Shown here piece by piece: positions 1-64,000 of a stretch of 64,000 nt of DNA (positions within the stretch are counted from its first letter, which is position 1; each line of letters opens with the position of its first letter). Both the position numbers and the translations under genes were made by a program. Below the pieces are notes generated by a model, which saw nothing but the letters and a program-made list of their open reading frames with translations, ran no database searches and was not told the origin of the DNA. This stretch comes from Pseudomonadota bacterium (GTDB lineage Bacteria; Pseudomonadota; Gammaproteobacteria; Burkholderiales; Thiobacillaceae). The DNA lies in NCBI GenBank assembly GCA_021784115.1, contig JAJXTE010000002.1, forward strand, positions 1 through 64,000, written 5' to 3'.

Positions 1-184
1 CGTAGACCCGCTCGGGCAGCGCCTGCAGCAGCGAGACGTCGAACAGTCCGGCAGCGATGCCGATGCCGGCGAACAGCAGACCGTTCGCGGCGAGCGCGAA
101 CGCCACCGGATAGCCCAGCAGCAGGAACACCACCAGCCCGAGGAACATCAGCGGCGCCATGTTTTCCAGCAGCGCAGCCGCCAT
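1..184 (-). CDS. TRAP transporter large permease (DctM-like), N-terminal part only (runs off window edge)
   Basis: Reverse-strand translation MAAALLENMAPLMFLGLVVFLLLGYPVAFALAANGLLFAG resembles DctM N-termini; ATGA overlap with the dctQ-like gene stop. Confidence 0.8.
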   Translation of the reverse strand, partial: MAAALLENMAPLMFLGLVVFLLLGYPVAFALAANGLLFAGIGIAAGLFDVSLLQALPERVY

Positions 185-723
185 CACACTTCCTCTTCCG
201 GCGCTTCGCGCGGCAGCACGAGATGACCGCTCAACACGGCGATCCGCTTGATGACTTCGGCCACGCCCTGCAGGGCGAGCAGGGCGAAGCCCACGGGCAG
301 CAACAGCTTCACCGGCCAGCGCAGCAGACCGCCGGCATCGGGCGACATTTCCCGGGTCACCCAGGCCTCATGGGCCATCGGCCATGAGAGCCACGTCAGC
401 AGCACGGCCATCGGCAGCAGGAACAGCAGGCCCCCGACGAGATCGATCCAGGCCTGCCCGCGTGGCCCCAACCGGTTGTAGAGAATGTCGATGCGCACAT
501 GGCCGTTGTGTTTCAGTGTGTAGCCCGCCGCCAGCAGGAACATTGCGCCGAACAGGTACCACTGGATTTCCAGCCAGGCGTTGGAGCTCTCGCCCAGCGT
601 GTAGCGCACCAGCGCATTGCCGGCAGAAATCAGGGTGGCGGCGAGCACCAGCCAGATGACGAGGCGACCGACCCGTTCGGTCAGTGCGTCGATCAGGCGG
701 GCCAGGGCAAGCAGGGGCTTCAC
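184..723 (-). CDS. TRAP transporter small permease (DctQ-like)
   Basis: C-terminal part of ORF 184..1275; GTG start at 723 (VKPLLALARLIDALTERVGRL...), four TM-like segments, adjacent to dctM-like gene. Confidence 0.85.
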   Translation of the reverse strand: MKPLLALARLIDALTERVGRLVIWLVLAATLISAGNALVRYTLGESSNAWLEIQWYLFGAMFLLAAGYTLKHNGHVRIDILYNRLGPRGQAWIDLVGGLLFLLPMAVLLTWLSWPMAHEAWVTREMSPDAGGLLRWPVKLLLPVGFALLALQGVAEVIKRIAVLSGHLVLPREAPEEEV

Positions 724-1331
724 AGCGCGCCGGTTTTCTTGAGGAATTCGTCCAGCCGTTCGGCGATCTGGTGGTAGCCGGCGGCATTGGCGTGGATGGG
801 GTCGGACTTGAGGCGGGCGTCCTTCAGCACGTCGTTGAAGGCGTCCTGTTCCAGCGGCAGCTGCATGTCCCTGGCGACACGGGCGTAGAAATCCGGCGCG
901 CCGCCGAACAGCCTGGGCTCGGGCACGCCGATCAGCACGACGTCGGCGCCGCTGGCGCGGATGGTCTGCACCAGCAGGCGCAGGTTGTTCTCGGTTGTGG
1001 CGGCCGGCTGCTGGTGCAGCATGTCGTTGCCGCCCAGGCACAGCAGCACCAGGCGCGGCTTGTACTCGGCCAGCACGGCGGGCAGGCGCTGCAGCCCGGT
1101 GGTCGTGGTGTCGCCGGGCACGCCGGCGTTGATCACGATGTGCCCGCTGAGGGTGGCCAGGACGGCGGGATAGGCCGTGTCTTCGCTCGCACCGGTGCCG
1201 TGGGTCAGGCTGTCGCCGAAGGCGACGATGACGTCGTGCGGGCTGAGCCTGGGCAGCGTCGGTGCGCGGTCGCACGCAACGAGAAAAAGAACGGCGACGA
1301 GCGCAAATAAATAGCGCCGCACCGCCAGCAT
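720..1331 (-). CDS. SGNH/GDSL arylesterase, probable lipoprotein (TesA-like)
   Basis: Lipobox-like LFLVAC, block I FGDSLTHG, GGND motif, DPIHANAAGY catalytic Asp-His block. Confidence 0.85.
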   Translation of the reverse strand: MLAVRRYLFALVAVLFLVACDRAPTLPRLSPHDVIVAFGDSLTHGTGASEDTAYPAVLATLSGHIVINAGVPGDTTTTGLQRLPAVLAEYKPRLVLLCLGGNDMLHQQPAATTENNLRLLVQTIRASGADVVLIGVPEPRLFGGAPDFYARVARDMQLPLEQDAFNDVLKDARLKSDPIHANAAGYHQIAERLDEFLKKTGAL

Positions 1332-2672
1332 TTAGTTGCCCGCCACCGTCATGTGGTCGATCAGGATGGAGCCGACCTGCTTGGAGCTGCGCCGCTCGAT
1401 GTCGCGGCCGATGGCGACGATGCCCTTGAACATCTCGGCCAGGTTGCCGGCGATGGTGATTTCCTCGACCGGGTACTGGATCTCGCCGTTTTCCACCCAG
1501 AAGCCGGCGGCGCCGCGCGAGTAGTCGCCGGTGACCATGTTGGCGCCGTGGCCGAGCAGTTCGGTGACCAGCAGGCCCGTGCCCATCTGCTTCAGCAGGC
1601 CGTCGAGGTCGTGCTCGCCGGGCGTGACGATCAGGTTGTGGCTGCCGCCGGCGTTGCCGGTGGTTTTCATGCCGAGTTTCTTCGCCGAATAGGTCGACAG
1701 GAAGTAGCCCTGCAGCACGCCGTCCCTGACGACGTCGCGGTCGAGACAGGCGACGCCTTCGCTGTCGAACGGCGCGCTGCCGAGGCCGGACGGCAGGAAG
1801 GGCGCCTCGCGGATGTTGACCAAGGGCGCGAACACCTGCTGGCCCAGGCTGTCGAGCAGGAACGACGACTTGCGGTAGAGGCTACCGCCCGACACCGCGG
1901 CGACGAAGTTGCCGATCAGGCCGGTGGCGATCGGCGCCTCGAACAGCACCGGACAGGTGCGGGTATCGAGCTTGCGGCCGTTGAGCCGGCGCACGGTGCG
2001 GGTGCCGGCGATGCGGCCGACGGTTTCGGCGGAGTCCAGATCGTTTGCATTGCGGGCGCTGGTGTACCAGTAGTCGCGCTGCATGCCGCCCTTGTCCTCG
2101 CCAATGACGGCGACCGACATGCCGTGGCGCGAGCCGGCGTAGCCGTTGCAGAAGCCGAGGCTGTTGGCATAGATGAATTGCGAGGTATGCAGGCTGACGC
2201 CGGCGCCTTCGGAATTGGTTAGCCGTTTGTCCACCGCCAGCGCCGCCGCCTCGCAGATCTGGGCGCGCTCGGCCGCCTCTTCGACGCTGAGCGCCCACGG
2301 GTGGTAAAGGTCGAGGTCGGGCACGTCCTTCGCCAGGCGGTCGGCGTCGGGCAGGCCGGCCGCCTCGTCCTCGGCGGTGTAGCGCGCGATGGTCAGGGCC
2401 TTTTCCACCGCGCTTTTCAGCGCCGCTTCCGACAGGTCCGACGTCGAGGCGTGGCCGCGCCGCTGCCCGATGTAGACGGTGACGCCGGCGCCCTTGTCCT
2501 TGTTGTATTCGATGGTCTCGATTTCACCCTGGCGCACGCTGACGCTCTGGCCGACGCCTTCGGAGATTTCGGTGTCGGCGGCCGTGGCGCCCTGTTTGGC
2601 GGCGTGCTCGATGACGATCCGGGAGAGGGCCATGAGCTGGTCGCGGGTGTAGCTGAATTGGGAGCGGGACAT
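1332..2672 (-). CDS. pmbA: Metalloprotease PmbA (TldD/PmbA family)
   Basis: 446 aa ORF with PmbA-like features (SVSVRQGEIETIEYNKDKG, GHGANMVTGDYSRGAAGFWVENGEI). Confidence 0.93.
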   Translation of the reverse strand: MSRSQFSYTRDQLMALSRIVIEHAAKQGATAADTEISEGVGQSVSVRQGEIETIEYNKDKGAGVTVYIGQRRGHASTSDLSEAALKSAVEKALTIARYTAEDEAAGLPDADRLAKDVPDLDLYHPWALSVEEAAERAQICEAAALAVDKRLTNSEGAGVSLHTSQFIYANSLGFCNGYAGSRHGMSVAVIGEDKGGMQRDYWYTSARNANDLDSAETVGRIAGTRTVRRLNGRKLDTRTCPVLFEAPIATGLIGNFVAAVSGGSLYRKSSFLLDSLGQQVFAPLVNIREAPFLPSGLGSAPFDSEGVACLDRDVVRDGVLQGYFLSTYSAKKLGMKTTGNAGGSHNLIVTPGEHDLDGLLKQMGTGLLVTELLGHGANMVTGDYSRGAAGFWVENGEIQYPVEEITIAGNLAEMFKGIVAIGRDIERRSSKQVGSILIDHMTVAGN

Positions 2673-2755
2673 GTCGGGCTATGAAAGGGAAGAGGGACGC
2701 AAGTCGGTTCGGCTGTTGTATCGATTCGGCACGTTTTGTGTGGGCAGAAACTACA

Positions 2756-3319
2756 ATGACGATAATAACAGCAACCGAAAGCCTCACCGTGCGCCTCATC
2801 GACCCTGATGCCGAGCTGGAATTCGACCCCGACGAGGTCTACGACGGGCCCAGCAAAAGCCAACAAAAACGCGAAGTCGAAGCCCTGCAAGCGCTGGGCG
2901 AAATCCTGGTCAAGCTCCCCGACGCTCAGTTCAAGCGCATCGAACTGCCGGAAGACCTGCGCGTCGCCGTGGCCGACTGCCGCAAGATCACCCAGAACGG
3001 CGCGTTGCGCCGGCAAAAGCAATATATCGGCAAGCTGATGCGGTCGGTCGACCCGGCGCCGATCCAGGCGCAGATCGACGCCTTCAACGGCGTATCTGCA
3101 GCGGAAAACGCCAAGCTGCACCAGGCCGAAAAATGGCGCGAGAAACTCATTGCCGACAACGAGGCGCTGACGCTGTTTCTTAACAGCTATCCCGACACCG
3201 ACGCCACGCATTTGCGGCAGCTCATCCGCAATGCACGCGACGAAGCGGCGCGCAGCAAGCCGCCGAAAGCCTTCCGGGAGATATTCCGGGTGATCCGCGA
3301 GGCCATGCAGGCAAAATAA
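2756..3319 (+). CDS. darP: Ribosome-associated protein YjgA/DarP (DUF615)
   Basis: PSKSQQKREVEALQALGEILVKLP and RRQKQYIGKLMR; start ATG 2756 inside ORF 2681..3319. Confidence 0.9.
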   Translation: MTIITATESLTVRLIDPDAELEFDPDEVYDGPSKSQQKREVEALQALGEILVKLPDAQFKRIELPEDLRVAVADCRKITQNGALRRQKQYIGKLMRSVDPAPIQAQIDAFNGVSAAENAKLHQAEKWREKLIADNEALTLFLNSYPDTDATHLRQLIRNARDEAARSKPPKAFREIFRVIREAMQAK

Positions 3320-3335
3320 AAAAGGGAGAGGCAGC

Positions 3336-6300
3336 ATGTGGGGACGCGTTGTCAAAATTGCACTGAGCCTGCCGTTCCTGATCGTGGCCGGGCTGTTCGG
3401 TCTCTATCTGGTTTTCGGCTTCTTTCTGGTCAACCCGCTGGCGCAGAAGCTGTTGCCCTGGATCGGCGAGAACAAGCTTGCCAGCCAGTTGAGCGTGCGC
3501 CAGGTCAGGTTCAATCCCCTCACGCTGGAGGCCACGGTGGATGGTCTCAAGCTGGCCGAGAAAGGCGGCGCCCCGCTGGCGAGTTTCGAGCGGCTCTACG
3601 TCAACCTCGACACCGTCGGCCTCTTCCGCTGGGCCTGGCGCATCCGCGACATCGAGCTCGACCAGCCGCACGCGATCGTTGAAATCCGCCGCGGCGGCAA
3701 GCTGAACTGGGCGGCGCTGATCGCCAAGCTCGACGAGGACAAGAAGCCGCCGTCCGACACGGTCGCGCGGGTGCTGATCGACCACATCAAGATCGCTGAC
3801 GGCCACATCGTCTATACCGACGCCAACCGCGCGGGCAAGCCGTTCAATGCCGTGCTGGCGCCGCTCGGCATCGAGCTCGACGGCCTCTCGACCCTGCCCG
3901 AGGATCGCGGCGATTACCTGGTCGCGGCCAAATTGCCGGAGCAGGGCGGCACCCTCAAATGGAAGGGCGACGTCGGCCTGAACCCCGTCGCGTCGAGCGG
4001 CGAACTCGGGCTGGAAGGCGTGCGGCTGGCCAAGCTGCTGCGGGTGATCAAGAGCCCGCGCAATTTCGACCTGCCGTCGGGTACTTTGGCAGCCGGCCTG
4101 CGCTACCGCTTTGCCATGGTGCGCGACAAGACGGGCGAGGACGCGCCCTGGGTGCGGGTCAACGGCGCCAATCTGGTCGTGCAGAACCTCGCGCTGGCGC
4201 CGCGCGGCGGCGGGGCACCGGTACTGCAGCTCGCCGAGGCGCGCATCGGCAACGCGAATTTCGATCTCGCCACGCGTGCGGTCGATGTTGCGAGCGTGAG
4301 TCTGACTGGCGCCAAACTGGCTGCGACGCGCGACGTCAAGGGGATACTGGACTGGCAAACGCTGTTCGGCGCAGAAGAAGGGGCGACCGCGCCCCAGCCA
4401 GCCCCACCCAGGACAGCCGAACCGATGGCGCCCTGGAAAATCGGCGTGCGCGAAATCAAGCTGGCCGACTGGGTGGCGCATTTCACCGACCAGGGCTTCG
4501 CCACGCCGCTGGGCGTGACTGCCGAGGGCTTCGGCCTGACCGCGGCGCTGACAGGCGAAGTGGGCGCCACGACCGCCATCGACGTCGGCCCGGTGAACGG
4601 CACGCTGGGCCCGGTCCGGGTGCAGTCGGGGTCGCAGCAGGTGGCGGAGTTGCAGCACGCGGCGCTGGTCAACGCGGGGATGAGGCTGGCGGAAAGCCGG
4701 GTCGATATCGAGGCGCTGGAACTGAATGGCGCCAGGACCACCGTCACGCTGGACAAGAAAAAAAACCTCAACTGGGCCGATATTCTTAAAAAAGCGCCCG
4801 GCGCACCTGCCGCCGCGCCGGCCAGGACAGACACTGCAAAAGTTTCGCCCATGGACGTGCAGCTCGCGCGCCTCAGCCTCAACGACCTCGAAGTCGACAT
4901 CGTCGACGAGTCGCCTCCCAAGCCAGTCAAGCTCGATGTCGCCAAGGGTTTCGTCACCCTGAAAGACCTCAGCCTGGATCTGGACAAGGCGGTGCCGCTG
5001 GAGGCCGGTTTTGCGCTCAAGCAGGGCGGCCGTCTCGATGCCAGCGGCACGCTCATTCCGGGCCAGGCCTCGGGCCAGTTGGACGTCAAGCTCACGGGGC
5101 TGTCGCTAAAACCCTTCGCGCCCTATGTCAACCAGTTCGCCCGGCTCAACCTGCGTTCGGGCACGGCATCGACGCACGGCAAGCTGGCGTTTGCGCAGGC
5201 GAAGTCGGGCGAGAAGCTGGATTTCCGTGGCGGGTTTGCGGTGGACGATCTGGCCATCACGGAAGAGGACACCGGGGAGGCCTTCCTCGGCTGGAAGAAA
5301 CTGTCGTCCAACAGCCTCGACGTCAGGCTCGGCCCCAATCGGCTGCACATGAACGAGCTGGTGGCGCTGAATCCGTTCGGCAAGGTGATCATTTTCGAGG
5401 ACAAGTCGATCAACCTGCAGCGCATCCTGCGTACCCAGAAATCGGACACGCCGGAGGTCGCAGCCGCAGGCAAGCCCAAACCGTCCGCTCAGTCAGATGC
5501 CTTTCCGCTGTCCATCGGCCGCCTGCGCATCGTCGGTGCGAATGCCGAGTTCGCCGATCTCTCGCTCACGCCGCAGTTCGGCACGCGCATGCACGACCTC
5601 GGCGGCGTCGTCACCGGCCTCTCCACCGATCCCGCGACCACCGCGCAGGTCGAACTCGACGGCAAGGTGGACGAGTTCGGGTCGGCGCGTATACGCGGCT
5701 CGATCCAGCCGTTCCGGGCGACCGACTTCACCGACCTGACGCTGACGTTCCGCAACCTGGAGATGACAAAGATGACGCCGTATTCGGGCAAGTTCGCCGG
5801 GCGCAAGATCGATTCCGGCAAGCTGTCGGTCGATCTCGAATACAAGATCAAGGATCGCCAGTTGGCCGGCGAGAACAAGTTCATCGTCAACAAGCTCAAG
5901 CTCGGCGAACGCGTCGACAGCCCCGATGCGCTGCATCTTCCGCTCGACCTTGCCATCGCGCTGCTGGAAGACAGCAACGGCGTCATCGACCTCGACCTGC
6001 CGGTGTCGGGCAGCCTCGACGACCCGCAGTTCAGCTACGGGAAAATCATCTGGAAAGCCATCGTCAACGTGCTGACCAAGCTGGTCACGGCGCCATTCCG
6101 CGCGCTCGGCAAGCTCCTGGGGATCAGTGCCGAGAAGATGGAGGCCGTCAATTTCGACCCTGGCAGCAGCGCGCTGTTGCCGCCCGAGCAGGAGAAGCTC
6201 AAGACCCTCTCCGAGGCCCTGGCCAAGCGACCCGCGCTGACCCTGACGCTGGAGCCCGGCTACGATCCCGAGGCCGACCGGCGTGCCCTGCAGGAACAGG

Positions 6301-6821
6301 CAATGCGCACGGAGGCCGCCACCGTTGCCGGCATCAAGCTCGCCCCCGGCGAAGCGCCCGGCCCGGTGGACGTCAACAACTACAAGATCCAGACCTGGCT
6401 CGAAGATCGCTATGCCGAAATTGCCGGCAAGGAGGAATACAAGAAGCTGCGCGCGAGCTTCCAGGACAAGAACGCGGGCGCCGCCGCGCGCGTGCTGGAG
6501 ACCGAAATGGTCGAGCGTCTTGCGCGCCGCTTCAAGACCCGTGACACCGGTCCCATCTCTGCGTTCCATTCCGAATTGCTGGAGCGGCTGACCCAGAAGA
6601 CGCAGGTCGGCGACGACGCCCTGACGAAGCTCGCGCAGGCGCGCGGCCAGGTCATGCGCGACGCGCTGGTCAAGCTGGGTCTCGACGCCAGCCGCATCGC
6701 CGTTTCCGCCCCGGTCAAACAGGCAGCCAAGGAGAAACTGGTGGGCAGCAAGATGAGCCTGGGCGCCAGCACGAAGCCCCCGACCGAAGCCGCGCCTGCC
6801 GCGGCCCCTGCGACGCCTTGA
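3336..6821 (+). CDS. Large DUF748/AsmA-like family protein
   Basis: 1161 aa, N-terminal TM anchor, repeated AsmA-like segments, DUF748-like C-terminal region. Confidence 0.8.
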   Translation: MWGRVVKIALSLPFLIVAGLFGLYLVFGFFLVNPLAQKLLPWIGENKLASQLSVRQVRFNPLTLEATVDGLKLAEKGGAPLASFERLYVNLDTVGLFRWAWRIRDIELDQPHAIVEIRRGGKLNWAALIAKLDEDKKPPSDTVARVLIDHIKIADGHIVYTDANRAGKPFNAVLAPLGIELDGLSTLPEDRGDYLVAAKLPEQGGTLKWKGDVGLNPVASSGELGLEGVRLAKLLRVIKSPRNFDLPSGTLAAGLRYRFAMVRDKTGEDAPWVRVNGANLVVQNLALAPRGGGAPVLQLAEARIGNANFDLATRAVDVASVSLTGAKLAATRDVKGILDWQTLFGAEEGATAPQPAPPRTAEPMAPWKIGVREIKLADWVAHFTDQGFATPLGVTAEGFGLTAALTGEVGATTAIDVGPVNGTLGPVRVQSGSQQVAELQHAALVNAGMRLAESRVDIEALELNGARTTVTLDKKKNLNWADILKKAPGAPAAAPARTDTAKVSPMDVQLARLSLNDLEVDIVDESPPKPVKLDVAKGFVTLKDLSLDLDKAVPLEAGFALKQGGRLDASGTLIPGQASGQLDVKLTGLSLKPFAPYVNQFARLNLRSGTASTHGKLAFAQAKSGEKLDFRGGFAVDDLAITEEDTGEAFLGWKKLSSNSLDVRLGPNRLHMNELVALNPFGKVIIFEDKSINLQRILRTQKSDTPEVAAAGKPKPSAQSDAFPLSIGRLRIVGANAEFADLSLTPQFGTRMHDLGGVVTGLSTDPATTAQVELDGKVDEFGSARIRGSIQPFRATDFTDLTLTFRNLEMTKMTPYSGKFAGRKIDSGKLSVDLEYKIKDRQLAGENKFIVNKLKLGERVDSPDALHLPLDLAIALLEDSNGVIDLDLPVSGSLDDPQFSYGKIIWKAIVNVLTKLVTAPFRALGKLLGISAEKMEAVNFDPGSSALLPPEQEKLKTLSEALAKRPALTLTLEPGYDPEADRRALQEQAMRTEAATVAGIKLAPGEAPGPVDVNNYKIQTWLEDRYAEIAGKEEYKKLRASFQDKNAGAAARVLETEMVERLARRFKTRDTGPISAFHSELLERLTQKTQVGDDALTKLAQARGQVMRDALVKLGLDASRIAVSAPVKQAAKEKLVGSKMSLGASTKPPTEAAPAAAPATP

Positions 6822-6888
6822 TGCCGACTCAAGCAGGCGGGCGCTTCGTCGTTAAGGATAGGCCTCCCTATCCGTTTGCTCTGCCCTG

Positions 6889-7689
6889 ATGTTCCGCCGA
6901 ATTCGTATTCTTCTCCTGCTGGGGGTGCTGGCCGCGGCGGTCGGTTTGACCTGGCTGGAACAGACCATGGTGCGCGCCTGGCAGATACCGCTGGATGTGG
7001 CGGTGATTCCGATCAACGGTGACGGCTCGGCGCAGGCAACGGAGACGATCCGTGCACTTCGGGCAAGCGACTTCGACGACATCGGTGCTTTCCTGGAGCG
7101 CGAGACCGCGCGCTACGGCGTGAAGCTGTCGCCGGCCGTGCAGATCGCCCTGCTGCCGGAACTGCACGAGCAGCCGCCGGCGCCGCCGCGCGACGGCAGC
7201 GTGCTGAAAACCGTGTGGTGGAGCCTGAAGCTGCGATGGTGGGTGTACCGGCAGTCCGGCGCATGGTTGCCGCAACTGGGCAGGATCAAGCTGTTCGTGC
7301 TGTACCACGCGCCGCAGGACGGCGTCGCGCTGGAACATTCGCTGGGTCTGCAGAAAGGGCTGATCGGCGTGGTGCATGCCTTTGCCGATGCCGGACAGAC
7401 ACGCCAGAACAATATCGTCATCGCGCACGAGCTGCTGCACACGCTGGGGGCGACCGACAAGTACGACGCCGAGGGCAGGCCGGTCTATCCGCAGGGCTAT
7501 GCCGAACCGGAACTGCCGCCGCAGATGCCGCGCCACGAAGCGGAGATCATGGCAGGCCGGTTGGTGAGTGCGGCCGGCCGGCTGGTGATGCCGCCCAGCC
7601 TCGACCAGTGCGTGATCGGCGCCATGACGGCGCACGAGATCGATCTCGACGAAGGCTTCCGGCGGCGGTTCGCGTCATCCGGCGGCTGA
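6889..7689 (+). CDS. Membrane-anchored/exported putative metzincin-like zinc metallopeptidase
   Basis: N-terminal hydrophobic segment and HELLHTLGATD (HExxHxxGxxD) motif. Confidence 0.55.
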   Translation: MFRRIRILLLLGVLAAAVGLTWLEQTMVRAWQIPLDVAVIPINGDGSAQATETIRALRASDFDDIGAFLERETARYGVKLSPAVQIALLPELHEQPPAPPRDGSVLKTVWWSLKLRWWVYRQSGAWLPQLGRIKLFVLYHAPQDGVALEHSLGLQKGLIGVVHAFADAGQTRQNNIVIAHELLHTLGATDKYDAEGRPVYPQGYAEPELPPQMPRHEAEIMAGRLVSAAGRLVMPPSLDQCVIGAMTAHEIDLDEGFRRRFASSGG

Positions 7690-8406
7690 GCGCTTGCGCT
7701 GCTGGTCGAGGCGCGCGAGGCCGAAGTGAATGAACGCCAGCGCGGCGAATACCGGCCCCAGCAGGTTCAGCAGGGGGACGAACTGCACCAGCCCGGTCAG
7801 CAGCCCCAGTGCCCACCAGCTGCCGCGCTCGTTCCTGAACAGGGCCGCCATTTCGGCCGCGCTCGCGTGTTCGGCGATCGCGTCGTAACGGAACAGGCGC
7901 TGGTTCAGATAGGCGGCGGCGGCGAAGGGCACGATCACGCCGACGCCGATCAGCCACAACGGCAGCGTCACCACCCACAGGGCAACAAACAGGACGATGG
8001 CGATGGCCGCGTTCCACAGGCTGCCGACGAGGCCGCCGCCGTTCTCGCGCCTGAGTTCCGGATAGTTGCGTTCGGCGACGATGCGGATCAGTGCAGACGT
8101 GCCGAACAGCGCGGTGATGACGAGCGCGGTGAGATAGACCAGGGGCACGTAGAACACCACGTGCAGCAGCGCCTGGATGCCGTTGGCGATCCATACGGGC
8201 TCGAGGCCGGTCAGCCAGGCCTGGACGCCGAGCTTGTCGAGGCCCAGTGCGATCCAGCCGGAAAAGGTGGTCCAGAACACCACGGCCAGCACCAGCCACA
8301 GCAGGCCTGCCGCCAGCATCGGCCACACCACCACCCACAGCACGCGCGGCTGGAAGAGGTCGCGCAGGGCGCGCGCCAGCGCGTCGAGTACGGAAGTCAT
8401 ACCCAT
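7675..8406 (-). CDS. EI24 domain-containing (CysZ-like) membrane protein
   Basis: 243 aa with multiple hydrophobic segments; MGMTSVLDALARALRDLFQPRVLWVVVWP typical of EI24 family. Confidence 0.75.
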   Translation of the reverse strand: MGMTSVLDALARALRDLFQPRVLWVVVWPMLAAGLLWLVLAVVFWTTFSGWIALGLDKLGVQAWLTGLEPVWIANGIQALLHVVFYVPLVYLTALVITALFGTSALIRIVAERNYPELRRENGGGLVGSLWNAAIAIVLFVALWVVTLPLWLIGVGVIVPFAAAAYLNQRLFRYDAIAEHASAAEMAALFRNERGSWWALGLLTGLVQFVPLLNLLGPVFAALAFIHFGLARLDQQRKRSAAG

Positions 8407-8951
8407 ACCCGCAATGCCGACTTCGGGCGGAACACGGCGACCGTGCCCGGGCGCGCGTCGAGATACGGCCCGCCGATGAGGTCGATGCAGTAGGGCACGG
8501 CGGCGAAGATGCCATCGAGCGTTTCCTTGATCGCCTTGGGCTGCCCCGGCAGGTTGAGAATCAGGCTGGCGCCGCGGGTGACGCCGACCTGACGCGACAG
8601 GATGGCGGTCGGCACGTATTGCAGCGAGACCGCGCGCATCGCCTCGCCGAACCCGGGCAGCACCTTGTGCGCGACGGCGAGCGTGGCCTCCGGCGTGACG
8701 TCGCGCGGCGCCGGTCCGGTGCCGCCGGTGGTGAGGATCAGCGGACAGCGTTCGACGTCGGCCAGTTCGACCAGCGTCGCCTCGATCTGCGCCTGCTCGT
8801 CGGGAATCAGCCGGGTGACGAATTCGGCGGAATTGGCCAGCACCTCGCCAAACCAGGCTTCGAGTGCGGGCAGGCCCTTGTCTTCGTAGACGCCGCTGCT
8901 GGCGCGGTCGCTGATCGAAACGAGGCCGATGCGGACGGGTTCGTGAGTCAT
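8397..8951 (-). CDS. mog: Molybdopterin adenylyltransferase (MogA/MoaB family)
   Basis: IGLVSISDRASSGVYEDKGLPAL..., LTTGGTGPAPRDVTPEAT, LPGQPKAIKETLDGIFAAVPYCIDLIGGPY. Confidence 0.92.
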   Translation of the reverse strand: MTHEPVRIGLVSISDRASSGVYEDKGLPALEAWFGEVLANSAEFVTRLIPDEQAQIEATLVELADVERCPLILTTGGTGPAPRDVTPEATLAVAHKVLPGFGEAMRAVSLQYVPTAILSRQVGVTRGASLILNLPGQPKAIKETLDGIFAAVPYCIDLIGGPYLDARPGTVAVFRPKSALRVWV

Positions 8952-9024
8952 GTGGTCAGAAAAGAGGGTTGCGCGAGTGCCTGAATTTAGCAGAATGCAG
9001 GGAAAGTGGCAGAAGGAGGACGGG

Positions 9025-9516
9025 ATGAAGCTGATCAAGATGGCGCTGGCGGCAGGCTGTTTATGGGCGACTGCGGTGCTGGCCGACCCGCCTCCGGGCT
9101 ATCCGTTCGTCGGCTTCGACGCCGGCCTCAAGGCGGCGAAGTCGAGCGGCAAGCCTATCTTCCTGTATTTCGGGCGCTACGGCTGCGCGTGGTGCGACCA
9201 CACCAACAAGGTGACCTTTTCCGACGCGGCGCTGAAAAAACTGTACAGCGACAACTACGAACTGGTCTATGTCGACGCCGAGTCGGGCAAGCGGCTGACG
9301 CTGCCCTCCGGCGAGCGCATCACCGAGGCCGAGCTGGGCGCGCGCCTGCAGGCGTTCGCCACGCCGCTGTTCGTGTACCTGACGCCGCAGGGCGACAAGA
9401 TCATGCAGATTCCCGGTTTCAAGACCGTGCAGGATTTCCGCGATTACGACCGCTATGTGCGCGGCGGCTACTACAAGCAGAAAACCCTGCTCCAGTTTCT
9501 GGACGGCAAGTCGTGA
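9025..9516 (+). CDS. Exported thioredoxin-fold protein (CAWC motif)
   Basis: Signal peptide, FLYFGRYGCAWCDHTNKVTFSDAALKK; start ATG 9025. Confidence 0.8.
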   Translation: MKLIKMALAAGCLWATAVLADPPPGYPFVGFDAGLKAAKSSGKPIFLYFGRYGCAWCDHTNKVTFSDAALKKLYSDNYELVYVDAESGKRLTLPSGERITEAELGARLQAFATPLFVYLTPQGDKIMQIPGFKTVQDFRDYDRYVRGGYYKQKTLLQFLDGKS

Positions 9517-10703
9517 GGGCGGCCGCGCTGCTGCTGGCTGTGCTGGCGTGGCCGGCGCATGCGGCGTGGCAATGGAGCGAACCGCTCACCGTCAACTCGG
9601 TTCGCGGCGCGAAGGTCTTCCCGCACATGGAGTCGGCCAATCGCCGCAACGTGGCGGTATCGGGCACGACGGTCGGCGTGGTGTGGGAGGACAACCGCAG
9701 CGGCGGCACGCAGTGCTATCTGGCGACGAAGCCGGCGGCTGCGGCGCGTTTCCAGCCTGAGATCCAGCTGAGCCAGACCGAGTGCTATGAACCGGTGGTG
9801 GTTGCCCTGGATGGCGGGCGCTTCGTGGCTGCGTGGGAAGAGGGCGGCAAGGTGCATGCGCGACTGCTGCCGGGGGGGGATGCCCTGACGTTGTCGAATG
9901 CCGAAGCGGGACAGATCACGCTGGCGACGGGGGCTGGCAAGCTCTATGCCGCCTGGGCCGAAAAGGCAGGGCGGTTCCGGCGCATCGTCGTGTCGCGGAT
10001 CGAGGCGACGGCGGATGCGTTGCGGTCGGGCCCGGCGCAGCCGATCGAGGCGGCCCTGCCCTCCGACGAACAGGGCTGGCCCGCGCTGGCCGTGGCAGGC
10101 GATGGCAGCCTGACGGTGGCGTGGGAAGACCGCCGCGACCACCATACCGTGCCGCTGACGAGCCACAGCGAGGATGGCCGCAGTTTTTCGCCGCCGGTTC
10201 GCCTGAGCGACCTGCCCAAGGGGGGCGGGCAGGGCCGTGCCCTGGGACTGGGGGCGGGCACGGGCGCGATGCGGCCCACGCTGACGGCCTTGGGCGCGCA
10301 GGGCGTCGTCGCGGTGTGGCTCGACAAGCGCGATTTCCTGTCCGGTTACGACGTCTACGCGGCGTTCGATCCGGGCACGCGCCGCTTCGGACCCAACGTC
10401 AAGGTGCAGGACAGCTTCGGCGACAACATGGCGCAATGGCACGCGCAGATCGTCGGCGGCGCCGACGGGCGGCTGCTGGCGCTGTGGGACGACGCGCGCG
10501 ACGGCACCCCGGACGTGTGGCTGGCCGACTGGGACGGCGCGGCGTTCGGCGACAACGTGGCGGTGCCGGCAGCGGCCGGGCCCGGCGCGCAGTCCGACCC
10601 GGCCGCCACGCTGGATGCCTCAGGCGTGCTGCATGTGGTGTGGATGGAACAGGACGAACAGGCCGGCACGCGCGTCCGTTATGCGCGCGCCGTGTGGCAC
10701 TAG
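9513..10703 (+). CDS. Exported sialidase/BNR-like beta-propeller protein of unknown function
   Basis: GTG start at 9513 overlapping upstream stop; signal peptide (LLLAVLAWPAHA); repeated VAWEDRRD / VWEDNRSG / LWDDARDG motifs. Confidence 0.7.
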   Translation: MRAAALLLAVLAWPAHAAWQWSEPLTVNSVRGAKVFPHMESANRRNVAVSGTTVGVVWEDNRSGGTQCYLATKPAAAARFQPEIQLSQTECYEPVVVALDGGRFVAAWEEGGKVHARLLPGGDALTLSNAEAGQITLATGAGKLYAAWAEKAGRFRRIVVSRIEATADALRSGPAQPIEAALPSDEQGWPALAVAGDGSLTVAWEDRRDHHTVPLTSHSEDGRSFSPPVRLSDLPKGGGQGRALGLGAGTGAMRPTLTALGAQGVVAVWLDKRDFLSGYDVYAAFDPGTRRFGPNVKVQDSFGDNMAQWHAQIVGGADGRLLALWDDARDGTPDVWLADWDGAAFGDNVAVPAAAGPGAQSDPAATLDASGVLHVVWMEQDEQAGTRVRYARAVWH

Positions 10704-11686
10704 ATCCAGCCGCGCTGCTTGAGCCGCCGATACAACACCAGAACGGCTGCGCCGGTCAGCAGCAGCACGGCCGGGTAGGCCCATGGCCACTTCAGTTCGG
10801 GCATGTTCACGAAATTCATGCCGTAGAGACTGAACACCACCGTGGGCAATGCAAGCAACGCGCCCCAGCCGGCCAGTTTCTGCACCGACTCGTTCTGCTT
10901 CACCGACAGTGACGCAAGGTTGAACTGCATGGCGTCCGACGTCGAGGCACGCAGACGATCGATGGCGGCCGACACCCGTACCGAATGGTCGTGGATATCG
11001 CGGTAGTACGCCTTGAGTTCCTTGGTGGACAACTCCGGGTGCAGGCGAATGAGATTCTGCGAGATTTCCTGCATCGGCTCGGTGGCGTCGCGCAGGGCGG
11101 TCAGATCGCGTTTCATCTCGTAAAGCTGTTCCAGCATGTTGCGCATGTCGTGCCCCGTCCTGACTCCGCTCATCAGCTGGCTCTCCAGAGAATGGAAGCG
11201 CTCCTGCATGCCTTCGATGACCGGCCGGAACTGGTCGACGATGAGGTCGAGCACGAGATACAGCGCGTAAGGCGTGGCCGCCTTGATGCCGGTGGGCAGA
11301 CGCTGCAGACGGTCGCTCACCCGCTGGTAGCCGCTGCCGCTGTCGTGGCGGATGGCGATGACGTAGTTGCTGCCCACGAACAGGTGCGTCTCGCCAAGTT
11401 CCATGCGCGCTTCCCACAGTTGCGCCGTGCGCACCGCAATGAAAATGTGCCCCTCGTACTCCTCCAGCTTGGGGCGCTGATGGGTCGAGATCGCGTCCTC
11501 CAGCGCCAGCGCATGCAGTCCGAGTTCCTGCCCCAGATGAGTGATGGTCTGGTTGTCCGGTGATTTCAGTTCGACCCAGATGAAACGGTCCGGCTTGCCG
11601 ACATGGTCGCTGATGTCGTCGAACGCGATCGGCTGGACTTTGGAATCGGTGAAGAGCAGGCAGTTGATGATGGACTCCGGCGACAT
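10700..11686 (-). CDS. corA: CorA-family magnesium/cobalt transporter
   Basis: C-terminal VVFSLYGMNFVNMPEL (GMN motif) with two TM segments. Confidence 0.92.
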   Translation of the reverse strand: MSPESIINCLLFTDSKVQPIAFDDISDHVGKPDRFIWVELKSPDNQTITHLGQELGLHALALEDAISTHQRPKLEEYEGHIFIAVRTAQLWEARMELGETHLFVGSNYVIAIRHDSGSGYQRVSDRLQRLPTGIKAATPYALYLVLDLIVDQFRPVIEGMQERFHSLESQLMSGVRTGHDMRNMLEQLYEMKRDLTALRDATEPMQEISQNLIRLHPELSTKELKAYYRDIHDHSVRVSAAIDRLRASTSDAMQFNLASLSVKQNESVQKLAGWGALLALPTVVFSLYGMNFVNMPELKWPWAYPAVLLLTGAAVLVLYRRLKQRGWI

Positions 11687-11861
11687 GGGGGCACTACCGT
11701 GATTCTAGGGCGTGTTCATGTCGATGGCACGCGGATTCAATATCGGCCGGCTCTGTCCGTTAGTGCGGAAGGCCGCGTCCATATGCCTCATTTGGGAGAT
11801 TGCGCGGCCGGAACGTGCCCTCGCCGAACAACAAGAATTGCCATCCAACGAATAACAAGAC

Positions 11862-12710
11862 ATGAAAGACAACATGAGGGGATTGGGGCTGTGTCTGACC
11901 TGGTTGCTGAGCACGGTGTGTCAGGCTGCCCCGACGGCGCCCTACGCGTTTGGTGTGCTCAACCACCGGAGTCTCCAGGCCACTGCCGCGTACTGGAATC
12001 CCATCCCGAATTATGTGTCGTCGCGTTCGGGCGTGCCGCTGGAACTGCATATCGGACGCACCGCCAATGAAACCACCGATCGCGTGGTGGCCGGCAAGCG
12101 GGATTTTGCCTGTACCAATCACCTGTTCACGCCGAAGCGGGCCGAGCTTGGCTGGCGCGTCCTGGCCCGGCAGGATTCGCAGGGCATCCGTGGTCAGGTG
12201 GTGGTGCTCGACAAATCGCCGATCAAAGCGCTACACGCGTTGGACGGCAAGACGGTTGCATTCGCCAATCCCTACGCCTTCGTCGGGTATTACGTGCCGA
12301 TGGATGCGCTGCTGCGCGCCGGGGTCAAGGTCACGCCCCTGTTCTCCGCCAACCAGGAAGCTGCGATGGGACAGCTCGTATCGGGCCAGGTGGCCGCCGC
12401 CGGGGTGAACCATCAGGTGATGGTCGATTTCGCGCAGCGTCGGCAACTGAAATATCGGATGCTGGCCGAATCGGAGCCTTACTACGATCTCGCGGTGATG
12501 GTGTCGCCACGGGTCAGCGCGGCAGACGGCGACAAGGTCCGCGAGGCGTTCGTCGGCATGGCCGGCGACCCGGCGGGACTGCGCGTGTTGCGGTTGGCGG
12601 CGCAGTCGCTCGGATGGCCCAGGGCGCGGGGGTTCGTCGCCGCGGACGATCACGACTACGCCAACTACCGGACGTTCTTCAGCCATACCCGGGTGCCGCT
12701 GAATGAGTGA
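11862..12710 (+). CDS. PhnD/SsuA/transferrin-type periplasmic substrate-binding protein
   Basis: Signal peptide; YAFGVLNHRSLQATAAYWNPIPNYVSSRSGVPLELHIG and DKSPIKALHALDGKTVAFANPYAFVGYY typical of PhnD-like proteins. Confidence 0.8.
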   Translation: MKDNMRGLGLCLTWLLSTVCQAAPTAPYAFGVLNHRSLQATAAYWNPIPNYVSSRSGVPLELHIGRTANETTDRVVAGKRDFACTNHLFTPKRAELGWRVLARQDSQGIRGQVVVLDKSPIKALHALDGKTVAFANPYAFVGYYVPMDALLRAGVKVTPLFSANQEAAMGQLVSGQVAAAGVNHQVMVDFAQRRQLKYRMLAESEPYYDLAVMVSPRVSAADGDKVREAFVGMAGDPAGLRVLRLAAQSLGWPRARGFVAADDHDYANYRTFFSHTRVPLNE

Positions 12711-15154
12711 CCCACAGGCGGTGCGCGGCACGCGCTACAGCCTGCATGCACGCATGCTGGGCGCTGTGTTTTTGCTGGTCGGGGTGATGTATCTGGTGGC
12801 CCTGGCGGTGCTGAGCCTGCCGCTGACGCAGCGCGCGCAGCAGCATCTCGATGCGGGCGCCGAGCGCGAACTGGGCGCGATCATGACGGCGATCCAGGAT
12901 CAGGCGCTGTTGCGCGATTATCCCGCAATCGAGCGCGCGATCCAGGCGCGTGCAACCGTCTTTCGCATCTTGCACGTGCGCTATGCGTACCGCCAGGTCG
13001 CGTTTGAGGCGGCGGCGCCGCCGGACCTGCAGCGCTATCCGGCCTGGTTCGCCGCGCTCGTGGACATTCGCGCGCCGCGCGCGCAATCCGAGCTGGTCGT
13101 CGGCGGCACGCCCTATGGAACGGTGTCGGTTGCGCTGGACGCGGCGCCAACCATCCAGGGCCTGTGGCTGCTGGCGGTGCGTTTCACCCTGCTGGCGATC
13201 GGCAGCCTGGTCGGTGTCATGCTGTTGCTGCGCTGGCTGCTGCAGGTCAATCTGCGCGGCCTGTATGCCCTGCGCACGGCCGCGCGGGCGATCGAACGCG
13301 GCGATCTGAGCGCGCGCGCCAGCCTGCTTCATGGCTCACGCCCGAGGTGCGTGAAACGAAGCTCTTGTTCAATCGCATGGCCGATCATGTCGAGCGGCTG
13401 GTGGCCGAGCTGGAACGCGAGCATGGCGAACTGCTCGTCGAAAAGGAACGTCTGCGGGTGACGATCGAATCCATTGCAGATGCCGTGGTAGTCACCGATG
13501 CGGAGGGACGGGTCGAATTCCTCAACCCCGGGCGGAGGCTTTGACGGGTTTCGCCAGCGACCTTGCGCGCGGCCGGCCCGTGTCCGACGTGTTGCGCCTG
13601 GTTGACGAGGAAAGCGGCGCACCCGTGACCAACCCGCTCGAACGGGCGCTGCGGGGCAATACGGTGATCGAACTGGGCAATCATGCGGTGATCCGCCGTC
13701 AGGATGGCGCGACGATTGCGATCCGCGACACGGCGGCGCCGATCCGCTCCGGCGACGGCAGGATTCAGGGCGGCGTGCTGGTGTTCCAGGACGAGAGCGA
13801 GCGGCGCAGCCTGATGCAGCGGCTGGCCTGGCAGGCCGAGCGTGATTACCTCACCGGGCTTTGGAACCGCCGCACGATGGAGGACAGGCTGGGCGCGGCC
13901 TTGCGCAGCGTGCATCAGGAGGCGCGGCATTTCATTTTCTGCTACATCGACCTGGATCGTTTCAAGCTGGTCAATGACACCTGTGGCCACCGGGCAGGCG
14001 ACGCCCTGCTGCAACGGCTGACAGCCATCATGGCACGCCGTGTGGAAGGCGAACATCATTACCTGGCGCGGCTGGGGGGAGACGAGTTCGGCCTGCTGTT
14101 CGTCGATTCCACCCTGACCGCCGCGCTGGAGCACATACAGGGCTTGCGTGACGAGATCGGCCGTTTCCGTTTCGAGTGGGACGACAAGGTGTTTCGCCTC
14201 GGCGTGAGCTTCGGCGTGACCGAACTGCACAGCGGCATGATCGACATCGGCGAGATCCTGGCACAGGCCGATACAGCCTGCTATCACGCCAAATCGCTCG
14301 GCGGCAACGCGATCCAGGTCTACGAAAAAACCCATCCCGCCCTGCAGAAAATCAACGACGAGATGCAGTGGGTGGGCGCCATCACCAAGGCATTCGAGGC
14401 GCATCGATTCGTCCTGTACCGCCAGCAGAAAGTGGCGCTGTCTCCGCAGGGAAAAGCCGGGGCCTGCAATGGCGTCGAAGCGTCAGGCGCCGCGCACTCG
14501 CCGGATGGCGAAGTGCGGCACTATGAAATCCTGCTGCGCCTGCGCGGCGAGGACGGCGCGATCATCTCACCCGGTGAATTCCTGCCGGCGGCCGAGCGCT
14601 ACGGGCTGGCGCCCAGTTTCGACCGCTGGGTGATCCGAAATTTCTTCGCCTACCTCGATACCCATCCGCAGGACGAGGCCTGCTATGCGCTTAACCTGTC
14701 GGGCCGCAGCCTCAGCGACCCGGGCACGGCCGAATTCATTCTCGAGGAGATCGACCAGTATCACTTCAATCCTTCGCGGATAAGTTTCGAGGTCACCGAA
14801 ACCGCCGCCATCGACAGCCTGGATGCCTGTGAGCGCCTGATCCTGGCGCTGAAGTCGCGCGGCATCCAGTTTGCGCTGGATGATTTCGGCAAGGGACAGT
14901 CATCGTTCGGCTATCTGAAACGATTGCCCGTGGCTTACCTCAAGATCGACGGCGACTTCGTGCGGGGGATGAGCTACGACCGGGAAAAGCTCGCCATCGT
15001 CAAAGCCATGCACACGCTGGGACACGAACTGGGCAAGCAGACCATCGCCGAGCAGGTTGAAACCGAGTCGGAACTGGACTGCCTGAAAAGCATGGGCGTG
15101 GATTTCGTGCAGGGTTATCTGCTGCACCGGCCGGCGCCGCTGCCGGAGGACTGA
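12703..15154 (+). pseudogene. Membrane sensor with PAS-like, GGDEF and EAL domains (c-di-GMP turnover); reading frame interrupted twice
   Basis: Continuous homology passes from frame of ORF 12703..13461 to ORF 13164..13544 to ORF 13541..15154; GGDEF (RLGGDEFGLLF) and EAL-domain DDFGKGQSSFGYLK motifs intact. Confidence 0.8.
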
Positions 15155-15243
15155 TCCGAACGGCCAAGTAAGGCCATAATCACGTGGCCATCTCAGCGAG
15201 TTGTTTGAATCATTTCTGAAGAACCGATAGAAAGAGCCTAGCT

Positions 15244-16260
15244 TTGAAAATTTGCCAAGTTATAGCCAGTTACGGCGAAGGTGGACTGGAAAAGCACGTA
15301 CGCGAACTGACGCAACAGATGGTGGCGGCAGGCCATGAAGTAACGGTCTTTGGCGATCGACGATTTCTGACTACGTTGTCCGATGGTGTGGTGCGGGTGC
15401 CGGTGCCTTTCCATTTAAGTCGCCGCAATCCCTTGTTGCTGTGGGAATTGTTTATCAAGCTGCGCACTTGCCGTTGCGATGTGATTCATGCTCACGCGAA
15501 CAAGGCGGCCAGCCTGGTGGCTCTGCTAAAGCGGTGGCTGCGCAGCCCAACGATAGGAACGCTGCATAACATGAAACGCGATGTGAGGCCATTCCGCAGG
15601 CTTGATCATGTCGTCACCGTGAGCCGGCAACTCGCGCAGCCTCTCCCCGCGGCACAGGTGTCGGTTGTCTACAATGGTGTCGACGAACCGGAATTCGAGC
15701 GCATCGATCTAAGGACCTCATACGACTTGCCGGCCGATCGGCCGGTTCTGTGCGCGGTAGGCCGGTTGGTGACTGCCAAGGGATTTGATGTGCTATTGGA
15801 TGCCATCGATGGGTTGCCGGTGAGTCTTGTCATAGCGGGAGAAGGGCCTGAACGTTCACATCTCCAACAGAGGGTGGCCCGGTTGTCGTCGGCGACCTGT
15901 GTCCGCTTGCTTGGCCATAAGGACAACATCCCTTCGCTGATGGCGTCCGCAGACGCGGTTATCATTGCCTCAAGGCGCGAGGGTTTTTCCTATGTGTTCA
16001 ACGAAGCGCTATTTTGCAATGTGAAAATACTCTCCACCGATGTGCCGGTCGCGAACGAGGTGCTTCCGCGCCGCCTGATCGTTCCGGTCGACAATGCGGC
16101 TGTACTTCGGGAAAGGCTGGGTGACCTCCTTGGCAATATGGATGAATGGGAGGGGCTGATGTATGCGCCGCGTCAGTTTGCCCGTACGAACATGACGAAA
16201 CAGGCAATGTGTACGAACACGTTGGCGGCGTACGAGAAATTGCCGCCTCCCAAGCCTTAG
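15244..16260 (+). CDS. Glycosyltransferase family 4
   Basis: KICQVIASYGEGGLEKHVRELTQQM, VVYNGVD, GRLVTAKGFDVLLDA, SRREGFSYVFNEAL; TTG start. Confidence 0.88.
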   Translation: MKICQVIASYGEGGLEKHVRELTQQMVAAGHEVTVFGDRRFLTTLSDGVVRVPVPFHLSRRNPLLLWELFIKLRTCRCDVIHAHANKAASLVALLKRWLRSPTIGTLHNMKRDVRPFRRLDHVVTVSRQLAQPLPAAQVSVVYNGVDEPEFERIDLRTSYDLPADRPVLCAVGRLVTAKGFDVLLDAIDGLPVSLVIAGEGPERSHLQQRVARLSSATCVRLLGHKDNIPSLMASADAVIIASRREGFSYVFNEALFCNVKILSTDVPVANEVLPRRLIVPVDNAAVLRERLGDLLGNMDEWEGLMYAPRQFARTNMTKQAMCTNTLAAYEKLPPPKP

Positions 16261-16319
16261 GATGCGTCCGAAGGGCAGCCGCGCCTGCAGGGGTTGTATG
16301 TGCTGCTGGCCTTCAATAA

Positions 16320-17693
16320 TCAAAACGGCAGCGCGAGGCTGGGTGCAGCCTGGTGGATCACCCGCCGGAAGTCGGCCTGGATCCGTTCGAGCGCGTCGGC
16401 GTTGTCGGCCTCGAAACGCAGCACGATCACCGGCGTGGTGTTGGACGGACGGGCGAGGCCGAAGCCGTCGGCGTATTCGACGCGCAGGCCGTCGAGCGTG
16501 ATGACTTCCTGCGCACCGGGGAAGTGCGCGGTCTTCTGCAGCCGCTCCATCAGCGCGTAATGCTCGCCCTCGGCCATCTTGATGTTGAGCTCGGGGGTGT
16601 TCACCGTGTCGGGCAGGCCGTGCAGGGTGGCATTGATGTCGACCTGCTTGCTCAAATATTCGAGCAGGCGCGCACCGGCGTAGAGGCCGTCGTCGAAGCC
16701 GAACCAGCGCTCCTTGAAGAACACGTGGCCGGACATCTCGCCGGCGAGCAGCGCGCCGGTTTCCTTCATCTTCGCCTTGATGAAGCTGTGGCCGGTCTTC
16801 CACAAGAGCGGGCGGCCGCCGCGTTCGCGGATCCAGCCGAACAGCTTGCGGGTGGACTTGACGTCGAAAATGATTTCGGCGCCGGGGTTGCGGCTCAGCA
16901 CGTCGTCGGCGAACAGCATCAGCTGGCGGTCGGGGAAGATGATGCTGCCGTCCTTGGTGACCACGCCGAGGCGGTCGCCGTCGCCGTCGAAGGCCAGGCC
17001 GATTTCGGCATCGCTGCTCTTCAGCGCGGCGATCAGGTCCTGCAGGTTTGCCGGCTGGGAGGGATCGGGGTGGTGGTTGGGAAAGTTGCCGTCGACGTCG
17101 CAGAACAGTTCCTCCACCTGGCAGCCCATGTCGCGGTAGAGCTTGGGGGCGAAGGCGCCGGGCACGCCGTTTCCGCAGTCGATGATGATCTTCATCGGGC
17201 GCGCGAGCTTGACGTCGGAGACGATGCGCGTGAGGTATTCACCGGCGATGTCGTGCTGGCGATAACCGCCGCTGCCATGCGCGAGGTCGTTGTTGACCAG
17301 CCGTTCGCGCAGCTTCTGGATGGTGTCGCCCGACAGCGTCTCGCCGCCCAGCACCATCTTGAGCCCGTTGTAGTCGGGCGGGTTGTGACTGCCGGTGACC
17401 ATCACTGCGCTGTTGGTGCCGAGCTGGTATGCCGCGAAATAGGTCATTGGGGTGGCGACCATGCCCAGATCCACCACGCCGATGCCGGCCTTGCGGATGC
17501 CGCGCGCCAGGGCTGCGGCCATGTCGGGCCCGGACAGGCGGCCGTCGCGCCCGATGCAGATTTCCTTCTGACTGCGCGCCGCCGCTTCGGAACCGATGGC
17601 GTGGCCGATGGCCTCGACGATTTCAGCCGTGAAGGTCTTGCCGACAATGCCGCGGATGTCGTAGGCCTTGAAAATTTCCTTGGGGTATTCCAC
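16320..17693 (-). CDS. algC: Phosphomannomutase/phosphoglucomutase
   Basis: FKAYDIRGIVGKT, VMVTGSHNPPDYNGLKM, LAFDGDGDRLGVV, GEMSGHVFFKERWFGFDDG. Confidence 0.93.
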   Translation of the reverse strand: MEYPKEIFKAYDIRGIVGKTFTAEIVEAIGHAIGSEAAARSQKEICIGRDGRLSGPDMAAALARGIRKAGIGVVDLGMVATPMTYFAAYQLGTNSAVMVTGSHNPPDYNGLKMVLGGETLSGDTIQKLRERLVNNDLAHGSGGYRQHDIAGEYLTRIVSDVKLARPMKIIIDCGNGVPGAFAPKLYRDMGCQVEELFCDVDGNFPNHHPDPSQPANLQDLIAALKSSDAEIGLAFDGDGDRLGVVTKDGSIIFPDRQLMLFADDVLSRNPGAEIIFDVKSTRKLFGWIRERGGRPLLWKTGHSFIKAKMKETGALLAGEMSGHVFFKERWFGFDDGLYAGARLLEYLSKQVDINATLHGLPDTVNTPELNIKMAEGEHYALMERLQKTAHFPGAQEVITLDGLRVEYADGFGLARPSNTTPVIVLRFEADNADALERIQADFRRVIHQAAPSLALPF

Positions 17694-17724
17694 AACGCAC
17701 TCCCTATGGTCAGAGAGGTCGATT

Positions 17725-18702
17725 CTACCCGGGCTGCGTGTCGAAATGCTGCATCAGCCGCCGCGGCAGCCAGTCGATATTGGCGGGGAACGGCCCCGAC
17801 GGAAAGGCGACATGGCCGCCGGTGTCGGGCTGCTCGAGCGTGACCGCAGGCGAGACATCGGCTGCGGTGGGCAGCGCCCGGGCGGGCAGGAACGGGTCGT
17901 TTTTCGCGTTGATGACGAGCGTCGGCAGGGCAATGGCCTTCAGCAGCGGCTTGGACGACACCCGCAGCCAGTAGTCCTCGGCATCGCGAAATCCATGCAG
18001 CAGCGCGGTGACCAGCGTGTCGAATTCGCGGAAGGTCGTGGCGGCGGCAATCGCTTCGGCATCCAGTGCGCCGGGAAATCGCGCGGCCTTGCGCAGCGCC
18101 TTGGCTTTCAGGGTGAGGAGGAAGCGCGCCGTGTAGACGCGGCGATTGAAACCGCGGTCGAGCGTGTGGCCTGCCGCGGACAGGTCGAGCGGCGCCGAGA
18201 CGCCCGCGGCGCGTTCGACCAGCAGGCGCGCCGATTCGCCCTGCTCACCCAGCCACTTCAGCAGTGCATTGCCGCCGAGCGAGACGCCGGCGGCGTAGAC
18301 CGGGGCATCGGGGTGGCGCGACTTCACGTGGCGCAGCATGCGCTCGATGTCCTCGCTGTCGCCGGCGAAGTAGGCGCGTGGCAGCCGGTTGTCCTCGCCC
18401 GAACAGCCGCGAAAATGGGCCACCACGCCATGCCAGCCACGCGTCCGGATCCGGGCCATGAGGCCCCGCGCGTAGTGGCTGTCGGCACTGCCTTCCAGGC
18501 CGTGGAACAGCACCACCACCGGCGCCTCGGCCACGCCGTCGACCCAGTCGAAATCGAGAAAGTCGCCGTCCGGCAATTCCAGCCGCTCGCGCCGGTAGAC
18601 CACGGGCGAAATGTGGATGAAGAGGCTGGTGTAGATGGTTTGCAGGTGGCCGCCGGGCAGCCAGGCGGGCGCGCGGTATGCGGTGTTATCCGGGAGGGGC
18701 AT
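17725..18702 (-). CDS. Alpha/beta hydrolase (YheT-like)
   Basis: PAWLPGGHLQTIYTSL, VVLFHGLEGSADSHYARGLM, VYAAGVSLGGNALLKWLGE. Confidence 0.9.
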   Translation of the reverse strand: MPLPDNTAYRAPAWLPGGHLQTIYTSLFIHISPVVYRRERLELPDGDFLDFDWVDGVAEAPVVVLFHGLEGSADSHYARGLMARIRTRGWHGVVAHFRGCSGEDNRLPRAYFAGDSEDIERMLRHVKSRHPDAPVYAAGVSLGGNALLKWLGEQGESARLLVERAAGVSAPLDLSAAGHTLDRGFNRRVYTARFLLTLKAKALRKAARFPGALDAEAIAAATTFREFDTLVTALLHGFRDAEDYWLRVSSKPLLKAIALPTLVINAKNDPFLPARALPTAADVSPAVTLEQPDTGGHVAFPSGPFPANIDWLPRRLMQHFDTQPG

Positions 18703-18737
18703 GCGCCGAGTGTAGCAAAGGGTGCCGCCCCCCAGAC

Positions 18738-19160
18738 CTAGTGCAAAACGACCGGCGGCGTGCGCGCAGCCGGCGTCCCGCCGACCTGCAGCGGTGACGC
18801 ATGGTGCAGCACCATGCGCCAGCCATCGGCATCCTTTCGATAGACGTTGGTCGCCAGGATTGGCGGGCGCGGCTCGGTCTCCTCGCCGATGACGAGGTAT
18901 TCGCGAACGATGCGGATGACCTGGCCGGGCGCGCGCATTTCATGTGCGAGTTCGACCTGCACGCGAAACTGGCCGGCGGCGTCGAACATGCTGCGCCAGC
19001 CGGCTGCAACGGCGACGCGTCCATTCAGCGGCGCGGTCAGCGGATGAACGCAGGCGATGCCGTCGTCACTGGCCCACACGGCCATCATGGCATCGGGGTT
19101 GCGTGCCTCGAAGGCGGCGTAGAAGGCCGCTTCAGCGGCTTCGGGAGTGGGGAAGGGCAT
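18738..19160 (-). CDS. SnoaL/NTF2-like domain protein (DUF4440-type)
   Basis: EAAFYAAFEARNPDAMMAVWASDDGIACVHP...; start assigned at MPFPTPEAAEAAF. Confidence 0.8.
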   Translation of the reverse strand: MPFPTPEAAEAAFYAAFEARNPDAMMAVWASDDGIACVHPLTAPLNGRVAVAAGWRSMFDAAGQFRVQVELAHEMRAPGQVIRIVREYLVIGEETEPRPPILATNVYRKDADGWRMVLHHASPLQVGGTPAARTPPVVLH

Positions 19161-19261
19161 GGCTTGTATGGACGTGGTCTGCAGTAGGTCGGCGTTGGGG
19201 TGGAAGCAGAAACCGTGAGCACCATGCCGATGGCATGGCTTTTGCTGCTCTAGCGGGTCAC

Positions 19262-21478
19262 ATGCATAAGCCCGGCAACATGAAACCCGAATATCGCTCA
19301 CTCCATCGTGCACGGCAAGGAGTGGTACTGCTTTTTCTGGCGGTTGGGGCGTGGTATCTGAACTGGCGACTGGGAAGCTTCAACGCAGAGCACCCAATCT
19401 TCTCCAGGCTGCTATATGCCGCCGAGCTGTTTGGTTTTACCACGGCTGTCCTGAACGTTTTCATGACCTGGCGGCTCAGCGTGCGCAGTGCGCCCTCCCC
19501 CGCCGCTGGGCTCAAGGTCGACGTCTTCATTCCCACCTACAACGAGGATGTCGAGATGGTGCGGCGCACCGCGCTGGCGGCGCGGGCGATGGATTATCCG
19601 CATCAGACCTGGATTCTCGACGACGGCGCCCGTCCGGCCATGCGCGACATGGCCGAGTCCCTCGGCTTGCGCTATCTCGCGCGCATCGACAATGCCGACG
19701 CCAAGGCCGGCAACCTCAACCACGCCCTGCCGCACAGCACGGCGGACCTGATCGCGACGTTTGATGCCGACCACGCGCCGCGCCAGGATTTCCTGTTGAA
19801 AACGCTGGGTTATTTTTCTGACCCCGGGGTGGCATTTGTGCAGACGCCACAGGATTTCTACAACCTGGATTCGTTCCAGCACCGAACCGATGCGGACGGC
19901 CACGTTGCGTGGTCCGAACAGTCACTGTTCTTCAGGGTGATCCAGCGTGGCAAGGACTACTGGAACGCCGCGTTCTATTGCGGCAGTTGCGCGGTGATTC
20001 GTCGTCAGTCGCTCGACTCTGTCGGCGGGTTTGCGACAGGCACGGTGACCGAGGATATTCACACCAGCCTGCTGCTGCACAAGAAAGGCTATCGTTCGGT
20101 ATATCACGACGAGGCGCTGGCATACGGCGTGGCGCCTGCCAAAATCGAGCCATTCCTCAAGCAGCGGGTGCGCTGGGGGATCGGCGCAATGAATGTCTGG
20201 CGCAAGGAGGGCATTCTGTTTGCGCGCGGCCTGACGCTTCCACAGCGTCTGAATTATCTGGCCACCGTGCTGGCGTATTTTGATGGCTGGCAAAAGACAT
20301 TCTTCTATTTCGCACCGGTGTACGTGCTGATGGCGGGTGCCATGCCGATCGCCACGAATGGCTGGGTGTTCCTGCTGCATTTCGTGCCGTATTACCTGTT
20401 GAACTTCCTGGCGTTCGAGGAGATATCGCGCGGCTACGGGCGCAGCCTCCTGATCGAGCAATACAACATGGCGCGTTTTGCCAGTTTTGCCTGGTCGACG
20501 CTGGGCTTGTTCAAGGTGCGCAAACGCTTTGGCGTGACCGCGAAGGAACTGGGTGGGCACACACGCGGTCTGGGTTTCTTGCTGCCGCAACTCGCTGTCG
20601 TGGGCCTCAATGGACTGGCGATCCCGGTAGGTATCGTGCTGTTCTATTTCAACGGTCACCTGCCCGAGGACGGTATGTGGGCCAATGTGATATGGGCCTC
20701 GATCAACAGCTGGCTTGCCGTGTCGGTGGTGCGTTTCACCGTGGAGCGTGGGGTCAACCGGCGCAATGAATACCGTTTCGTCATGCCGCTGCCGGCACGC
20801 CTGAATGGCGTGCTGGGAACCGTAGACGATCTGTCACCCAGGGGGCTCAGCTTTTATGGCGTACTGGGCCCGGTGAAGGTGGGGGACAGGATGCCCGTCA
20901 CCTTGTACTTGCCGGACGGCACGATCGAGGCGCAGCTTGAAATCCGTGCGCTGGTTCATGCAGCAGAAGGCGAGCAGGCGTATATCCGTTCGATCGGTGG
21001 CATTTTCACTGCGCTGCCGCAGCCCGCGACCCAGCGCATCGAACAGTTCCTCTATGGTTCGGATGCGCAGAGGCGGGTCAATCAGTATCGTGAAGACAGC
21101 CCGACTCCCTTGCAACGCCTGGGGTTGGTCGATAAACCGCACGCCTCGCCCGGGGGCGTCAACTATTGGACAAGCTGTGAGATGTCAACCGACGCGGCCA
21201 GGACAGCCAACCCTCTGGCCGGGCTGGTCCGCATCCAGTCGGAGAGCGGACACGTCCGCCTGCTGGTGCATCAGCGGCTCGATGCCGGCTGCAGTTACGT
21301 CATTCAGGCGCATAGCCGGGCGGGCTTGCGTTCCCTGCACGCGACAGCCGGTGGTTACGAAACCATTTTGACCGGCTTGGGCGCACTGTACCTGTACCGG
21401 ATGGCCCTGCTGGCCGCGCCTGCCGTCCCGGCTATGTTCGAGGACGCGCCGGTGGCGCGTCCTGCCGTCGCTGCGTGA
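19262..21478 (+). CDS. BcsA-like GT2 synthase (cellulose synthase family) with C-terminal PilZ domain
   Basis: FIPTYNEDVEMVRRT, ATFDADHAPRQDFL, TEDIHTSLLLHKKGYRS, QRVRW (QxxRW); PilZ RNEYR (RxxxR) and DLSPRG (D/NxSxxG). Start could also be 19280. Confidence 0.88.
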   Translation: MHKPGNMKPEYRSLHRARQGVVLLFLAVGAWYLNWRLGSFNAEHPIFSRLLYAAELFGFTTAVLNVFMTWRLSVRSAPSPAAGLKVDVFIPTYNEDVEMVRRTALAARAMDYPHQTWILDDGARPAMRDMAESLGLRYLARIDNADAKAGNLNHALPHSTADLIATFDADHAPRQDFLLKTLGYFSDPGVAFVQTPQDFYNLDSFQHRTDADGHVAWSEQSLFFRVIQRGKDYWNAAFYCGSCAVIRRQSLDSVGGFATGTVTEDIHTSLLLHKKGYRSVYHDEALAYGVAPAKIEPFLKQRVRWGIGAMNVWRKEGILFARGLTLPQRLNYLATVLAYFDGWQKTFFYFAPVYVLMAGAMPIATNGWVFLLHFVPYYLLNFLAFEEISRGYGRSLLIEQYNMARFASFAWSTLGLFKVRKRFGVTAKELGGHTRGLGFLLPQLAVVGLNGLAIPVGIVLFYFNGHLPEDGMWANVIWASINSWLAVSVVRFTVERGVNRRNEYRFVMPLPARLNGVLGTVDDLSPRGLSFYGVLGPVKVGDRMPVTLYLPDGTIEAQLEIRALVHAAEGEQAYIRSIGGIFTALPQPATQRIEQFLYGSDAQRRVNQYREDSPTPLQRLGLVDKPHASPGGVNYWTSCEMSTDAARTANPLAGLVRIQSESGHVRLLVHQRLDAGCSYVIQAHSRAGLRSLHATAGGYETILTGLGALYLYRMALLAAPAVPAMFEDAPVARPAVAA

Positions 21479-22209
21479 TGATGGGCATCACGCGTGCCCC
21501 CATTTTCAGGTCGAGCCAAGGCAGGTTGAGACTGCTGCTGGCGAGTTTGATCGTCGCGACGGCTCCTGCGTGGGCACAGGAGCGGATTGCGCTGGCGGGC
21601 CTGGAGGCAGGCCGCGATAACGGGTACGCCTATTGGGGGACGGTACTGCCTCTCCCGGGGCAGCATCTGGGCCAGGGGTTTGTACAGCGTTACTGGCTCG
21701 ATTACGTTGCCTATCGCTATGAAAAACTGCCGCAGCAGGACATCGACGCCAAGGCGGCGGGGGTCGAGGCGGCGCTGGGATACCAGCAAAGCAGCGCGAA
21801 TGGCTGGTGGGGAGCGTATCTCGGCCCACGCTACGCCAGCACGCGTTTGAGTCCAGACGACCCGGGGAACAATGATCGGGGGGGGCACTTGCGAGCCAAG
21901 CTGCAGTTCGAGGGGGAAACGGAATTGGGTGCGGGCTGGCGCCTCAACGGCATCGCGAGCCATCTGATCGGGCAATCGAGTTATTGGTTGCGCTTCCGTG
22001 CGCAAACCAGGCTGGACAACCAGCTGCTGCTTGGCCCCGAACTGGTCGTGCAGGGCGACCTCTCCTATCGCCTGTTCAAGCTCGGCGTGTATGTCGGTGG
22101 CATCAAGCTGGGGCGCGATGCGGCGCTTACCGTGAAGGCGGGCGCCAGCAAGCTGGATTCGGGCTCGGCTGGCGCGTATGCCGGGATTGAGTGGTACCTG
22201 CCGTATTGA
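21475..22209 (+). CDS. BcsS-like outer-membrane/exported protein of the cellulose locus
   Basis: Signal peptide; beta-rich pattern (YLGPRYASTRLSPDD..., ending GAYAGIEWYLPY); 4-nt overlap with bcsA-like gene. Family assignment from memory. Confidence 0.55.
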   Translation: MMMGITRAPIFRSSQGRLRLLLASLIVATAPAWAQERIALAGLEAGRDNGYAYWGTVLPLPGQHLGQGFVQRYWLDYVAYRYEKLPQQDIDAKAAGVEAALGYQQSSANGWWGAYLGPRYASTRLSPDDPGNNDRGGHLRAKLQFEGETELGAGWRLNGIASHLIGQSSYWLRFRAQTRLDNQLLLGPELVVQGDLSYRLFKLGVYVGGIKLGRDAALTVKAGASKLDSGSAGAYAGIEWYLPY

Positions 22210-22234
22210 CCCTGCAGCAACGCATTGACAACAA

Positions 22235-22264
22235 GGAAAAGGGCGGCCTCGGCCGCCCTTTCCA
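22235..22264. terminator. Strong stem-loop, probable (bidirectional) terminator
   Basis: ggaaaagggcggcc-tc-ggccgccctttcc between convergent genes. Confidence 0.75.
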
Positions 22265-22281
22265 TTCACGAAGGCGAGGCC

Positions 22282-23001
22282 TTATCCACCGACAGGGCGC
22301 TGGCGCATGCGCCACGCCAGGGCCAGCAAGCCCAGGGCCATCAGGGGTGCGGCAGTGGGCTCCGGCACCACCGACACGCGTACATTGTCGAGCCCCCAGC
22401 TTTCGTCATCCAGGCTCTGCAGCCCGTAGCCGCTGAAATTGAGTGTGAGCTGGTCGGTGTCGTGTGCAAACGCAAAACTCAGCCGATAGACCGAATCCAT
22501 GACTTGTGAAGTCTGCTGGATGCCATCGACGAACACATACCCCAGCGAATACGTTTCGGCAGCACCGGCAAATGCCGGATTGACGGCAGCAGGACCGAAC
22601 GTCTGTCCGGCCGGGTTGCCGTTGCTGAAGGTCTTGTCCAGCAAAACGGGGCCTCCGCCAACCGACACCTTGAAGGCATCGTTGCCATAATCGTAGGAGG
22701 TGCCGGCTGAACTGCCGTCCCAGGAGCGGATCAGGTAAAGATCGAAATCAAGTTGTACGCCGCTGTGGGCGCCCAGGCCAGCCAGCGAAAGCGAAACCGT
22801 GTCATTACCGAATTCGCCCAGGAAAGTTCGCGGACCGAACCAGTATGGCGTCGGCGCATTTTCGGTCAGGGTCTGCGACCACTCGCTGCCCGCGCCCGAC
22901 TGAAAATCATTCTGGTAGACGATGACCGCGCTGGCGGATTGACCTGTCGTCAAACCGGCAAGGCCGGCAACCAGACTGAGGTTGAGTTTTGTAAGTTTCA
23001 T
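22282..23001 (-). CDS. PEP-CTERM sorting domain protein
   Basis: N-terminal signal peptide; C-terminus VPEPTAAPLMALGLLALAWRMRQRP (PEP motif, TM, basic tail). Confidence 0.92.
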   Translation of the reverse strand: MKLTKLNLSLVAGLAGLTTGQSASAVIVYQNDFQSGAGSEWSQTLTENAPTPYWFGPRTFLGEFGNDTVSLSLAGLGAHSGVQLDFDLYLIRSWDGSSAGTSYDYGNDAFKVSVGGGPVLLDKTFSNGNPAGQTFGPAAVNPAFAGAAETYSLGYVFVDGIQQTSQVMDSVYRLSFAFAHDTDQLTLNFSGYGLQSLDDESWGLDNVRVSVVPEPTAAPLMALGLLALAWRMRQRPVGG

Positions 23002-23251
23002 TTCCCCTCCCGGAATTATTATTCGCTGTTATGCAGCAAACTTTGTTCCAGGAAGCGTGGCGTGGGTCTGACGCAGGTTCCTGACGGGGGGCGCGGCGAA
23101 ACAAGTGAATGAGGGGGCTGCGCGTTTTGAGCGTGAATTGGCGGCAGCCGGGGGTGTTGGGATGTCGACGTGGGTGTTGGCTTTCGCGCGGCGGGGGGGC
23201 TTGCTCGAGCACGCTCGTGCCGCAGGGCGCGAACGGCAGTCGCAGCGGCGC

Positions 23252-23455
23252 TCAGTGCGACCTGCCGCTGGGCTTGCCCTTCAGGCGATAGAGCGTCCCG
23301 CAATAGGGGCAGAGGGCATCGCCGCGCGCCTCGATCGGCAGATAGACGCGCGGGTGGGCATTCCAGTCGGTCTGTTGCGGCGTCGGGCAGTGCAGCGGCA
23401 GGTCGCTTTCGGTAATCTCGATGACACGCTGGGTGTTGTCGTGCAATTCGCTCAT
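23252..23455 (-). CDS. Small zinc-finger domain protein (NDUFS6-like)
   Basis: 67 aa with LPLHCP...HPRVYLPIEARGDALCPYCGTLYRLKG. Confidence 0.85.
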   Translation of the reverse strand: MSELHDNTQRVIEITESDLPLHCPTPQQTDWNAHPRVYLPIEARGDALCPYCGTLYRLKGKPSGRSH

Positions 23456-23467
23456 GGCGCGCCCGCC

Positions 23468-24388
23468 TCAGACCGGCGTGAGCCAGTCGGTGTGGGCGGC
23501 GGAACGGCCATGCACACAGTCGAAATACAAGGCCTGCAGCTTCGCCGTGATGGGGCCGCGCGTGCCTTCGCCGATGGACCGGTTGTCGAGTTCGCGGATC
23601 GGCGTAACTTCGGCGGCGGTGCCGGTGAAGAAGGCCTCGTCTGCGATGTAGACCTCGTCGCGGGTGATGCGCTTTTCAATCACCTCCAGGCCGTTTTCCT
23701 GGGCGAGCTGGATGATGGTGTCGCGGGTGAGGCCGACCAGGGCGGAGCTTGGGTCCGGCGTGTAGAGCTTGCCGTCGCGGACGATGAAGATGTTCTCGCC
23801 CGATCCTTCGGAGACAAAGCCGTCGACGTCCAGCAGCAGCGCCTCGTCGTAGCCGTCCATCTCGGCTTCCTTGTGCGCGAGGATGGAGTTCATGTAGTTG
23901 CCGTTGGCCTTGGCCTTGCACATGGTGACATTGGAGTGATGACGCGAGAACGAACTGGTCTTGACGCGGATGCCGCGCTCCAGCGCTTCCTTCCCAAGAT
24001 ACGTGCCCCACGGCCAGGCTGCGACGATGACGTGCACCGACAGGTTCTTCGCCGAGATCCCCATGGCCTCGGAACCGAAAAACGCCATCGGACGGAGGTA
24101 GCCGGATTCGAGCTTGTTCTCGCGCACAACGGTGCGCTGCGCTTCGGAAATCGTGGCCTTGTCGAACGGCATCTTCATGCCGAGGATGTGCGCGGAATTG
24201 AACAGCCGTTTGGTGTGTTCCTGCAGCCGGAAAATCGACGTGCCCTGTTCGGCCTTGTAGGCGCGCACGCCCTCGAAAACGCCCATGCCGTAGTGCAGGG
24301 TGTGGGTGAGGACGTGGGTGGTGGCGTCGCGCCAGGGGACGAGCTTGCCGTCGTACCAGATGACGCCGTCGCGGTCGGCCATGGACAT
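23468..24388 (-). CDS. ilvE: Branched-chain amino acid aminotransferase
   Basis: MADRDGVIWYDGKLVPWRDATTHVLTHTLHYGMGVFEGVRAY; fold-type IV PLP motifs EGSGENIFIVRDGKLYTP. Confidence 0.95.
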   Translation of the reverse strand: MSMADRDGVIWYDGKLVPWRDATTHVLTHTLHYGMGVFEGVRAYKAEQGTSIFRLQEHTKRLFNSAHILGMKMPFDKATISEAQRTVVRENKLESGYLRPMAFFGSEAMGISAKNLSVHVIVAAWPWGTYLGKEALERGIRVKTSSFSRHHSNVTMCKAKANGNYMNSILAHKEAEMDGYDEALLLDVDGFVSEGSGENIFIVRDGKLYTPDPSSALVGLTRDTIIQLAQENGLEVIEKRITRDEVYIADEAFFTGTAAEVTPIRELDNRSIGEGTRGPITAKLQALYFDCVHGRSAAHTDWLTPV

Positions 24389-24582
24389 GGTGGAGAGTCT
24401 CTTAACGAATGGAAAACGCGAATCTTACCGGATTCCGGGTGCCGCGAGGCACCCCCGGCGGGGGTCGCGGTGACGTGGGGAGTAGGGGCCCTGCGAGGGA
24501 AGGCCGCGTGTCCGCACCCCTGCCTGCGCCGCCCCCTGAGCCGCAGTTTGGGCGTCGTCATGGCATCACGGTGGCGCGGGCT

Positions 24583-24906
24583 CTAAAGGTATGCCTTGGC
24601 TTCCTCGCCGGGATTGGGCAGCCCCGCCAGGCGCCAGGTCTCGCGCGGACTGGGAAACAGCTGGTGCATGCAGTCGGGGACTTGCCCGACGAGGTGGCAG
24701 ACGTGGCTGAGTGCGGTGACGCTGCCGTGCCTGGAAAATTCATCGCGCAAGGCGCGCAGCAGGCCAAGCTGCATTTCGTTGAGGGCGCCGATGCCGTCGG
24801 TCTGGGCGATGCGGTCGGCCAGGCTTTCACTCCACATGGCGGGGTCGACCAAAAAGCCGTCGAGGTCGAAGACGGCGGGGCCTGACGTATTGAGCCGCGT
24901 GTCCAT
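24583..24906 (-). CDS. TusE/DsrC/DsvC-family protein lacking C-terminal cysteines
   Basis: FDLDGFLVDPAMWSESLADRIAQTDGI and LFPSPRETWRLAGLPNPGEEAKAYL align to the DsrC family by eye. Confidence 0.8.
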   Translation of the reverse strand: MDTRLNTSGPAVFDLDGFLVDPAMWSESLADRIAQTDGIGALNEMQLGLLRALRDEFSRHGSVTALSHVCHLVGQVPDCMHQLFPSPRETWRLAGLPNPGEEAKAYL

Positions 24907-25200
24907 GACAATCTCCTCTTGCGGTTACGCTGCGAATGTTATGTATAGCACTTTGCCCGCAATCAGCCTGGCGACGTCATCCGCTGAAGAATGGCCCGGA
25001 TCCCGACACGTTCGCGGCCGGGCGTCGGGCGCCACGGCTGAGCCGAGCAGGGTGCGAGGAAGTGTCCTGGCGGTGCCGCAGGACACCAGGCGCGATGCGC
25101 CGGCGGGTGGGCCGCGCCGTCCGGCGCGGGGCGTCCATGCTGCACGAGGCGGCGACGCCGAATTGAAGCGCACCTGCCGCGGGCGCCGCAGCCTGGCGGC

Positions 25201-26235
25201 TCATCGGCGATCGAGTTGCTTTACCAGCGTGCGTATGGGGGCGGGCAGCGCCGCGTCGAGCGCATCCGCCAGGGGCAGCCAGACCTGGCCGGGCAGCGTC
25301 GCGTGGCGCGGTGCGAGATGGAGTCTTACCGGCCGGATATGCAGCCTGAAGTGGGTGAAGCTGTGCGTGAATTGCGGCAGCGCCTGTTGGGTCAACGGGA
25401 CGAAGCCGAAGCGGTCGCGGCAGTGTCCGGCCGCGTCGGCGTCGGGGGCGAGTTCGGGCAGGCTCCACAGACCGCCCCATATGCCCTGCGAGGGGCGCTT
25501 TTCGAGCATCAGTTCGCCGCGGTCGAGCAGCAGCAGCATCTGCACCTGCTTTTCGGGCAGGGTTTTTTTGGGGCGCGGCGTGGGCAGTTCGTCGATGCGG
25601 CATTGCGTGCGCGCGATACAGTCGCCATTGACCGGACAGGCAGTGCAGTCCGGCCGACTGCGGGTGCAGACGAGCGCGCCGAGATCCATCATGCCTTGCG
25701 TGTAGGCCTCGATCCCGGCCCGCGGCAGTCGCGATTCGGCCAGCGTCCACAGCGCCGCTTCGACTTTCCTGTCGCCCGGCCAGCCGGCAAGTCCGCCGTG
25801 GCGAGCCAGCACGCGCTTGACGTTGCCGTCGAGAATGGCGCATGGCTGGCCGAATGCCAGCGCGGCGATGGCGGCGGCGGTCGAGCGTCCAACCCCCGGC
25901 AATCGTGCGATGGCGTCCGGCGTGGATGGGAAGGCGCCACCATGGCCCGCGATGATGCTGCGTGCGGCCGCGTGCAGATTGCGCGCGCGGCTGTAGTAGC
26001 CGAGACCGCTCCACAATGCGAGCACCTCGTCCTCATGGGCGGCGGCCAAGGCCGGCAGAACAGGGAAGCGTGCGAGAAAGCGCTCGAAGTAGGGGATGAC
26101 CGTGGCGACCTGCGTCTGCTGCAGCATGATTTCTGACAGCCAGATGTGATAAGGGTCGCGCGTGGCCTGCCATGGCAGGCTATGGCGGCCGTGGTGCCGG
26201 TGCCAGCTGACGATGCGGGAAGCGAACGATTTCAC
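25201..26235 (-). CDS. mutY: A/G-specific adenine glycosylase
   Basis: LPWQATRDPYHIWLSEIMLQQTQVATVIPYFERFL; Fe-S ligands CTRSRPDCTACPVNGDC; GTG start at 26235. Confidence 0.94.
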   Translation of the reverse strand: MKSFASRIVSWHRHHGRHSLPWQATRDPYHIWLSEIMLQQTQVATVIPYFERFLARFPVLPALAAAHEDEVLALWSGLGYYSRARNLHAAARSIIAGHGGAFPSTPDAIARLPGVGRSTAAAIAALAFGQPCAILDGNVKRVLARHGGLAGWPGDRKVEAALWTLAESRLPRAGIEAYTQGMMDLGALVCTRSRPDCTACPVNGDCIARTQCRIDELPTPRPKKTLPEKQVQMLLLLDRGELMLEKRPSQGIWGGLWSLPELAPDADAAGHCRDRFGFVPLTQQALPQFTHSFTHFRLHIRPVRLHLAPRHATLPGQVWLPLADALDAALPAPIRTLVKQLDRR

Positions 26236-26383
26236 CCCGGCAGGGTAGCCGGGGTGGAGGGATGAATCAATGCTGGAACCGCCGACGCCTGCAAGGAGTC
26301 GGCCGCGCGTGTCCCCGCGAGGGGAGGCCGTGCCAGCGACACCCCGGTTCCGGAGCCGGTCTGACGGCAAGGACACGTGCTCC

Positions 26384-26440
26384 ACCCGCAAGGGGTAGGC
26401 CGTGGTTGTGTAGCCGACAAATCGGCAACAGCCACGCTCA
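26384..26440. repeat. 57-bp intergenic hairpin element, copy 1
   Basis: Matches 55021..55077 with 8 mismatches by eye; outer stem CGTGGTTGT/ACAGCCACG, inner stem GCCGA-CAAA-TCGGC. Confidence 0.7.
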
Positions 26441-28627
26441 GGCGTGACCGAGTTTCTGGCGGAACAGGTTCATCAGCTTGCCGAACGCCGATTCGGTGAT
26501 CGACTTGCGTTCGACCAGCACGGCCTCGCCGCGGCGCAGCTTGTCGGCCAGGCGTGGCAGGCTGATGGAGAAACTGTTCATGCCGTCCTGGTCCGAGAAC
26601 AGGTAGGTGCTCTTGATGGTGCTGACCCAGCCCAGCCGCGCCCAGCGGAAGGTGCCGTCGTCGTAATGGAATTCCACCCAGGCGCCCTTGCTCATGGCGC
26701 AGGCGAGTTGGGTGAATTCGTCGTCCACGTCGGGCGCGGCCTGGGTCGCCGTCGCGGCGGCTCCAGGGGCGGCCGGGGCAGGCATCAGTTCCTCGATTTC
26801 TTCGGGTGTGATGTCGGGCAGGGGGACCGGCTGGGCGTTGGGGCGCACCGCGTTGGCGTGCAGGATGACCAGCGTGGCAAAGAAACGATCTGAGAGTTTC
26901 TGCGGCAGGTCGATTTCTGCCGTTCCTTCGCGCAGGCGTTTCAGCAGGCCGGGCAGGATACGCACCAGCATCAGGCGCGCGTCCATGTCGGCCTTGGGCT
27001 GCACGCTCCATATCAGCTCGCGCATGGTTTCGACATGGCTGTTGAAATGTGCGCCCTGCTCACCCTCGTTGGTGTAATCCAGGATGAGCAGTTGCGCCCA
27101 GTCGCGGCGCAGGAATTCGCGCACGGCGTCGCCTACGGGCTGGTCCTTGAGCGCCCGGTTGATGAAATCATTCACGATGACCGGCGCGAGTTCGGCACGC
27201 TCGGACTGTTTGATCTGAGCGATGTCCGGCTGCAGGCTGACGTCCAGCGTTTCCTCGAGCGTTTCTTCCAGGGTGGCGCCCATGGCCTCCAGCTCGGCGG
27301 CGGCGGATTCGAATACGGCAATGTCCTTCTCGAAACTGTCGAGCACCCGGCTCACGACCTGCGAGATGGCTTCAAGGCGGGCGTTGCCCGTCTCGTTGTC
27401 GGGAAGGTGCACGGCAAGCGTGGCGATCGCATCCAGCATGCGGCGTACAGGGTGATTCGACTGCGAGAAGAAGTTGCGGTCCAGCATCGCTGCCTTGAGC
27501 ACCGGAATCTGCAGGCGGGCGATTTGCGCCTTGAGGCGATCGGGGATCGAGGCTTCCTCGAATACCACGTCGAACAGCATCGCCACCGCGTCCACCAGCA
27601 CCGCATCGAGCGGGCTTGCAGACTGCATCACCGGACTTTGCTGCAGGCTGCGCAGGACGTTGCTGACTGTGGCGGCTTCGAGGAGGGGCAGCTCGAAGCG
27701 TCCGCCTCCGGGCAGCATCATGGCGCCGGACTGGAGTTGGCTGAGCGAATCGAGGAGGCTGAGGCCTGCAAACGCCGCCCCGCCGGCCGCGCCGCCCGCA
27801 GCCGGGCTGACACCCTGGGCGAGTTGCTCGAACAGCCTGAACATGTCGGAGCCGGTTTTCGCTTGCATGGCGGGCACTCCACCGGCCGACGCGGTACCGG
27901 CCGAAGCCGTGTTGTGCGCCCGGCTTTTCGATCCGATCTTGAGGTCGGGCAGGATGCCACGGTCGATCAGGTGACGGTTGAGGGATTGATATATCTGCGC
28001 GAGCTCGGTGGTCAGTACCAGATCGAACTGGTTCAGCAGCACAATCCGCACGTCCTGCTCCGGCTGCAGGCGGGCGATGCCGTCGAGGAGGGCATCGCAC
28101 AGCGCGCGCGGACCGAGCGGATTGTCGTTTTCCGCCAGGTCGGTCCGACTCAGCAGATGAGCGATTCGGGCATCCAGGGCGACCAGCTCTTCGGCGCTGT
28201 TGTAGCGCAGCCGGGACGTGGCCTTGTCGACTGCCAGCGTGATTTCAAAGTCATGGTCGTCCACCAGCGACAATTCGAGCAGATCGCCACCGGCGGTCTT
28301 CTCGCGGTTGTGCGTGAAGTCGTTGAAGGCCTCGCAGTACGTCTCCTTGCAGGCGCTCAGCAATTCATTGGCCTGCCGGTTGAGGATTCTCTGGGCCGCG
28401 TAGTAGGTGTTTCGTGTTTCCAGCAACGGTGTGCGGTCGGCCATCGCAAGCAGGGTGTTTTCCATTGCCTCGGCCTGCCGGGTAAGCACCCGGGTCGCGC
28501 CCTCGATCAAGAGGTCGCGGCAACCGTGCAGAACGGCCAGCGTCTCGGCGGAGACCTGCGTACGGCGTGATCGCTCGAACTGATTGAGGTTTACTACGAC
28601 TGAATTGTCTGGCATGTCGCGCTCCAT
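26438..28627 (-). CDS. DUF1631 family protein
   Basis: MERDMPDNSVVVNLNQFERSRR...; PVRRMLDAIA, C-terminal WVEFHYDDGTFRWARLGWVS. Confidence 0.85.
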   Translation of the reverse strand: MERDMPDNSVVVNLNQFERSRRTQVSAETLAVLHGCRDLLIEGATRVLTRQAEAMENTLLAMADRTPLLETRNTYYAAQRILNRQANELLSACKETYCEAFNDFTHNREKTAGGDLLELSLVDDHDFEITLAVDKATSRLRYNSAEELVALDARIAHLLSRTDLAENDNPLGPRALCDALLDGIARLQPEQDVRIVLLNQFDLVLTTELAQIYQSLNRHLIDRGILPDLKIGSKSRAHNTASAGTASAGGVPAMQAKTGSDMFRLFEQLAQGVSPAAGGAAGGAAFAGLSLLDSLSQLQSGAMMLPGGGRFELPLLEAATVSNVLRSLQQSPVMQSASPLDAVLVDAVAMLFDVVFEEASIPDRLKAQIARLQIPVLKAAMLDRNFFSQSNHPVRRMLDAIATLAVHLPDNETGNARLEAISQVVSRVLDSFEKDIAVFESAAAELEAMGATLEETLEETLDVSLQPDIAQIKQSERAELAPVIVNDFINRALKDQPVGDAVREFLRRDWAQLLILDYTNEGEQGAHFNSHVETMRELIWSVQPKADMDARLMLVRILPGLLKRLREGTAEIDLPQKLSDRFFATLVILHANAVRPNAQPVPLPDITPEEIEELMPAPAAPGAAATATQAAPDVDDEFTQLACAMSKGAWVEFHYDDGTFRWARLGWVSTIKSTYLFSDQDGMNSFSISLPRLADKLRRGEAVLVERKSITESAFGKLMNLFRQKLGHA

Positions 28628-28884
28628 GGTGATCACCTCGCGGTATCGGCGGTCAGCCGGCCTGGAACGAGGGAGAGGCGTGCGCGTGACAGAATTACTG
28701 CCGGCGGCCCCGCTGTCTCGATCGCCTGCTGTGACGGGCGAGACCGGTAACTTTGCGTCCCCGCCTCGCGGCGGGTTTGCCCTGTTCGGTGGTCGGCGAT
28801 CATGTCGAAGAATCGACAAAAAACCGCATAACTGGCCTATCGGCCCAAGGTGAGAAAAACTTGAGTGCTGTCGGGGAAAAAATC

Positions 28885-30951
28885 TTACCTCGACCCGGCC
28901 GCCAGGAGCATTTTGAGTCGCAGCATGGCTTTTCGGGTTAGTGACTGCTCGGGAACACGTGCCCGGCCGGCCCGGATCTCGGACGCGAGGCGCTCGCAGT
29001 CGAGCGGGAAACCCTGCCTGGCCTCGCTGTCGCAAAGCAGCAGGTGGCCGCGTGCGCCGACCCAGGCCACGCGAGCGGTCGCGTGGCCGTCGTAGGGCGG
29101 ATCGAAATCCACCCAGTCGCCCTCGAGCACCTGCCGAGCCGTTTGCAGGGCGGGATCGCCTTCCTGCGCGTCCGGCAATTGCCGGGCACGCGCCTCGATG
29201 TGCGCCTGCGAAACGCGCCGCGGCGCAGCGGTGTTGACCGCGGCGTCGCGTTGTCCCGTTTCGGGGCGGATCCAGCGTTCCTGGGTGGCCGTGATGGCAC
29301 TGAAGAAGTCCTTCAGCTGCGCGGGCTCGGCGCCCTGCGCGAGGAGGCCGTGCCGCAGGGCCGTATTGATGGCAGGAATCGATTGCAGGCGGGTTTCCCG
29401 CGCGGCCTCGTTGGCGGGCGGCTGCAGGCTGAGGAAGAGGCTCTGCAGGGTGAGGCAGGCCGCTCGCCAGTCGGGCCCTTCGCCGGATTCGGCCACGTAC
29501 AAGGAGGCCATATGCGGAACCCAGGCGGCTTCCAGCCGCCGCAGCACGGATTCCGGCGCGGGGTAGCGTTCGGCCAGATCGCTCAGGTTTTCGAGCGCCA
29601 GCTGCATGCCCAATTCCTGCCGTTCGATGTGTTCGAGACGCGTCACTTGAGGCGCCAGTCCGGCTTGCGCGCGCGCGTTTTCCCCGGCGAGCCAGGCGGC
29701 GAGCGCATCGTGCGCCTGCGCACAGGCCTCGGCCGGATGATCGACATCATGAAGGATGGCGGGAAAGGCGGCCCGGATCTGCCCGAGCGCAGCGGCATCC
29801 GTGGAATCGCCCTCGGGAAAGCGGCGGGAGAACAGGCCCACGAGGTCGATCAGCCGGCGTGCCGGATGCTGGTCGTCGCTGAAGAAATCCGGCGAGACGA
29901 GCGCGATCCGGAGAACGGGGATTTGCAGCTGCGCGATTTCGGCCCTGTAATGGGGCGAGACGCCGGGATCGTCGAGGATGAAGTCGAACAGCCCTGCCAC
30001 GGCATCCAGCACGGCGAGATCGAAAGCAGCGGCGCCAGCAAGGCGTGAATCCTGCTGCAGTTGTCGCAGGACCCGGGTGGGGGCTTCGGCATGGGCGGCT
30101 GGGATGCCGGGCGGGAACGGGTGCCAGTCAGCCAGGCTGTCGGACAGGCTGCGCGGCGCGGCCGCTTGAAACAGGCCCGTCGGCGACGCGCCGTCTGCCG
30201 GGCCGTTTTCGCCGCCGCGTGTGGCGACAGCGCGGATATGCGAGAGGACGTCCTGCCCGGCGTCGGCGCCGGCGCCGCTTCGGCCGGGGGGCGGGCGACG
30301 GGCTGCGTGCTGGGCGGGAAGATCGGGAATGTCGGCTGTGCCCAGGAACTGGCTGAGCGCGGTGTAGGTGTGTTTCAGCGTCTCCAGCAGCGGGGCGCGG
30401 ACACACTGGATCAGCACGGTGCCGCACGTCGGATCGATGCGCAGCGCATCAAGCGCGCGCGACAGGGCGCGAACGACCGGCAACGGGCCGTAGAGGTCGG
30501 CATGGTTCTGGTCCGGGTCTTCCAGCGCAGCCCGCTGAACGGCCTCCAGGCGCCCGAACAGCAGCAGCATCTCGGCACGCAGGATTTCGGTCATGTAGGC
30601 GGCGGCCATTTCTTCAGCCAGCCGCCGCTTGAGCGTATGGTCGTCCACCAACTGCAGCTCGGACGGATGGCCGGCCCGGTGCCGGGTGAAGGTCTCGGGG
30701 CGGGCGAGATGGCTGCGGAACTGATCGGCGAACGCAGTGGACAAGGCCTCCGGATAGGCATCGAGCCAGTCGAGACAGGTCTGGCCCGTCTCGATGTCCG
30801 AAGCCGTCGCCTGCGTGGCCAGCGCGCGGAAGGCGATGTCCTGGATCGAGCTCCGGCTTCGCTGGAAGAAGTTGTCGAGTGCCTGCGCCATGCGTGCATC
30901 GGCTTCGCGCAGCAGTGCGGCAGGGGAAGGCGGGGCGGACGGGGTATTCAT
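28885..30951 (-). CDS. DUF1631 family protein (paralogue)
   Basis: Same architecture as upstream gene: ELQLVDDHTLKRRLAEEMAAAY, HPARRLIDLVGL, C-terminal WVDFDPPYDGHATARVAWVG. Confidence 0.8.
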   Translation of the reverse strand: MNTPSAPPSPAALLREADARMAQALDNFFQRSRSSIQDIAFRALATQATASDIETGQTCLDWLDAYPEALSTAFADQFRSHLARPETFTRHRAGHPSELQLVDDHTLKRRLAEEMAAAYMTEILRAEMLLLFGRLEAVQRAALEDPDQNHADLYGPLPVVRALSRALDALRIDPTCGTVLIQCVRAPLLETLKHTYTALSQFLGTADIPDLPAQHAARRPPPGRSGAGADAGQDVLSHIRAVATRGGENGPADGASPTGLFQAAAPRSLSDSLADWHPFPPGIPAAHAEAPTRVLRQLQQDSRLAGAAAFDLAVLDAVAGLFDFILDDPGVSPHYRAEIAQLQIPVLRIALVSPDFFSDDQHPARRLIDLVGLFSRRFPEGDSTDAAALGQIRAAFPAILHDVDHPAEACAQAHDALAAWLAGENARAQAGLAPQVTRLEHIERQELGMQLALENLSDLAERYPAPESVLRRLEAAWVPHMASLYVAESGEGPDWRAACLTLQSLFLSLQPPANEAARETRLQSIPAINTALRHGLLAQGAEPAQLKDFFSAITATQERWIRPETGQRDAAVNTAAPRRVSQAHIEARARQLPDAQEGDPALQTARQVLEGDWVDFDPPYDGHATARVAWVGARGHLLLCDSEARQGFPLDCERLASEIRAGRARVPEQSLTRKAMLRLKMLLAAGSR

Positions 30952-31028
30952 GGCCTGTAACAATAACGGCCAGGGGACAGCAATTATTGAACAGACGCCA
31001 ACCTGCTCATTCGGCTGCAAACCCTATG

Positions 31029-31102
31029 TGGAGCGGGCGAAGGGAATCGAACCCTCCTCATGAGCTTGGGAAGCTCAGGTAATGCCACTATACGACGCCC
31101 GC
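31029..31102 (-). tRNA. tRNA-Gly (anticodon CCC), CCA encoded
   Basis: Reverse complement GCGGGCGTCGTATAGTGGCATTACCTGAGCTTCCCAAGCTCATGAGGAGGGTTCGATTCCCTTCGCCCGCTCCA folds as cloverleaf with loop TTCCCAA. Confidence 0.95.
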
Positions 31103-31221
31103 GCGATGCTTGTGCCCTTCAAGGTGGCGTACCCTCAAGGGGTGCTCGCACCTTCATGCCCGGCAAGGGGCTTCAGGGTAGAATTCGGCATTCTACTGAA
31201 ACTCATGTCCGGATAGAAGTT

Positions 31222-31425
31222 GTGATTGAACTGGTCATCAACGGGGAATCCCGCCGTTTTCCTGCCCCGCTTACCCTGAGCCAACTGGTCGAATCGCTGG
31301 ACCTGACCGGAAAACGCATCGCCATCGAAAAAAACGGCGAAATCGTCCCGCGCAGCCAGCATGCCGGCACCCAGCTTGGCAGCGGCGACCGCCTGGAAAT
31401 CGTCGTCGCCGTTGGCGGCGGCTGA
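31222..31425 (+). CDS. thiS: Sulfur carrier protein ThiS
   Basis: Small ubiquitin-like protein ending VAVGGG; adjacent thiG; GTG start. Confidence 0.93.
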   Translation: MIELVINGESRRFPAPLTLSQLVESLDLTGKRIAIEKNGEIVPRSQHAGTQLGSGDRLEIVVAVGGG

Positions 31426-31467
31426 TCCCGTTTTCCCTAGCCCCTAGATCCCAAGCTCCTCGCCCCT

Positions 31468-32262
31468 TTGAATATGGAACCACTCGTCATCGCCGGAAAA
31501 TCCTACGCCTCCCGCCTTCTCGTCGGCACCGGCAAATACAAGGATTTCGAACAGACCCGCCTCGCGGTCGAAGCCTCGGGTGCGGAAATCGTCACCGTTG
31601 CCATCCGCCGCACCAACATCGGCCAGGATGCCAGCCAGCCGAGTCTGCTCGACGCGCTGCCGCCGTCGAAATACACCTACCTGCCCAACACCGCCGGCTG
31701 CTACACCGCGGACGACGCGATCCGCACCCTGCGCTTGGCGCGCGAACTGCTGGACGGCCATTCATTGGTCAAGCTCGAGGTGCTGGGCGACGCCGAATCG
31801 CTCTATCCCAACGTGGCCGAAACGATCAAGGCCGCCGAGGTCCTGGTGAAGGACGGCTTCCAGGTGATGGTCTATACCTCGGACGACCCCATCGCAGCGA
31901 AGCAGCTGGAAGACATCGGCTGCGTCGCGGTGATGCCGCTGGCGAGCCTGATCGGTTCCGGCATGGGCATCCTCAATCCGTGGAATCTGCAGATCATCAT
32001 CGACCGTTTGAGCGTGCCGGTGATCGTCGACGCCGGTGTCGGCACCGCCAGCGACGCCACCATCGCGATGGAACTTGGCTGCGACGCCGTGCTGATGAAT
32101 ACCGCGATCGCCGGTGCCGGCAATCCGGTGCTGATGGCCTCCGCGATGAAGAAGGCGGTCGAGGCCGGGCGCGAGGCCTTTCTCGCCGGTCGCATGCCGA
32201 AGAAGATCTACCAGGCCAGCCCCAGTTCGCCCACCAGCGGCCTCATCACCGGCACCAAATAA
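31468..32262 (+). CDS. thiG: Thiazole synthase
   Basis: [77 protein letters not shown]. Confidence 0.97.
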
Positions 32263-32265
32263 GGC

Positions 32266-32949
32266 ATGACGACCGACACCGGCGCGCGTCCGCGCATCCG
32301 CTCCTACGTGCTGCGCGCCGGGCGCGTCGGCTCCGGCCAGGCGCGCGCCCTGGCCGAAATCGGGCCGCAGTTCATGCTGCCGTACCAGGCCGCCGTGCTC
32401 GATCTCGACACCGTCTTCGGCCGCACCGCACCGCGAATTCTTGAGATCGGCTTCGGCATGGGCGAGGGCTTGGCCGAGATCGCGACGGCCCATCCGGAAA
32501 ACGACTACATCGGCGTCGAGGTCCACACACCGGGCGTGGGCGCGCTGCTCAAGCAGCTGGGCGAGCGCGGCCGGACCAATGTGCGCGTCATTCAGCACGA
32601 CGCCGTCGAGGTGCTGGGCCACATGCTGGCGCCGGGCAGTCTTGCCGGCGCGCACATTTTCTTTCCCGACCCCTGGCACAAGAAGCGTCACCACAAGCGC
32701 CGCCTGATCCAGTCGCCGCTGGTCAACCTTCTGGCCAGCCGCATTCGGCCCGGAGGCTATATCCATCTCGCTACCGACTGGCAGGACTACGCCGAGCAGA
32801 TGCTTGCGGTGCTCACCGCCGAGCCGCTCCTGCAAAACACCGCAACAGACTACGCGCCGCGCCCCGACACGCGCCCGCTCACCAAGTTCGAACAGCGCGG
32901 CATCCGTCTCGGGCATGGCGTGTGGGACCTGGTCTTCCGCAGGCTTTAG
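32266..32949 (+). CDS. trmB: tRNA (guanine-N7-)-methyltransferase
   Basis: [51 protein letters not shown]. Confidence 0.96.
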
Positions 32950-32983
32950 AAATTCGCCCGGTCATGCGGCTATGATGCGTGGC

Positions 32984-33619
32984 ATGGACCCCCTCGAACT
33001 CGTCAAGGCCGCGCTCGCGCTGTTCGCCATCGTCGACCCGGTCGGCGTCATCCCGATATTCCTTCTCGCCACCCAGGGCTACACGCTGGCGCAGAGCCAC
33101 GCGGCAGCACGCATCGCGGCACTGACGGTGCTGGGTGTGCTGACGCTGTTCACCTTTGCGGGTGGATCCATGCTGATGTTTTTTGGCATTCGTCTTGCAG
33201 CGTTCTCCGTCGCGGGTGGCTTGTTGCTGCTGTTGCTGGCGCTGTCGATGGTGCAGGCGCACGTCAGCCCGCAGCGGCAGACCCGGGACGAGGCGGCGGA
33301 AGCCGAAGAGCGGGACGCGGTGGGCGTGGTGCCTCTCGGTATCCCGCTGCTGGCGGGACCGGGGGCAATCACCCATGTGATCGTGGCGGCTTCTGCGGCC
33401 AAGGGCGAAGTACTGCATCAGGCCGCCCTGCTGATACCGGTGGCGCTGGTTTCGTTGTCGGTATGGCTCGCGTTTCGTGCTGCGCCGGTGATTTCGCGGC
33501 GGCTGGGAAAAACCGGAATCCACGTCGTCACCCGCCTGATGGGCCTGATCATTGCGGCGATTTCCGTCGAGATGATCGCGGAGGGACTCGGCAAGCTGTT
33601 TCCCGGCTTGTTGACCTGA
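32984..33619 (+). CDS. MarC family membrane protein
   Basis: MDPLELVKAALALFAIVDPVGVIPIFLLATQG, AVGVVPLGIPLLAGPGAIT. Confidence 0.92.
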   Translation: MDPLELVKAALALFAIVDPVGVIPIFLLATQGYTLAQSHAAARIAALTVLGVLTLFTFAGGSMLMFFGIRLAAFSVAGGLLLLLLALSMVQAHVSPQRQTRDEAAEAEERDAVGVVPLGIPLLAGPGAITHVIVAASAAKGEVLHQAALLIPVALVSLSVWLAFRAAPVISRRLGKTGIHVVTRLMGLIIAAISVEMIAEGLGKLFPGLLT

Positions 33620-33766
33620 ACGGGTGCATGGCGCACCGGCGGGGGGCACGCGTCGGCAACTTGTACGTCATGCAGGCGTCCTATCATGCGATTGTGCGGG
33701 CAGGTCTGCCCGTCAGGCTGCGATTGATGCGCCGTGCAGGCAATCATTTCTATCAAGGAGCCAAGT

Positions 33767-34675
33767 ATGGAATTCGGACTGGTCGGACTCGGCCGCATGG
33801 GCGGCAACATGGCGCGGCGACTCGCGCGCAAGGGCATCAGGATCGCGATCCATAACCGCAGCCATGATGTCAGCGAGGCCATCGCGGCGGAAACCGGCCA
33901 TCTCGCCTGTACGTCGCTGCAGGACATGGTGGCTGCATTGCAGGCTCCGCGCATCGTCTGGCTGATGCTGCCGGCGGGCGAGGCCACCGAGACGGCGCTG
34001 GACACGCTCACGCCCCTGCTTTCGCCGGGCGATCTCGTGGTGGATGGGGCCAATGCCTATTACAAGGACGATCAGCGCCGCGCCAGCGGGCTCGCGACGC
34101 TGAAAATCGAGTTTGCCGACGCCGGCGTGTCCGGCGGCGTGTGGGGGCTGGAAAACGGCTACTGCATCATGTTCGGCGGCAGCGACGCGGCGGCCGCGCG
34201 GCTCAAGCCCTACATGCAGGCGTTCGCGCCGACGCCAGACAGCGGCTGGCTGCACACCGGGCCGGTCGGCTCCGGCCACTTCGTGAAGATGGTCCACAAC
34301 GGCATCGAGTACGGCATGATGCAGGCCTTCGCCGAAGGCTTCGCGCTGATGAAGAACAAGCCGGGATTCGATCTCGACGTCGCCGAAATCGCGGAGTTGT
34401 GGCGGCACGGCAGCGTGGTGCGTTCCTGGCTGCTGGACCTGTCGGCGGATTTCCTCGCGCAGGATCAGGATCTGCAATCGATCGAGCCCTTCGTCGCCGA
34501 TTCGGGCGAGGGGCGCTGGACCGTGCTGGAATCGGTCGAGCAGGGCATCCCCGCCCCTGTGATGTCGCTGGCGCTGATGATGCGATTCGCCAGCCAGGGC
34601 AAGAACGATTACGCCGCGAAAATGCTGGCGAAAATGCGCCAGGGATTCGGCGGCCATGCCGTGAAGGAGGGCTGA
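33767..34675 (+). CDS. gnd: 6-phosphogluconate dehydrogenase (decarboxylating), short form
   Basis: MEFGLVGLGRMGGNMARRLARKG; GSGHFVKMVHNGIEYGMMQAFAEGF; adjacent to zwf-pgl. Confidence 0.93.
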   Translation: MEFGLVGLGRMGGNMARRLARKGIRIAIHNRSHDVSEAIAAETGHLACTSLQDMVAALQAPRIVWLMLPAGEATETALDTLTPLLSPGDLVVDGANAYYKDDQRRASGLATLKIEFADAGVSGGVWGLENGYCIMFGGSDAAAARLKPYMQAFAPTPDSGWLHTGPVGSGHFVKMVHNGIEYGMMQAFAEGFALMKNKPGFDLDVAEIAELWRHGSVVRSWLLDLSADFLAQDQDLQSIEPFVADSGEGRWTVLESVEQGIPAPVMSLALMMRFASQGKNDYAAKMLAKMRQGFGGHAVKEG

Positions 34676-34676
34676 G

Positions 34677-36167
34677 ATGAACCTGGGCAAGAATTCGCCA
34701 ACCGACAATCTGCCGTGTACGTTTGTGATCTTCGGCGCGACCGGCAACCTCGCGTCGAACAAACTGCTGCCCGCGCTGTATCACCTCGAGGCGGCGGCCC
34801 GGCTGACCGAATCGCTCAGCATCATCGCGTTTTCGCGCCGCGACTGGACCACCGCCAACTGGCGCGAACACATGCGCGAAATCCTCAGGGACAAGATCAA
34901 GGGCTCGCTCGACACGCCGGTATTCGAGCGCTTCATCGCCCGCTTCAGCTATCACAAGGGCGACCTCAACGACGTCGAGTCCTTCCGCGCGCTTGCGGAA
35001 CGCATGCCGCCGGAATCGGCCTGCTCGAGCGCGGTGTTCTACCTGGCGATCAAGCCGGCCGAATTCGGCGCGGTGATCCAGAACCTCGAAGCCGTCGGGC
35101 TCAACAAGCCGCGCGGGCTGAACCGGGTGGTGATCGAAAAGCCTTTCGGCGAGGATCTCGAATCGGCACAGATGCTGAACCGCCTGCTTCACCAGTACTT
35201 TGACGAAGAGCAGGTCTACCGCATCGACCATTTTCTCGGCAAGGAAACCGTGCAGAACCTGCTGGTTTTCCGCTTCGCCAACACGCTGATCGAACCGCTG
35301 TGGAACCGCAACTTCATCGACCACGTGCAGATCACGGTAGCCGAGTCGATCGGCATCGAGAAACGTGCCGACTACTACGATCACGCGGGTGCGCTGCGCG
35401 ATATGTTGCAGAACCATCTGATGCAGTTGCTCACCGTCGTGGCGATGGAGCCGCCGCCCGCACTCGAAGCCGACGCGTTGCGCGACGAAAAGGTCAAGGT
35501 GCTGCGCTCGATCCGGCCGATCGGCAAGCGTGCGGTCCATGCCCATGCGGTGCGCGCACAGTATGCGCGCGGCAGCGTGGACGGACAGATCGTGCAGGCC
35601 TATCAGCAGGAGGACGACGTCGAGCCGAACTCGATTACCGAAACGTTTGTCGCCGCCAAGTTCTACATCGACAACTGGCGCTGGCGCGGGGTCCCCTTCT
35701 ACCTGCGCACCGGCAAGCGCATGTCGCGGCAGACCTCGATGATCGCGATCCGTTTCCGTCATCCGCCGCAGCAGTTGTTTCGCGAAACCCCGCTCGAGTC
35801 GATCGATCCCAACTGGATACTGCTGTCGATCCAGCCCGAGGAATCGATGCACATGGAGATCCATGTCAAGCAGCCCGGCCTCGACATGGACACGCGCCTG
35901 ATGCAGATGAACGCAAGCTTCCTGAAGACCAACGAGCAGACGCTCGACGCCTACGAGACCCTGCTGCTCGATGTGATCGAGGGGGACCGCTCGCTGTTCA
36001 TCCGTTTCGACGAAGTCGAATGGGCCTGGCAGGTCGTTGATCCCATCCTCAAGAACTGGACGGTCGAGCGTGAATTCATCCCGACCTATCCCGCCGGCTC
36101 CTGGGGTCCGGCCGAGGCGAACCGGCTGTTCGACAGCGACGACCAGACCTGGCGCAACGAGGTATGA
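34677..36167 (+). CDS. zwf: Glucose-6-phosphate 1-dehydrogenase
   Basis: FVIFGATGNLASNKLLPALYHL, YRIDHFLGKETVQN. Confidence 0.96.
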   Translation: MNLGKNSPTDNLPCTFVIFGATGNLASNKLLPALYHLEAAARLTESLSIIAFSRRDWTTANWREHMREILRDKIKGSLDTPVFERFIARFSYHKGDLNDVESFRALAERMPPESACSSAVFYLAIKPAEFGAVIQNLEAVGLNKPRGLNRVVIEKPFGEDLESAQMLNRLLHQYFDEEQVYRIDHFLGKETVQNLLVFRFANTLIEPLWNRNFIDHVQITVAESIGIEKRADYYDHAGALRDMLQNHLMQLLTVVAMEPPPALEADALRDEKVKVLRSIRPIGKRAVHAHAVRAQYARGSVDGQIVQAYQQEDDVEPNSITETFVAAKFYIDNWRWRGVPFYLRTGKRMSRQTSMIAIRFRHPPQQLFRETPLESIDPNWILLSIQPEESMHMEIHVKQPGLDMDTRLMQMNASFLKTNEQTLDAYETLLLDVIEGDRSLFIRFDEVEWAWQVVDPILKNWTVEREFIPTYPAGSWGPAEANRLFDSDDQTWRNEV

Positions 36168-36859
36168 CGCTGCCTCAATGGAGGGTGTTCGATGGCGTCG
36201 ACGGCCTGGTGGCTGCCCTGGCCGATGCGCTATGCGCCGAAGCCGAGGCCGCCATCGCCGCGCGCGGGGCATTCCACCTGGTGCTGGCGGGCGGCAGCAC
36301 GCCGCGCGCCCTCTATCGCGCGCTGGCTGACCGGCAGGCCGGCGATGCGCACTGGCACCTGTGGTATGGCGACGAGCGTTGCCTGCCTTCGGATCATCCC
36401 GATCGCAACAGCGTCATGATCGAGTCGGCCTGGCTCGCGGCGTCGCGCGTCCCGTCTGACAACCGCCGCCCGATTCCGGCCGAACGCGGCGCGCACGAGG
36501 CCGCTGCTCGGTATGCCGGCTGGTTGAAAGGCGTGGGCGATTTCGACGTGGTGCTGCTCGGCATGGGCGAGGACGGCCACACGGCCAGCCTGTTTCCGGA
36601 ACACCCCTGGGGCGACGCGCCGGACAGCGCCGATGTGGTGGCCGTGCATGATGCACCGAAGCCGCCTCCCGAGCGGGTGAGCCTGTCGGCGGCGCGGCTC
36701 AACCGCAGTCAGCGTGTCTGGTTCGTGATCACCGGGTCCGGCAAGCGGCATGCGCTGCGGCGCTGGACCTGGCAGGAGACGTTGCCGGTGGCCGCCGTGC
36801 ACGGCAGGCAGCAAACCGTCGCCTGGGTCGATGCCCTGGCGTGGCCGGCGGACGACTGA
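36164..36859 (+). CDS. pgl: 6-phosphogluconolactonase
   Basis: FHLVLAGGSTPRALYRAL, HWHLWYGDERCLPSDHPDRNS, LLGMGEDGHTASLFPEH. Confidence 0.95.
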   Translation: MTLPQWRVFDGVDGLVAALADALCAEAEAAIAARGAFHLVLAGGSTPRALYRALADRQAGDAHWHLWYGDERCLPSDHPDRNSVMIESAWLAASRVPSDNRRPIPAERGAHEAAARYAGWLKGVGDFDVVLLGMGEDGHTASLFPEHPWGDAPDSADVVAVHDAPKPPPERVSLSAARLNRSQRVWFVITGSGKRHALRRWTWQETLPVAAVHGRQQTVAWVDALAWPADD

Positions 36860-37774
36860 TCAGGCGTCGCTGTCGGGTTCCGCGAGTTTGGGCCTGGCGG
36901 GCTTCGCCGCCGCCGCTGCCAGCATCGCCTGACGCGAGGCCGGCGTCTCCAGACTGATGCGCCCGAGCGTGCCGCCGCGGTAGTCGGTCAGCAGGATCAT
37001 CGCCGCTTTTTCCAGGTCGAGTTCACCACCGCGCCCTTTCAGGATGCAGCCGCGCTTCTTCGCTACCGCTTCCAGCACGCCGGTCGCATCGAGTCCTTCC
37101 AGCGCGAAACCGTAGCGCGCCTTCAGCAATGCCGGATAACGTTCCAGAAGAATTCCTGCGAGGAAGATCGCCACCTCCTCGTCGATCACCGCGTTGCGGC
37201 CGATGGCGTGGCTCGCCGCCAGCATGAAGCCGTCGGCGTCATGCTCGATCTTCGGCCAGGTCATCCCCGGCGTGTCGACCAGAATCAGGCGCGGCGACAG
37301 GTTGATGCGCTGCTGCGACTTGGTCACCGCCGGCTCATCTCCGACCGCCGCGACGCGGCGCTTGACCCAGGTGTTCATCAGCGTCGACTTGCCGACGTTG
37401 GGGATGCCCATGATCATCAGCCGCAGCGGCTTGAAGGTGTCGTCGCGATGCGGCGCCAGCTTCTGCGCCAGCGCCGGCAGCTTCGCCACGTCGCCAGGCT
37501 TTTTTGCGGAAATCGCCACTGCCAGCACACCGGGCTGCTTGTTGTAGTAGTCGAGCCAGGCCCGCGTCGCCTCGGGATCGGCGAGGTCGGCCTTGTTCAA
37601 AAGCTTGAGACAGGGCCGCTGGCGGAAATGCCGCAGCTCGTGGATCATCGGGTTGCTGCCCGCCTCCGGCAGACGCGCGTCGAGCACCTCGACCACCACG
37701 TCGATCTGCGCCATCGTCTCCGCGGCCTTCTTGCGCGCGGTGGTCATGTGACCGGGGAACCACTGGATCGCCAT
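36860..37774 (-). CDS. rbgA: Ribosome biogenesis GTPase (YlqF/RbgA)
   Basis: MAIQWFPGHMTTARKKAAETMAQIDVVVEVLDARLP, circularly permuted GTPase motifs LNKADLAD, GIPNVGKSTLMN, DTPGMTWPK. Confidence 0.93.
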   Translation of the reverse strand: MAIQWFPGHMTTARKKAAETMAQIDVVVEVLDARLPEAGSNPMIHELRHFRQRPCLKLLNKADLADPEATRAWLDYYNKQPGVLAVAISAKKPGDVAKLPALAQKLAPHRDDTFKPLRLMIMGIPNVGKSTLMNTWVKRRVAAVGDEPAVTKSQQRINLSPRLILVDTPGMTWPKIEHDADGFMLAASHAIGRNAVIDEEVAIFLAGILLERYPALLKARYGFALEGLDATGVLEAVAKKRGCILKGRGGELDLEKAAMILLTDYRGGTLGRISLETPASRQAMLAAAAAKPARPKLAEPDSDA

Positions 37775-37822
37775 GGGGAAGGGTGTCAGCTAAAGGGGCG
37801 TGATTATCGCATCAGAGCGGCA

Positions 37823-39223
37823 TCAGCCGCCGCCACCGCCACTTCCCACGCCGTGCGCAGCCTCCAGCACCAGCGCGTCGAAGTCGGCTGCAGTCATCAG
37901 CCCGCGCTCTGCAACGATGTCGCGCACGGGGCGGCCGGATTTCTCCGATTCCTTGGCGACTTCGGCGGCCTGGTTGTAGCCGATCCGGGTATTGAGCAGG
38001 GTGGCGAGCGCGATGCTCTGGTGGATGAAGAAGGCACATCTTTCCCGATTCACGACGATGCCCTTGAGGTTTTTCTCGGTGGCGGCGTTCATCGCATTGG
38101 TCAGCCAGTCCATGGCGTCGAAAAGCGCGCTGCCGAGCGCCGGCATCATCACGTTGAGTTCCATCTGCCCGGCCTGCACCATGTAGGACACCGCGGCGTC
38201 CTGCCCCAGCACCTGGAAGCACACCTGGTTGAGCATCTCGAACATCACCGGGTTGACCTTGCCCGGCATGATGCTGGAGCCGGGCTGCACCGGCGGCAGC
38301 TGGATTTCGCCCAGCCCGGTGCGCGGGCCGGAAGCCAGCAGGCGCAGGTCGTTGGAGATGCGGGTGAGCTCCAGCGTGAGGTTGCGGATCTCGCCGGACA
38401 GGCGCGCGAGGTCGTTCATCGACTGCATCTGCGCGACCAGCTGGCCGACGCGGATCGGCTCATTGGTGAGCGTGGCCAGTTCGGCGGCGACGCGCGACGG
38501 GTAGTCGGGCGAGGTGTTGAGGCCCGTGCCGGCGGCCGAGCCCCCGAGGCCGATATCGCACAGCGCCGGACGCACCGCGTCGAGCGCGGCTGCACAGCGG
38601 ATCAGCGTCCACGCGTAGCCGGCGAATTCCTGGCCCAGCGTGGTCGGCACCGCGTCCTGCAGGTGGGTGCGGCCCGATTTCACCGTGTTCTTCTCGCGCT
38701 CGGCCAGTCGCGAGAACTCCGCTGCCATGGCGTGCACTGCGGCAACGAGGCGCGGCAGCTTGGCCAGCACGGCCAGCCGGATCGCGGTGGGGATGGTGTC
38801 GTTGGTCGACTGCCCCATGTTGACGTCGTCATTGGGGTTGACCGGCTTGTAGCCGCCTTTCTCGCCGCCCAGCGCGATATTGGCGAGGTTGGCGATCACC
38901 TCGTTGCTGTTCATGTTGTGGCTGGTGCCGGCGCCGGCCTGGAAGCGGTCGACCACGAACTGGTCCTGATGTTCGCCACCGAGAATTTTTTCGCAGGCGG
39001 CGACGATCGCGTCCCGCTTTTCTTCGGAAAGCCAGCCCGGCTGGCAGTTGGCGCGCGCGGCAGCAAGCTTGATCCGCACGTGCGCTAGTACGAAATCCTT
39101 ATCCGGAAGGCGCCCCGAAATGGGAAAATTGGCGACGGCGCGCGCGGTCTGTGCGCCGTACCAGGCATCCACGGGAACCTCGACTTCGCCAAGCGAGTCT
39201 TTCTCGATGCGAACTTCATTCAT
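37823..39223 (-). CDS. Aspartase/class II fumarase family enzyme (aspartate ammonia-lyase or fumarase)
   Basis: MNEVRIEKDSLGEVEVPVDAWYGAQTARA; signature GSSIMPGKVNPV. Confidence 0.88.
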   Translation of the reverse strand: MNEVRIEKDSLGEVEVPVDAWYGAQTARAVANFPISGRLPDKDFVLAHVRIKLAAARANCQPGWLSEEKRDAIVAACEKILGGEHQDQFVVDRFQAGAGTSHNMNSNEVIANLANIALGGEKGGYKPVNPNDDVNMGQSTNDTIPTAIRLAVLAKLPRLVAAVHAMAAEFSRLAEREKNTVKSGRTHLQDAVPTTLGQEFAGYAWTLIRCAAALDAVRPALCDIGLGGSAAGTGLNTSPDYPSRVAAELATLTNEPIRVGQLVAQMQSMNDLARLSGEIRNLTLELTRISNDLRLLASGPRTGLGEIQLPPVQPGSSIMPGKVNPVMFEMLNQVCFQVLGQDAAVSYMVQAGQMELNVMMPALGSALFDAMDWLTNAMNAATEKNLKGIVVNRERCAFFIHQSIALATLLNTRIGYNQAAEVAKESEKSGRPVRDIVAERGLMTAADFDALVLEAAHGVGSGGGGG

Positions 39224-39236
39224 GATGGTAAAACCA

Positions 39237-39731
39237 ATGCAGACGTTACAAAGTGGTCGATTTTATCCGATATGGCTGGCCGGGCTCGTGCTGGCGCTGG
39301 CAGCCTCGTTGGCCCAGGCAGGCGGGTTCAGGCTGACGGATACCGAGGGCAAGATACACAGCCTGGAGGGCTACAGGGGCAAGTGGGTGCTGGTGAATTT
39401 CTGGGCAACCTGGTGCCCGCCCTGCCAGGAGGAGATTCCCGACCTGATCGCGCTGCACGGCGACAAGAAAAACAATCTCGTCGTCATCGGCATTGCCATG
39501 GACTACCAGGATGCCAAACAGGTGACCGATTTTGCGGACGGTCTGCTCGTCGATTACCCGATCGTGCTGGGCAACGCCCAGGTGGCGAGGCAGATCGGCC
39601 CGATTCAGGGCTTGCCGACCACCTATCTGTACAACCCTGAAGGTAAGATGGTTGCCCAGCAGGTGGGCGCGATCACCCGTGAGTCGGTTGAAAGCTTCAT
39701 CACCCGTAAAAGCCCGCGCCCCAAGAAATGA
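39237..39731 (+). CDS. TlpA-like exported thioredoxin (WCPPC)
   Basis: Signal peptide then VLVNFWATWCPPCQEEIPDLIALH. Confidence 0.9.
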   Translation: MQTLQSGRFYPIWLAGLVLALAASLAQAGGFRLTDTEGKIHSLEGYRGKWVLVNFWATWCPPCQEEIPDLIALHGDKKNNLVVIGIAMDYQDAKQVTDFADGLLVDYPIVLGNAQVARQIGPIQGLPTTYLYNPEGKMVAQQVGAITRESVESFITRKSPRPKK

Positions 39732-39757
39732 GCCTGTCTGCAAATCGAGGAGACCTC

Positions 39758-40264
39758 ATGCGTCAACTGTTCATCGCGTTCTTCATGTTGTTCGCCGTAT
39801 CCGCACAGGCAGAGACACGTGACCCGGGCAGCCATTTCTTCCAGCCCAAGTTCGGCGACTTTCCGGCCGAGCTCAAGGCTGCCAAGGAGCAGGGCAAGAA
39901 GGGCATTTTCCTGTTCTTTGAAATGGACGACTGTCCCTTTTGCGAACGCATGAAAAGCACCATCCTCAACCAGGCCGACGTTCAGGATGCCTACCGCGCG
40001 CAATTTCTGCTCTACCCCATCGACGTCAACGGCGACACGCCCATGACCGACTTCCAGGGCAAGCACACCACGGAAAAGGCGTTTGCCCTGGCCAACCGCG
40101 TGCGTGCCACGCCCACGATGCTGTTCTTCGACCTCGATGGCAAGCTGGTGACGCGCCATACCGGGCCCACCAAGGACAAGGCCGAGTTCCTGCTGCTCGG
40201 CAGGTATGTGACCGAAGGTGTCTACAAGACCGAACCCTTCACCAAATACAAGCAAGGCAAATGA
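39758..40264 (+). CDS. Exported thioredoxin-fold protein (CPFC, SoxW-like)
   Basis: Signal peptide; KGIFLFFEMDDCPFCERMKSTILNQ. Confidence 0.83.
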   Translation: MRQLFIAFFMLFAVSAQAETRDPGSHFFQPKFGDFPAELKAAKEQGKKGIFLFFEMDDCPFCERMKSTILNQADVQDAYRAQFLLYPIDVNGDTPMTDFQGKHTTEKAFALANRVRATPTMLFFDLDGKLVTRHTGPTKDKAEFLLLGRYVTEGVYKTEPFTKYKQGK

Positions 40265-41529
40265 GGCGCGCGGCGTGGGTCGCGTTGCTGGCGTGGGCGC
40301 TGTCCACGACGGCAACTGCCGAACGACTGACGCTGGAGGAGGCGCTGGCGAGCGTGGCCGCGCCTCACCCCGACCGGCGGATTGCGGAAAGCGACCTGGC
40401 GCTGGCGCGCGCCGACCGCGAACAGGCAGCCAGCCGCCAGGATTTCAGCCTGTTTCTGGACGGCAGCCTGCGCACCGGGCGGCGGCCTGACGGCGACTGG
40501 AAGCCCGACAACATCGGCCGCATCGTGGCGCGCAAGCCGCTTCTCGATTTTGGCCGCAGCAGCCGGGCCATCGCCGCGGCGGATCAGGAGATCGCTGCCC
40601 GCCAGGAAGCCCTTTACACGGTGGAAAGCCTGCGCCGCATCGACATCATGGCGCGCTACTTCGATGTGCTGATGGCCGACAGGCAGTACGCCGCCGACAA
40701 CGAATTCATGGCGGTCGCCTATGTCGCGTGGGACAACGCGAAGGACCGTTTCAACGTGGGCCAGATCAGCCAGCCCGAGCTGCTGAAGCTGGAAACCGAG
40801 TACCAGGATGTCCGCGAACGCCGCAACGCCAGCGAGCAGCGCATGCGCAGTGCACGGCAGCGGCTTGCCCAGGCCATCTATCGGCCCGACACGCTCCCCG
40901 ACGAACTGGCCGAGCCTGAGCTCAAGGACAATGCGCGCCCGGTGCCGGATTACGAAACCCTGCTGCCCTGGGTCATGGCGAAGAATCCGCGCGTGCTCGC
41001 GCTGCAGGCCCAGCTGGCGGCTGCGGATGCGCGCCTGGCGGCGATACGCTCGGAGCGCAATCCGACACTCGACGCCGAGGTGATCGGCGCCGGCTACAGC
41101 CGGGAATCGACCACTCGCGACGAAGCGAGCGCAGGACTCGTGTTCACGATTCCGCTTTATCAGGGGGGGCGCGTAGATGCCCGGATCGCACGCGAACTCG
41201 CGCAAAAGGAGCGAACGTCCGCCGAGCTGGAAAAACTCGGGTTCGACCTCTCCGACACCCTGCTCGCGACCCTCCAGGAGATCGAATGGCTGCGCGGCAG
41301 CGGTCGCGCGGCGGCCGACAAGCAGATCGAATACCGCGACTGGGCGCTGGAACGCGCGCGCGCGGAATACGAACTGGAAATGAAAACCAACCTGGGCACC
41401 AGCATGGCCGAAACCCAGGTGGCGCAGATACGTCGCAAGCAGGTGGAATACCGGCTGGCACTGGCGCTGGCGCGACTGCAAGCATTGTCCGGCGGCAGCC
41501 TGCCGCCTGTTGAGGGAGCACGCAAATGA
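40261..41529 (+). CDS. TolC-family outer membrane protein
   Basis: Signal peptide, OEP repeats (LTLEEALASVAAPHPDRRIAESDLALARADREQAASRQ...), ATGA overlap with upstream gene. Confidence 0.85.
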   Translation: MRRAAWVALLAWALSTTATAERLTLEEALASVAAPHPDRRIAESDLALARADREQAASRQDFSLFLDGSLRTGRRPDGDWKPDNIGRIVARKPLLDFGRSSRAIAAADQEIAARQEALYTVESLRRIDIMARYFDVLMADRQYAADNEFMAVAYVAWDNAKDRFNVGQISQPELLKLETEYQDVRERRNASEQRMRSARQRLAQAIYRPDTLPDELAEPELKDNARPVPDYETLLPWVMAKNPRVLALQAQLAAADARLAAIRSERNPTLDAEVIGAGYSRESTTRDEASAGLVFTIPLYQGGRVDARIARELAQKERTSAELEKLGFDLSDTLLATLQEIEWLRGSGRAAADKQIEYRDWALERARAEYELEMKTNLGTSMAETQVAQIRRKQVEYRLALALARLQALSGGSLPPVEGARK

Positions 41530-42047
41530 ATCAGCGCAGGGTGGCTATCGCACTGGCCGGATGGAGCCTGATGGGGGCAAGCCCGCTGTGGGCGGCAGAC
41601 AAGGTTGAACTCACCACGCGCGTGTCCGGCGTGGTCGAGACGGTGCTGGTCAAGCGCGGCCAACACGTCACAAAAGGCGCGGTGCTGCTGCGCCTGGACC
41701 GGACCGTCCTGCAGGCGCGCCTCGAGGAAGCCCACGCGGAACTTGCGCGCGCGCAGGCCGACGAGGCGGACGCCAAACGCGAGCAGGGACGCGCACAGGA
41801 ACTATACGACCGCACGGTTTCATCGACCAGCGAATTCGATGCCGCTACGCTGCGCTACGCCCGCGCCAAGGCGACCCTGTCGGCTGCCCAGGCGCGGCGC
41901 GTGATCGCGCACAAGAACCTGGCCGACGCCGAACTCAAGGCTCCGTTCGCCGGGGTGGTGGACGCGATACCGGGCGGACCCGGCACCGTCGTGGTCGCGG
42001 ATTGCCAACCGAAACCGCTGATCATCCTGAGTCCCGATCAGCGCTGA
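41526..42047 (+). CDS. Short periplasmic adaptor (HlyD/MFP-like, lipoyl + hairpin only)
   Basis: VSGVVETVLVKRGQHVTKGAVLLRLD ... ADAELKAPFAGVVDAIPGGPGTVV; 173 aa. Confidence 0.8.
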   Translation: MNQRRVAIALAGWSLMGASPLWAADKVELTTRVSGVVETVLVKRGQHVTKGAVLLRLDRTVLQARLEEAHAELARAQADEADAKREQGRAQELYDRTVSSTSEFDAATLRYARAKATLSAAQARRVIAHKNLADAELKAPFAGVVDAIPGGPGTVVVADCQPKPLIILSPDQR

Positions 42048-42129
42048 GGCGGCCGACCGGGGGACTGCGCTGCCGCCGGGCCGCCTGTATCAGGCAGGCC
42101 GCGCCGGGACGCAGCCTCCGGACGCCGCG

Positions 42130-42639
42130 TCAGTCGGCCATGCGCTTGGCGATTTCCGCTTCCAGTTCGGCCGCCTGATGCGGCGACGCGACCGCGGCGA
42201 TCACCTTGTAGCACATCGGCAGGACGGCGTTGAAGCCAGCCAGATCCTGCACTTCGCTCATCTTCCGGTAGGCCGGGGACTTGGTTCCCACCAGCGCGGC
42301 CAGGAATTCCAGCGCATAGCTGCGGACATTTTCAAGTTTGGCTGCAGATGGCGCAGGGGCGCCCGCCGTGTTCGCGGCCGTCGTGGGGGCTGCGGCGGCC
42401 CCAGCGTCCTGCGGGCCAGCCATGGTGCGCAAGGCCTGGATGAACCCGTTTTTCAGCAGGTCGACCACCATGACTTCCAGGTCGGCGTAGTTCGGCAATT
42501 TGCCCCTGAGATCCGCAAGCGAAATGCCATTTCCCACGCTGAACAGGATTTGCCGCTGTTTGGGGCGCAAGGTATGGCCGTGGTTGAAGATTTCTTCCTG
42601 TCCCTTGACCGTGCGGGACAATTGCATTGTCATGTCCAT
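42130..42639 (-). CDS. Hypothetical protein with N-terminal winged-helix-like region
   Basis: LRPKQRQILFSVGNGISLADLRGKLPNYADLEVMVVDLLKNGFI; start at MDMTMQLSR. Confidence 0.6.
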   Translation of the reverse strand: MDMTMQLSRTVKGQEEIFNHGHTLRPKQRQILFSVGNGISLADLRGKLPNYADLEVMVVDLLKNGFIQALRTMAGPQDAGAAAAPTTAANTAGAPAPSAAKLENVRSYALEFLAALVGTKSPAYRKMSEVQDLAGFNAVLPMCYKVIAAVASPHQAAELEAEIAKRMAD

Positions 42640-42845
42640 AGTCACCTCCGTTGTCGTGATGCAGGTCTCCGCCTGTACCAAGGCAACGAGCATGGCCTGT
42701 GCCAGGACGAGGCCTTACCCGGAAATCCTTGACTGGCAAGGCATGCAGCGCGGTTGGGCGGGGAGAACGGAGGCAGGAATGGCGGCAAACCTGTCGACGA
42801 CGTCGACGGGTAGTTGAAATTTCAACGGCCGTGTCACGGAAGGCT

Positions 42846-42878
42846 CGGCGGAACACCCCCTTGCGGGGCGTTCCGCCG
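42846..42878 (-). terminator. Strong hairpin downstream of the 42886..43299 gene
   Basis: cggcggaac-accccc-ttgc-ggggc-gttccgccg. Confidence 0.55.
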
Positions 42879-42885
42879 GCGTGGA

Positions 42886-43299
42886 TCAGTCGCGAAGATC
42901 GTCGATCACATCCAGCACGACTCGCGTACGGGTGTGCAGGATCGCGACGTCCGTTCCGATCACGACGCGCACATAGCCCTCCGGCAGCCGGCTCAGGCGT
43001 CGTTCAACGTCGGCAGGCAGGTATTCCCAGGTAACGCCTGGCGGCACATTCTGGTGGCGTCGCAGCTTGAATGCGTGCCCCGGCGGGACCTTGCCCTGCT
43101 TCGCAAGGCCCGGCGGCAGGCGGCGGTACGAATCGCCGTAGTAATCCCGGATGATCGTGCGGTCGCGGTCCGTGAATACCACGCGCACATCGTAATCACG
43201 CGCCTGCGCGGGCTGGTCGCCGTAGTAGGGATGGATCTCGCAGCCGGCCAGGGTTGTCAGGGCTGCGGCGGTCAGGCATGCGCTCAGTAGGGTTTTCAT
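42886..43299 (-). CDS. Small putative lipoprotein
   Basis: MKTLLSACLTAAALTTLAGCEIHPYYGD lipobox; RRLPPGLAKQGKVPPGHAFKLRR segment. Confidence 0.7.
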   Translation of the reverse strand: MKTLLSACLTAAALTTLAGCEIHPYYGDQPAQARDYDVRVVFTDRDRTIIRDYYGDSYRRLPPGLAKQGKVPPGHAFKLRRHQNVPPGVTWEYLPADVERRLSRLPEGYVRVVIGTDVAILHTRTRVVLDVIDDLRD

Positions 43300-43415
43300 T
43301 CGCTCTCTTCCGTAATGGAGGCCATCAGGATGACGCGCCCCGTCTCAACATGGTGTAACCGGTATAAGAATCCCAGCCGGGCCCGAATCGACAGGCATGC
43401 TCAGCCGGGAGGATT

Positions 43416-44057
43416 TCAGGTGCGCGAGTCGGCGCCGGCCCGGTTCTCGGCCGACTGGGTGCGCGGGGTGTAGTCCCAGTTGCGTTTCCAGGCGTTGACG
43501 ACGAGCGTGGGATACTCCGGCTGGCCCAGGCTGCCGTTGTAGCGGCCAAGCGCACGGAATAAATCGCCGCGTTCGATGTCGATGTAATAACGCAGGATCA
43601 GGGCGCCGTACCGCAAATTGGTGCGCAACTGGAACAGGTTGTGGTCGGGGTTGCCGATCGTCTTGACCCAGAACGGCATCACCTGGGTGTAGCCGCGTGC
43701 GCCCACCGGTGACACGGCATATTTGCGGAACCCGCTTTCGACCTGGATCAGCCCCAGCATCAGTTGCGGGTCGATTCCGGCCCGCGAGGCTTCCCAGTGC
43801 AGCGTGGTCAGGAATTCGAGCCGCTCGGCCTCGTCCGGCATGCGCTTGGCGAGCCGGCGCGACATTTCCTTCAGCCAGGCTTCGCCGTCGGCGGGATTAC
43901 GGAAGGCCGTGCGGGTGACCGGGGTGTCCGCCAGTGCACGCTGCAGGGATGAACGCACATTGGCCGACATCGCTTCTTCGCGCTGCCCGCCCGCAAACGC
44001 GGGCTGGGCAAGCAGCAAAGCGGCGATCAGCAGGCTGATGTGCGTCGTCTTGTTCAT
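43416..44057 (-). CDS. Lytic transglycosylase (SLT domain)
   Basis: EASRAGIDPQLMLGLIQVESGFRKYAVSPVGARGYTQVMPFW, NLRYGALILRYY, YNGS. Confidence 0.9.
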   Translation of the reverse strand: MNKTTHISLLIAALLLAQPAFAGGQREEAMSANVRSSLQRALADTPVTRTAFRNPADGEAWLKEMSRRLAKRMPDEAERLEFLTTLHWEASRAGIDPQLMLGLIQVESGFRKYAVSPVGARGYTQVMPFWVKTIGNPDHNLFQLRTNLRYGALILRYYIDIERGDLFRALGRYNGSLGQPEYPTLVVNAWKRNWDYTPRTQSAENRAGADSRT

Positions 44058-44058
44058 G

Positions 44059-45789
44059 TCAGTGCTCCAGTAATCCAGTCAAGAATTCCATTGCGGCGGG
44101 TACCGCGATTTTTTGCGCCTCGCCGCTTTGGCCGGGCGCTGCGCGCCGGGCCTGGTATTCGATCACGCCATCTTTCAGCCCGCGCTCGCCCACCGTGACG
44201 CGGTGCGGGATGCCGATCAGTTCGGCGTCGGCAAACATCACCCCCGGGCGTTCGTCCCGGTCGTCCAGCAGCACCTCGAACCCGGCGGCGCTTAAATCAG
44301 CATACAACGTATCGGCGGCGGTTTTAACCATTTCGCTCTTGCCATAGCCGATGGCCACAATCACCAGCAAGAACGGTGCCATCGCCTTCGGCCAGATGAT
44401 GCCGCGTTCGTCGTGGTTCTGCTCGATGGCCGAGGCCACGATGCGCGACACGCCGATGCCGTAGCAGCCCATTTCCATCACCTGCGCCTTGCCGGCCTCG
44501 TCGAGGTAGGTGGCGTTCATCGCCTGCGAATACTTGCTGCCGAGCTGGAATACGTGGCCAACTTCGATGCCGCGGCACAGCGCGAGCGCTCCTTTCCCAT
44601 CCGGGCTCGGGTCGCCGGGGACGACATTCCGTATATCGGCCACAAAATCGGGTTCCTGCAGGTCGCGGCCGAAATTGACCCCGGCCAGGTGGAATTTCGG
44701 CTTGTTGGCGCCGCAGACGAAATCGCCCATCGCGGCGACCGTACGGTCGGCGATGACCTTGATCTTGGCGCGGTCGATGCCGACCGGCCCGAGGAAGCCG
44801 GGCGGGCAATCGAAGGCGGCGCGGATTTCGGCCTCGTTCGCCAGCCGGAAATCCGCGAGGCCTTCCAGCTTGCCGAGTTTGACTTCGTTCAGCATGTGGT
44901 CCCCGCGCAGCAGCAGGACGATCATCTGCTCGCCGGCCATGACGGCGATAAGCTTGACGGTGCGCTCAAGCGGGATGCCGAGCAAGGCGGCGACATCCTC
45001 ACAGGTGGTCTGCTTCGGCGTGTCGACCTCGCGCATCGCTTCCTGCGGCGCGGCGCGCGGCGTGGCGGGGGAGAGCGCCTCGGCCAGTTCGACGTTGGCC
45101 GCGTAATCCGAATCCGGGCAGTAGGCGATCAGGTCCTCGCCGGACTCGGCCAGCACGTGGAATTCGTGCGAGGCAGAACCCCCGATGGCACCGGTGTCCG
45201 CCGCCACTGCGCGGAAGGTCAGCCCCAGCCGGCTGAATACACGGATGTAGGCGTCGTACATGATCTGGTAGGTGGCGGCGAGGCTGTCCTTGTCGGCGTG
45301 AAACGAATACGCGTCCTTCATCAGGAACTCGCGTGCGCGCATGACGCCGAAGCGCGGCCGGATTTCGTCGCGGAATTTCATCTGGATCTGGTAGAAATTC
45401 AGCGGCAGCTGGCGGTAGCTCTTGATCTCGCGGCGCGCGACGTCGGTGATGACTTCCTCGTGGGTGGGGCCGAAGCAGAAATCGCGCTGGTGGCGGTCCT
45501 TGATCTTCAGCATCTGCGGGCCGAACACCGCCCAGCGGCCGGTTTCCTCCCACAGTTCGGCCGGCTGCACCGCCGGCATCAAGAGTTCGATCGCGCCGGC
45601 GCGGTTCATTTCCTCGCGCACCACGGCTTCCACCCGGCGCAGCACGCGCAAGCCCAGCGGCATCCAGGTATACAGCCCCGACCCCAGGCGCTTGATGAGG
45701 CCGGCGCGCAGCATCAGCTTGTGGCTGACCAGTTCGGCCTCGGACGGGGCTTCCTTGGTGGTGGAAATGAAGAACTGGGTGGCGCGCAT
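44059..45789 (-). CDS. proS: Prolyl-tRNA synthetase
   Basis: [50 protein letters not shown]; class II motifs. Confidence 0.97.
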
Positions 45790-45870
45790 GGTGGAATAAT
45801 CGGGACGAAAGCGCGCATTTTAGCGTGTGGACGGGTAATCTTTCGCGCTCGATTTTTGGACGGGACGGCA

Positions 45871-46641
45871 ATGCGCTTGAAGTTTGGTAAACGCCGGGCA
45901 GGCGACGACGGGCTGGAAGTGACCGAGGAACGCGGTACGCGTACGCTCCACCTCGGCAGCCGCGCGATCCAGAGCGCGATGCGGGTGAGCCGGCCGTGGG
46001 ACCTGGAACTCGCCTACACACGGGCGATGATGGGATTCCTCATGTTCAACCCGATGCCCCAGGACGTGCTGATGATCGGCCTGGGCGGCGGCTCGCTCGC
46101 CAAGTTCATCCGCAAGCAGCGGCCGCAGACGCGCATCACCGCGGTGGAAATCGACCCGCGGGTCATCGCCGCCGCGCGCACGCATTTCGAATTGCCGCCG
46201 GACGACGCCACGTTGACCGTGGTTGAGGCGGACGGCGCCCTGTATGTGCGCCAGCATCCCGGCAGCGCCGATGTCATCCTGCTCGACGGTTTCGACGCCG
46301 GCAATCAGGTCGAGGCGCTGGCGACGCAGACGTTTTATGCCGCCTGCCGCCGGGTGTTGAAGCCGGGCGGCATCCTGGTGGTGAATCTATGGGGTCGCGA
46401 CAGCGAATTCGCCGAATATTTCGCGCGGCTGACGCGGGCCTTCGACGGCGACGTCGGCTGGATCTCGGTGCAAAACAAGACCAACGTCATCGTTTTCGCC
46501 TTCACCGAGCCGGGCGCGCCCGCCAGGCTGGAAGCCGCGGGGCCAAAACTGGCTGATTTGTCGAAACGCTACGGCCTCGATCTGCGCGGATTTGCACGCG
46601 ATTTTCAGTGGGCGGAGGGACTGGCTCCGTTGCTTGGGTGA
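45871..46641 (+). CDS. Spermidine synthase-like methyltransferase-fold protein
   Basis: QDVLMIGLGGGSLAKFIRKQRPQTRITAVEIDPRVIAAARTHF; ATG 45871. Confidence 0.8.
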   Translation: MRLKFGKRRAGDDGLEVTEERGTRTLHLGSRAIQSAMRVSRPWDLELAYTRAMMGFLMFNPMPQDVLMIGLGGGSLAKFIRKQRPQTRITAVEIDPRVIAAARTHFELPPDDATLTVVEADGALYVRQHPGSADVILLDGFDAGNQVEALATQTFYAACRRVLKPGGILVVNLWGRDSEFAEYFARLTRAFDGDVGWISVQNKTNVIVFAFTEPGAPARLEAAGPKLADLSKRYGLDLRGFARDFQWAEGLAPLLG

Positions 46642-46793
46642 CCCGCGCGCCCGCAATCCTCGGGTTGCCCGCGTGGGTCTCTGAAAACTCAATTAAAACA
46701 ATGCGTAACGGTGTTCTTTTTACTGCGTCCGGTTTGCATTTTCCGGCGGGTGTGAAAGAATGCAGTTAATTGTATTTATGAATGGTGGCGGCC

Positions 46794-47345
46794 ATGATTG
46801 ACCGAGAAGGGTACCGCCCGAACGTAGGCATCATATTGTGCAACGCGAACAACCAGGTTTTCTGGGGAAAGCGCGTCAACCAGCACGCCTGGCAGTTTCC
46901 CCAAGGCGGCATCAACGCAGGGGAAACGCCGGAACAGGCCATGTTCCGGGAACTGGAGGAGGAAGTCGGCTTGCAGGCTGCGCATGTGCGCATTCTGGGC
47001 CGCACGCGCGAATGGTTGCGCTACGACGTCCCTCCCCACTGGACGCGGCGCGACAGTCGCGGCGTGTATCGCGGGCAGAAGCAGATCTGGTTTTTGCTGC
47101 GCCTGACCGGGCGCGATTGCGACGTGTCGCTCCGAGCCAGCAGTCATCCGGAATTCGATGCCTGGCGCTGGAACGAATATTGGGTGCCGATGGATGCCGT
47201 GGTTGACTTCAAGCGCGAGGTTTACCGCCTGGCGCTCGAGGAGCTTGAACGCTATCTGCACAAGGACGTGCGATATCTGCGACAACGAGTGCCCCGTGTG
47301 CGCGACCGGCGCGGCGCGGCACAGGACCTGCTGGTGAAGCCTTGA
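46794..47345 (+). CDS. rppH: RNA pyrophosphohydrolase
   Basis: [60 protein letters not shown] (Nudix box). Confidence 0.96.
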
Positions 47346-47366
47346 TCCCGGAATGACGGAGGCGCG

Positions 47367-47726
47367 ATGAAGATACGAATCCATGCTTCAACAACGCCGA
47401 CGTCATTCACCGGGCCAGGGCCGGGTCTGCCCTTGTGGCAGATCGCCCCCACGCGCGATCTCGCCGGACGGCGACTGACCGATTTCATGATGCTCATCCC
47501 ACGTCTGCGAAGCCGCCCGCCCGCCGAGATCGAACGGGCCTCGCGCGATATCCAGGCTGTGCTGGCGCTCCATCAGGACGTGGTCTTTGCCGACCTCAAC
47601 CTGAAGCTGAATCTGCTGTGGGTCTCCTTGCGGCCGCGTCAGGGGGCAATCAGTGAACTGGTTGCGGCAATCCGTTTGCGCGTACCCGAGGCCGTGCTCG
47701 TCGCGCATTACGCCGAGCCTCGCTAA
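47367..47726 (+). CDS. Hypothetical protein
   Basis: 119 aa ORF filling the gap between rppH and apbC on the same strand. Confidence 0.55.
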   Translation: MKIRIHASTTPTSFTGPGPGLPLWQIAPTRDLAGRRLTDFMMLIPRLRSRPPAEIERASRDIQAVLALHQDVVFADLNLKLNLLWVSLRPRQGAISELVAAIRLRVPEAVLVAHYAEPR

Positions 47727-47854
47727 GGGCGACCGGCAGTCCCGAATGTCCCTGTGCATGGCAGGGAATCCCGCGTCCCCTCTACGTTCCCGTTCACCCA
47801 AAGCGTCAGAATTCGTTAAAATGAGCGATTGCTAATTAACCCGCTGGAGCAACC

Positions 47855-48943
47855 ATGGCCGTTTCTGAACTTCAGGTGCAGACCGCACTGAAAGAGTTGG
47901 TCGACCCCAACACCCACAAGGACTACGTCTCGACCAAATCCGCCCGCAATATCAAGATCGACGGCGGTGCCGTTTCGGTCGACATCCTGCTGAGCTACCC
48001 GGCGCAGAGCCAGTTGCCGGTGATCAAACAGCAGATCGAAGACAAGCTCAAATCCATCGACGGCGTGACCAGCGCCACCGCCAACGTAAGCTTCAAGGTC
48101 GTGTCGCATAGCGTGCAGCGCGGCGTCAAGCTGATCCCGAACGTCAAGAACATCATCGCCGTGGCCTCCGGCAAGGGGGGCGTCGGCAAGTCCACCACCG
48201 CCGTCAACCTGGCGCTGGCGCTGGCCGCCGAAGGCGCGCGCGTCGGCATGCTGGACGCCGACATCTACGGCCCGTCGCAGCCGACCATGCTCGGCATCAC
48301 CGACAAGCCCGAGTCCACCGACGGCAAGAATCTCGAGCCGCTGATGGGGCACGGCATCCAGGCGATGTCGATCGGTTTCCTGATCGACGTCGAGACCCCC
48401 ATGGTATGGCGCGGCCCGATGGTGACACAGGCGCTGGAACAACTGCTGAACAATACCAACTGGCACGATCTCGACTACCTGGTCGTCGACCTGCCGCCGG
48501 GCACCGGCGACATCCAGCTGACGCTGGCACAGCGTGTTCCGGTGACCGGCGCGGTGATCGTCACCACGCCGCAGGACATCGCGCTGATCGATGCGCGCAA
48601 GGGCCTCAAGATGTTCGAGAAGGTCGGCATTCCCATCATCGGCGTGGTCGAGAACATGAGCCTGCATATCTGCTCGAAGTGCGGCCACGAGGAGCGCATC
48701 TTCGGCGAAGGCGGCGGCGAGCGCATGTGCAAGGACTACGACGTCGAATTCCTCGGCGCGCTGCCGCTCGACGGCAGCATCCGTGCCGACACCGATTCCG
48801 GCAAGCCGTCGGTGGTGTCCGACCCGACTGGCCGCGTGACCGAGATCTACAAGCAGATCGCGCGCCGTGTTGCTGTTAAGATTGGCGAAACCGCGGTGGA
48901 TCACTCTGCCAAGTTCCCCAACATCGTCATTTCCAATACCTGA
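47855..48943 (+). CDS. apbC: Iron-sulfur cluster carrier protein ApbC/Mrp (P-loop NTPase)
   Basis: [47 protein letters not shown]. Confidence 0.96.
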
Positions 48944-49509
48944 TGAGCATCAAGTCCGACCGATGGATCCGCCGCATGGCGGCCGAGCATGGCATGATCG
49001 AACCGTTCGAACCGGGGCAGATCAAACAGGCCGGCGGCAAGTCCATCGTGTCGTACGGCACGTCGAGCTACGGCTACGACGTGCGCTGCGCCAACGAATT
49101 CAAGCTGTTCACCGACATCAACACTACGATCGTCGACCCCAAGGCGTTCGATCCGAACTCCTTCGTCGAGGTGAAAGGCGAGTCCTGCATCATTCCGCCG
49201 AATTCCTTCGCGCTGGCGCGCACGGTGGAATATTTCCGCATTCCGCGCAGCGTGCTGACCATCTGCCTCGGCAAGAGCACCTACGCGCGCTGCGGCATCA
49301 TCGTCAACGTGACGCCGCTGGAGCCCGAATGGGAAGGTCACGTGACACTCGAGTTTTCCAACACCACCCCGCTGCCCGCGCGCATCTACGCGAATGAAGG
49401 CGTGGCGCAGATGCTGTTCCTCGAGTCCGACGAGGTTTGCGAAACCTCGTACAAGGACCGCGGCGGCAAATACCAGGGCCAGGTCGGCGTGACCCTGCCG
49501 AAAATTTAA
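48943..49509 (+). CDS. dcd: dCTP deaminase
   Basis: [50 protein letters not shown]. Confidence 0.96.
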
Positions 49510-49586
49510 TCCCCGGGACACCGGGGATTCGTATAATCCGCTTTTTTTAATCCGCCCATTCCGACGGCTTCCCTCTGGAGCAGGCC

Positions 49587-51830
49587 ATGCGCTTCCGTTT
49601 TCCCGTCGTCATCATTGACGAAGACTTCCGTTCCGAGAATGCCTCGGGGCTCGGCATCCGTGCGCTGGCCGAGGCCATCGAAAAGGAGGGCATGGAAGTG
49701 CTGGGCGTCACCAACTACGGCGACCTGACCTCGTTTGCCCAGCAGCAGGCGCGCGCATCGGCTTTCGTGCTGTCGATCGACGACGAGGAACTCGCCGGCA
49801 GCGACGAGGATACGAGCAAGGCACTGCAAAAGCTGCGTGCCTTCGTCGAGGAAGTGCGCTTCCGCAACGCAGAGATCCCGATCTTCCTGCATGGCGAAAC
49901 GCGGACCGCGCGGCATATTCCGAACGACATCCTGCGCGAGCTAAATGGCTTCATCCACATGCTGGAAGACACGCCGGAATTCCTTGCCCGCTATATCGGC
50001 CGCGAAGCGCGCGCCTACCTCGATTCGCTGGTGCCGCCGTTCTTCCGCGCACTGACCCATTACGCCGCGGACGGCTCCTACTCCTGGCACTGCCCCGGGC
50101 ACTCCGGCGGCGTGGCGTTTCTGAAGTCGCCGATTGGCCAGATGTTCCATCAGTTCTTCGGCGAGAACCTGCTGCGGGCCGACGTTTGCAACGCCGTGGA
50201 TGAACTCGGTCAGCTGCTCGACCATACGGGCCCGGTGGGGGCGTCGGAGCGCAATGCTGCGCGCATCTTCAACTGCGATCATCTGTTTTTCGTCACCAAC
50301 GGCACCTCATCGTCGAACAAGATGGTGTGGCACGCCACGGTCGCACCGGGCGACATCGTCGTGGTCGACCGCAACTGCCACAAGTCCATCCTGCACGCGA
50401 TCATGATGTGCGGCGCGATCCCGATCTTCCTCACCCCGACGCGCAACCACTACGGCATCATCGGGCCGATTCCGCTGGATGAATTCCGTCCGGAGAACAT
50501 CGAAAAGAAGATCGCCGCGCATCCGTTCGCCAAGGATGTGAAGCGCAAGCCGCGCATCCTCACCATCACCCAGTCGACCTACGACGGCATCCTCTACAAC
50601 GTAGACATGATCAAGGAACTGCTGGGCGACTACATCGACACGCTGCACTTCGACGAAGCGTGGCTGCCGCACGCGACCTTCCACGATTTCTACCGCGGCA
50701 TGCACGCCATCGGCAAGGACCGTCCGCGCGCCAAGGATGCGCTGGTGTTCGCCACCCAGTCGACGCACAAGCTGCTGGCCGGTTTGAGCCAAGCCTCGCA
50801 GATCCTGGTGCAGGATTCGGAGACGCGCAAGCTCGACTTCCACCGCTTCAACGAAGCCTACCTGATGCACACCTCGACATCGCCGCAGTACGCCATCATC
50901 GCCTCGTGCGACGTGGCGGCGGCGATGATGGAGCCGCCTGGCGGCCCCGCGCTGGTCGAGGAGTCGATCAAGGAAGCGCTCGATTTCCGCCGCGCCATGC
51001 GCAAGGTCGACGATGAGTTCGGCGACTCCTGGTGGTTCAAGGTGTGGGGGCCGCAGAAACTTGCAGAGGAAGGCGTCGGCGATCGTGAGGACTGGATGCT
51101 GGCGGCGGGCGAGCGCTGGCATGAATTCGGCAACATCGCGCCCGGCTTCAACCTGCTCGATCCGATCAAGGCCACCGTCATCACCCCGGGCCTGGACATG
51201 GACGGCGCCTTCGCCGACTGGGGCATCCCGGCGGCGATCGTCACCAAGTACCTGGCGGAGCACGGCGTCATCGTCGAGAAGACGGGGCTGTACTCCTTCT
51301 TCATCATGTTCACCATCGGCATTACCAAGGGCCGCTGGAATACGCTGGTGACCGCACTGCAGCAGTTCAAGGCCGACTATGACGAGAACCAGCCGTTGTG
51401 GCGCGTGCTGCCCGAGTTCATCGAGAAGCATCCGCGCTACGAGAAGACAGGCCTCAAGGATCTGTGCGACAAGATCCACGCAATCTACAGGGCCAACGAC
51501 GTCGCGCGGCTGACGACCGAGATGTATCTGTCGGAAATGGCGCCTGCAATGAAGCCGGCGGATGCCTTCGCCAAAATGGCACACCGCGAGATCGAGCGTG
51601 TCGAGATCGACAAGCTCGAGGGCCGCATCACCGCCATGCTGGTCACGCCGTATCCGCCAGGCATTCCGCTGCTGATTCCCGGCGAGCGCTTCAACAGCAC
51701 CATCGTGCGCTACCTACAGTTCACCCGTGCATTCAACGAACAATTCCCCGGCTTCGAGACCGACGTGCACGGTCTGGTCGAGGACGTGGTCGACGGCCAG
51801 GCACGCTATTACGTCGACTGCGTGATCTGA
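49587..51830 (+). CDS. Orn/Lys/Arg decarboxylase (PLP, class with N-terminal wing domain)
   Basis: 747 aa; WHCPGHSGGVAFLKSPIGQMFHQFFGENLLRADVC, FATQSTHKLLAGLSQAS (PLP lysine). Confidence 0.93.
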   Translation: MRFRFPVVIIDEDFRSENASGLGIRALAEAIEKEGMEVLGVTNYGDLTSFAQQQARASAFVLSIDDEELAGSDEDTSKALQKLRAFVEEVRFRNAEIPIFLHGETRTARHIPNDILRELNGFIHMLEDTPEFLARYIGREARAYLDSLVPPFFRALTHYAADGSYSWHCPGHSGGVAFLKSPIGQMFHQFFGENLLRADVCNAVDELGQLLDHTGPVGASERNAARIFNCDHLFFVTNGTSSSNKMVWHATVAPGDIVVVDRNCHKSILHAIMMCGAIPIFLTPTRNHYGIIGPIPLDEFRPENIEKKIAAHPFAKDVKRKPRILTITQSTYDGILYNVDMIKELLGDYIDTLHFDEAWLPHATFHDFYRGMHAIGKDRPRAKDALVFATQSTHKLLAGLSQASQILVQDSETRKLDFHRFNEAYLMHTSTSPQYAIIASCDVAAAMMEPPGGPALVEESIKEALDFRRAMRKVDDEFGDSWWFKVWGPQKLAEEGVGDREDWMLAAGERWHEFGNIAPGFNLLDPIKATVITPGLDMDGAFADWGIPAAIVTKYLAEHGVIVEKTGLYSFFIMFTIGITKGRWNTLVTALQQFKADYDENQPLWRVLPEFIEKHPRYEKTGLKDLCDKIHAIYRANDVARLTTEMYLSEMAPAMKPADAFAKMAHREIERVEIDKLEGRITAMLVTPYPPGIPLLIPGERFNSTIVRYLQFTRAFNEQFPGFETDVHGLVEDVVDGQARYYVDCVI

Positions 51831-51874
51831 CTCCGCCATTGACTTGATTTGTCAGGCAAAAAGCGTATGATTCG

Positions 51875-51905
51875 CAGTCCCCGGTTTGCCGGGGACTGTT
51901 TTTAT
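51875..51905 (+). terminator. Intrinsic terminator between decarboxylase gene and rpsF operon
   Basis: cagtccccgg-tttg-ccggggactg followed by TTTTT. Confidence 0.8.
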
Positions 51906-51966
51906 TTGGCTGTTTAAACCTTGCTCCACCGCACCGCAGCGGGGGGCGGAACCGAAAGGAAACTTG

Positions 51967-52353
51967 ATGCGGCACTACGAAATCGTATTTATCGTCCATC
52001 CCGATCAGAGCGAGCAGGTGCCCGCCATGATCGAACGCTACAAGGGCAACATTACCACGCGCGGCGGCAGCGTCCACCGTCTGGAAGACTGGGGCCGCCG
52101 CCAGATGGCCTACCCGATCCAGAAGGTCCACAAGGCCCACTACGTGCTGATGAACATCGAGTGTGACCAGGAAACGCTGGAAGAACTCGAACACGGCTTC
52201 AAGTTCAACGATGCCGTGCTGCGCCACCTGACCATCAAGCGCGACGCCGCGGTGACCACGGCGTCGCCGATGATGAAGGAAGAAAAGTCGCGCGACATGC
52301 TGGACAGCGCCAAGCCGGAAGCGGCGGCCGAACAGCCTGCTGCCGCAGCCTGA
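51967..52353 (+). CDS. rpsF: 30S ribosomal protein S6
   Basis: [25 protein letters not shown]...; operon with priB-rpsR-rplI. Confidence 0.97.
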
Positions 52354-52357
52354 GTGA

Positions 52358-52648
52358 GTGAACCGGCTGGTCATCAGCGGAGCCCTCATCCAGGTTGAGC
52401 CTTTGCGTTACAGTCCGGCGGGCGTGCCGATTGCCGAAGCAGTCATCCTGCATCGCAGCAGTCAGACAGTGGCAACGCAGCCCCGGCAGGTGGAATGCGA
52501 GTTGACGGTCCAGGCGAGTGGATCGCTTGCTGGTCAACTGGCCCAACTGCCCACCGGAACGCAGGTGAAACTGGAGGGCGCGTTGAACCGACGCAGCGTC
52601 AACAGCCGGCAGCTGATCTTGATATTGAATCGAATCGAAAAGGAATAA
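52358..52648 (+). CDS. priB: Primosomal replication protein N
   Basis: NRLVISGALIQVEPLRYSPAGVPIAEAVILHRS; position between rpsF and rpsR; GTG start. Confidence 0.94.
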   Translation: MNRLVISGALIQVEPLRYSPAGVPIAEAVILHRSSQTVATQPRQVECELTVQASGSLAGQLAQLPTGTQVKLEGALNRRSVNSRQLILILNRIEKE

Positions 52649-52651
52649 ATC

Positions 52652-52939
52652 ATGGCACGTCCCATGGGTGGAAAATCCGGCGGCAAGTTCGCCAACAAGC
52701 GCCGCGACAGCGGCAATCGTGGTCTCTTCAAGCGTCGCAAGTTCTGCCGCTTCACGGCCGAGAAAGTCGTTGAAGTCGATTACAAGGACATCGATGTGCT
52801 GAAGGAATTCATCGCCGAAAACGGCCGCATCATCCCGGCGCGCATCACCGGCACCAAGGCGCACTACCAGCGCCAGCTGGGCACCGCGATCAAGCGTGCG
52901 CGCTTCCTGGCGCTCATGCCTTACACCGATCTGCATTGA
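52652..52939 (+). CDS. rpsR: 30S ribosomal protein S18
   Basis: [29 protein letters not shown]. Confidence 0.97.
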
Positions 52940-52949
52940 GGAGACGACC

Positions 52950-53399
52950 ATGCAAGTGATTCTGATGGACAAAGTCGTCAACCTGGGCAATCTGGGTGAC
53001 GTGGTCAAGGTGAAAGACGGCTATGCCCGCAACTTTCTGATTCCCACCGGCCGTGCGCGCCGCGCCACGCAGGCCAACATGGAAGCGTTTGCCGCGCAGA
53101 AGGCCGAACTGGAACGCGTGGCCGCCGACAAGCTGGCCGATGCCCAGCGCCGCGGCGAAAAGCTGGAAGGCGCCAGCGTGAGGGTCAGTCATAAGGCCGG
53201 CGTCGATGGCCGCCTGTTCGGCTCCGTGACCAACGCCGATATCGCCGATGCCCTGAAAGCGCAAGGCCACGACGTGGTCAAGGCGGAAATCCGCCTGCCC
53301 GAAGGCCCGTTCAAGGCCATCGGCGAATACCCGGTGGTGCTGGGGCTGCACCATGACGTCACCGCCAACATCACGGTGGTGGTGGTCGGCGAACAGTAA
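52950..53399 (+). CDS. rplI: 50S ribosomal protein L9
   Basis: [36 protein letters not shown]. Confidence 0.97.
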
Positions 53400-53420
53400 T
53401 CCCGCCGGCCATTCCTGGAA

Positions 53421-53446
53421 AGGGAGCCATCGGCTCCCTTTTTTAT
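53421..53446 (+). terminator. Intrinsic terminator after rplI
   Basis: agggagccatcggctcccttttttatt. Confidence 0.85.
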
Positions 53447-53531
53447 TTGTCCTCATGGCATACCCGGCTGTCCACGTCTTATCCACAGCTTTTCCCTTGG
53501 TGGGCCCGAGGCCGAAGACTAGAATCCTGCC

Positions 53532-54923
53532 ATGGCCGCCATCCACTCCCTGACTGCAAATCCCGATCCCCAGCTGGCGCAAATGCGCCTGCCACCACAC
53601 TCGCTGGAAGCCGAGCAGGCGGTGCTGGGGGGCCTGCTCCTCGACAACAGCGCATGGGACCGCATTGGCGATGTCGTGTCGGAGAGCGATTTCTACCGCC
53701 AGGATCATCGCCAGATCCTGCGCGCCATCGTGCGGCAGATCGCCGAAAACCGCCCGGCCGACGCGGTGACGGTCGCCGAGGCGCTGCAATCGATGGGCCA
53801 ACTCGAAGGCGTCGGCGGACTGACCTACATCGTCGCGCTCGCGAGCAACACGCCCTCGGCCGCCAACATCCGCCGTTATGCCGAGATCGTGCGCGAGCGC
53901 TCGGTGATGCGGCGCCTCGCCGAGGTCGCGACCGGCATTGCCGACACTGCCTATTCGCCGGCCGGGCGCAGCGCCTCGCAGCTGCTCGACGAGGCGGAGG
54001 CCAAGGTGTTCGAGATTGCCGAATCCGGCAGCCGCGGGCAGGCTGGGTTCACCGAAATCAAGCCGTTGCTGAAGGAGGTGGTCGAGCGCATCGACGAGCT
54101 CTATCACCGCGACAACGATTCCGGCGTCACCGGCGTGCCGACCGGCTTTCACGACCTCGACCAGAAAACTTCGGGCCTGCAGCCGGGTGACCTCATCATC
54201 GTCGCCGGCCGGCCTTCCATGGGCAAGACCGCCTTCTCGATCAACATCGCCGAAAACGTCGCGCTCGACACCGGCCTCCCGGTGGCGGTGTTCTCGATGG
54301 AAATGGGCGGCACCCAGCTGGTGATGCGGATGATCGGCTCGGTCGGCAAGCTCGACCAGCACCGGCTGCGTACCGGCAAGCTGGGCGAGGACGACTGGCA
54401 GCGCCTCACCTATGCGCTCGGCAAGCTCAACGAGGCGCCGGTGTTCATCGACGAGTCGCCAGGCCTCAACGTGCTTGAACTGCGCGCGCGTGCACGCCGC
54501 CTGATGCGCCAGTGCGGCAAGCTCGGCCTCATCGTGATCGACTATTTGCAGCTGATGTCGGGCAGCGGCGGCGGCGAAAACCGTGCCACCGAGATTTCTG
54601 AAATCTCGCGTGCATTGAAGGGTCTGGCGAAAGAGCTGCACGTGCCGGTGATCGCGCTGTCGCAGCTGAACCGCAGCCTGGAGCAGCGCCCGAACAAGCG
54701 CCCGGTCATGTCCGACCTGCGCGAATCGGGTGCCATCGAGCAGGACGCCGACGTCATCCTGTTCATCTACCGTGACGAGGTCTACAACCCCGACACGCAG
54801 GACAAGGGCACCGCCGAAATCATCATCAGCAAGCAGCGTAACGGCCCGATCGGCACCGTGCGGCTGGCCTTCCTCGGCGAATACACGCGCTTCGAGACGC
54901 TGGCGCAGCCCGGTTCCTACTAA
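53532..54923 (+). CDS. dnaB: Replicative DNA helicase
   Basis: PHSLEAEQAVLGGLLLDN, LIIVAGRPSMGKTAFSINIAENVAL, IVIDYLQLM. Confidence 0.97.
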   Translation: MAAIHSLTANPDPQLAQMRLPPHSLEAEQAVLGGLLLDNSAWDRIGDVVSESDFYRQDHRQILRAIVRQIAENRPADAVTVAEALQSMGQLEGVGGLTYIVALASNTPSAANIRRYAEIVRERSVMRRLAEVATGIADTAYSPAGRSASQLLDEAEAKVFEIAESGSRGQAGFTEIKPLLKEVVERIDELYHRDNDSGVTGVPTGFHDLDQKTSGLQPGDLIIVAGRPSMGKTAFSINIAENVALDTGLPVAVFSMEMGGTQLVMRMIGSVGKLDQHRLRTGKLGEDDWQRLTYALGKLNEAPVFIDESPGLNVLELRARARRLMRQCGKLGLIVIDYLQLMSGSGGGENRATEISEISRALKGLAKELHVPVIALSQLNRSLEQRPNKRPVMSDLRESGAIEQDADVILFIYRDEVYNPDTQDKGTAEIIISKQRNGPIGTVRLAFLGEYTRFETLAQPGSY

Positions 54924-55020
54924 ACCCTGATGAGGCCCACGTTCATCTGCCCCCGCCTGATTCCTGACCGCCGTGAAAAATTTTGTTCATCCGGGCGTAT
55001 GAAACACGGCGCCGCGCCTT

Positions 55021-55077
55021 ACCCGCAAGGAGCAGGCCGTGGTTGTAAAGCCGATAAATCGTCAACAACCACGCTCT
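55021..55077. repeat. 57-bp intergenic hairpin element, copy 2
   Basis: Same element as 26384..26440 (49 of 57 positions identical by eye); outer stem CGTGGTTGT/ACAACCACG. Confidence 0.7.
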
Positions 55078-55148
55078 CTCAAGACTTTCCTCGCGACCCA
55101 TGTCCGGTGCGATCATCCGGCCAATTTGAGGAACCTCAGGGCTAGTCC

Positions 55149-56216
55149 ATGCGGCCCATCCAGGCGCGGATTTCAGTTGGTGCGATGGCGCATAACCTGC
55201 GCGTGGCGCGCAGCCACGCAGGTGCAGCGCGTGTGTTCGCGGTAGTCAAGGCCAACGCCTACGGCCACGGGTTGTCGCGTGCACGGCGCGCGCTGGCGGC
55301 GGCGGACGGCTTTGCCGTGCTCACATTGGAAGAAGCAGCCAATCTGCGGCAAATGGGTGTGGAACAGCCCATCCTGCTCCTCGAGGGGATCTTCGGCCCG
55401 GACGAAATCGCGGCCTGTGCCGAACTCGACCTTTGGCCGGTTTTGCACCATCACGTGCATCTCGACTGGCTGCAGCAGCAGCCGCCTGCGCGACCCATTC
55501 AGGTCTTTCTCAAATTCGACAGCGGCATGCACCGGCTGGGATTTCCGCTCGCCGACCATGCCGCCGCCGTTGCGCGGACGAAAAGTCTGGCCGGGGTGGC
55601 CGGCCTCACCTTGATGACCCACTTTGCCCAGGCGGACGAGGCTGCGGGGGTGGGTTGGCAATTGCAGCCCTTTCTGGAGCAGATGGCCCGCTATGGCCTG
55701 CCTTGGAGCAGCGCCAATTCGGCGGCGCTGCTGCGTTATCCGGATACCCTGGGCACGTGGGTGCGGCCGGGACTGATGCTGTATGGCGCTTCGCCGTTTG
55801 CCGACGTCTCAGCCGAGCAACTGGGGCTGCGGCCGGTGATGACCCTGCAATCTGAAATCATCAGCGTGCAGATCCTGCAGGCGGGCGAAGGGGTGGGATA
55901 TGGTCAACTGTTTCGCGCCGAACGCACGATGCGGGTGGGGGTGGTGGCTTGCGGCTATGCGGACGGCTATCCGCGCCATGCGCTGACCGGCACGCCGGTC
56001 CTGGTCAACGGACGCGCGAGCCGGACCCTGGGGCGCGTGTCGATGGACATGCTGTGCGTGGACCTGAGCGAATGCCCGGATGCGGGGGTGGGGAGCCGGG
56101 TCGTGCTGTGGGGCGAGGGCTTGCCGGTGGACACGGTGGCCACCGCCGCAGGCACCAGCAGTTATGAACTGCTGTGCGCGCTGGCCCCCCGGGTACCGAT
56201 TGAGGAAGCCGACTAG
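55149..56216 (+). CDS. alr: Alanine racemase
   Basis: MRPIQARISVGAMAHNLRVARSHAGAARVFAVVKANAYGHG; GRVSMDMLCVDL. Confidence 0.96.
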   Translation: MRPIQARISVGAMAHNLRVARSHAGAARVFAVVKANAYGHGLSRARRALAAADGFAVLTLEEAANLRQMGVEQPILLLEGIFGPDEIAACAELDLWPVLHHHVHLDWLQQQPPARPIQVFLKFDSGMHRLGFPLADHAAAVARTKSLAGVAGLTLMTHFAQADEAAGVGWQLQPFLEQMARYGLPWSSANSAALLRYPDTLGTWVRPGLMLYGASPFADVSAEQLGLRPVMTLQSEIISVQILQAGEGVGYGQLFRAERTMRVGVVACGYADGYPRHALTGTPVLVNGRASRTLGRVSMDMLCVDLSECPDAGVGSRVVLWGEGLPVDTVATAAGTSSYELLCALAPRVPIEEAD

Positions 56217-56219
56217 GGT

Positions 56220-56582
56220 CTAGTGTGTCGTGCCGAACGAGGGGTCGCGTGTTCCCGGAGGGGTCGGCAGTCCGGCATAGTGGCTGGCTTGGGCGATCGG
56301 CCCCTGCGGGAACAGGTTGTAGAGAAACTTGTGTCCCCCCAGCCCCGCAAATTGCTCTTCGAGCGCGTGCATCAGCATGCGTGCGTTGATGGTGCCGCCG
56401 TGATCTGCGTAGCAGTCTCGCAGGTAGCGAATGATGGCGAGATGGTCGTCCGTCAACTCCAGTCCGTCCTGCCTCGCCATCTCGATGGCCTGTTCCTCCG
56501 TCCAGGGTTCCAGTTCGATGAGGTTGCCGCGCAGCGTGGGGTCCGCGTGTTCCTGTTCCACGAGCTTGTTGATGTCCAGCAT
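56220..56582 (-). CDS. TusE/DsrC/DsvC-family protein lacking C-terminal cysteines (second paralogue)
   Basis: WTEEQAIEMARQDGLELTDDHLAIIRYLRDCYADHG and KFLYNLFPQGPIAQASHYAGLPTPPGTRDP; start MLDINKLVEQ. Confidence 0.82.
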   Translation of the reverse strand: MLDINKLVEQEHADPTLRGNLIELEPWTEEQAIEMARQDGLELTDDHLAIIRYLRDCYADHGGTINARMLMHALEEQFAGLGGHKFLYNLFPQGPIAQASHYAGLPTPPGTRDPSFGTTH

Positions 56583-56709
56583 GATGATCTCCTTGGGTCT
56601 GACGCTTGTTGTTTTATAGGACGCATACGCGTAAATCCAAGGCACGCCGTCCCCCTCTGCGACGGCGATGAAGCGGGGTGGCCGTTCAAACCCTTGGGGC
56701 GCCACGCGA

Positions 56710-57024
56710 TCAAGGCGATGCACGCGAGTGCTCCTGGCCGACGTCCCTCCAGGCAGGGCGGAAACACTCCAGGTGCCGTTCACCCTGGATGAAACCCATG
56801 CAGCCGAAGCGGAGCACGGCTGCATCCAGGGCCGCCGTAAACCCGGCAAAATCGGCAATGTCCTCGTAAACCTCCATCCATACGGCCGCGTCGTCGCAGC
56901 GGTTCAGCCGCCTTGGCTGCCGGGCGCAATGCTCTGCCATCACCCCGAGCAGGGCATCGATCCTGTCGGCGGCCGTCGCTTCCTGGGCCGGGTCGATGCG
57001 GTAATAGAGGTACGCGTGTTTCAC
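56710..57024 (-). CDS. DUF4936 family protein
   Basis: MKHAYLYYRIDPAQEATAADRIDALLGVMAEHCARQPRRLNR...WMEVYEDI; adjacent ygfZ. Confidence 0.8.
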   Translation of the reverse strand: MKHAYLYYRIDPAQEATAADRIDALLGVMAEHCARQPRRLNRCDDAAVWMEVYEDIADFAGFTAALDAAVLRFGCMGFIQGERHLECFRPAWRDVGQEHSRASP

Positions 57025-58053
57025 CTAGTCGGGCAGCGCGTAAGGCAAGGGCTTCAGGGCCAGCGCGGCGCCGTCGGCGGCTTTCAGGTGCAGGGTCTGC
57101 GTGGCCGCGCTCTCGACCTGGGCCACGGCCAGCACATCGAAGCCGCCAGTGGGGGCCGGGGCTGCATTGACCACGGTGCCTGTGGCCTGGCCTTCGATGT
57201 CGGCGCTGTACAAGCTGTCGCCCGGGGCCGCTTCGGCGTCCACGTGCGCAAGGAACATGCGGCGCTTGAGCTTCCCCAGATACTGGCTGCGCGCAACGAT
57301 TTCCTGGCCCGGGTAGCAACCTTTCTGGAAGCTGACCCCCCCAATCGCCTCGAGATTGACCATCTGCGGTACGAACTGCTCCTGGGTGGCAGCGACGATC
57401 ATGGGAATGCCGGCATTGAGCCGCAGCCAGTCCCATACGGGGGCACCCACCGGCGTGGCCGATTGGCGCAGCGCCTGCCACACGGCCGCAGCGCGCTCGG
57501 GTGCGACCGACAGGACGAACTTGTCGGCGCCGACGCGAATCACCTGGCCGGTCTCGCTGGCCGCCGAGCGCATCGCGGCGTCCGGCACGGCACCCATTGC
57601 CGCGCGCACGGCCGTTTCAGCCTGCGGGCCAGCCACCACCAGCCGCACGGTTTCATCGCTGGCGTCACGGCCCTGCACCCTGGCGCGCAGGATGAACATG
57701 GACAGGCGCTTCAGCACGCCGGGCAGGATGTCGCCCGACAATTGCAGGCAATAATCCTCGCCCTGTCGCCACATCAGGAAATTGCCGAGCAGCCGCCCTT
57801 TGGGGCTGCAATAGCCGTTCCACTGCACGCTGTCGGCGTGCAGGCTGCGCACGTCGTTGGTCAGCTGGCCCTGCAAAAACGTGGCCGTGTCGTCGCCACG
57901 GAATGCGATCACGCCGAGTTGCGACAAATCCGCCACAATGGTGCCGGTTGCCCCGGCGGCGCGTTCGGCCGCCGGATCGCCATAGTGCAGCACGGTGCTG
58001 CCTTCGATGGTCGCGCCTTGGGATTGCAGAAGGGTTTTCCAGGAATCGATCAC
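57025..58053 (-). CDS. ygfZ: Folate-binding YgfZ/GcvT-like protein
   Basis: GVSFQKGCYPGQEIVARSQYLGKLKRRMF. Confidence 0.94.
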   Translation of the reverse strand: MIDSWKTLLQSQGATIEGSTVLHYGDPAAERAAGATGTIVADLSQLGVIAFRGDDTATFLQGQLTNDVRSLHADSVQWNGYCSPKGRLLGNFLMWRQGEDYCLQLSGDILPGVLKRLSMFILRARVQGRDASDETVRLVVAGPQAETAVRAAMGAVPDAAMRSAASETGQVIRVGADKFVLSVAPERAAAVWQALRQSATPVGAPVWDWLRLNAGIPMIVAATQEQFVPQMVNLEAIGGVSFQKGCYPGQEIVARSQYLGKLKRRMFLAHVDAEAAPGDSLYSADIEGQATGTVVNAAPAPTGGFDVLAVAQVESAATQTLHLKAADGAALALKPLPYALPD

Positions 58054-58105
58054 GGTGCGTTCCAGTCAGAGAGGGATGTGATGAAGGCCAAAAGTGTACA
58101 CGCGG

Positions 58106-58537
58106 ATGCGTGAGATTGAACTCAAACCCTCACGCAGCCTGGGGCTGTTGCTGCTGGGCGGCGCAGCGCTGGCGCTGGTCGCCATTCATCTTGCGGACGT
58201 GGCGGTCGCAGTCTCGCTTGTGCTGGCGGTTGCAGTGACCGGCCTCGCCGCATGGGGCTGGCGGCGGGCGTGCCCGGTGGCACGCCTGCGCATTGCGGCA
58301 GACGGCCGTTTGCAATGCCTGGATGACACGGCTGAGTGGTGCGATGCCGAGGTGCTGGGCGACGGGTTTGTTTCGACCGTGTTGATCGTGTTGCGCTACC
58401 GCACGCCAGGCGCGCGCGCCCGCACGCTGACGCTGCTGCCAGACAGTGCGGATGCCGACGATTTGCGCCGGCTCAGGGTGTTGCTTCGCTGGGCACGCCG
58501 CACACGCTCGGACACAGGGTTCCCGGACGCGGGTTGA
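58106..58537 (+). CDS. YgfX (CptA)-like small membrane protein
   Basis: [29 protein letters not shown] with two N-terminal TM segments; adjacent ygfZ and nadB. Confidence 0.65.
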
Positions 58538-60098
58538 GCACGGTGTTGCCGGCGATCGGCAGGGTCTCGGGATAGTCGCGGCTGAAATGCAGGCCCCGGC
58601 TTTCCTGTCGCAACTGGGCCGAGCGGATGATGAGGTCGGCGCTTTGCACCAGGTTGCGCAATTCGATCAGGTCGTTGCTGACGCGGAAATTCCGGTAGAA
58701 CTCGTCGATTTCGGCGCGCAGCAGGCGGATGCGGTGCGATGCGCGCGCGAGCCGCTTGTTGGTGCGCACGATGCCGACATAGTCCCACATGAAGCGCCGC
58801 AGCTCGTCCCAGTTGTGGGAGATTACAACTTCCTCGTCGGGATCGGTGACGCGCGACGCGTCCCACGGCGGCAGGCTGAGCGCGGGGGCGGGCGGCGTGG
58901 CCAGAATGTCTGCAGCGGCGGCGTGGCCGAACACCAGGCACTCGAGCAGCGAATTCGACGCCAGCCGGTTGGCCCCGTGCAGCCCGGTGAAGGTGACTTC
59001 GCCCACCGCATGCAGGTTGCACAGGTCGGTGCGCGCGTGGATGTCGGTGACGACGCCGCCGCAGGTGTAGTGCGCGGCGGGCACCACCGGGATCGGCTGA
59101 CGCGTGATGTCGATGCCGAGTTCGAGGCAACGGCGGTAGATCGTCGGGAAATGCTCGCGGACGAAGTCGGCCGGCTTGTGGCTGATGTCGAGGTAGACGC
59201 AGTCAATGCCGCGTTTTTTCATCTCGAAGTCGATCGCGCGCGCCACGATATCGCGTGGCGCGAGCTCGGCGCGCTCGTCGTGCAGGTGCATGAAGCGACT
59301 GCCGTCGGGCAGCAGCAGATGGCCCCCTTCGCCGCGCACCGCTTCGGAAATCAGGAAGGACTTGGCGTGCGGGTGATACAGGCAGGTCGGGTGGAACTGC
59401 ACAAATTCCAGATTGGCCACCCGGCAGCCGGCGCGCCAGGCCATCGCGATCCCGTCGCCGGTCGAGGTGTCCGGGTTGGTCGTGTAGAGGTAGACCTTGC
59501 CGGCGCCGCCGGTGGCGAGCACGGTGTGGCCGGCGGCGAAGGTCTCGACCTCGCCGGTGCCCTTGTTCAGCGCGTAGGCACCGTGGATCTGCCGTTCCTG
59601 GCCGCCGGCGCGCTTGCCGGTGATGAGGTCGATGGCGACGTGCTGCTCGAACGTCTCGATATTGGGGTGCGCGCGCACGCGGTCGAGCAGGCTGACCTGC
59701 ACCGCATGGCCGGTGGCGTCGGCCGCGTGCACCACGCGGCGCCTGGAGTGGCCGCCCTCGCGCGCCAGATGCAGGCCGCCGGGCGCCTGCGGATCGGGGG
59801 TAAAGGCGACCCCGTTGGCGGTCAGCCAGGCGATCATCTCGCGCGCCTGGCTGGCCACCAGCTGGGTAACGGCCTCGTCGCACAGGCCGGCGCCGGCAAC
59901 CAGGGTGTCGTGCACGTGCGCCTCGACTGAGTCGCCGCTGTCCACCGCTGCCGCGATCCCGCCCTGGGCCCAGTCGCTGGCGCCGTCGGTCATCTGCCGC
60001 TTGGTGACAATGGCGACGCGGCGCTGGTCGGCAAGCTTGAGCGCAGTGGTCAGCGCTGCGAGGCCGCTGCCGAGGATGAGGACGTCGTGTCTGTGCAT
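58473..60098 (-). CDS. nadB: L-aspartate oxidase
   Basis: [71 protein letters not shown]. Confidence 0.96.
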
Positions 60099-60154
60099 GG
60101 TGGTTGGGCGATGATAGCAGGCTTGGGTCGTGCCAGAATAACCCTGTTCGCGGT

Positions 60155-60181
60155 GAACTTTTCCGGTCCGATCCGCTCACA
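60155..60181 (+). promoter_or_regulatory. Putative sigma-E-type promoter upstream of rpoE
   Basis: GAACTT - 16 nt - TCACA about 60 bp upstream of rpoE ATG; matches GGAACTT-N15/16-TCnnA style ECF promoter. Confidence 0.45.
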
Positions 60182-60239
60182 GGTACCGGAAGGTGCGGTC
60201 ACGTATACTTTCAACACAAACAAAAAGCAGCAGGGAGAT

Positions 60240-60836
60240 ATGTCGGACCGCGAACTGGATCAGGTGCTGGTCGAACGCGCCCAGCAGGGTGACAAGCGCG
60301 CATTCGAGTTGTTGGTGAACAAATATCACCGCAAGCTCGGGCGGCTGCTGTCGCGCATGGTGCGGGATTCAGCAGAGGTGGAAGATATTACGCAGGAAGC
60401 CTTTATCAAGGCCTATCGCGCGCTGCCCGGATTCCGTGGCGAAAGCGCCTTCTACACCTGGCTGTATCGCATCGCCGTGAACACCGCCAAGAACTATCTG
60501 GTGGCGCACAAGCGCATGCCGGTGGCGAGCGATGTGCTGGCTGAAGACGCGGAGAACTACGAGGACGGCGACCTGTTGCGCGATATTGCGACGCCGGAAG
60601 CGGAACTCCAGACCAAACAGATCGCCAAAGCAGTCAATGAGGCGGTCGATGCGCTGCCCGAGGAATTGAGGACGGCCATCACGCTGCGTGAGATCGAAGG
60701 CATGAGCTACGAGGAAATCGCACAGATGATGGACTGCCCGATCGGCACCGTGCGGTCGCGGATTTTCCGAGCGCGCGAGGCCATTGCTGAAAAAATACGC
60801 CCAATGCTGGGCACCAGTCAGGACAAAAGGTGGTAA
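60240..60836 (+). CDS. rpoE: RNA polymerase sigma factor RpoE
   Basis: [40 protein letters not shown]...; followed by rseA-rseB-rseC-mucD. Confidence 0.96.
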
Positions 60837-60838
60837 CC

Positions 60839-61384
60839 ATGTCAGCTCTTCTTAAACCCAAGACCCTTCCCCAGTCTGAGGAGGCCGACGACCACTGGCG
60901 GCTGATGCTGTCCGCTGCGCTCGACAGCGAAACGGCGCGCGCCGAAACGGAGGCCTGCGTCACCGCCCTGAAGCATGATGGAGATTTGCGACGGAACTGG
61001 TCGGAATACCACCTGATCGGCGACCTCATGCGCGGCATGGAACCGGCCGGGGACGACTTCATGGACCGTTTTTCCGCGCGGCTGGGAAACGAGCCGACCG
61101 TGCTTGCGCCGCGCCGGAGCGTGTGGCCCCAGCGCGTTGCCGTGGCCTCGTTCGCGTCGCTCGCGGTATGGGGCGCGATTACGCTCACCGGGCTGATGTC
61201 GGATGAGCCTGCCACGCTGCCCATGTCAGCCGCACCGGGCTTTCAGCAAGCTTCGCTGTCTTCGGCTCCGTCGCGCGACGACGCCCGGTTTGCCCCCTAT
61301 CTGGTGGCGCACCAGGAATTCGCCCCGATGGCGGTGGCGTCTCCCTATCAGCCGGCGGTGGCCGTTGTGGTGGAGCCGCGCTGA
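60839..61384 (+). CDS. rseA: Sigma-E anti-sigma factor RseA
   Basis: [45 protein letters not shown] plus TM segment. Confidence 0.92.
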
Positions 61385-62340
61385 TGCGGGCGCAGGCTGT
61401 CTGGCGACAGGGCTGGCTGATTGCGGGGTTTACGGGACTGGCGTTGTTGTCCGGGGTGGTGCGTGCCGATGCCGCGGTTGATTGGCTAAACCGTGCTGCA
61501 ACTGCAGCCAGACAGCAGAATTACAGCGGCATCTATGTCTATCACCATGGCGAGCATGTCGAGGTGCTGCGAGTGCTGCACCGCGCCGATGCAAGCGGCG
61601 AACTGGAAAAAGTCGACGTCATGGACGGCACGTCACGCCAGTTCCTGCGCATCAATAACGACGTGTACTGCCATTTGCCGGACGGCAAGCACGTACAGCT
61701 GGAGCGCAACGCGCTGCGCCGTTTCTTCCCGGCCTTGCTGCCTGCACAGCCGGGCAGCCTGCTCGATTTCTACGAGGCGAAGCTGGGCGGAACCGAACGC
61801 GTTGCCGGCCGCGCCTGCCAGGTGGTGGCGCTGGAACCGCGCGATGGCTATCGCTACGCCTACAATTTCTGGCTGGACACGCGCACGGGCCTGCCCCTCA
61901 AGGCGCGCGTCGTCAACGAGAATGGGACCGTGATCTCGATGCTCGTTTTTTCAGAAATCCAGATCGGCAAGGCACCCGACCTCCAACTGTTTCGCAACGA
62001 CATGACAGGAAAAGTCGTCCAGAAAGCCCGTCTCGACAAACCCCCCGCAAGTACCTGGAACGTGACGCCCCCGCCTGGATACCAGCAGGTGCAGGAGGTG
62101 ATGCGTTCGCTGCCGGGCAAACGGGCGCCCGTTACCCATCTGGTATTTTCGGACGGGCTCTCCGTGTTGTCGATGTTCGTCGAGCCGGTGGACCCGCAGG
62201 TCCAAAGTCTGCACGGCCTGTCGGCCGAAGGCGCGATGGGCATCTATGCCCGCGAGGTTGACGGCTACATCGTGACGACGCTGGGCGAGGTGCCGAACAT
62301 GGCGCTCATCGAAACCGGAAACTCGGCGGCAAGGAAATAG
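61384..62340 (+). CDS. rseB: Sigma-E regulatory protein RseB/MucB
   Basis: AATAARQQNYSGIYVYHHGEHVEVLRVLH, signal peptide, gene order. Confidence 0.94.
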   Translation: MRAQAVWRQGWLIAGFTGLALLSGVVRADAAVDWLNRAATAARQQNYSGIYVYHHGEHVEVLRVLHRADASGELEKVDVMDGTSRQFLRINNDVYCHLPDGKHVQLERNALRRFFPALLPAQPGSLLDFYEAKLGGTERVAGRACQVVALEPRDGYRYAYNFWLDTRTGLPLKARVVNENGTVISMLVFSEIQIGKAPDLQLFRNDMTGKVVQKARLDKPPASTWNVTPPPGYQQVQEVMRSLPGKRAPVTHLVFSDGLSVLSMFVEPVDPQVQSLHGLSAEGAMGIYAREVDGYIVTTLGEVPNMALIETGNSAARK

Positions 62341-62348
62341 ATACGGGC

Positions 62349-62789
62349 ATGCTGGAACAGACGGCCGAGGTCACCAAAACTGCATCAGACGGCGTCTGGG
62401 TGCGGGCGGTCGAGCCGTCGGGCTGCGGCACATGCGGCGGGCAGGGCTGCTCGTCGCGCCGCATTGCCGAACTGTTCCAGCGCAAGCCCCGACAATTTCT
62501 GGTCGACTGCGACCTGGCCCTGGCACCGGGAGATCGCGTGGTGGTCGGGATTGCCGATGGCAGCGTGCTCAAAAGCGCATTGCGTGTCTATGGCCTGCCG
62601 CTGGGCCTGATGCTGGGTGGCGCGTTGCTGGCGCAGGCCAGCCAGCCCGGCGACGGCTCTGCGCTCGTCGGCATGCTGATCGGCGGGCTGGCGGGCTGGT
62701 TGGCCGCGCGAGGCGGGCGGCCGCCGCGCCCCGTGGTGCTCAGACGCGAAGACACAATCCTGTTTCAAGTGATGAAAGGACAGCCATGA
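62349..62789 (+). CDS. rseC: RseC/MucC family protein
   Basis: CGTCGGQGCSSRRIAELF cysteine motif, two TM segments. Confidence 0.93.
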   Translation: MLEQTAEVTKTASDGVWVRAVEPSGCGTCGGQGCSSRRIAELFQRKPRQFLVDCDLALAPGDRVVVGIADGSVLKSALRVYGLPLGLMLGGALLAQASQPGDGSALVGMLIGGLAGWLAARGGRPPRPVVLRREDTILFQVMKGQP

Positions 62790-64000
62790 TGAGAAACGCT
62801 CTGGCGGCGATTGCGCTGGTGTCTACCCTGTCGGCACCGGCATGGGCAAAGGATGTGGTGGACGTGGCCGATCTGGTTGAAAAACAGGGCCCGGCCGTGG
62901 TGAACATCAGCACGACCAAGATGGTGAAACGCGGCCTCGAAGGCATGCCCTTCGGCGACGAGGACATGCAGGAGTTCTTTCGCCGCTTCTTTCCGGGCAT
63001 GCCGCCGGGGGGGCAGGGCGGTCCAGGCCCCATGCAGGAAATCCCGGCACGTGGTGAGGGTTCCGGCTTCATTGTCAGCAGCGACGGCTACGTCCTGACC
63101 AACGCGCACGTGGTCAAGGGTGCCGACGAGGTAGTGGTCAAACTCATCGACAAGCGTACCTTCACCGCCAAGGTGGTCGGGGCGGACGCGCGCACCGATG
63201 TGGCCGTGATCAAGATCACCGCAAACAATTTGCCCGTCGTCAAACTGGGCGATCCCACCAAACTGCGCGTCGGCGAGGCGGTGGCAGCCATCGGCTCGCC
63301 GTTCGGTTTCGAAAATTCGGTCACGGCGGGCATCGTTTCCGCCAAGGGCCGATCGCTGCCGTCGGAGTCATACGTCCCCTTCATCCAGACCGACGTGCCG
63401 ATCAACCCGGGCAACTCGGGCGGCCCCTTGTTCAACATGAAGGGCGAAGTGGTCGGCATCAATTCGCAGATTTACAGCCGCAGCGGCGGCTACCAGGGCG
63501 TGTCGTTCGCGATCCCGATCGACGTGGCGATGGAAGTGGTGGGACAACTCAAAAGCGGCGGCAAGGTGTCGCGTGGCTGGCTCGGCGTGGTCGTCCAGGA
63601 AGTGACGGCCGATCTTGCCGAGTCCTTTGGCCTGGATCGTCCGCGCGGCGCGCTGGTATCGCAGGTGCAGGCGGACAGCCCGGCGCAGAAGGCGGGACTG
63701 CAGGCGGCCGATGTCATCCTGGAGTTCAACGGCAAGGCCGTGGAGAACTCCAGCGACCTGCCGCGCATTGTCGGCATGGCCAAGCCGGGCACCAAAATCC
63801 CGCTGCAGGTCTGGCGCAAGGGCAAAGTCCAGCAAATGAGCGTGGTGCTGGGTGAATTGCCTGCCGAAAACCAGCAGGCTGGCAATGACGGCAAGTCTGT
63901 TCTGCGCGGTGGACTGGCCCTGTCGGAGCTGGGGGCGGAACAGCGGCGGGCGCTCGACCTCGACCATGGCGTGCTGGTCGCGGATGCCACGGGCGATGCG
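62786..64000 (+). CDS. mucD: Do-family serine protease DegP/MucD (truncated by window end)
   Basis: NAHVVKGADEV, DARTDVAVIKI, TDVPINPGNSGGPLFN catalytic triad; PDZ region. Confidence 0.94.
   Translation, partial: MMRNALAAIALVSTLSAPAWAKDVVDVADLVEKQGPAVVNISTTKMVKRGLEGMPFGDEDMQEFFRRFFPGMPPGGQGGPGPMQEIPARGEGSGFIVSSDGYVLTNAHVVKGADEVVVKLIDKRTFTAKVVGADARTDVAVIKITANNLPVVKLGDPTKLRVGEAVAAIGSPFGFENSVTAGIVSAKGRSLPSESYVPFIQTDVPINPGNSGGPLFNMKGEVVGINSQIYSRSGGYQGVSFAIPIDVAMEVVGQLKSGGKVSRGWLGVVVQEVTADLAESFGLDRPRGALVSQVQADSPAQKAGLQAADVILEFNGKAVENSSDLPRIVGMAKPGTKIPLQVWRKGKVQQMSVVLGELPAENQQAGNDGKSVLRGGLALSELGAEQRRALDLDHGVLVADATGDA

Follow-up and report, generated by a model that had tools for sequence, protein, structure and literature searches.

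Small palindromic repeats are common in bacteria, and their movement can rarely be tested. One such repeat is found in a stretch of 64,000 nucleotides (the window, taken here as the whole stretch of DNA that was analysed) from a Thiobacillus genome of 2.23 Mb in 155 contigs that is 91% complete. The repeat adjoins a gene for a DUF1631 protein, whose closest relatives are in Thiobacillus genomes, and recurs in the spacer between dnaB and alr. An initial annotation made from the letters considered a REP-like element, a mobile hairpin of the RAYT type and a shared terminator or attenuator, and the locus raises the question of whether the repeat moves and, if so, by what machinery.

Two copies of a hairpin repeat in the window

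The two copies (Table 1) are the same 57-nt sequence with exactly eight mismatches between them, as the initial annotation had it, and since a 27-nt core pattern is expected 0 times in the window and observed twice, chance is excluded as the source of the repeat. The proposed fold, a 9-bp outer stem and a shorter inner stem with a 4-nt loop, is likewise correct: positions 18-26 and 45-53 of the element form the outer stem, the inner stem measures 5 bp, and the reported exchange of T-G for T-A in the outer stem is pair 23:48, which changes from U-G to U-A. In copy 2 the outer stem is a perfect 9 bp and the inner stem carries one mismatch. A 5' mini-hairpin that had not been described is also part of the unit. 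The right arm of copy 1 does reach the DUF1631 stop codon, where it supplies the GA of the minus-strand TGA. This gene end is also occupied in L046, L049 and L051, and the copy is decayed or absent in other relatives.

Table 1. Coordinates of the two copies, their parts and the neighbouring genes in the window
Feature	Position	Strand	Basis or remark
Copy 1 of the mobile element	26384..26440	+	56-nt body 26384-26439 plus 1 base; BLAST, covariance-model and profile matches
5' mini-hairpin CCC-GCAA-GGG, GNRA-type loop	26385..26394	+	Alignment, pair counts
GNAG tetranucleotide (GTAG in copy 1), on the 5' side of the main stem with a 2-nt gap, a layout shared with some REPs	26395..26398	+	Copy counts
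Main hairpin of copy 1: 9-bp outer stem, 3-nt/1-nt internal loop, 5-bp inner stem, 4-nt loop	26401..26436	+	Fold, covariation
DUF1631 TGA stop, GA from the right end of the element	26438..26440	-	Sequence
DUF1631 protein gene (PF07793), host gene adjoining copy 1	26438..28600	-	Pfam E=2e-169
MutY gene (HhH-GPD + NUDIX_4), downstream of the DUF1631 gene and copy 1	25201..26235	-	Pfam
dnaB, upstream of copy 2	53532..54923	+	Pfam
Copy 2, exact 57-bp insertion in the dnaB-alr spacer	55021..55077	+	Body 55021-55076 plus duplicated T
Main hairpin of copy 2	55038..55073	+	Fold
alr (alanine racemase), downstream of copy 2	55149..56216	+	Pfam

Three further observations concern the surroundings of copy 1. 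Copies occupy the same gene end in many species, where the gene contributes the T of the TGA and the element its other two bases, GA (for example L060, L064, L071, L078 and L123). A c-di-GMP-I-GGC riboswitch (RF03167, 60.7 bits) is located on the minus strand at 28699-28790, immediately upstream of where the DUF1631 gene probably starts. The stretch beside copy 1 at 26287-26383 may hold older, decayed nested copies with the modules CCTGCAAGGAG and CCCCGCGAGGGG; its fold is no better than that of shuffled sequences, and a nested copy is therefore not claimed there.

Structure and conservation of the element

The element measures 56-57 nt and has four parts: the 5' mini-hairpin, the GNAG tetranucleotide, a long hairpin with a bulge, and a tail of the form C(T/A)C. 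An alignment of 46 distinct copies yields the consensus ACCCGCAAGGGGcAGGCCGTGGTTGTaaAGCCGaTaAAtCGgCAACAACCACGCTC, which contains in order CCC-GCAA-GGG, GNAG, two bases, the 9-bp stem, the internal loop, the 5-bp stem with its 4-nt loop and a CTC or CAC tail. GNAG is present in 149 of 155 copies (96%), of which 64 have GTAG (41% of all copies), 61 GCAG and 24 GGAG. A CT tail is found mostly in GCAG copies and a CA tail mostly in GGAG copies; a matching of guide and cleavage site on this basis is set aside, because copies that are related cannot count as independent and GGAG departs from the published rule. The ends of the element (ACCCGC... and ...CACGCTC) are not complementary, so that it is without terminal inverted repeats, and it codes for nothing.

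The stems are maintained by compensatory change. In the alignment, 95.4% of the cells of this structure are paired, as are 93.5% of those of the mini-hairpin, which is the most widely conserved module. Two-sided changes occur in seven of the 17 pairs and involve both stems, and the covariation score is 0.160, whereas shuffles score 0.072 and slid controls 0.009-0.032. The main hairpin has a fold z-score of -3.4 as RNA and -3.0 as DNA, and the genomes that were read completely show the exchange of entire stems, as in GTCGCTGT/ACAGCGAC and GAAGTTGT/ACAACTTC.

Distribution

The window copies are members of a large dispersed family. BLAST detects about nine additional copies, complete or almost so, in the same genome, with E down to about 1e-16, and the genome-wide covariance-model search that the initial annotation had called for finds 16 copies. 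The lack of further copies and of a conserved structure, which had been named as grounds for giving up the idea, is thus not what is seen: the family is large and both of its stems covary. All 56 Thiobacillus genomes contain the element, with 1-62 covariance-model matches each, and variants are present in three other genera of the family, reaching 125 matches in G111. The 5' module combined with other stems extends across other families of the order, with 38 of 399 sampled genomes positive in a sample that includes the element's own family. Among eight outside loci inspected, five fold alike, one does so partly and two lie in coding sequence without a hairpin. Related elements that have the 5' module CCCGCAAGGGGNANGCCG but different stems are seen at G000:C35:6268-6287, in L226-L229 (CoaE) and in L276-L283. 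Carriage by phages or plasmids is rejected, since the element has no match in either; in viral contigs a 25-nt pattern gave none. No mention of the element was found in the part of the Thiobacillus literature that was covered.

Empty and filled sites

The element is mobile, as is evident from orthologous sites that are exactly empty in some genomes and exactly filled in others. The difference between a filled and an empty site is exactly 57 bp, the moving unit being a 56-nt body plus one base, and any target duplication amounts to at most 1 bp. The dnaB-alr spacer is 225 nt long in the genome of the window versus 168 nt in G028 (L312), a difference of 57; the site is also empty in G039 (L285) and G024 (L286), and the spacer is only a few bases long in most other relatives. 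Absent from three relatives with the same spacer, copy 2 is a lineage-specific insertion.

Insertions are also found in protein-coding genes. In the gene for PrlC (Peptidase_M3), the site holds 0 nt in 18 of the 30 fetched loci (L206, L209-L225); L196 and L197 have exactly 57 nt there, and in L207 it contains an in-frame insert of 114 nt that is a nested pair. PrlC of L208 has a further 51-nt hairpin element inside the 57-nt element, with the reading frame kept. A second hairpin element of this kind (~51 nt, CCCTAAAGGACTCCGATCCACTATGGGCTGAAGCCCATGTGGAATCGTATG) is found in the loop of the 57-nt element in L003 (about 1415-1485), L126 and L208. MutY orthologues with the element in frame are present in L029, L032 and L033, and in CoaE of L226-L229 the element lies within another small palindrome, of which the other genomes read have neither. 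These three ORFs stay open with inserts of 57 or 114 nt and retain Pfam domains on both sides; a single insert corresponds to 19 codons, and in-frame copies thus add 19-38 residues to core enzymes such as PrlC, CoaE and MutY. Identical 56-mers are found at unrelated sites and in different target classes, and their occurrence in a GTAG-type REP and at a self-nested site of one genome argues that the body moves independently of the host repeat.

Target sites and orientation

Targets were classified at 144 distinct sites, a census that is weighted to the copy-rich genomes G029 and G003, so that its proportions are not genus averages. GTAG-type REPs account for 46 sites and TGGA..TGACG (CGTC-type) palindromes for 10, which together make up about 40% of the sample. 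A further 24 sites adjoin another copy, and 13 are nested in another copy, all of them at one point in its bulge, GTTGT^AAAG. Automatic scoring places three sites in ORFs, and the remaining 48 include many at stop codons. The base to the left of the element is a pyrimidine in 143 of the 144 sites, and in many cases the same base also follows the element (C|C 46, T|T 33). The idea that every target forms a hairpin is rejected, only REP and CGTC targets being more folded than control positions.

Orientation within REPs is uniform: all 50 scored copies, 40 in GTAG-type (strict pattern) and 10 in CGTC-type repeats, point the same way and none the opposite. Copies that neighbour each other lie head-to-tail (24 tandem) or one within the other (13 of 144 sites) in nearly every case, an exception being a facing pair in L120. 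The bias in orientation relative to GC skew is weak overall (p=0.012) and absent in G029 and G003, and any replication-strand bias is weak and inconsistent. In G111 a single REPIN recurs in about 20 composites, one of its arms having the element in its loop and the other presenting the site unoccupied. One repeat is found inside others here: the element invades REPs and REPINs and is probably multiplied together with them. G111 belongs to another genus, and its loci L256-L271 display a recent burst of a GTAG REPIN, every one of which has the element in one arm.

How the element may be moved

With a probability of roughly 0.55, the element is a non-autonomous, REP-like single-strand transposon that is moved in trans and is often carried along inside REPs; the mobility is observed, and the enzyme is a candidate put forward by analogy. 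The in vitro substrates of TnpA_REP possess a GTAG guide, a 2-nt spacer and CT/CA cleavage (PMC8266576), and the layout of the element (GNAG, 2 nt, stem-loop, CT/CA) matches them. From this likeness, the element would move as folded single-stranded DNA. Its mini-hairpin and main hairpin would play the parts that the left and right end hairpins have in an IS200/IS605-type transposon, and GNAG would be the guide sequence. An HUH-type enzyme, either a RAYT or an IS200-like TnpA, would cut it in trans, and inside a REP or REPIN it would be further multiplied as part of the composite. No host function needs to be invoked, and at gene ends the element probably provides only a stable 3' mRNA hairpin.

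The main difficulties of the HUH model are the possible 1-bp duplication, which is atypical of IS200/IS605, and the RAYT-free genomes. A search for RAYT genes, also suggested in the initial annotation, detected no Y1_Tnp/RAYT gene in the genome of the window (91% complete), which nonetheless has its lineage-specific copy 2, and none, close RAYT relatives included, in G024, G031 and G055 (99-100% complete), which contain 14-21 copies. At the RAYT loci inspected (L114, L176, L184, L185, L193 and L195), the repeats on either side of the gene are GTAGGAGC-type REPs rather than the element, which is present there only as an insert (L114). The best studied TnpA_REP tolerates no GTAG substitution (PMC8266576), and the limited share of GTAG copies (64/155) counts against the model, as does the fact that orientation shows no strong bias with respect to GC skew. 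In favour of the model, copy number is higher in genomes with a close RAYT, at a median of 31.5 versus 10.5 in the others (p=6e-4, kinship not corrected for); the excess is partly REP-resident and may reflect the larger number of REPs to occupy. The many copies, the compensatory changes and the exact 57-bp empty sites thus bear out the mobile, REP-like hairpin of the initial annotation, whereas its RAYT part is an analogy.

The same kind of mobile hairpin could instead be moved by non-HUH machinery that prefers palindromes, for example by an IS110-like or a reverse-transcription route, which is possible, if somewhat unlikely. Such machinery would account for the element in RAYT-free genomes, the lineage-specific copy in the genome of the window included, and there is a precedent in IS elements known to target REPs (PMC1525189). 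It would also suit an element without terminal inverted repeats and with a target duplication that never exceeds 1 bp, which for these two reasons is not a classical DDE element. However, the loci inspected include no autonomous partner or longer ORF-bearing copy, and the close resemblance of the layout to TnpA_REP substrates speaks for an HUH enzyme. Tentatively, the element may also represent a distinct class of miniature elements that target palindromic repeats (REPs, REPINs and their own copies) in strict orientation, with exactly 57 bp and a 1-bp duplication, in which case the enzyme would be neither a RAYT nor a classical transposase.

It is doubtful that the element is a true REP of the GTAG superfamily with a cognate RAYT, merely longer than usual. 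The frequency of GNAG (96%), the 2-nt spacer and the 3-nt tail are as expected of the GTAG-1/2 families (PMC3733652), but those REPs have a terminal unpaired GTAG (or GYAG-type) motif, a RAYT (Y1) gene with copies of that REP on its flanks, and predominantly head-head dimers. In the element the motif is internal, the moving unit starting 11 nt upstream, and is GTAG in only 41% of copies; none of the RAYT genes inspected is flanked by it, and its repeats are head-to-tail or nested. Even less credible is a passive hitchhiker that spreads only inside RAYT-copied REPs and REPINs, its other copies arising by recombination or inheritance. The share of sampled sites in REPs (about 40%), the identical REPIN composites of G111 and the higher copy number in RAYT genomes would fit, but this reading is already contradicted in PrlC, the dnaB-alr spacer and MutY, where insertions of exactly 57 bp occur with no REP present, and identical bodies occur in different target classes. 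A shared cis-regulatory RNA between genes (terminator, attenuator or mRNA stabiliser) is highly improbable despite the stable fold, the compensatory changes and the frequent position just after stop codons, given that no T-tract, the hallmark of an intrinsic terminator, follows the stem at copy 1 or copy 2 (0 sites), that copies are inserted in frame into ORFs, reside inside other palindromes and take both orientations relative to genes, and that sites are not conserved between species. A known RNA family is rejected as well, Rfam giving no match to the element at the gathering threshold in the window and none at E<=1 for copy 1.

In sum, the family offers coding, intergenic and repeat targets whose sites are exactly empty in some genomes and exactly filled in others, together with a clear orientation rule, and as these are combined with genomes that have and that lack RAYTs, the rival mechanisms can be separated.

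Comparison with known systems

GTAG and CGTC REPs are known, including copies in ORFs and in other palindromes (Di Nocera 2013, PMC3733652). The element is REP-like and resembles those associated with RAYT/TnpA_REP (PMC3733652; PMC8266576) as a small dispersed palindrome with covarying stems, an intergenic gene-end bias, some in-frame ORF copies, GNAG 2 nt from the stem and a CT/CA tail. It is nevertheless placed outside the GTAG superfamily, because it is a two-hairpin 57-bp unit whose extra 5' mini-hairpin moves with it, its tetranucleotide is internal and variable rather than terminal and fixed as GTAG, its copies are arranged head-to-tail or nested in themselves, and it inserts into REPs in strict orientation; in addition, RAYT genes carry other REPs and the element is present without RAYTs. 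CGTC REPs have an unpaired CGTC/TGACG end, a stem of 8-9 bp, a loop of 4-5 nt and a CCA tail; the element has no such ends, and repeats of this type host it at 10 distinct sites.

Like the Rickettsia RPE and the Wolbachia WPE, the element is palindromic DNA that lies in frame in conserved protein genes and leaves them open, here PrlC, CoaE and MutY. RPEs in ORFs are known, and MITE-type RPEs carry terminal inverted repeats (PMC2229807, Table 1), whereas the element has none and, by their description, is shorter and targets other repeats. With the bacterial MITEs (Correia/NEMIS, ERIC, RUP) it shares a dispersed, non-autonomous nature and no coding capacity, but it is without their terminal inverted repeats, TA ends and target duplication of at least 2 bp. 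Organelle double-hairpin or repetitive hairpin-forming elements, as described for sponge mtDNA (PMC2800124), are similarly short and mobile, with two hairpins, no ORF and insertion into other sequences; being eukaryotic and unrelated in sequence, they offer an analogy of form only. Finally, unlike IS200/IS605 elements, the element has no transposase gene, no fixed target tetranucleotide beyond the pyrimidine and one extra, possibly duplicated, junction base. Its two hairpins and its fixed orientation in REPs may correspond to their left and right hairpins and strand-specific insertion (summarised in PMC8266576), its orientation bias with respect to GC skew being weak and inconsistent, and, like them, it has no large target duplication.
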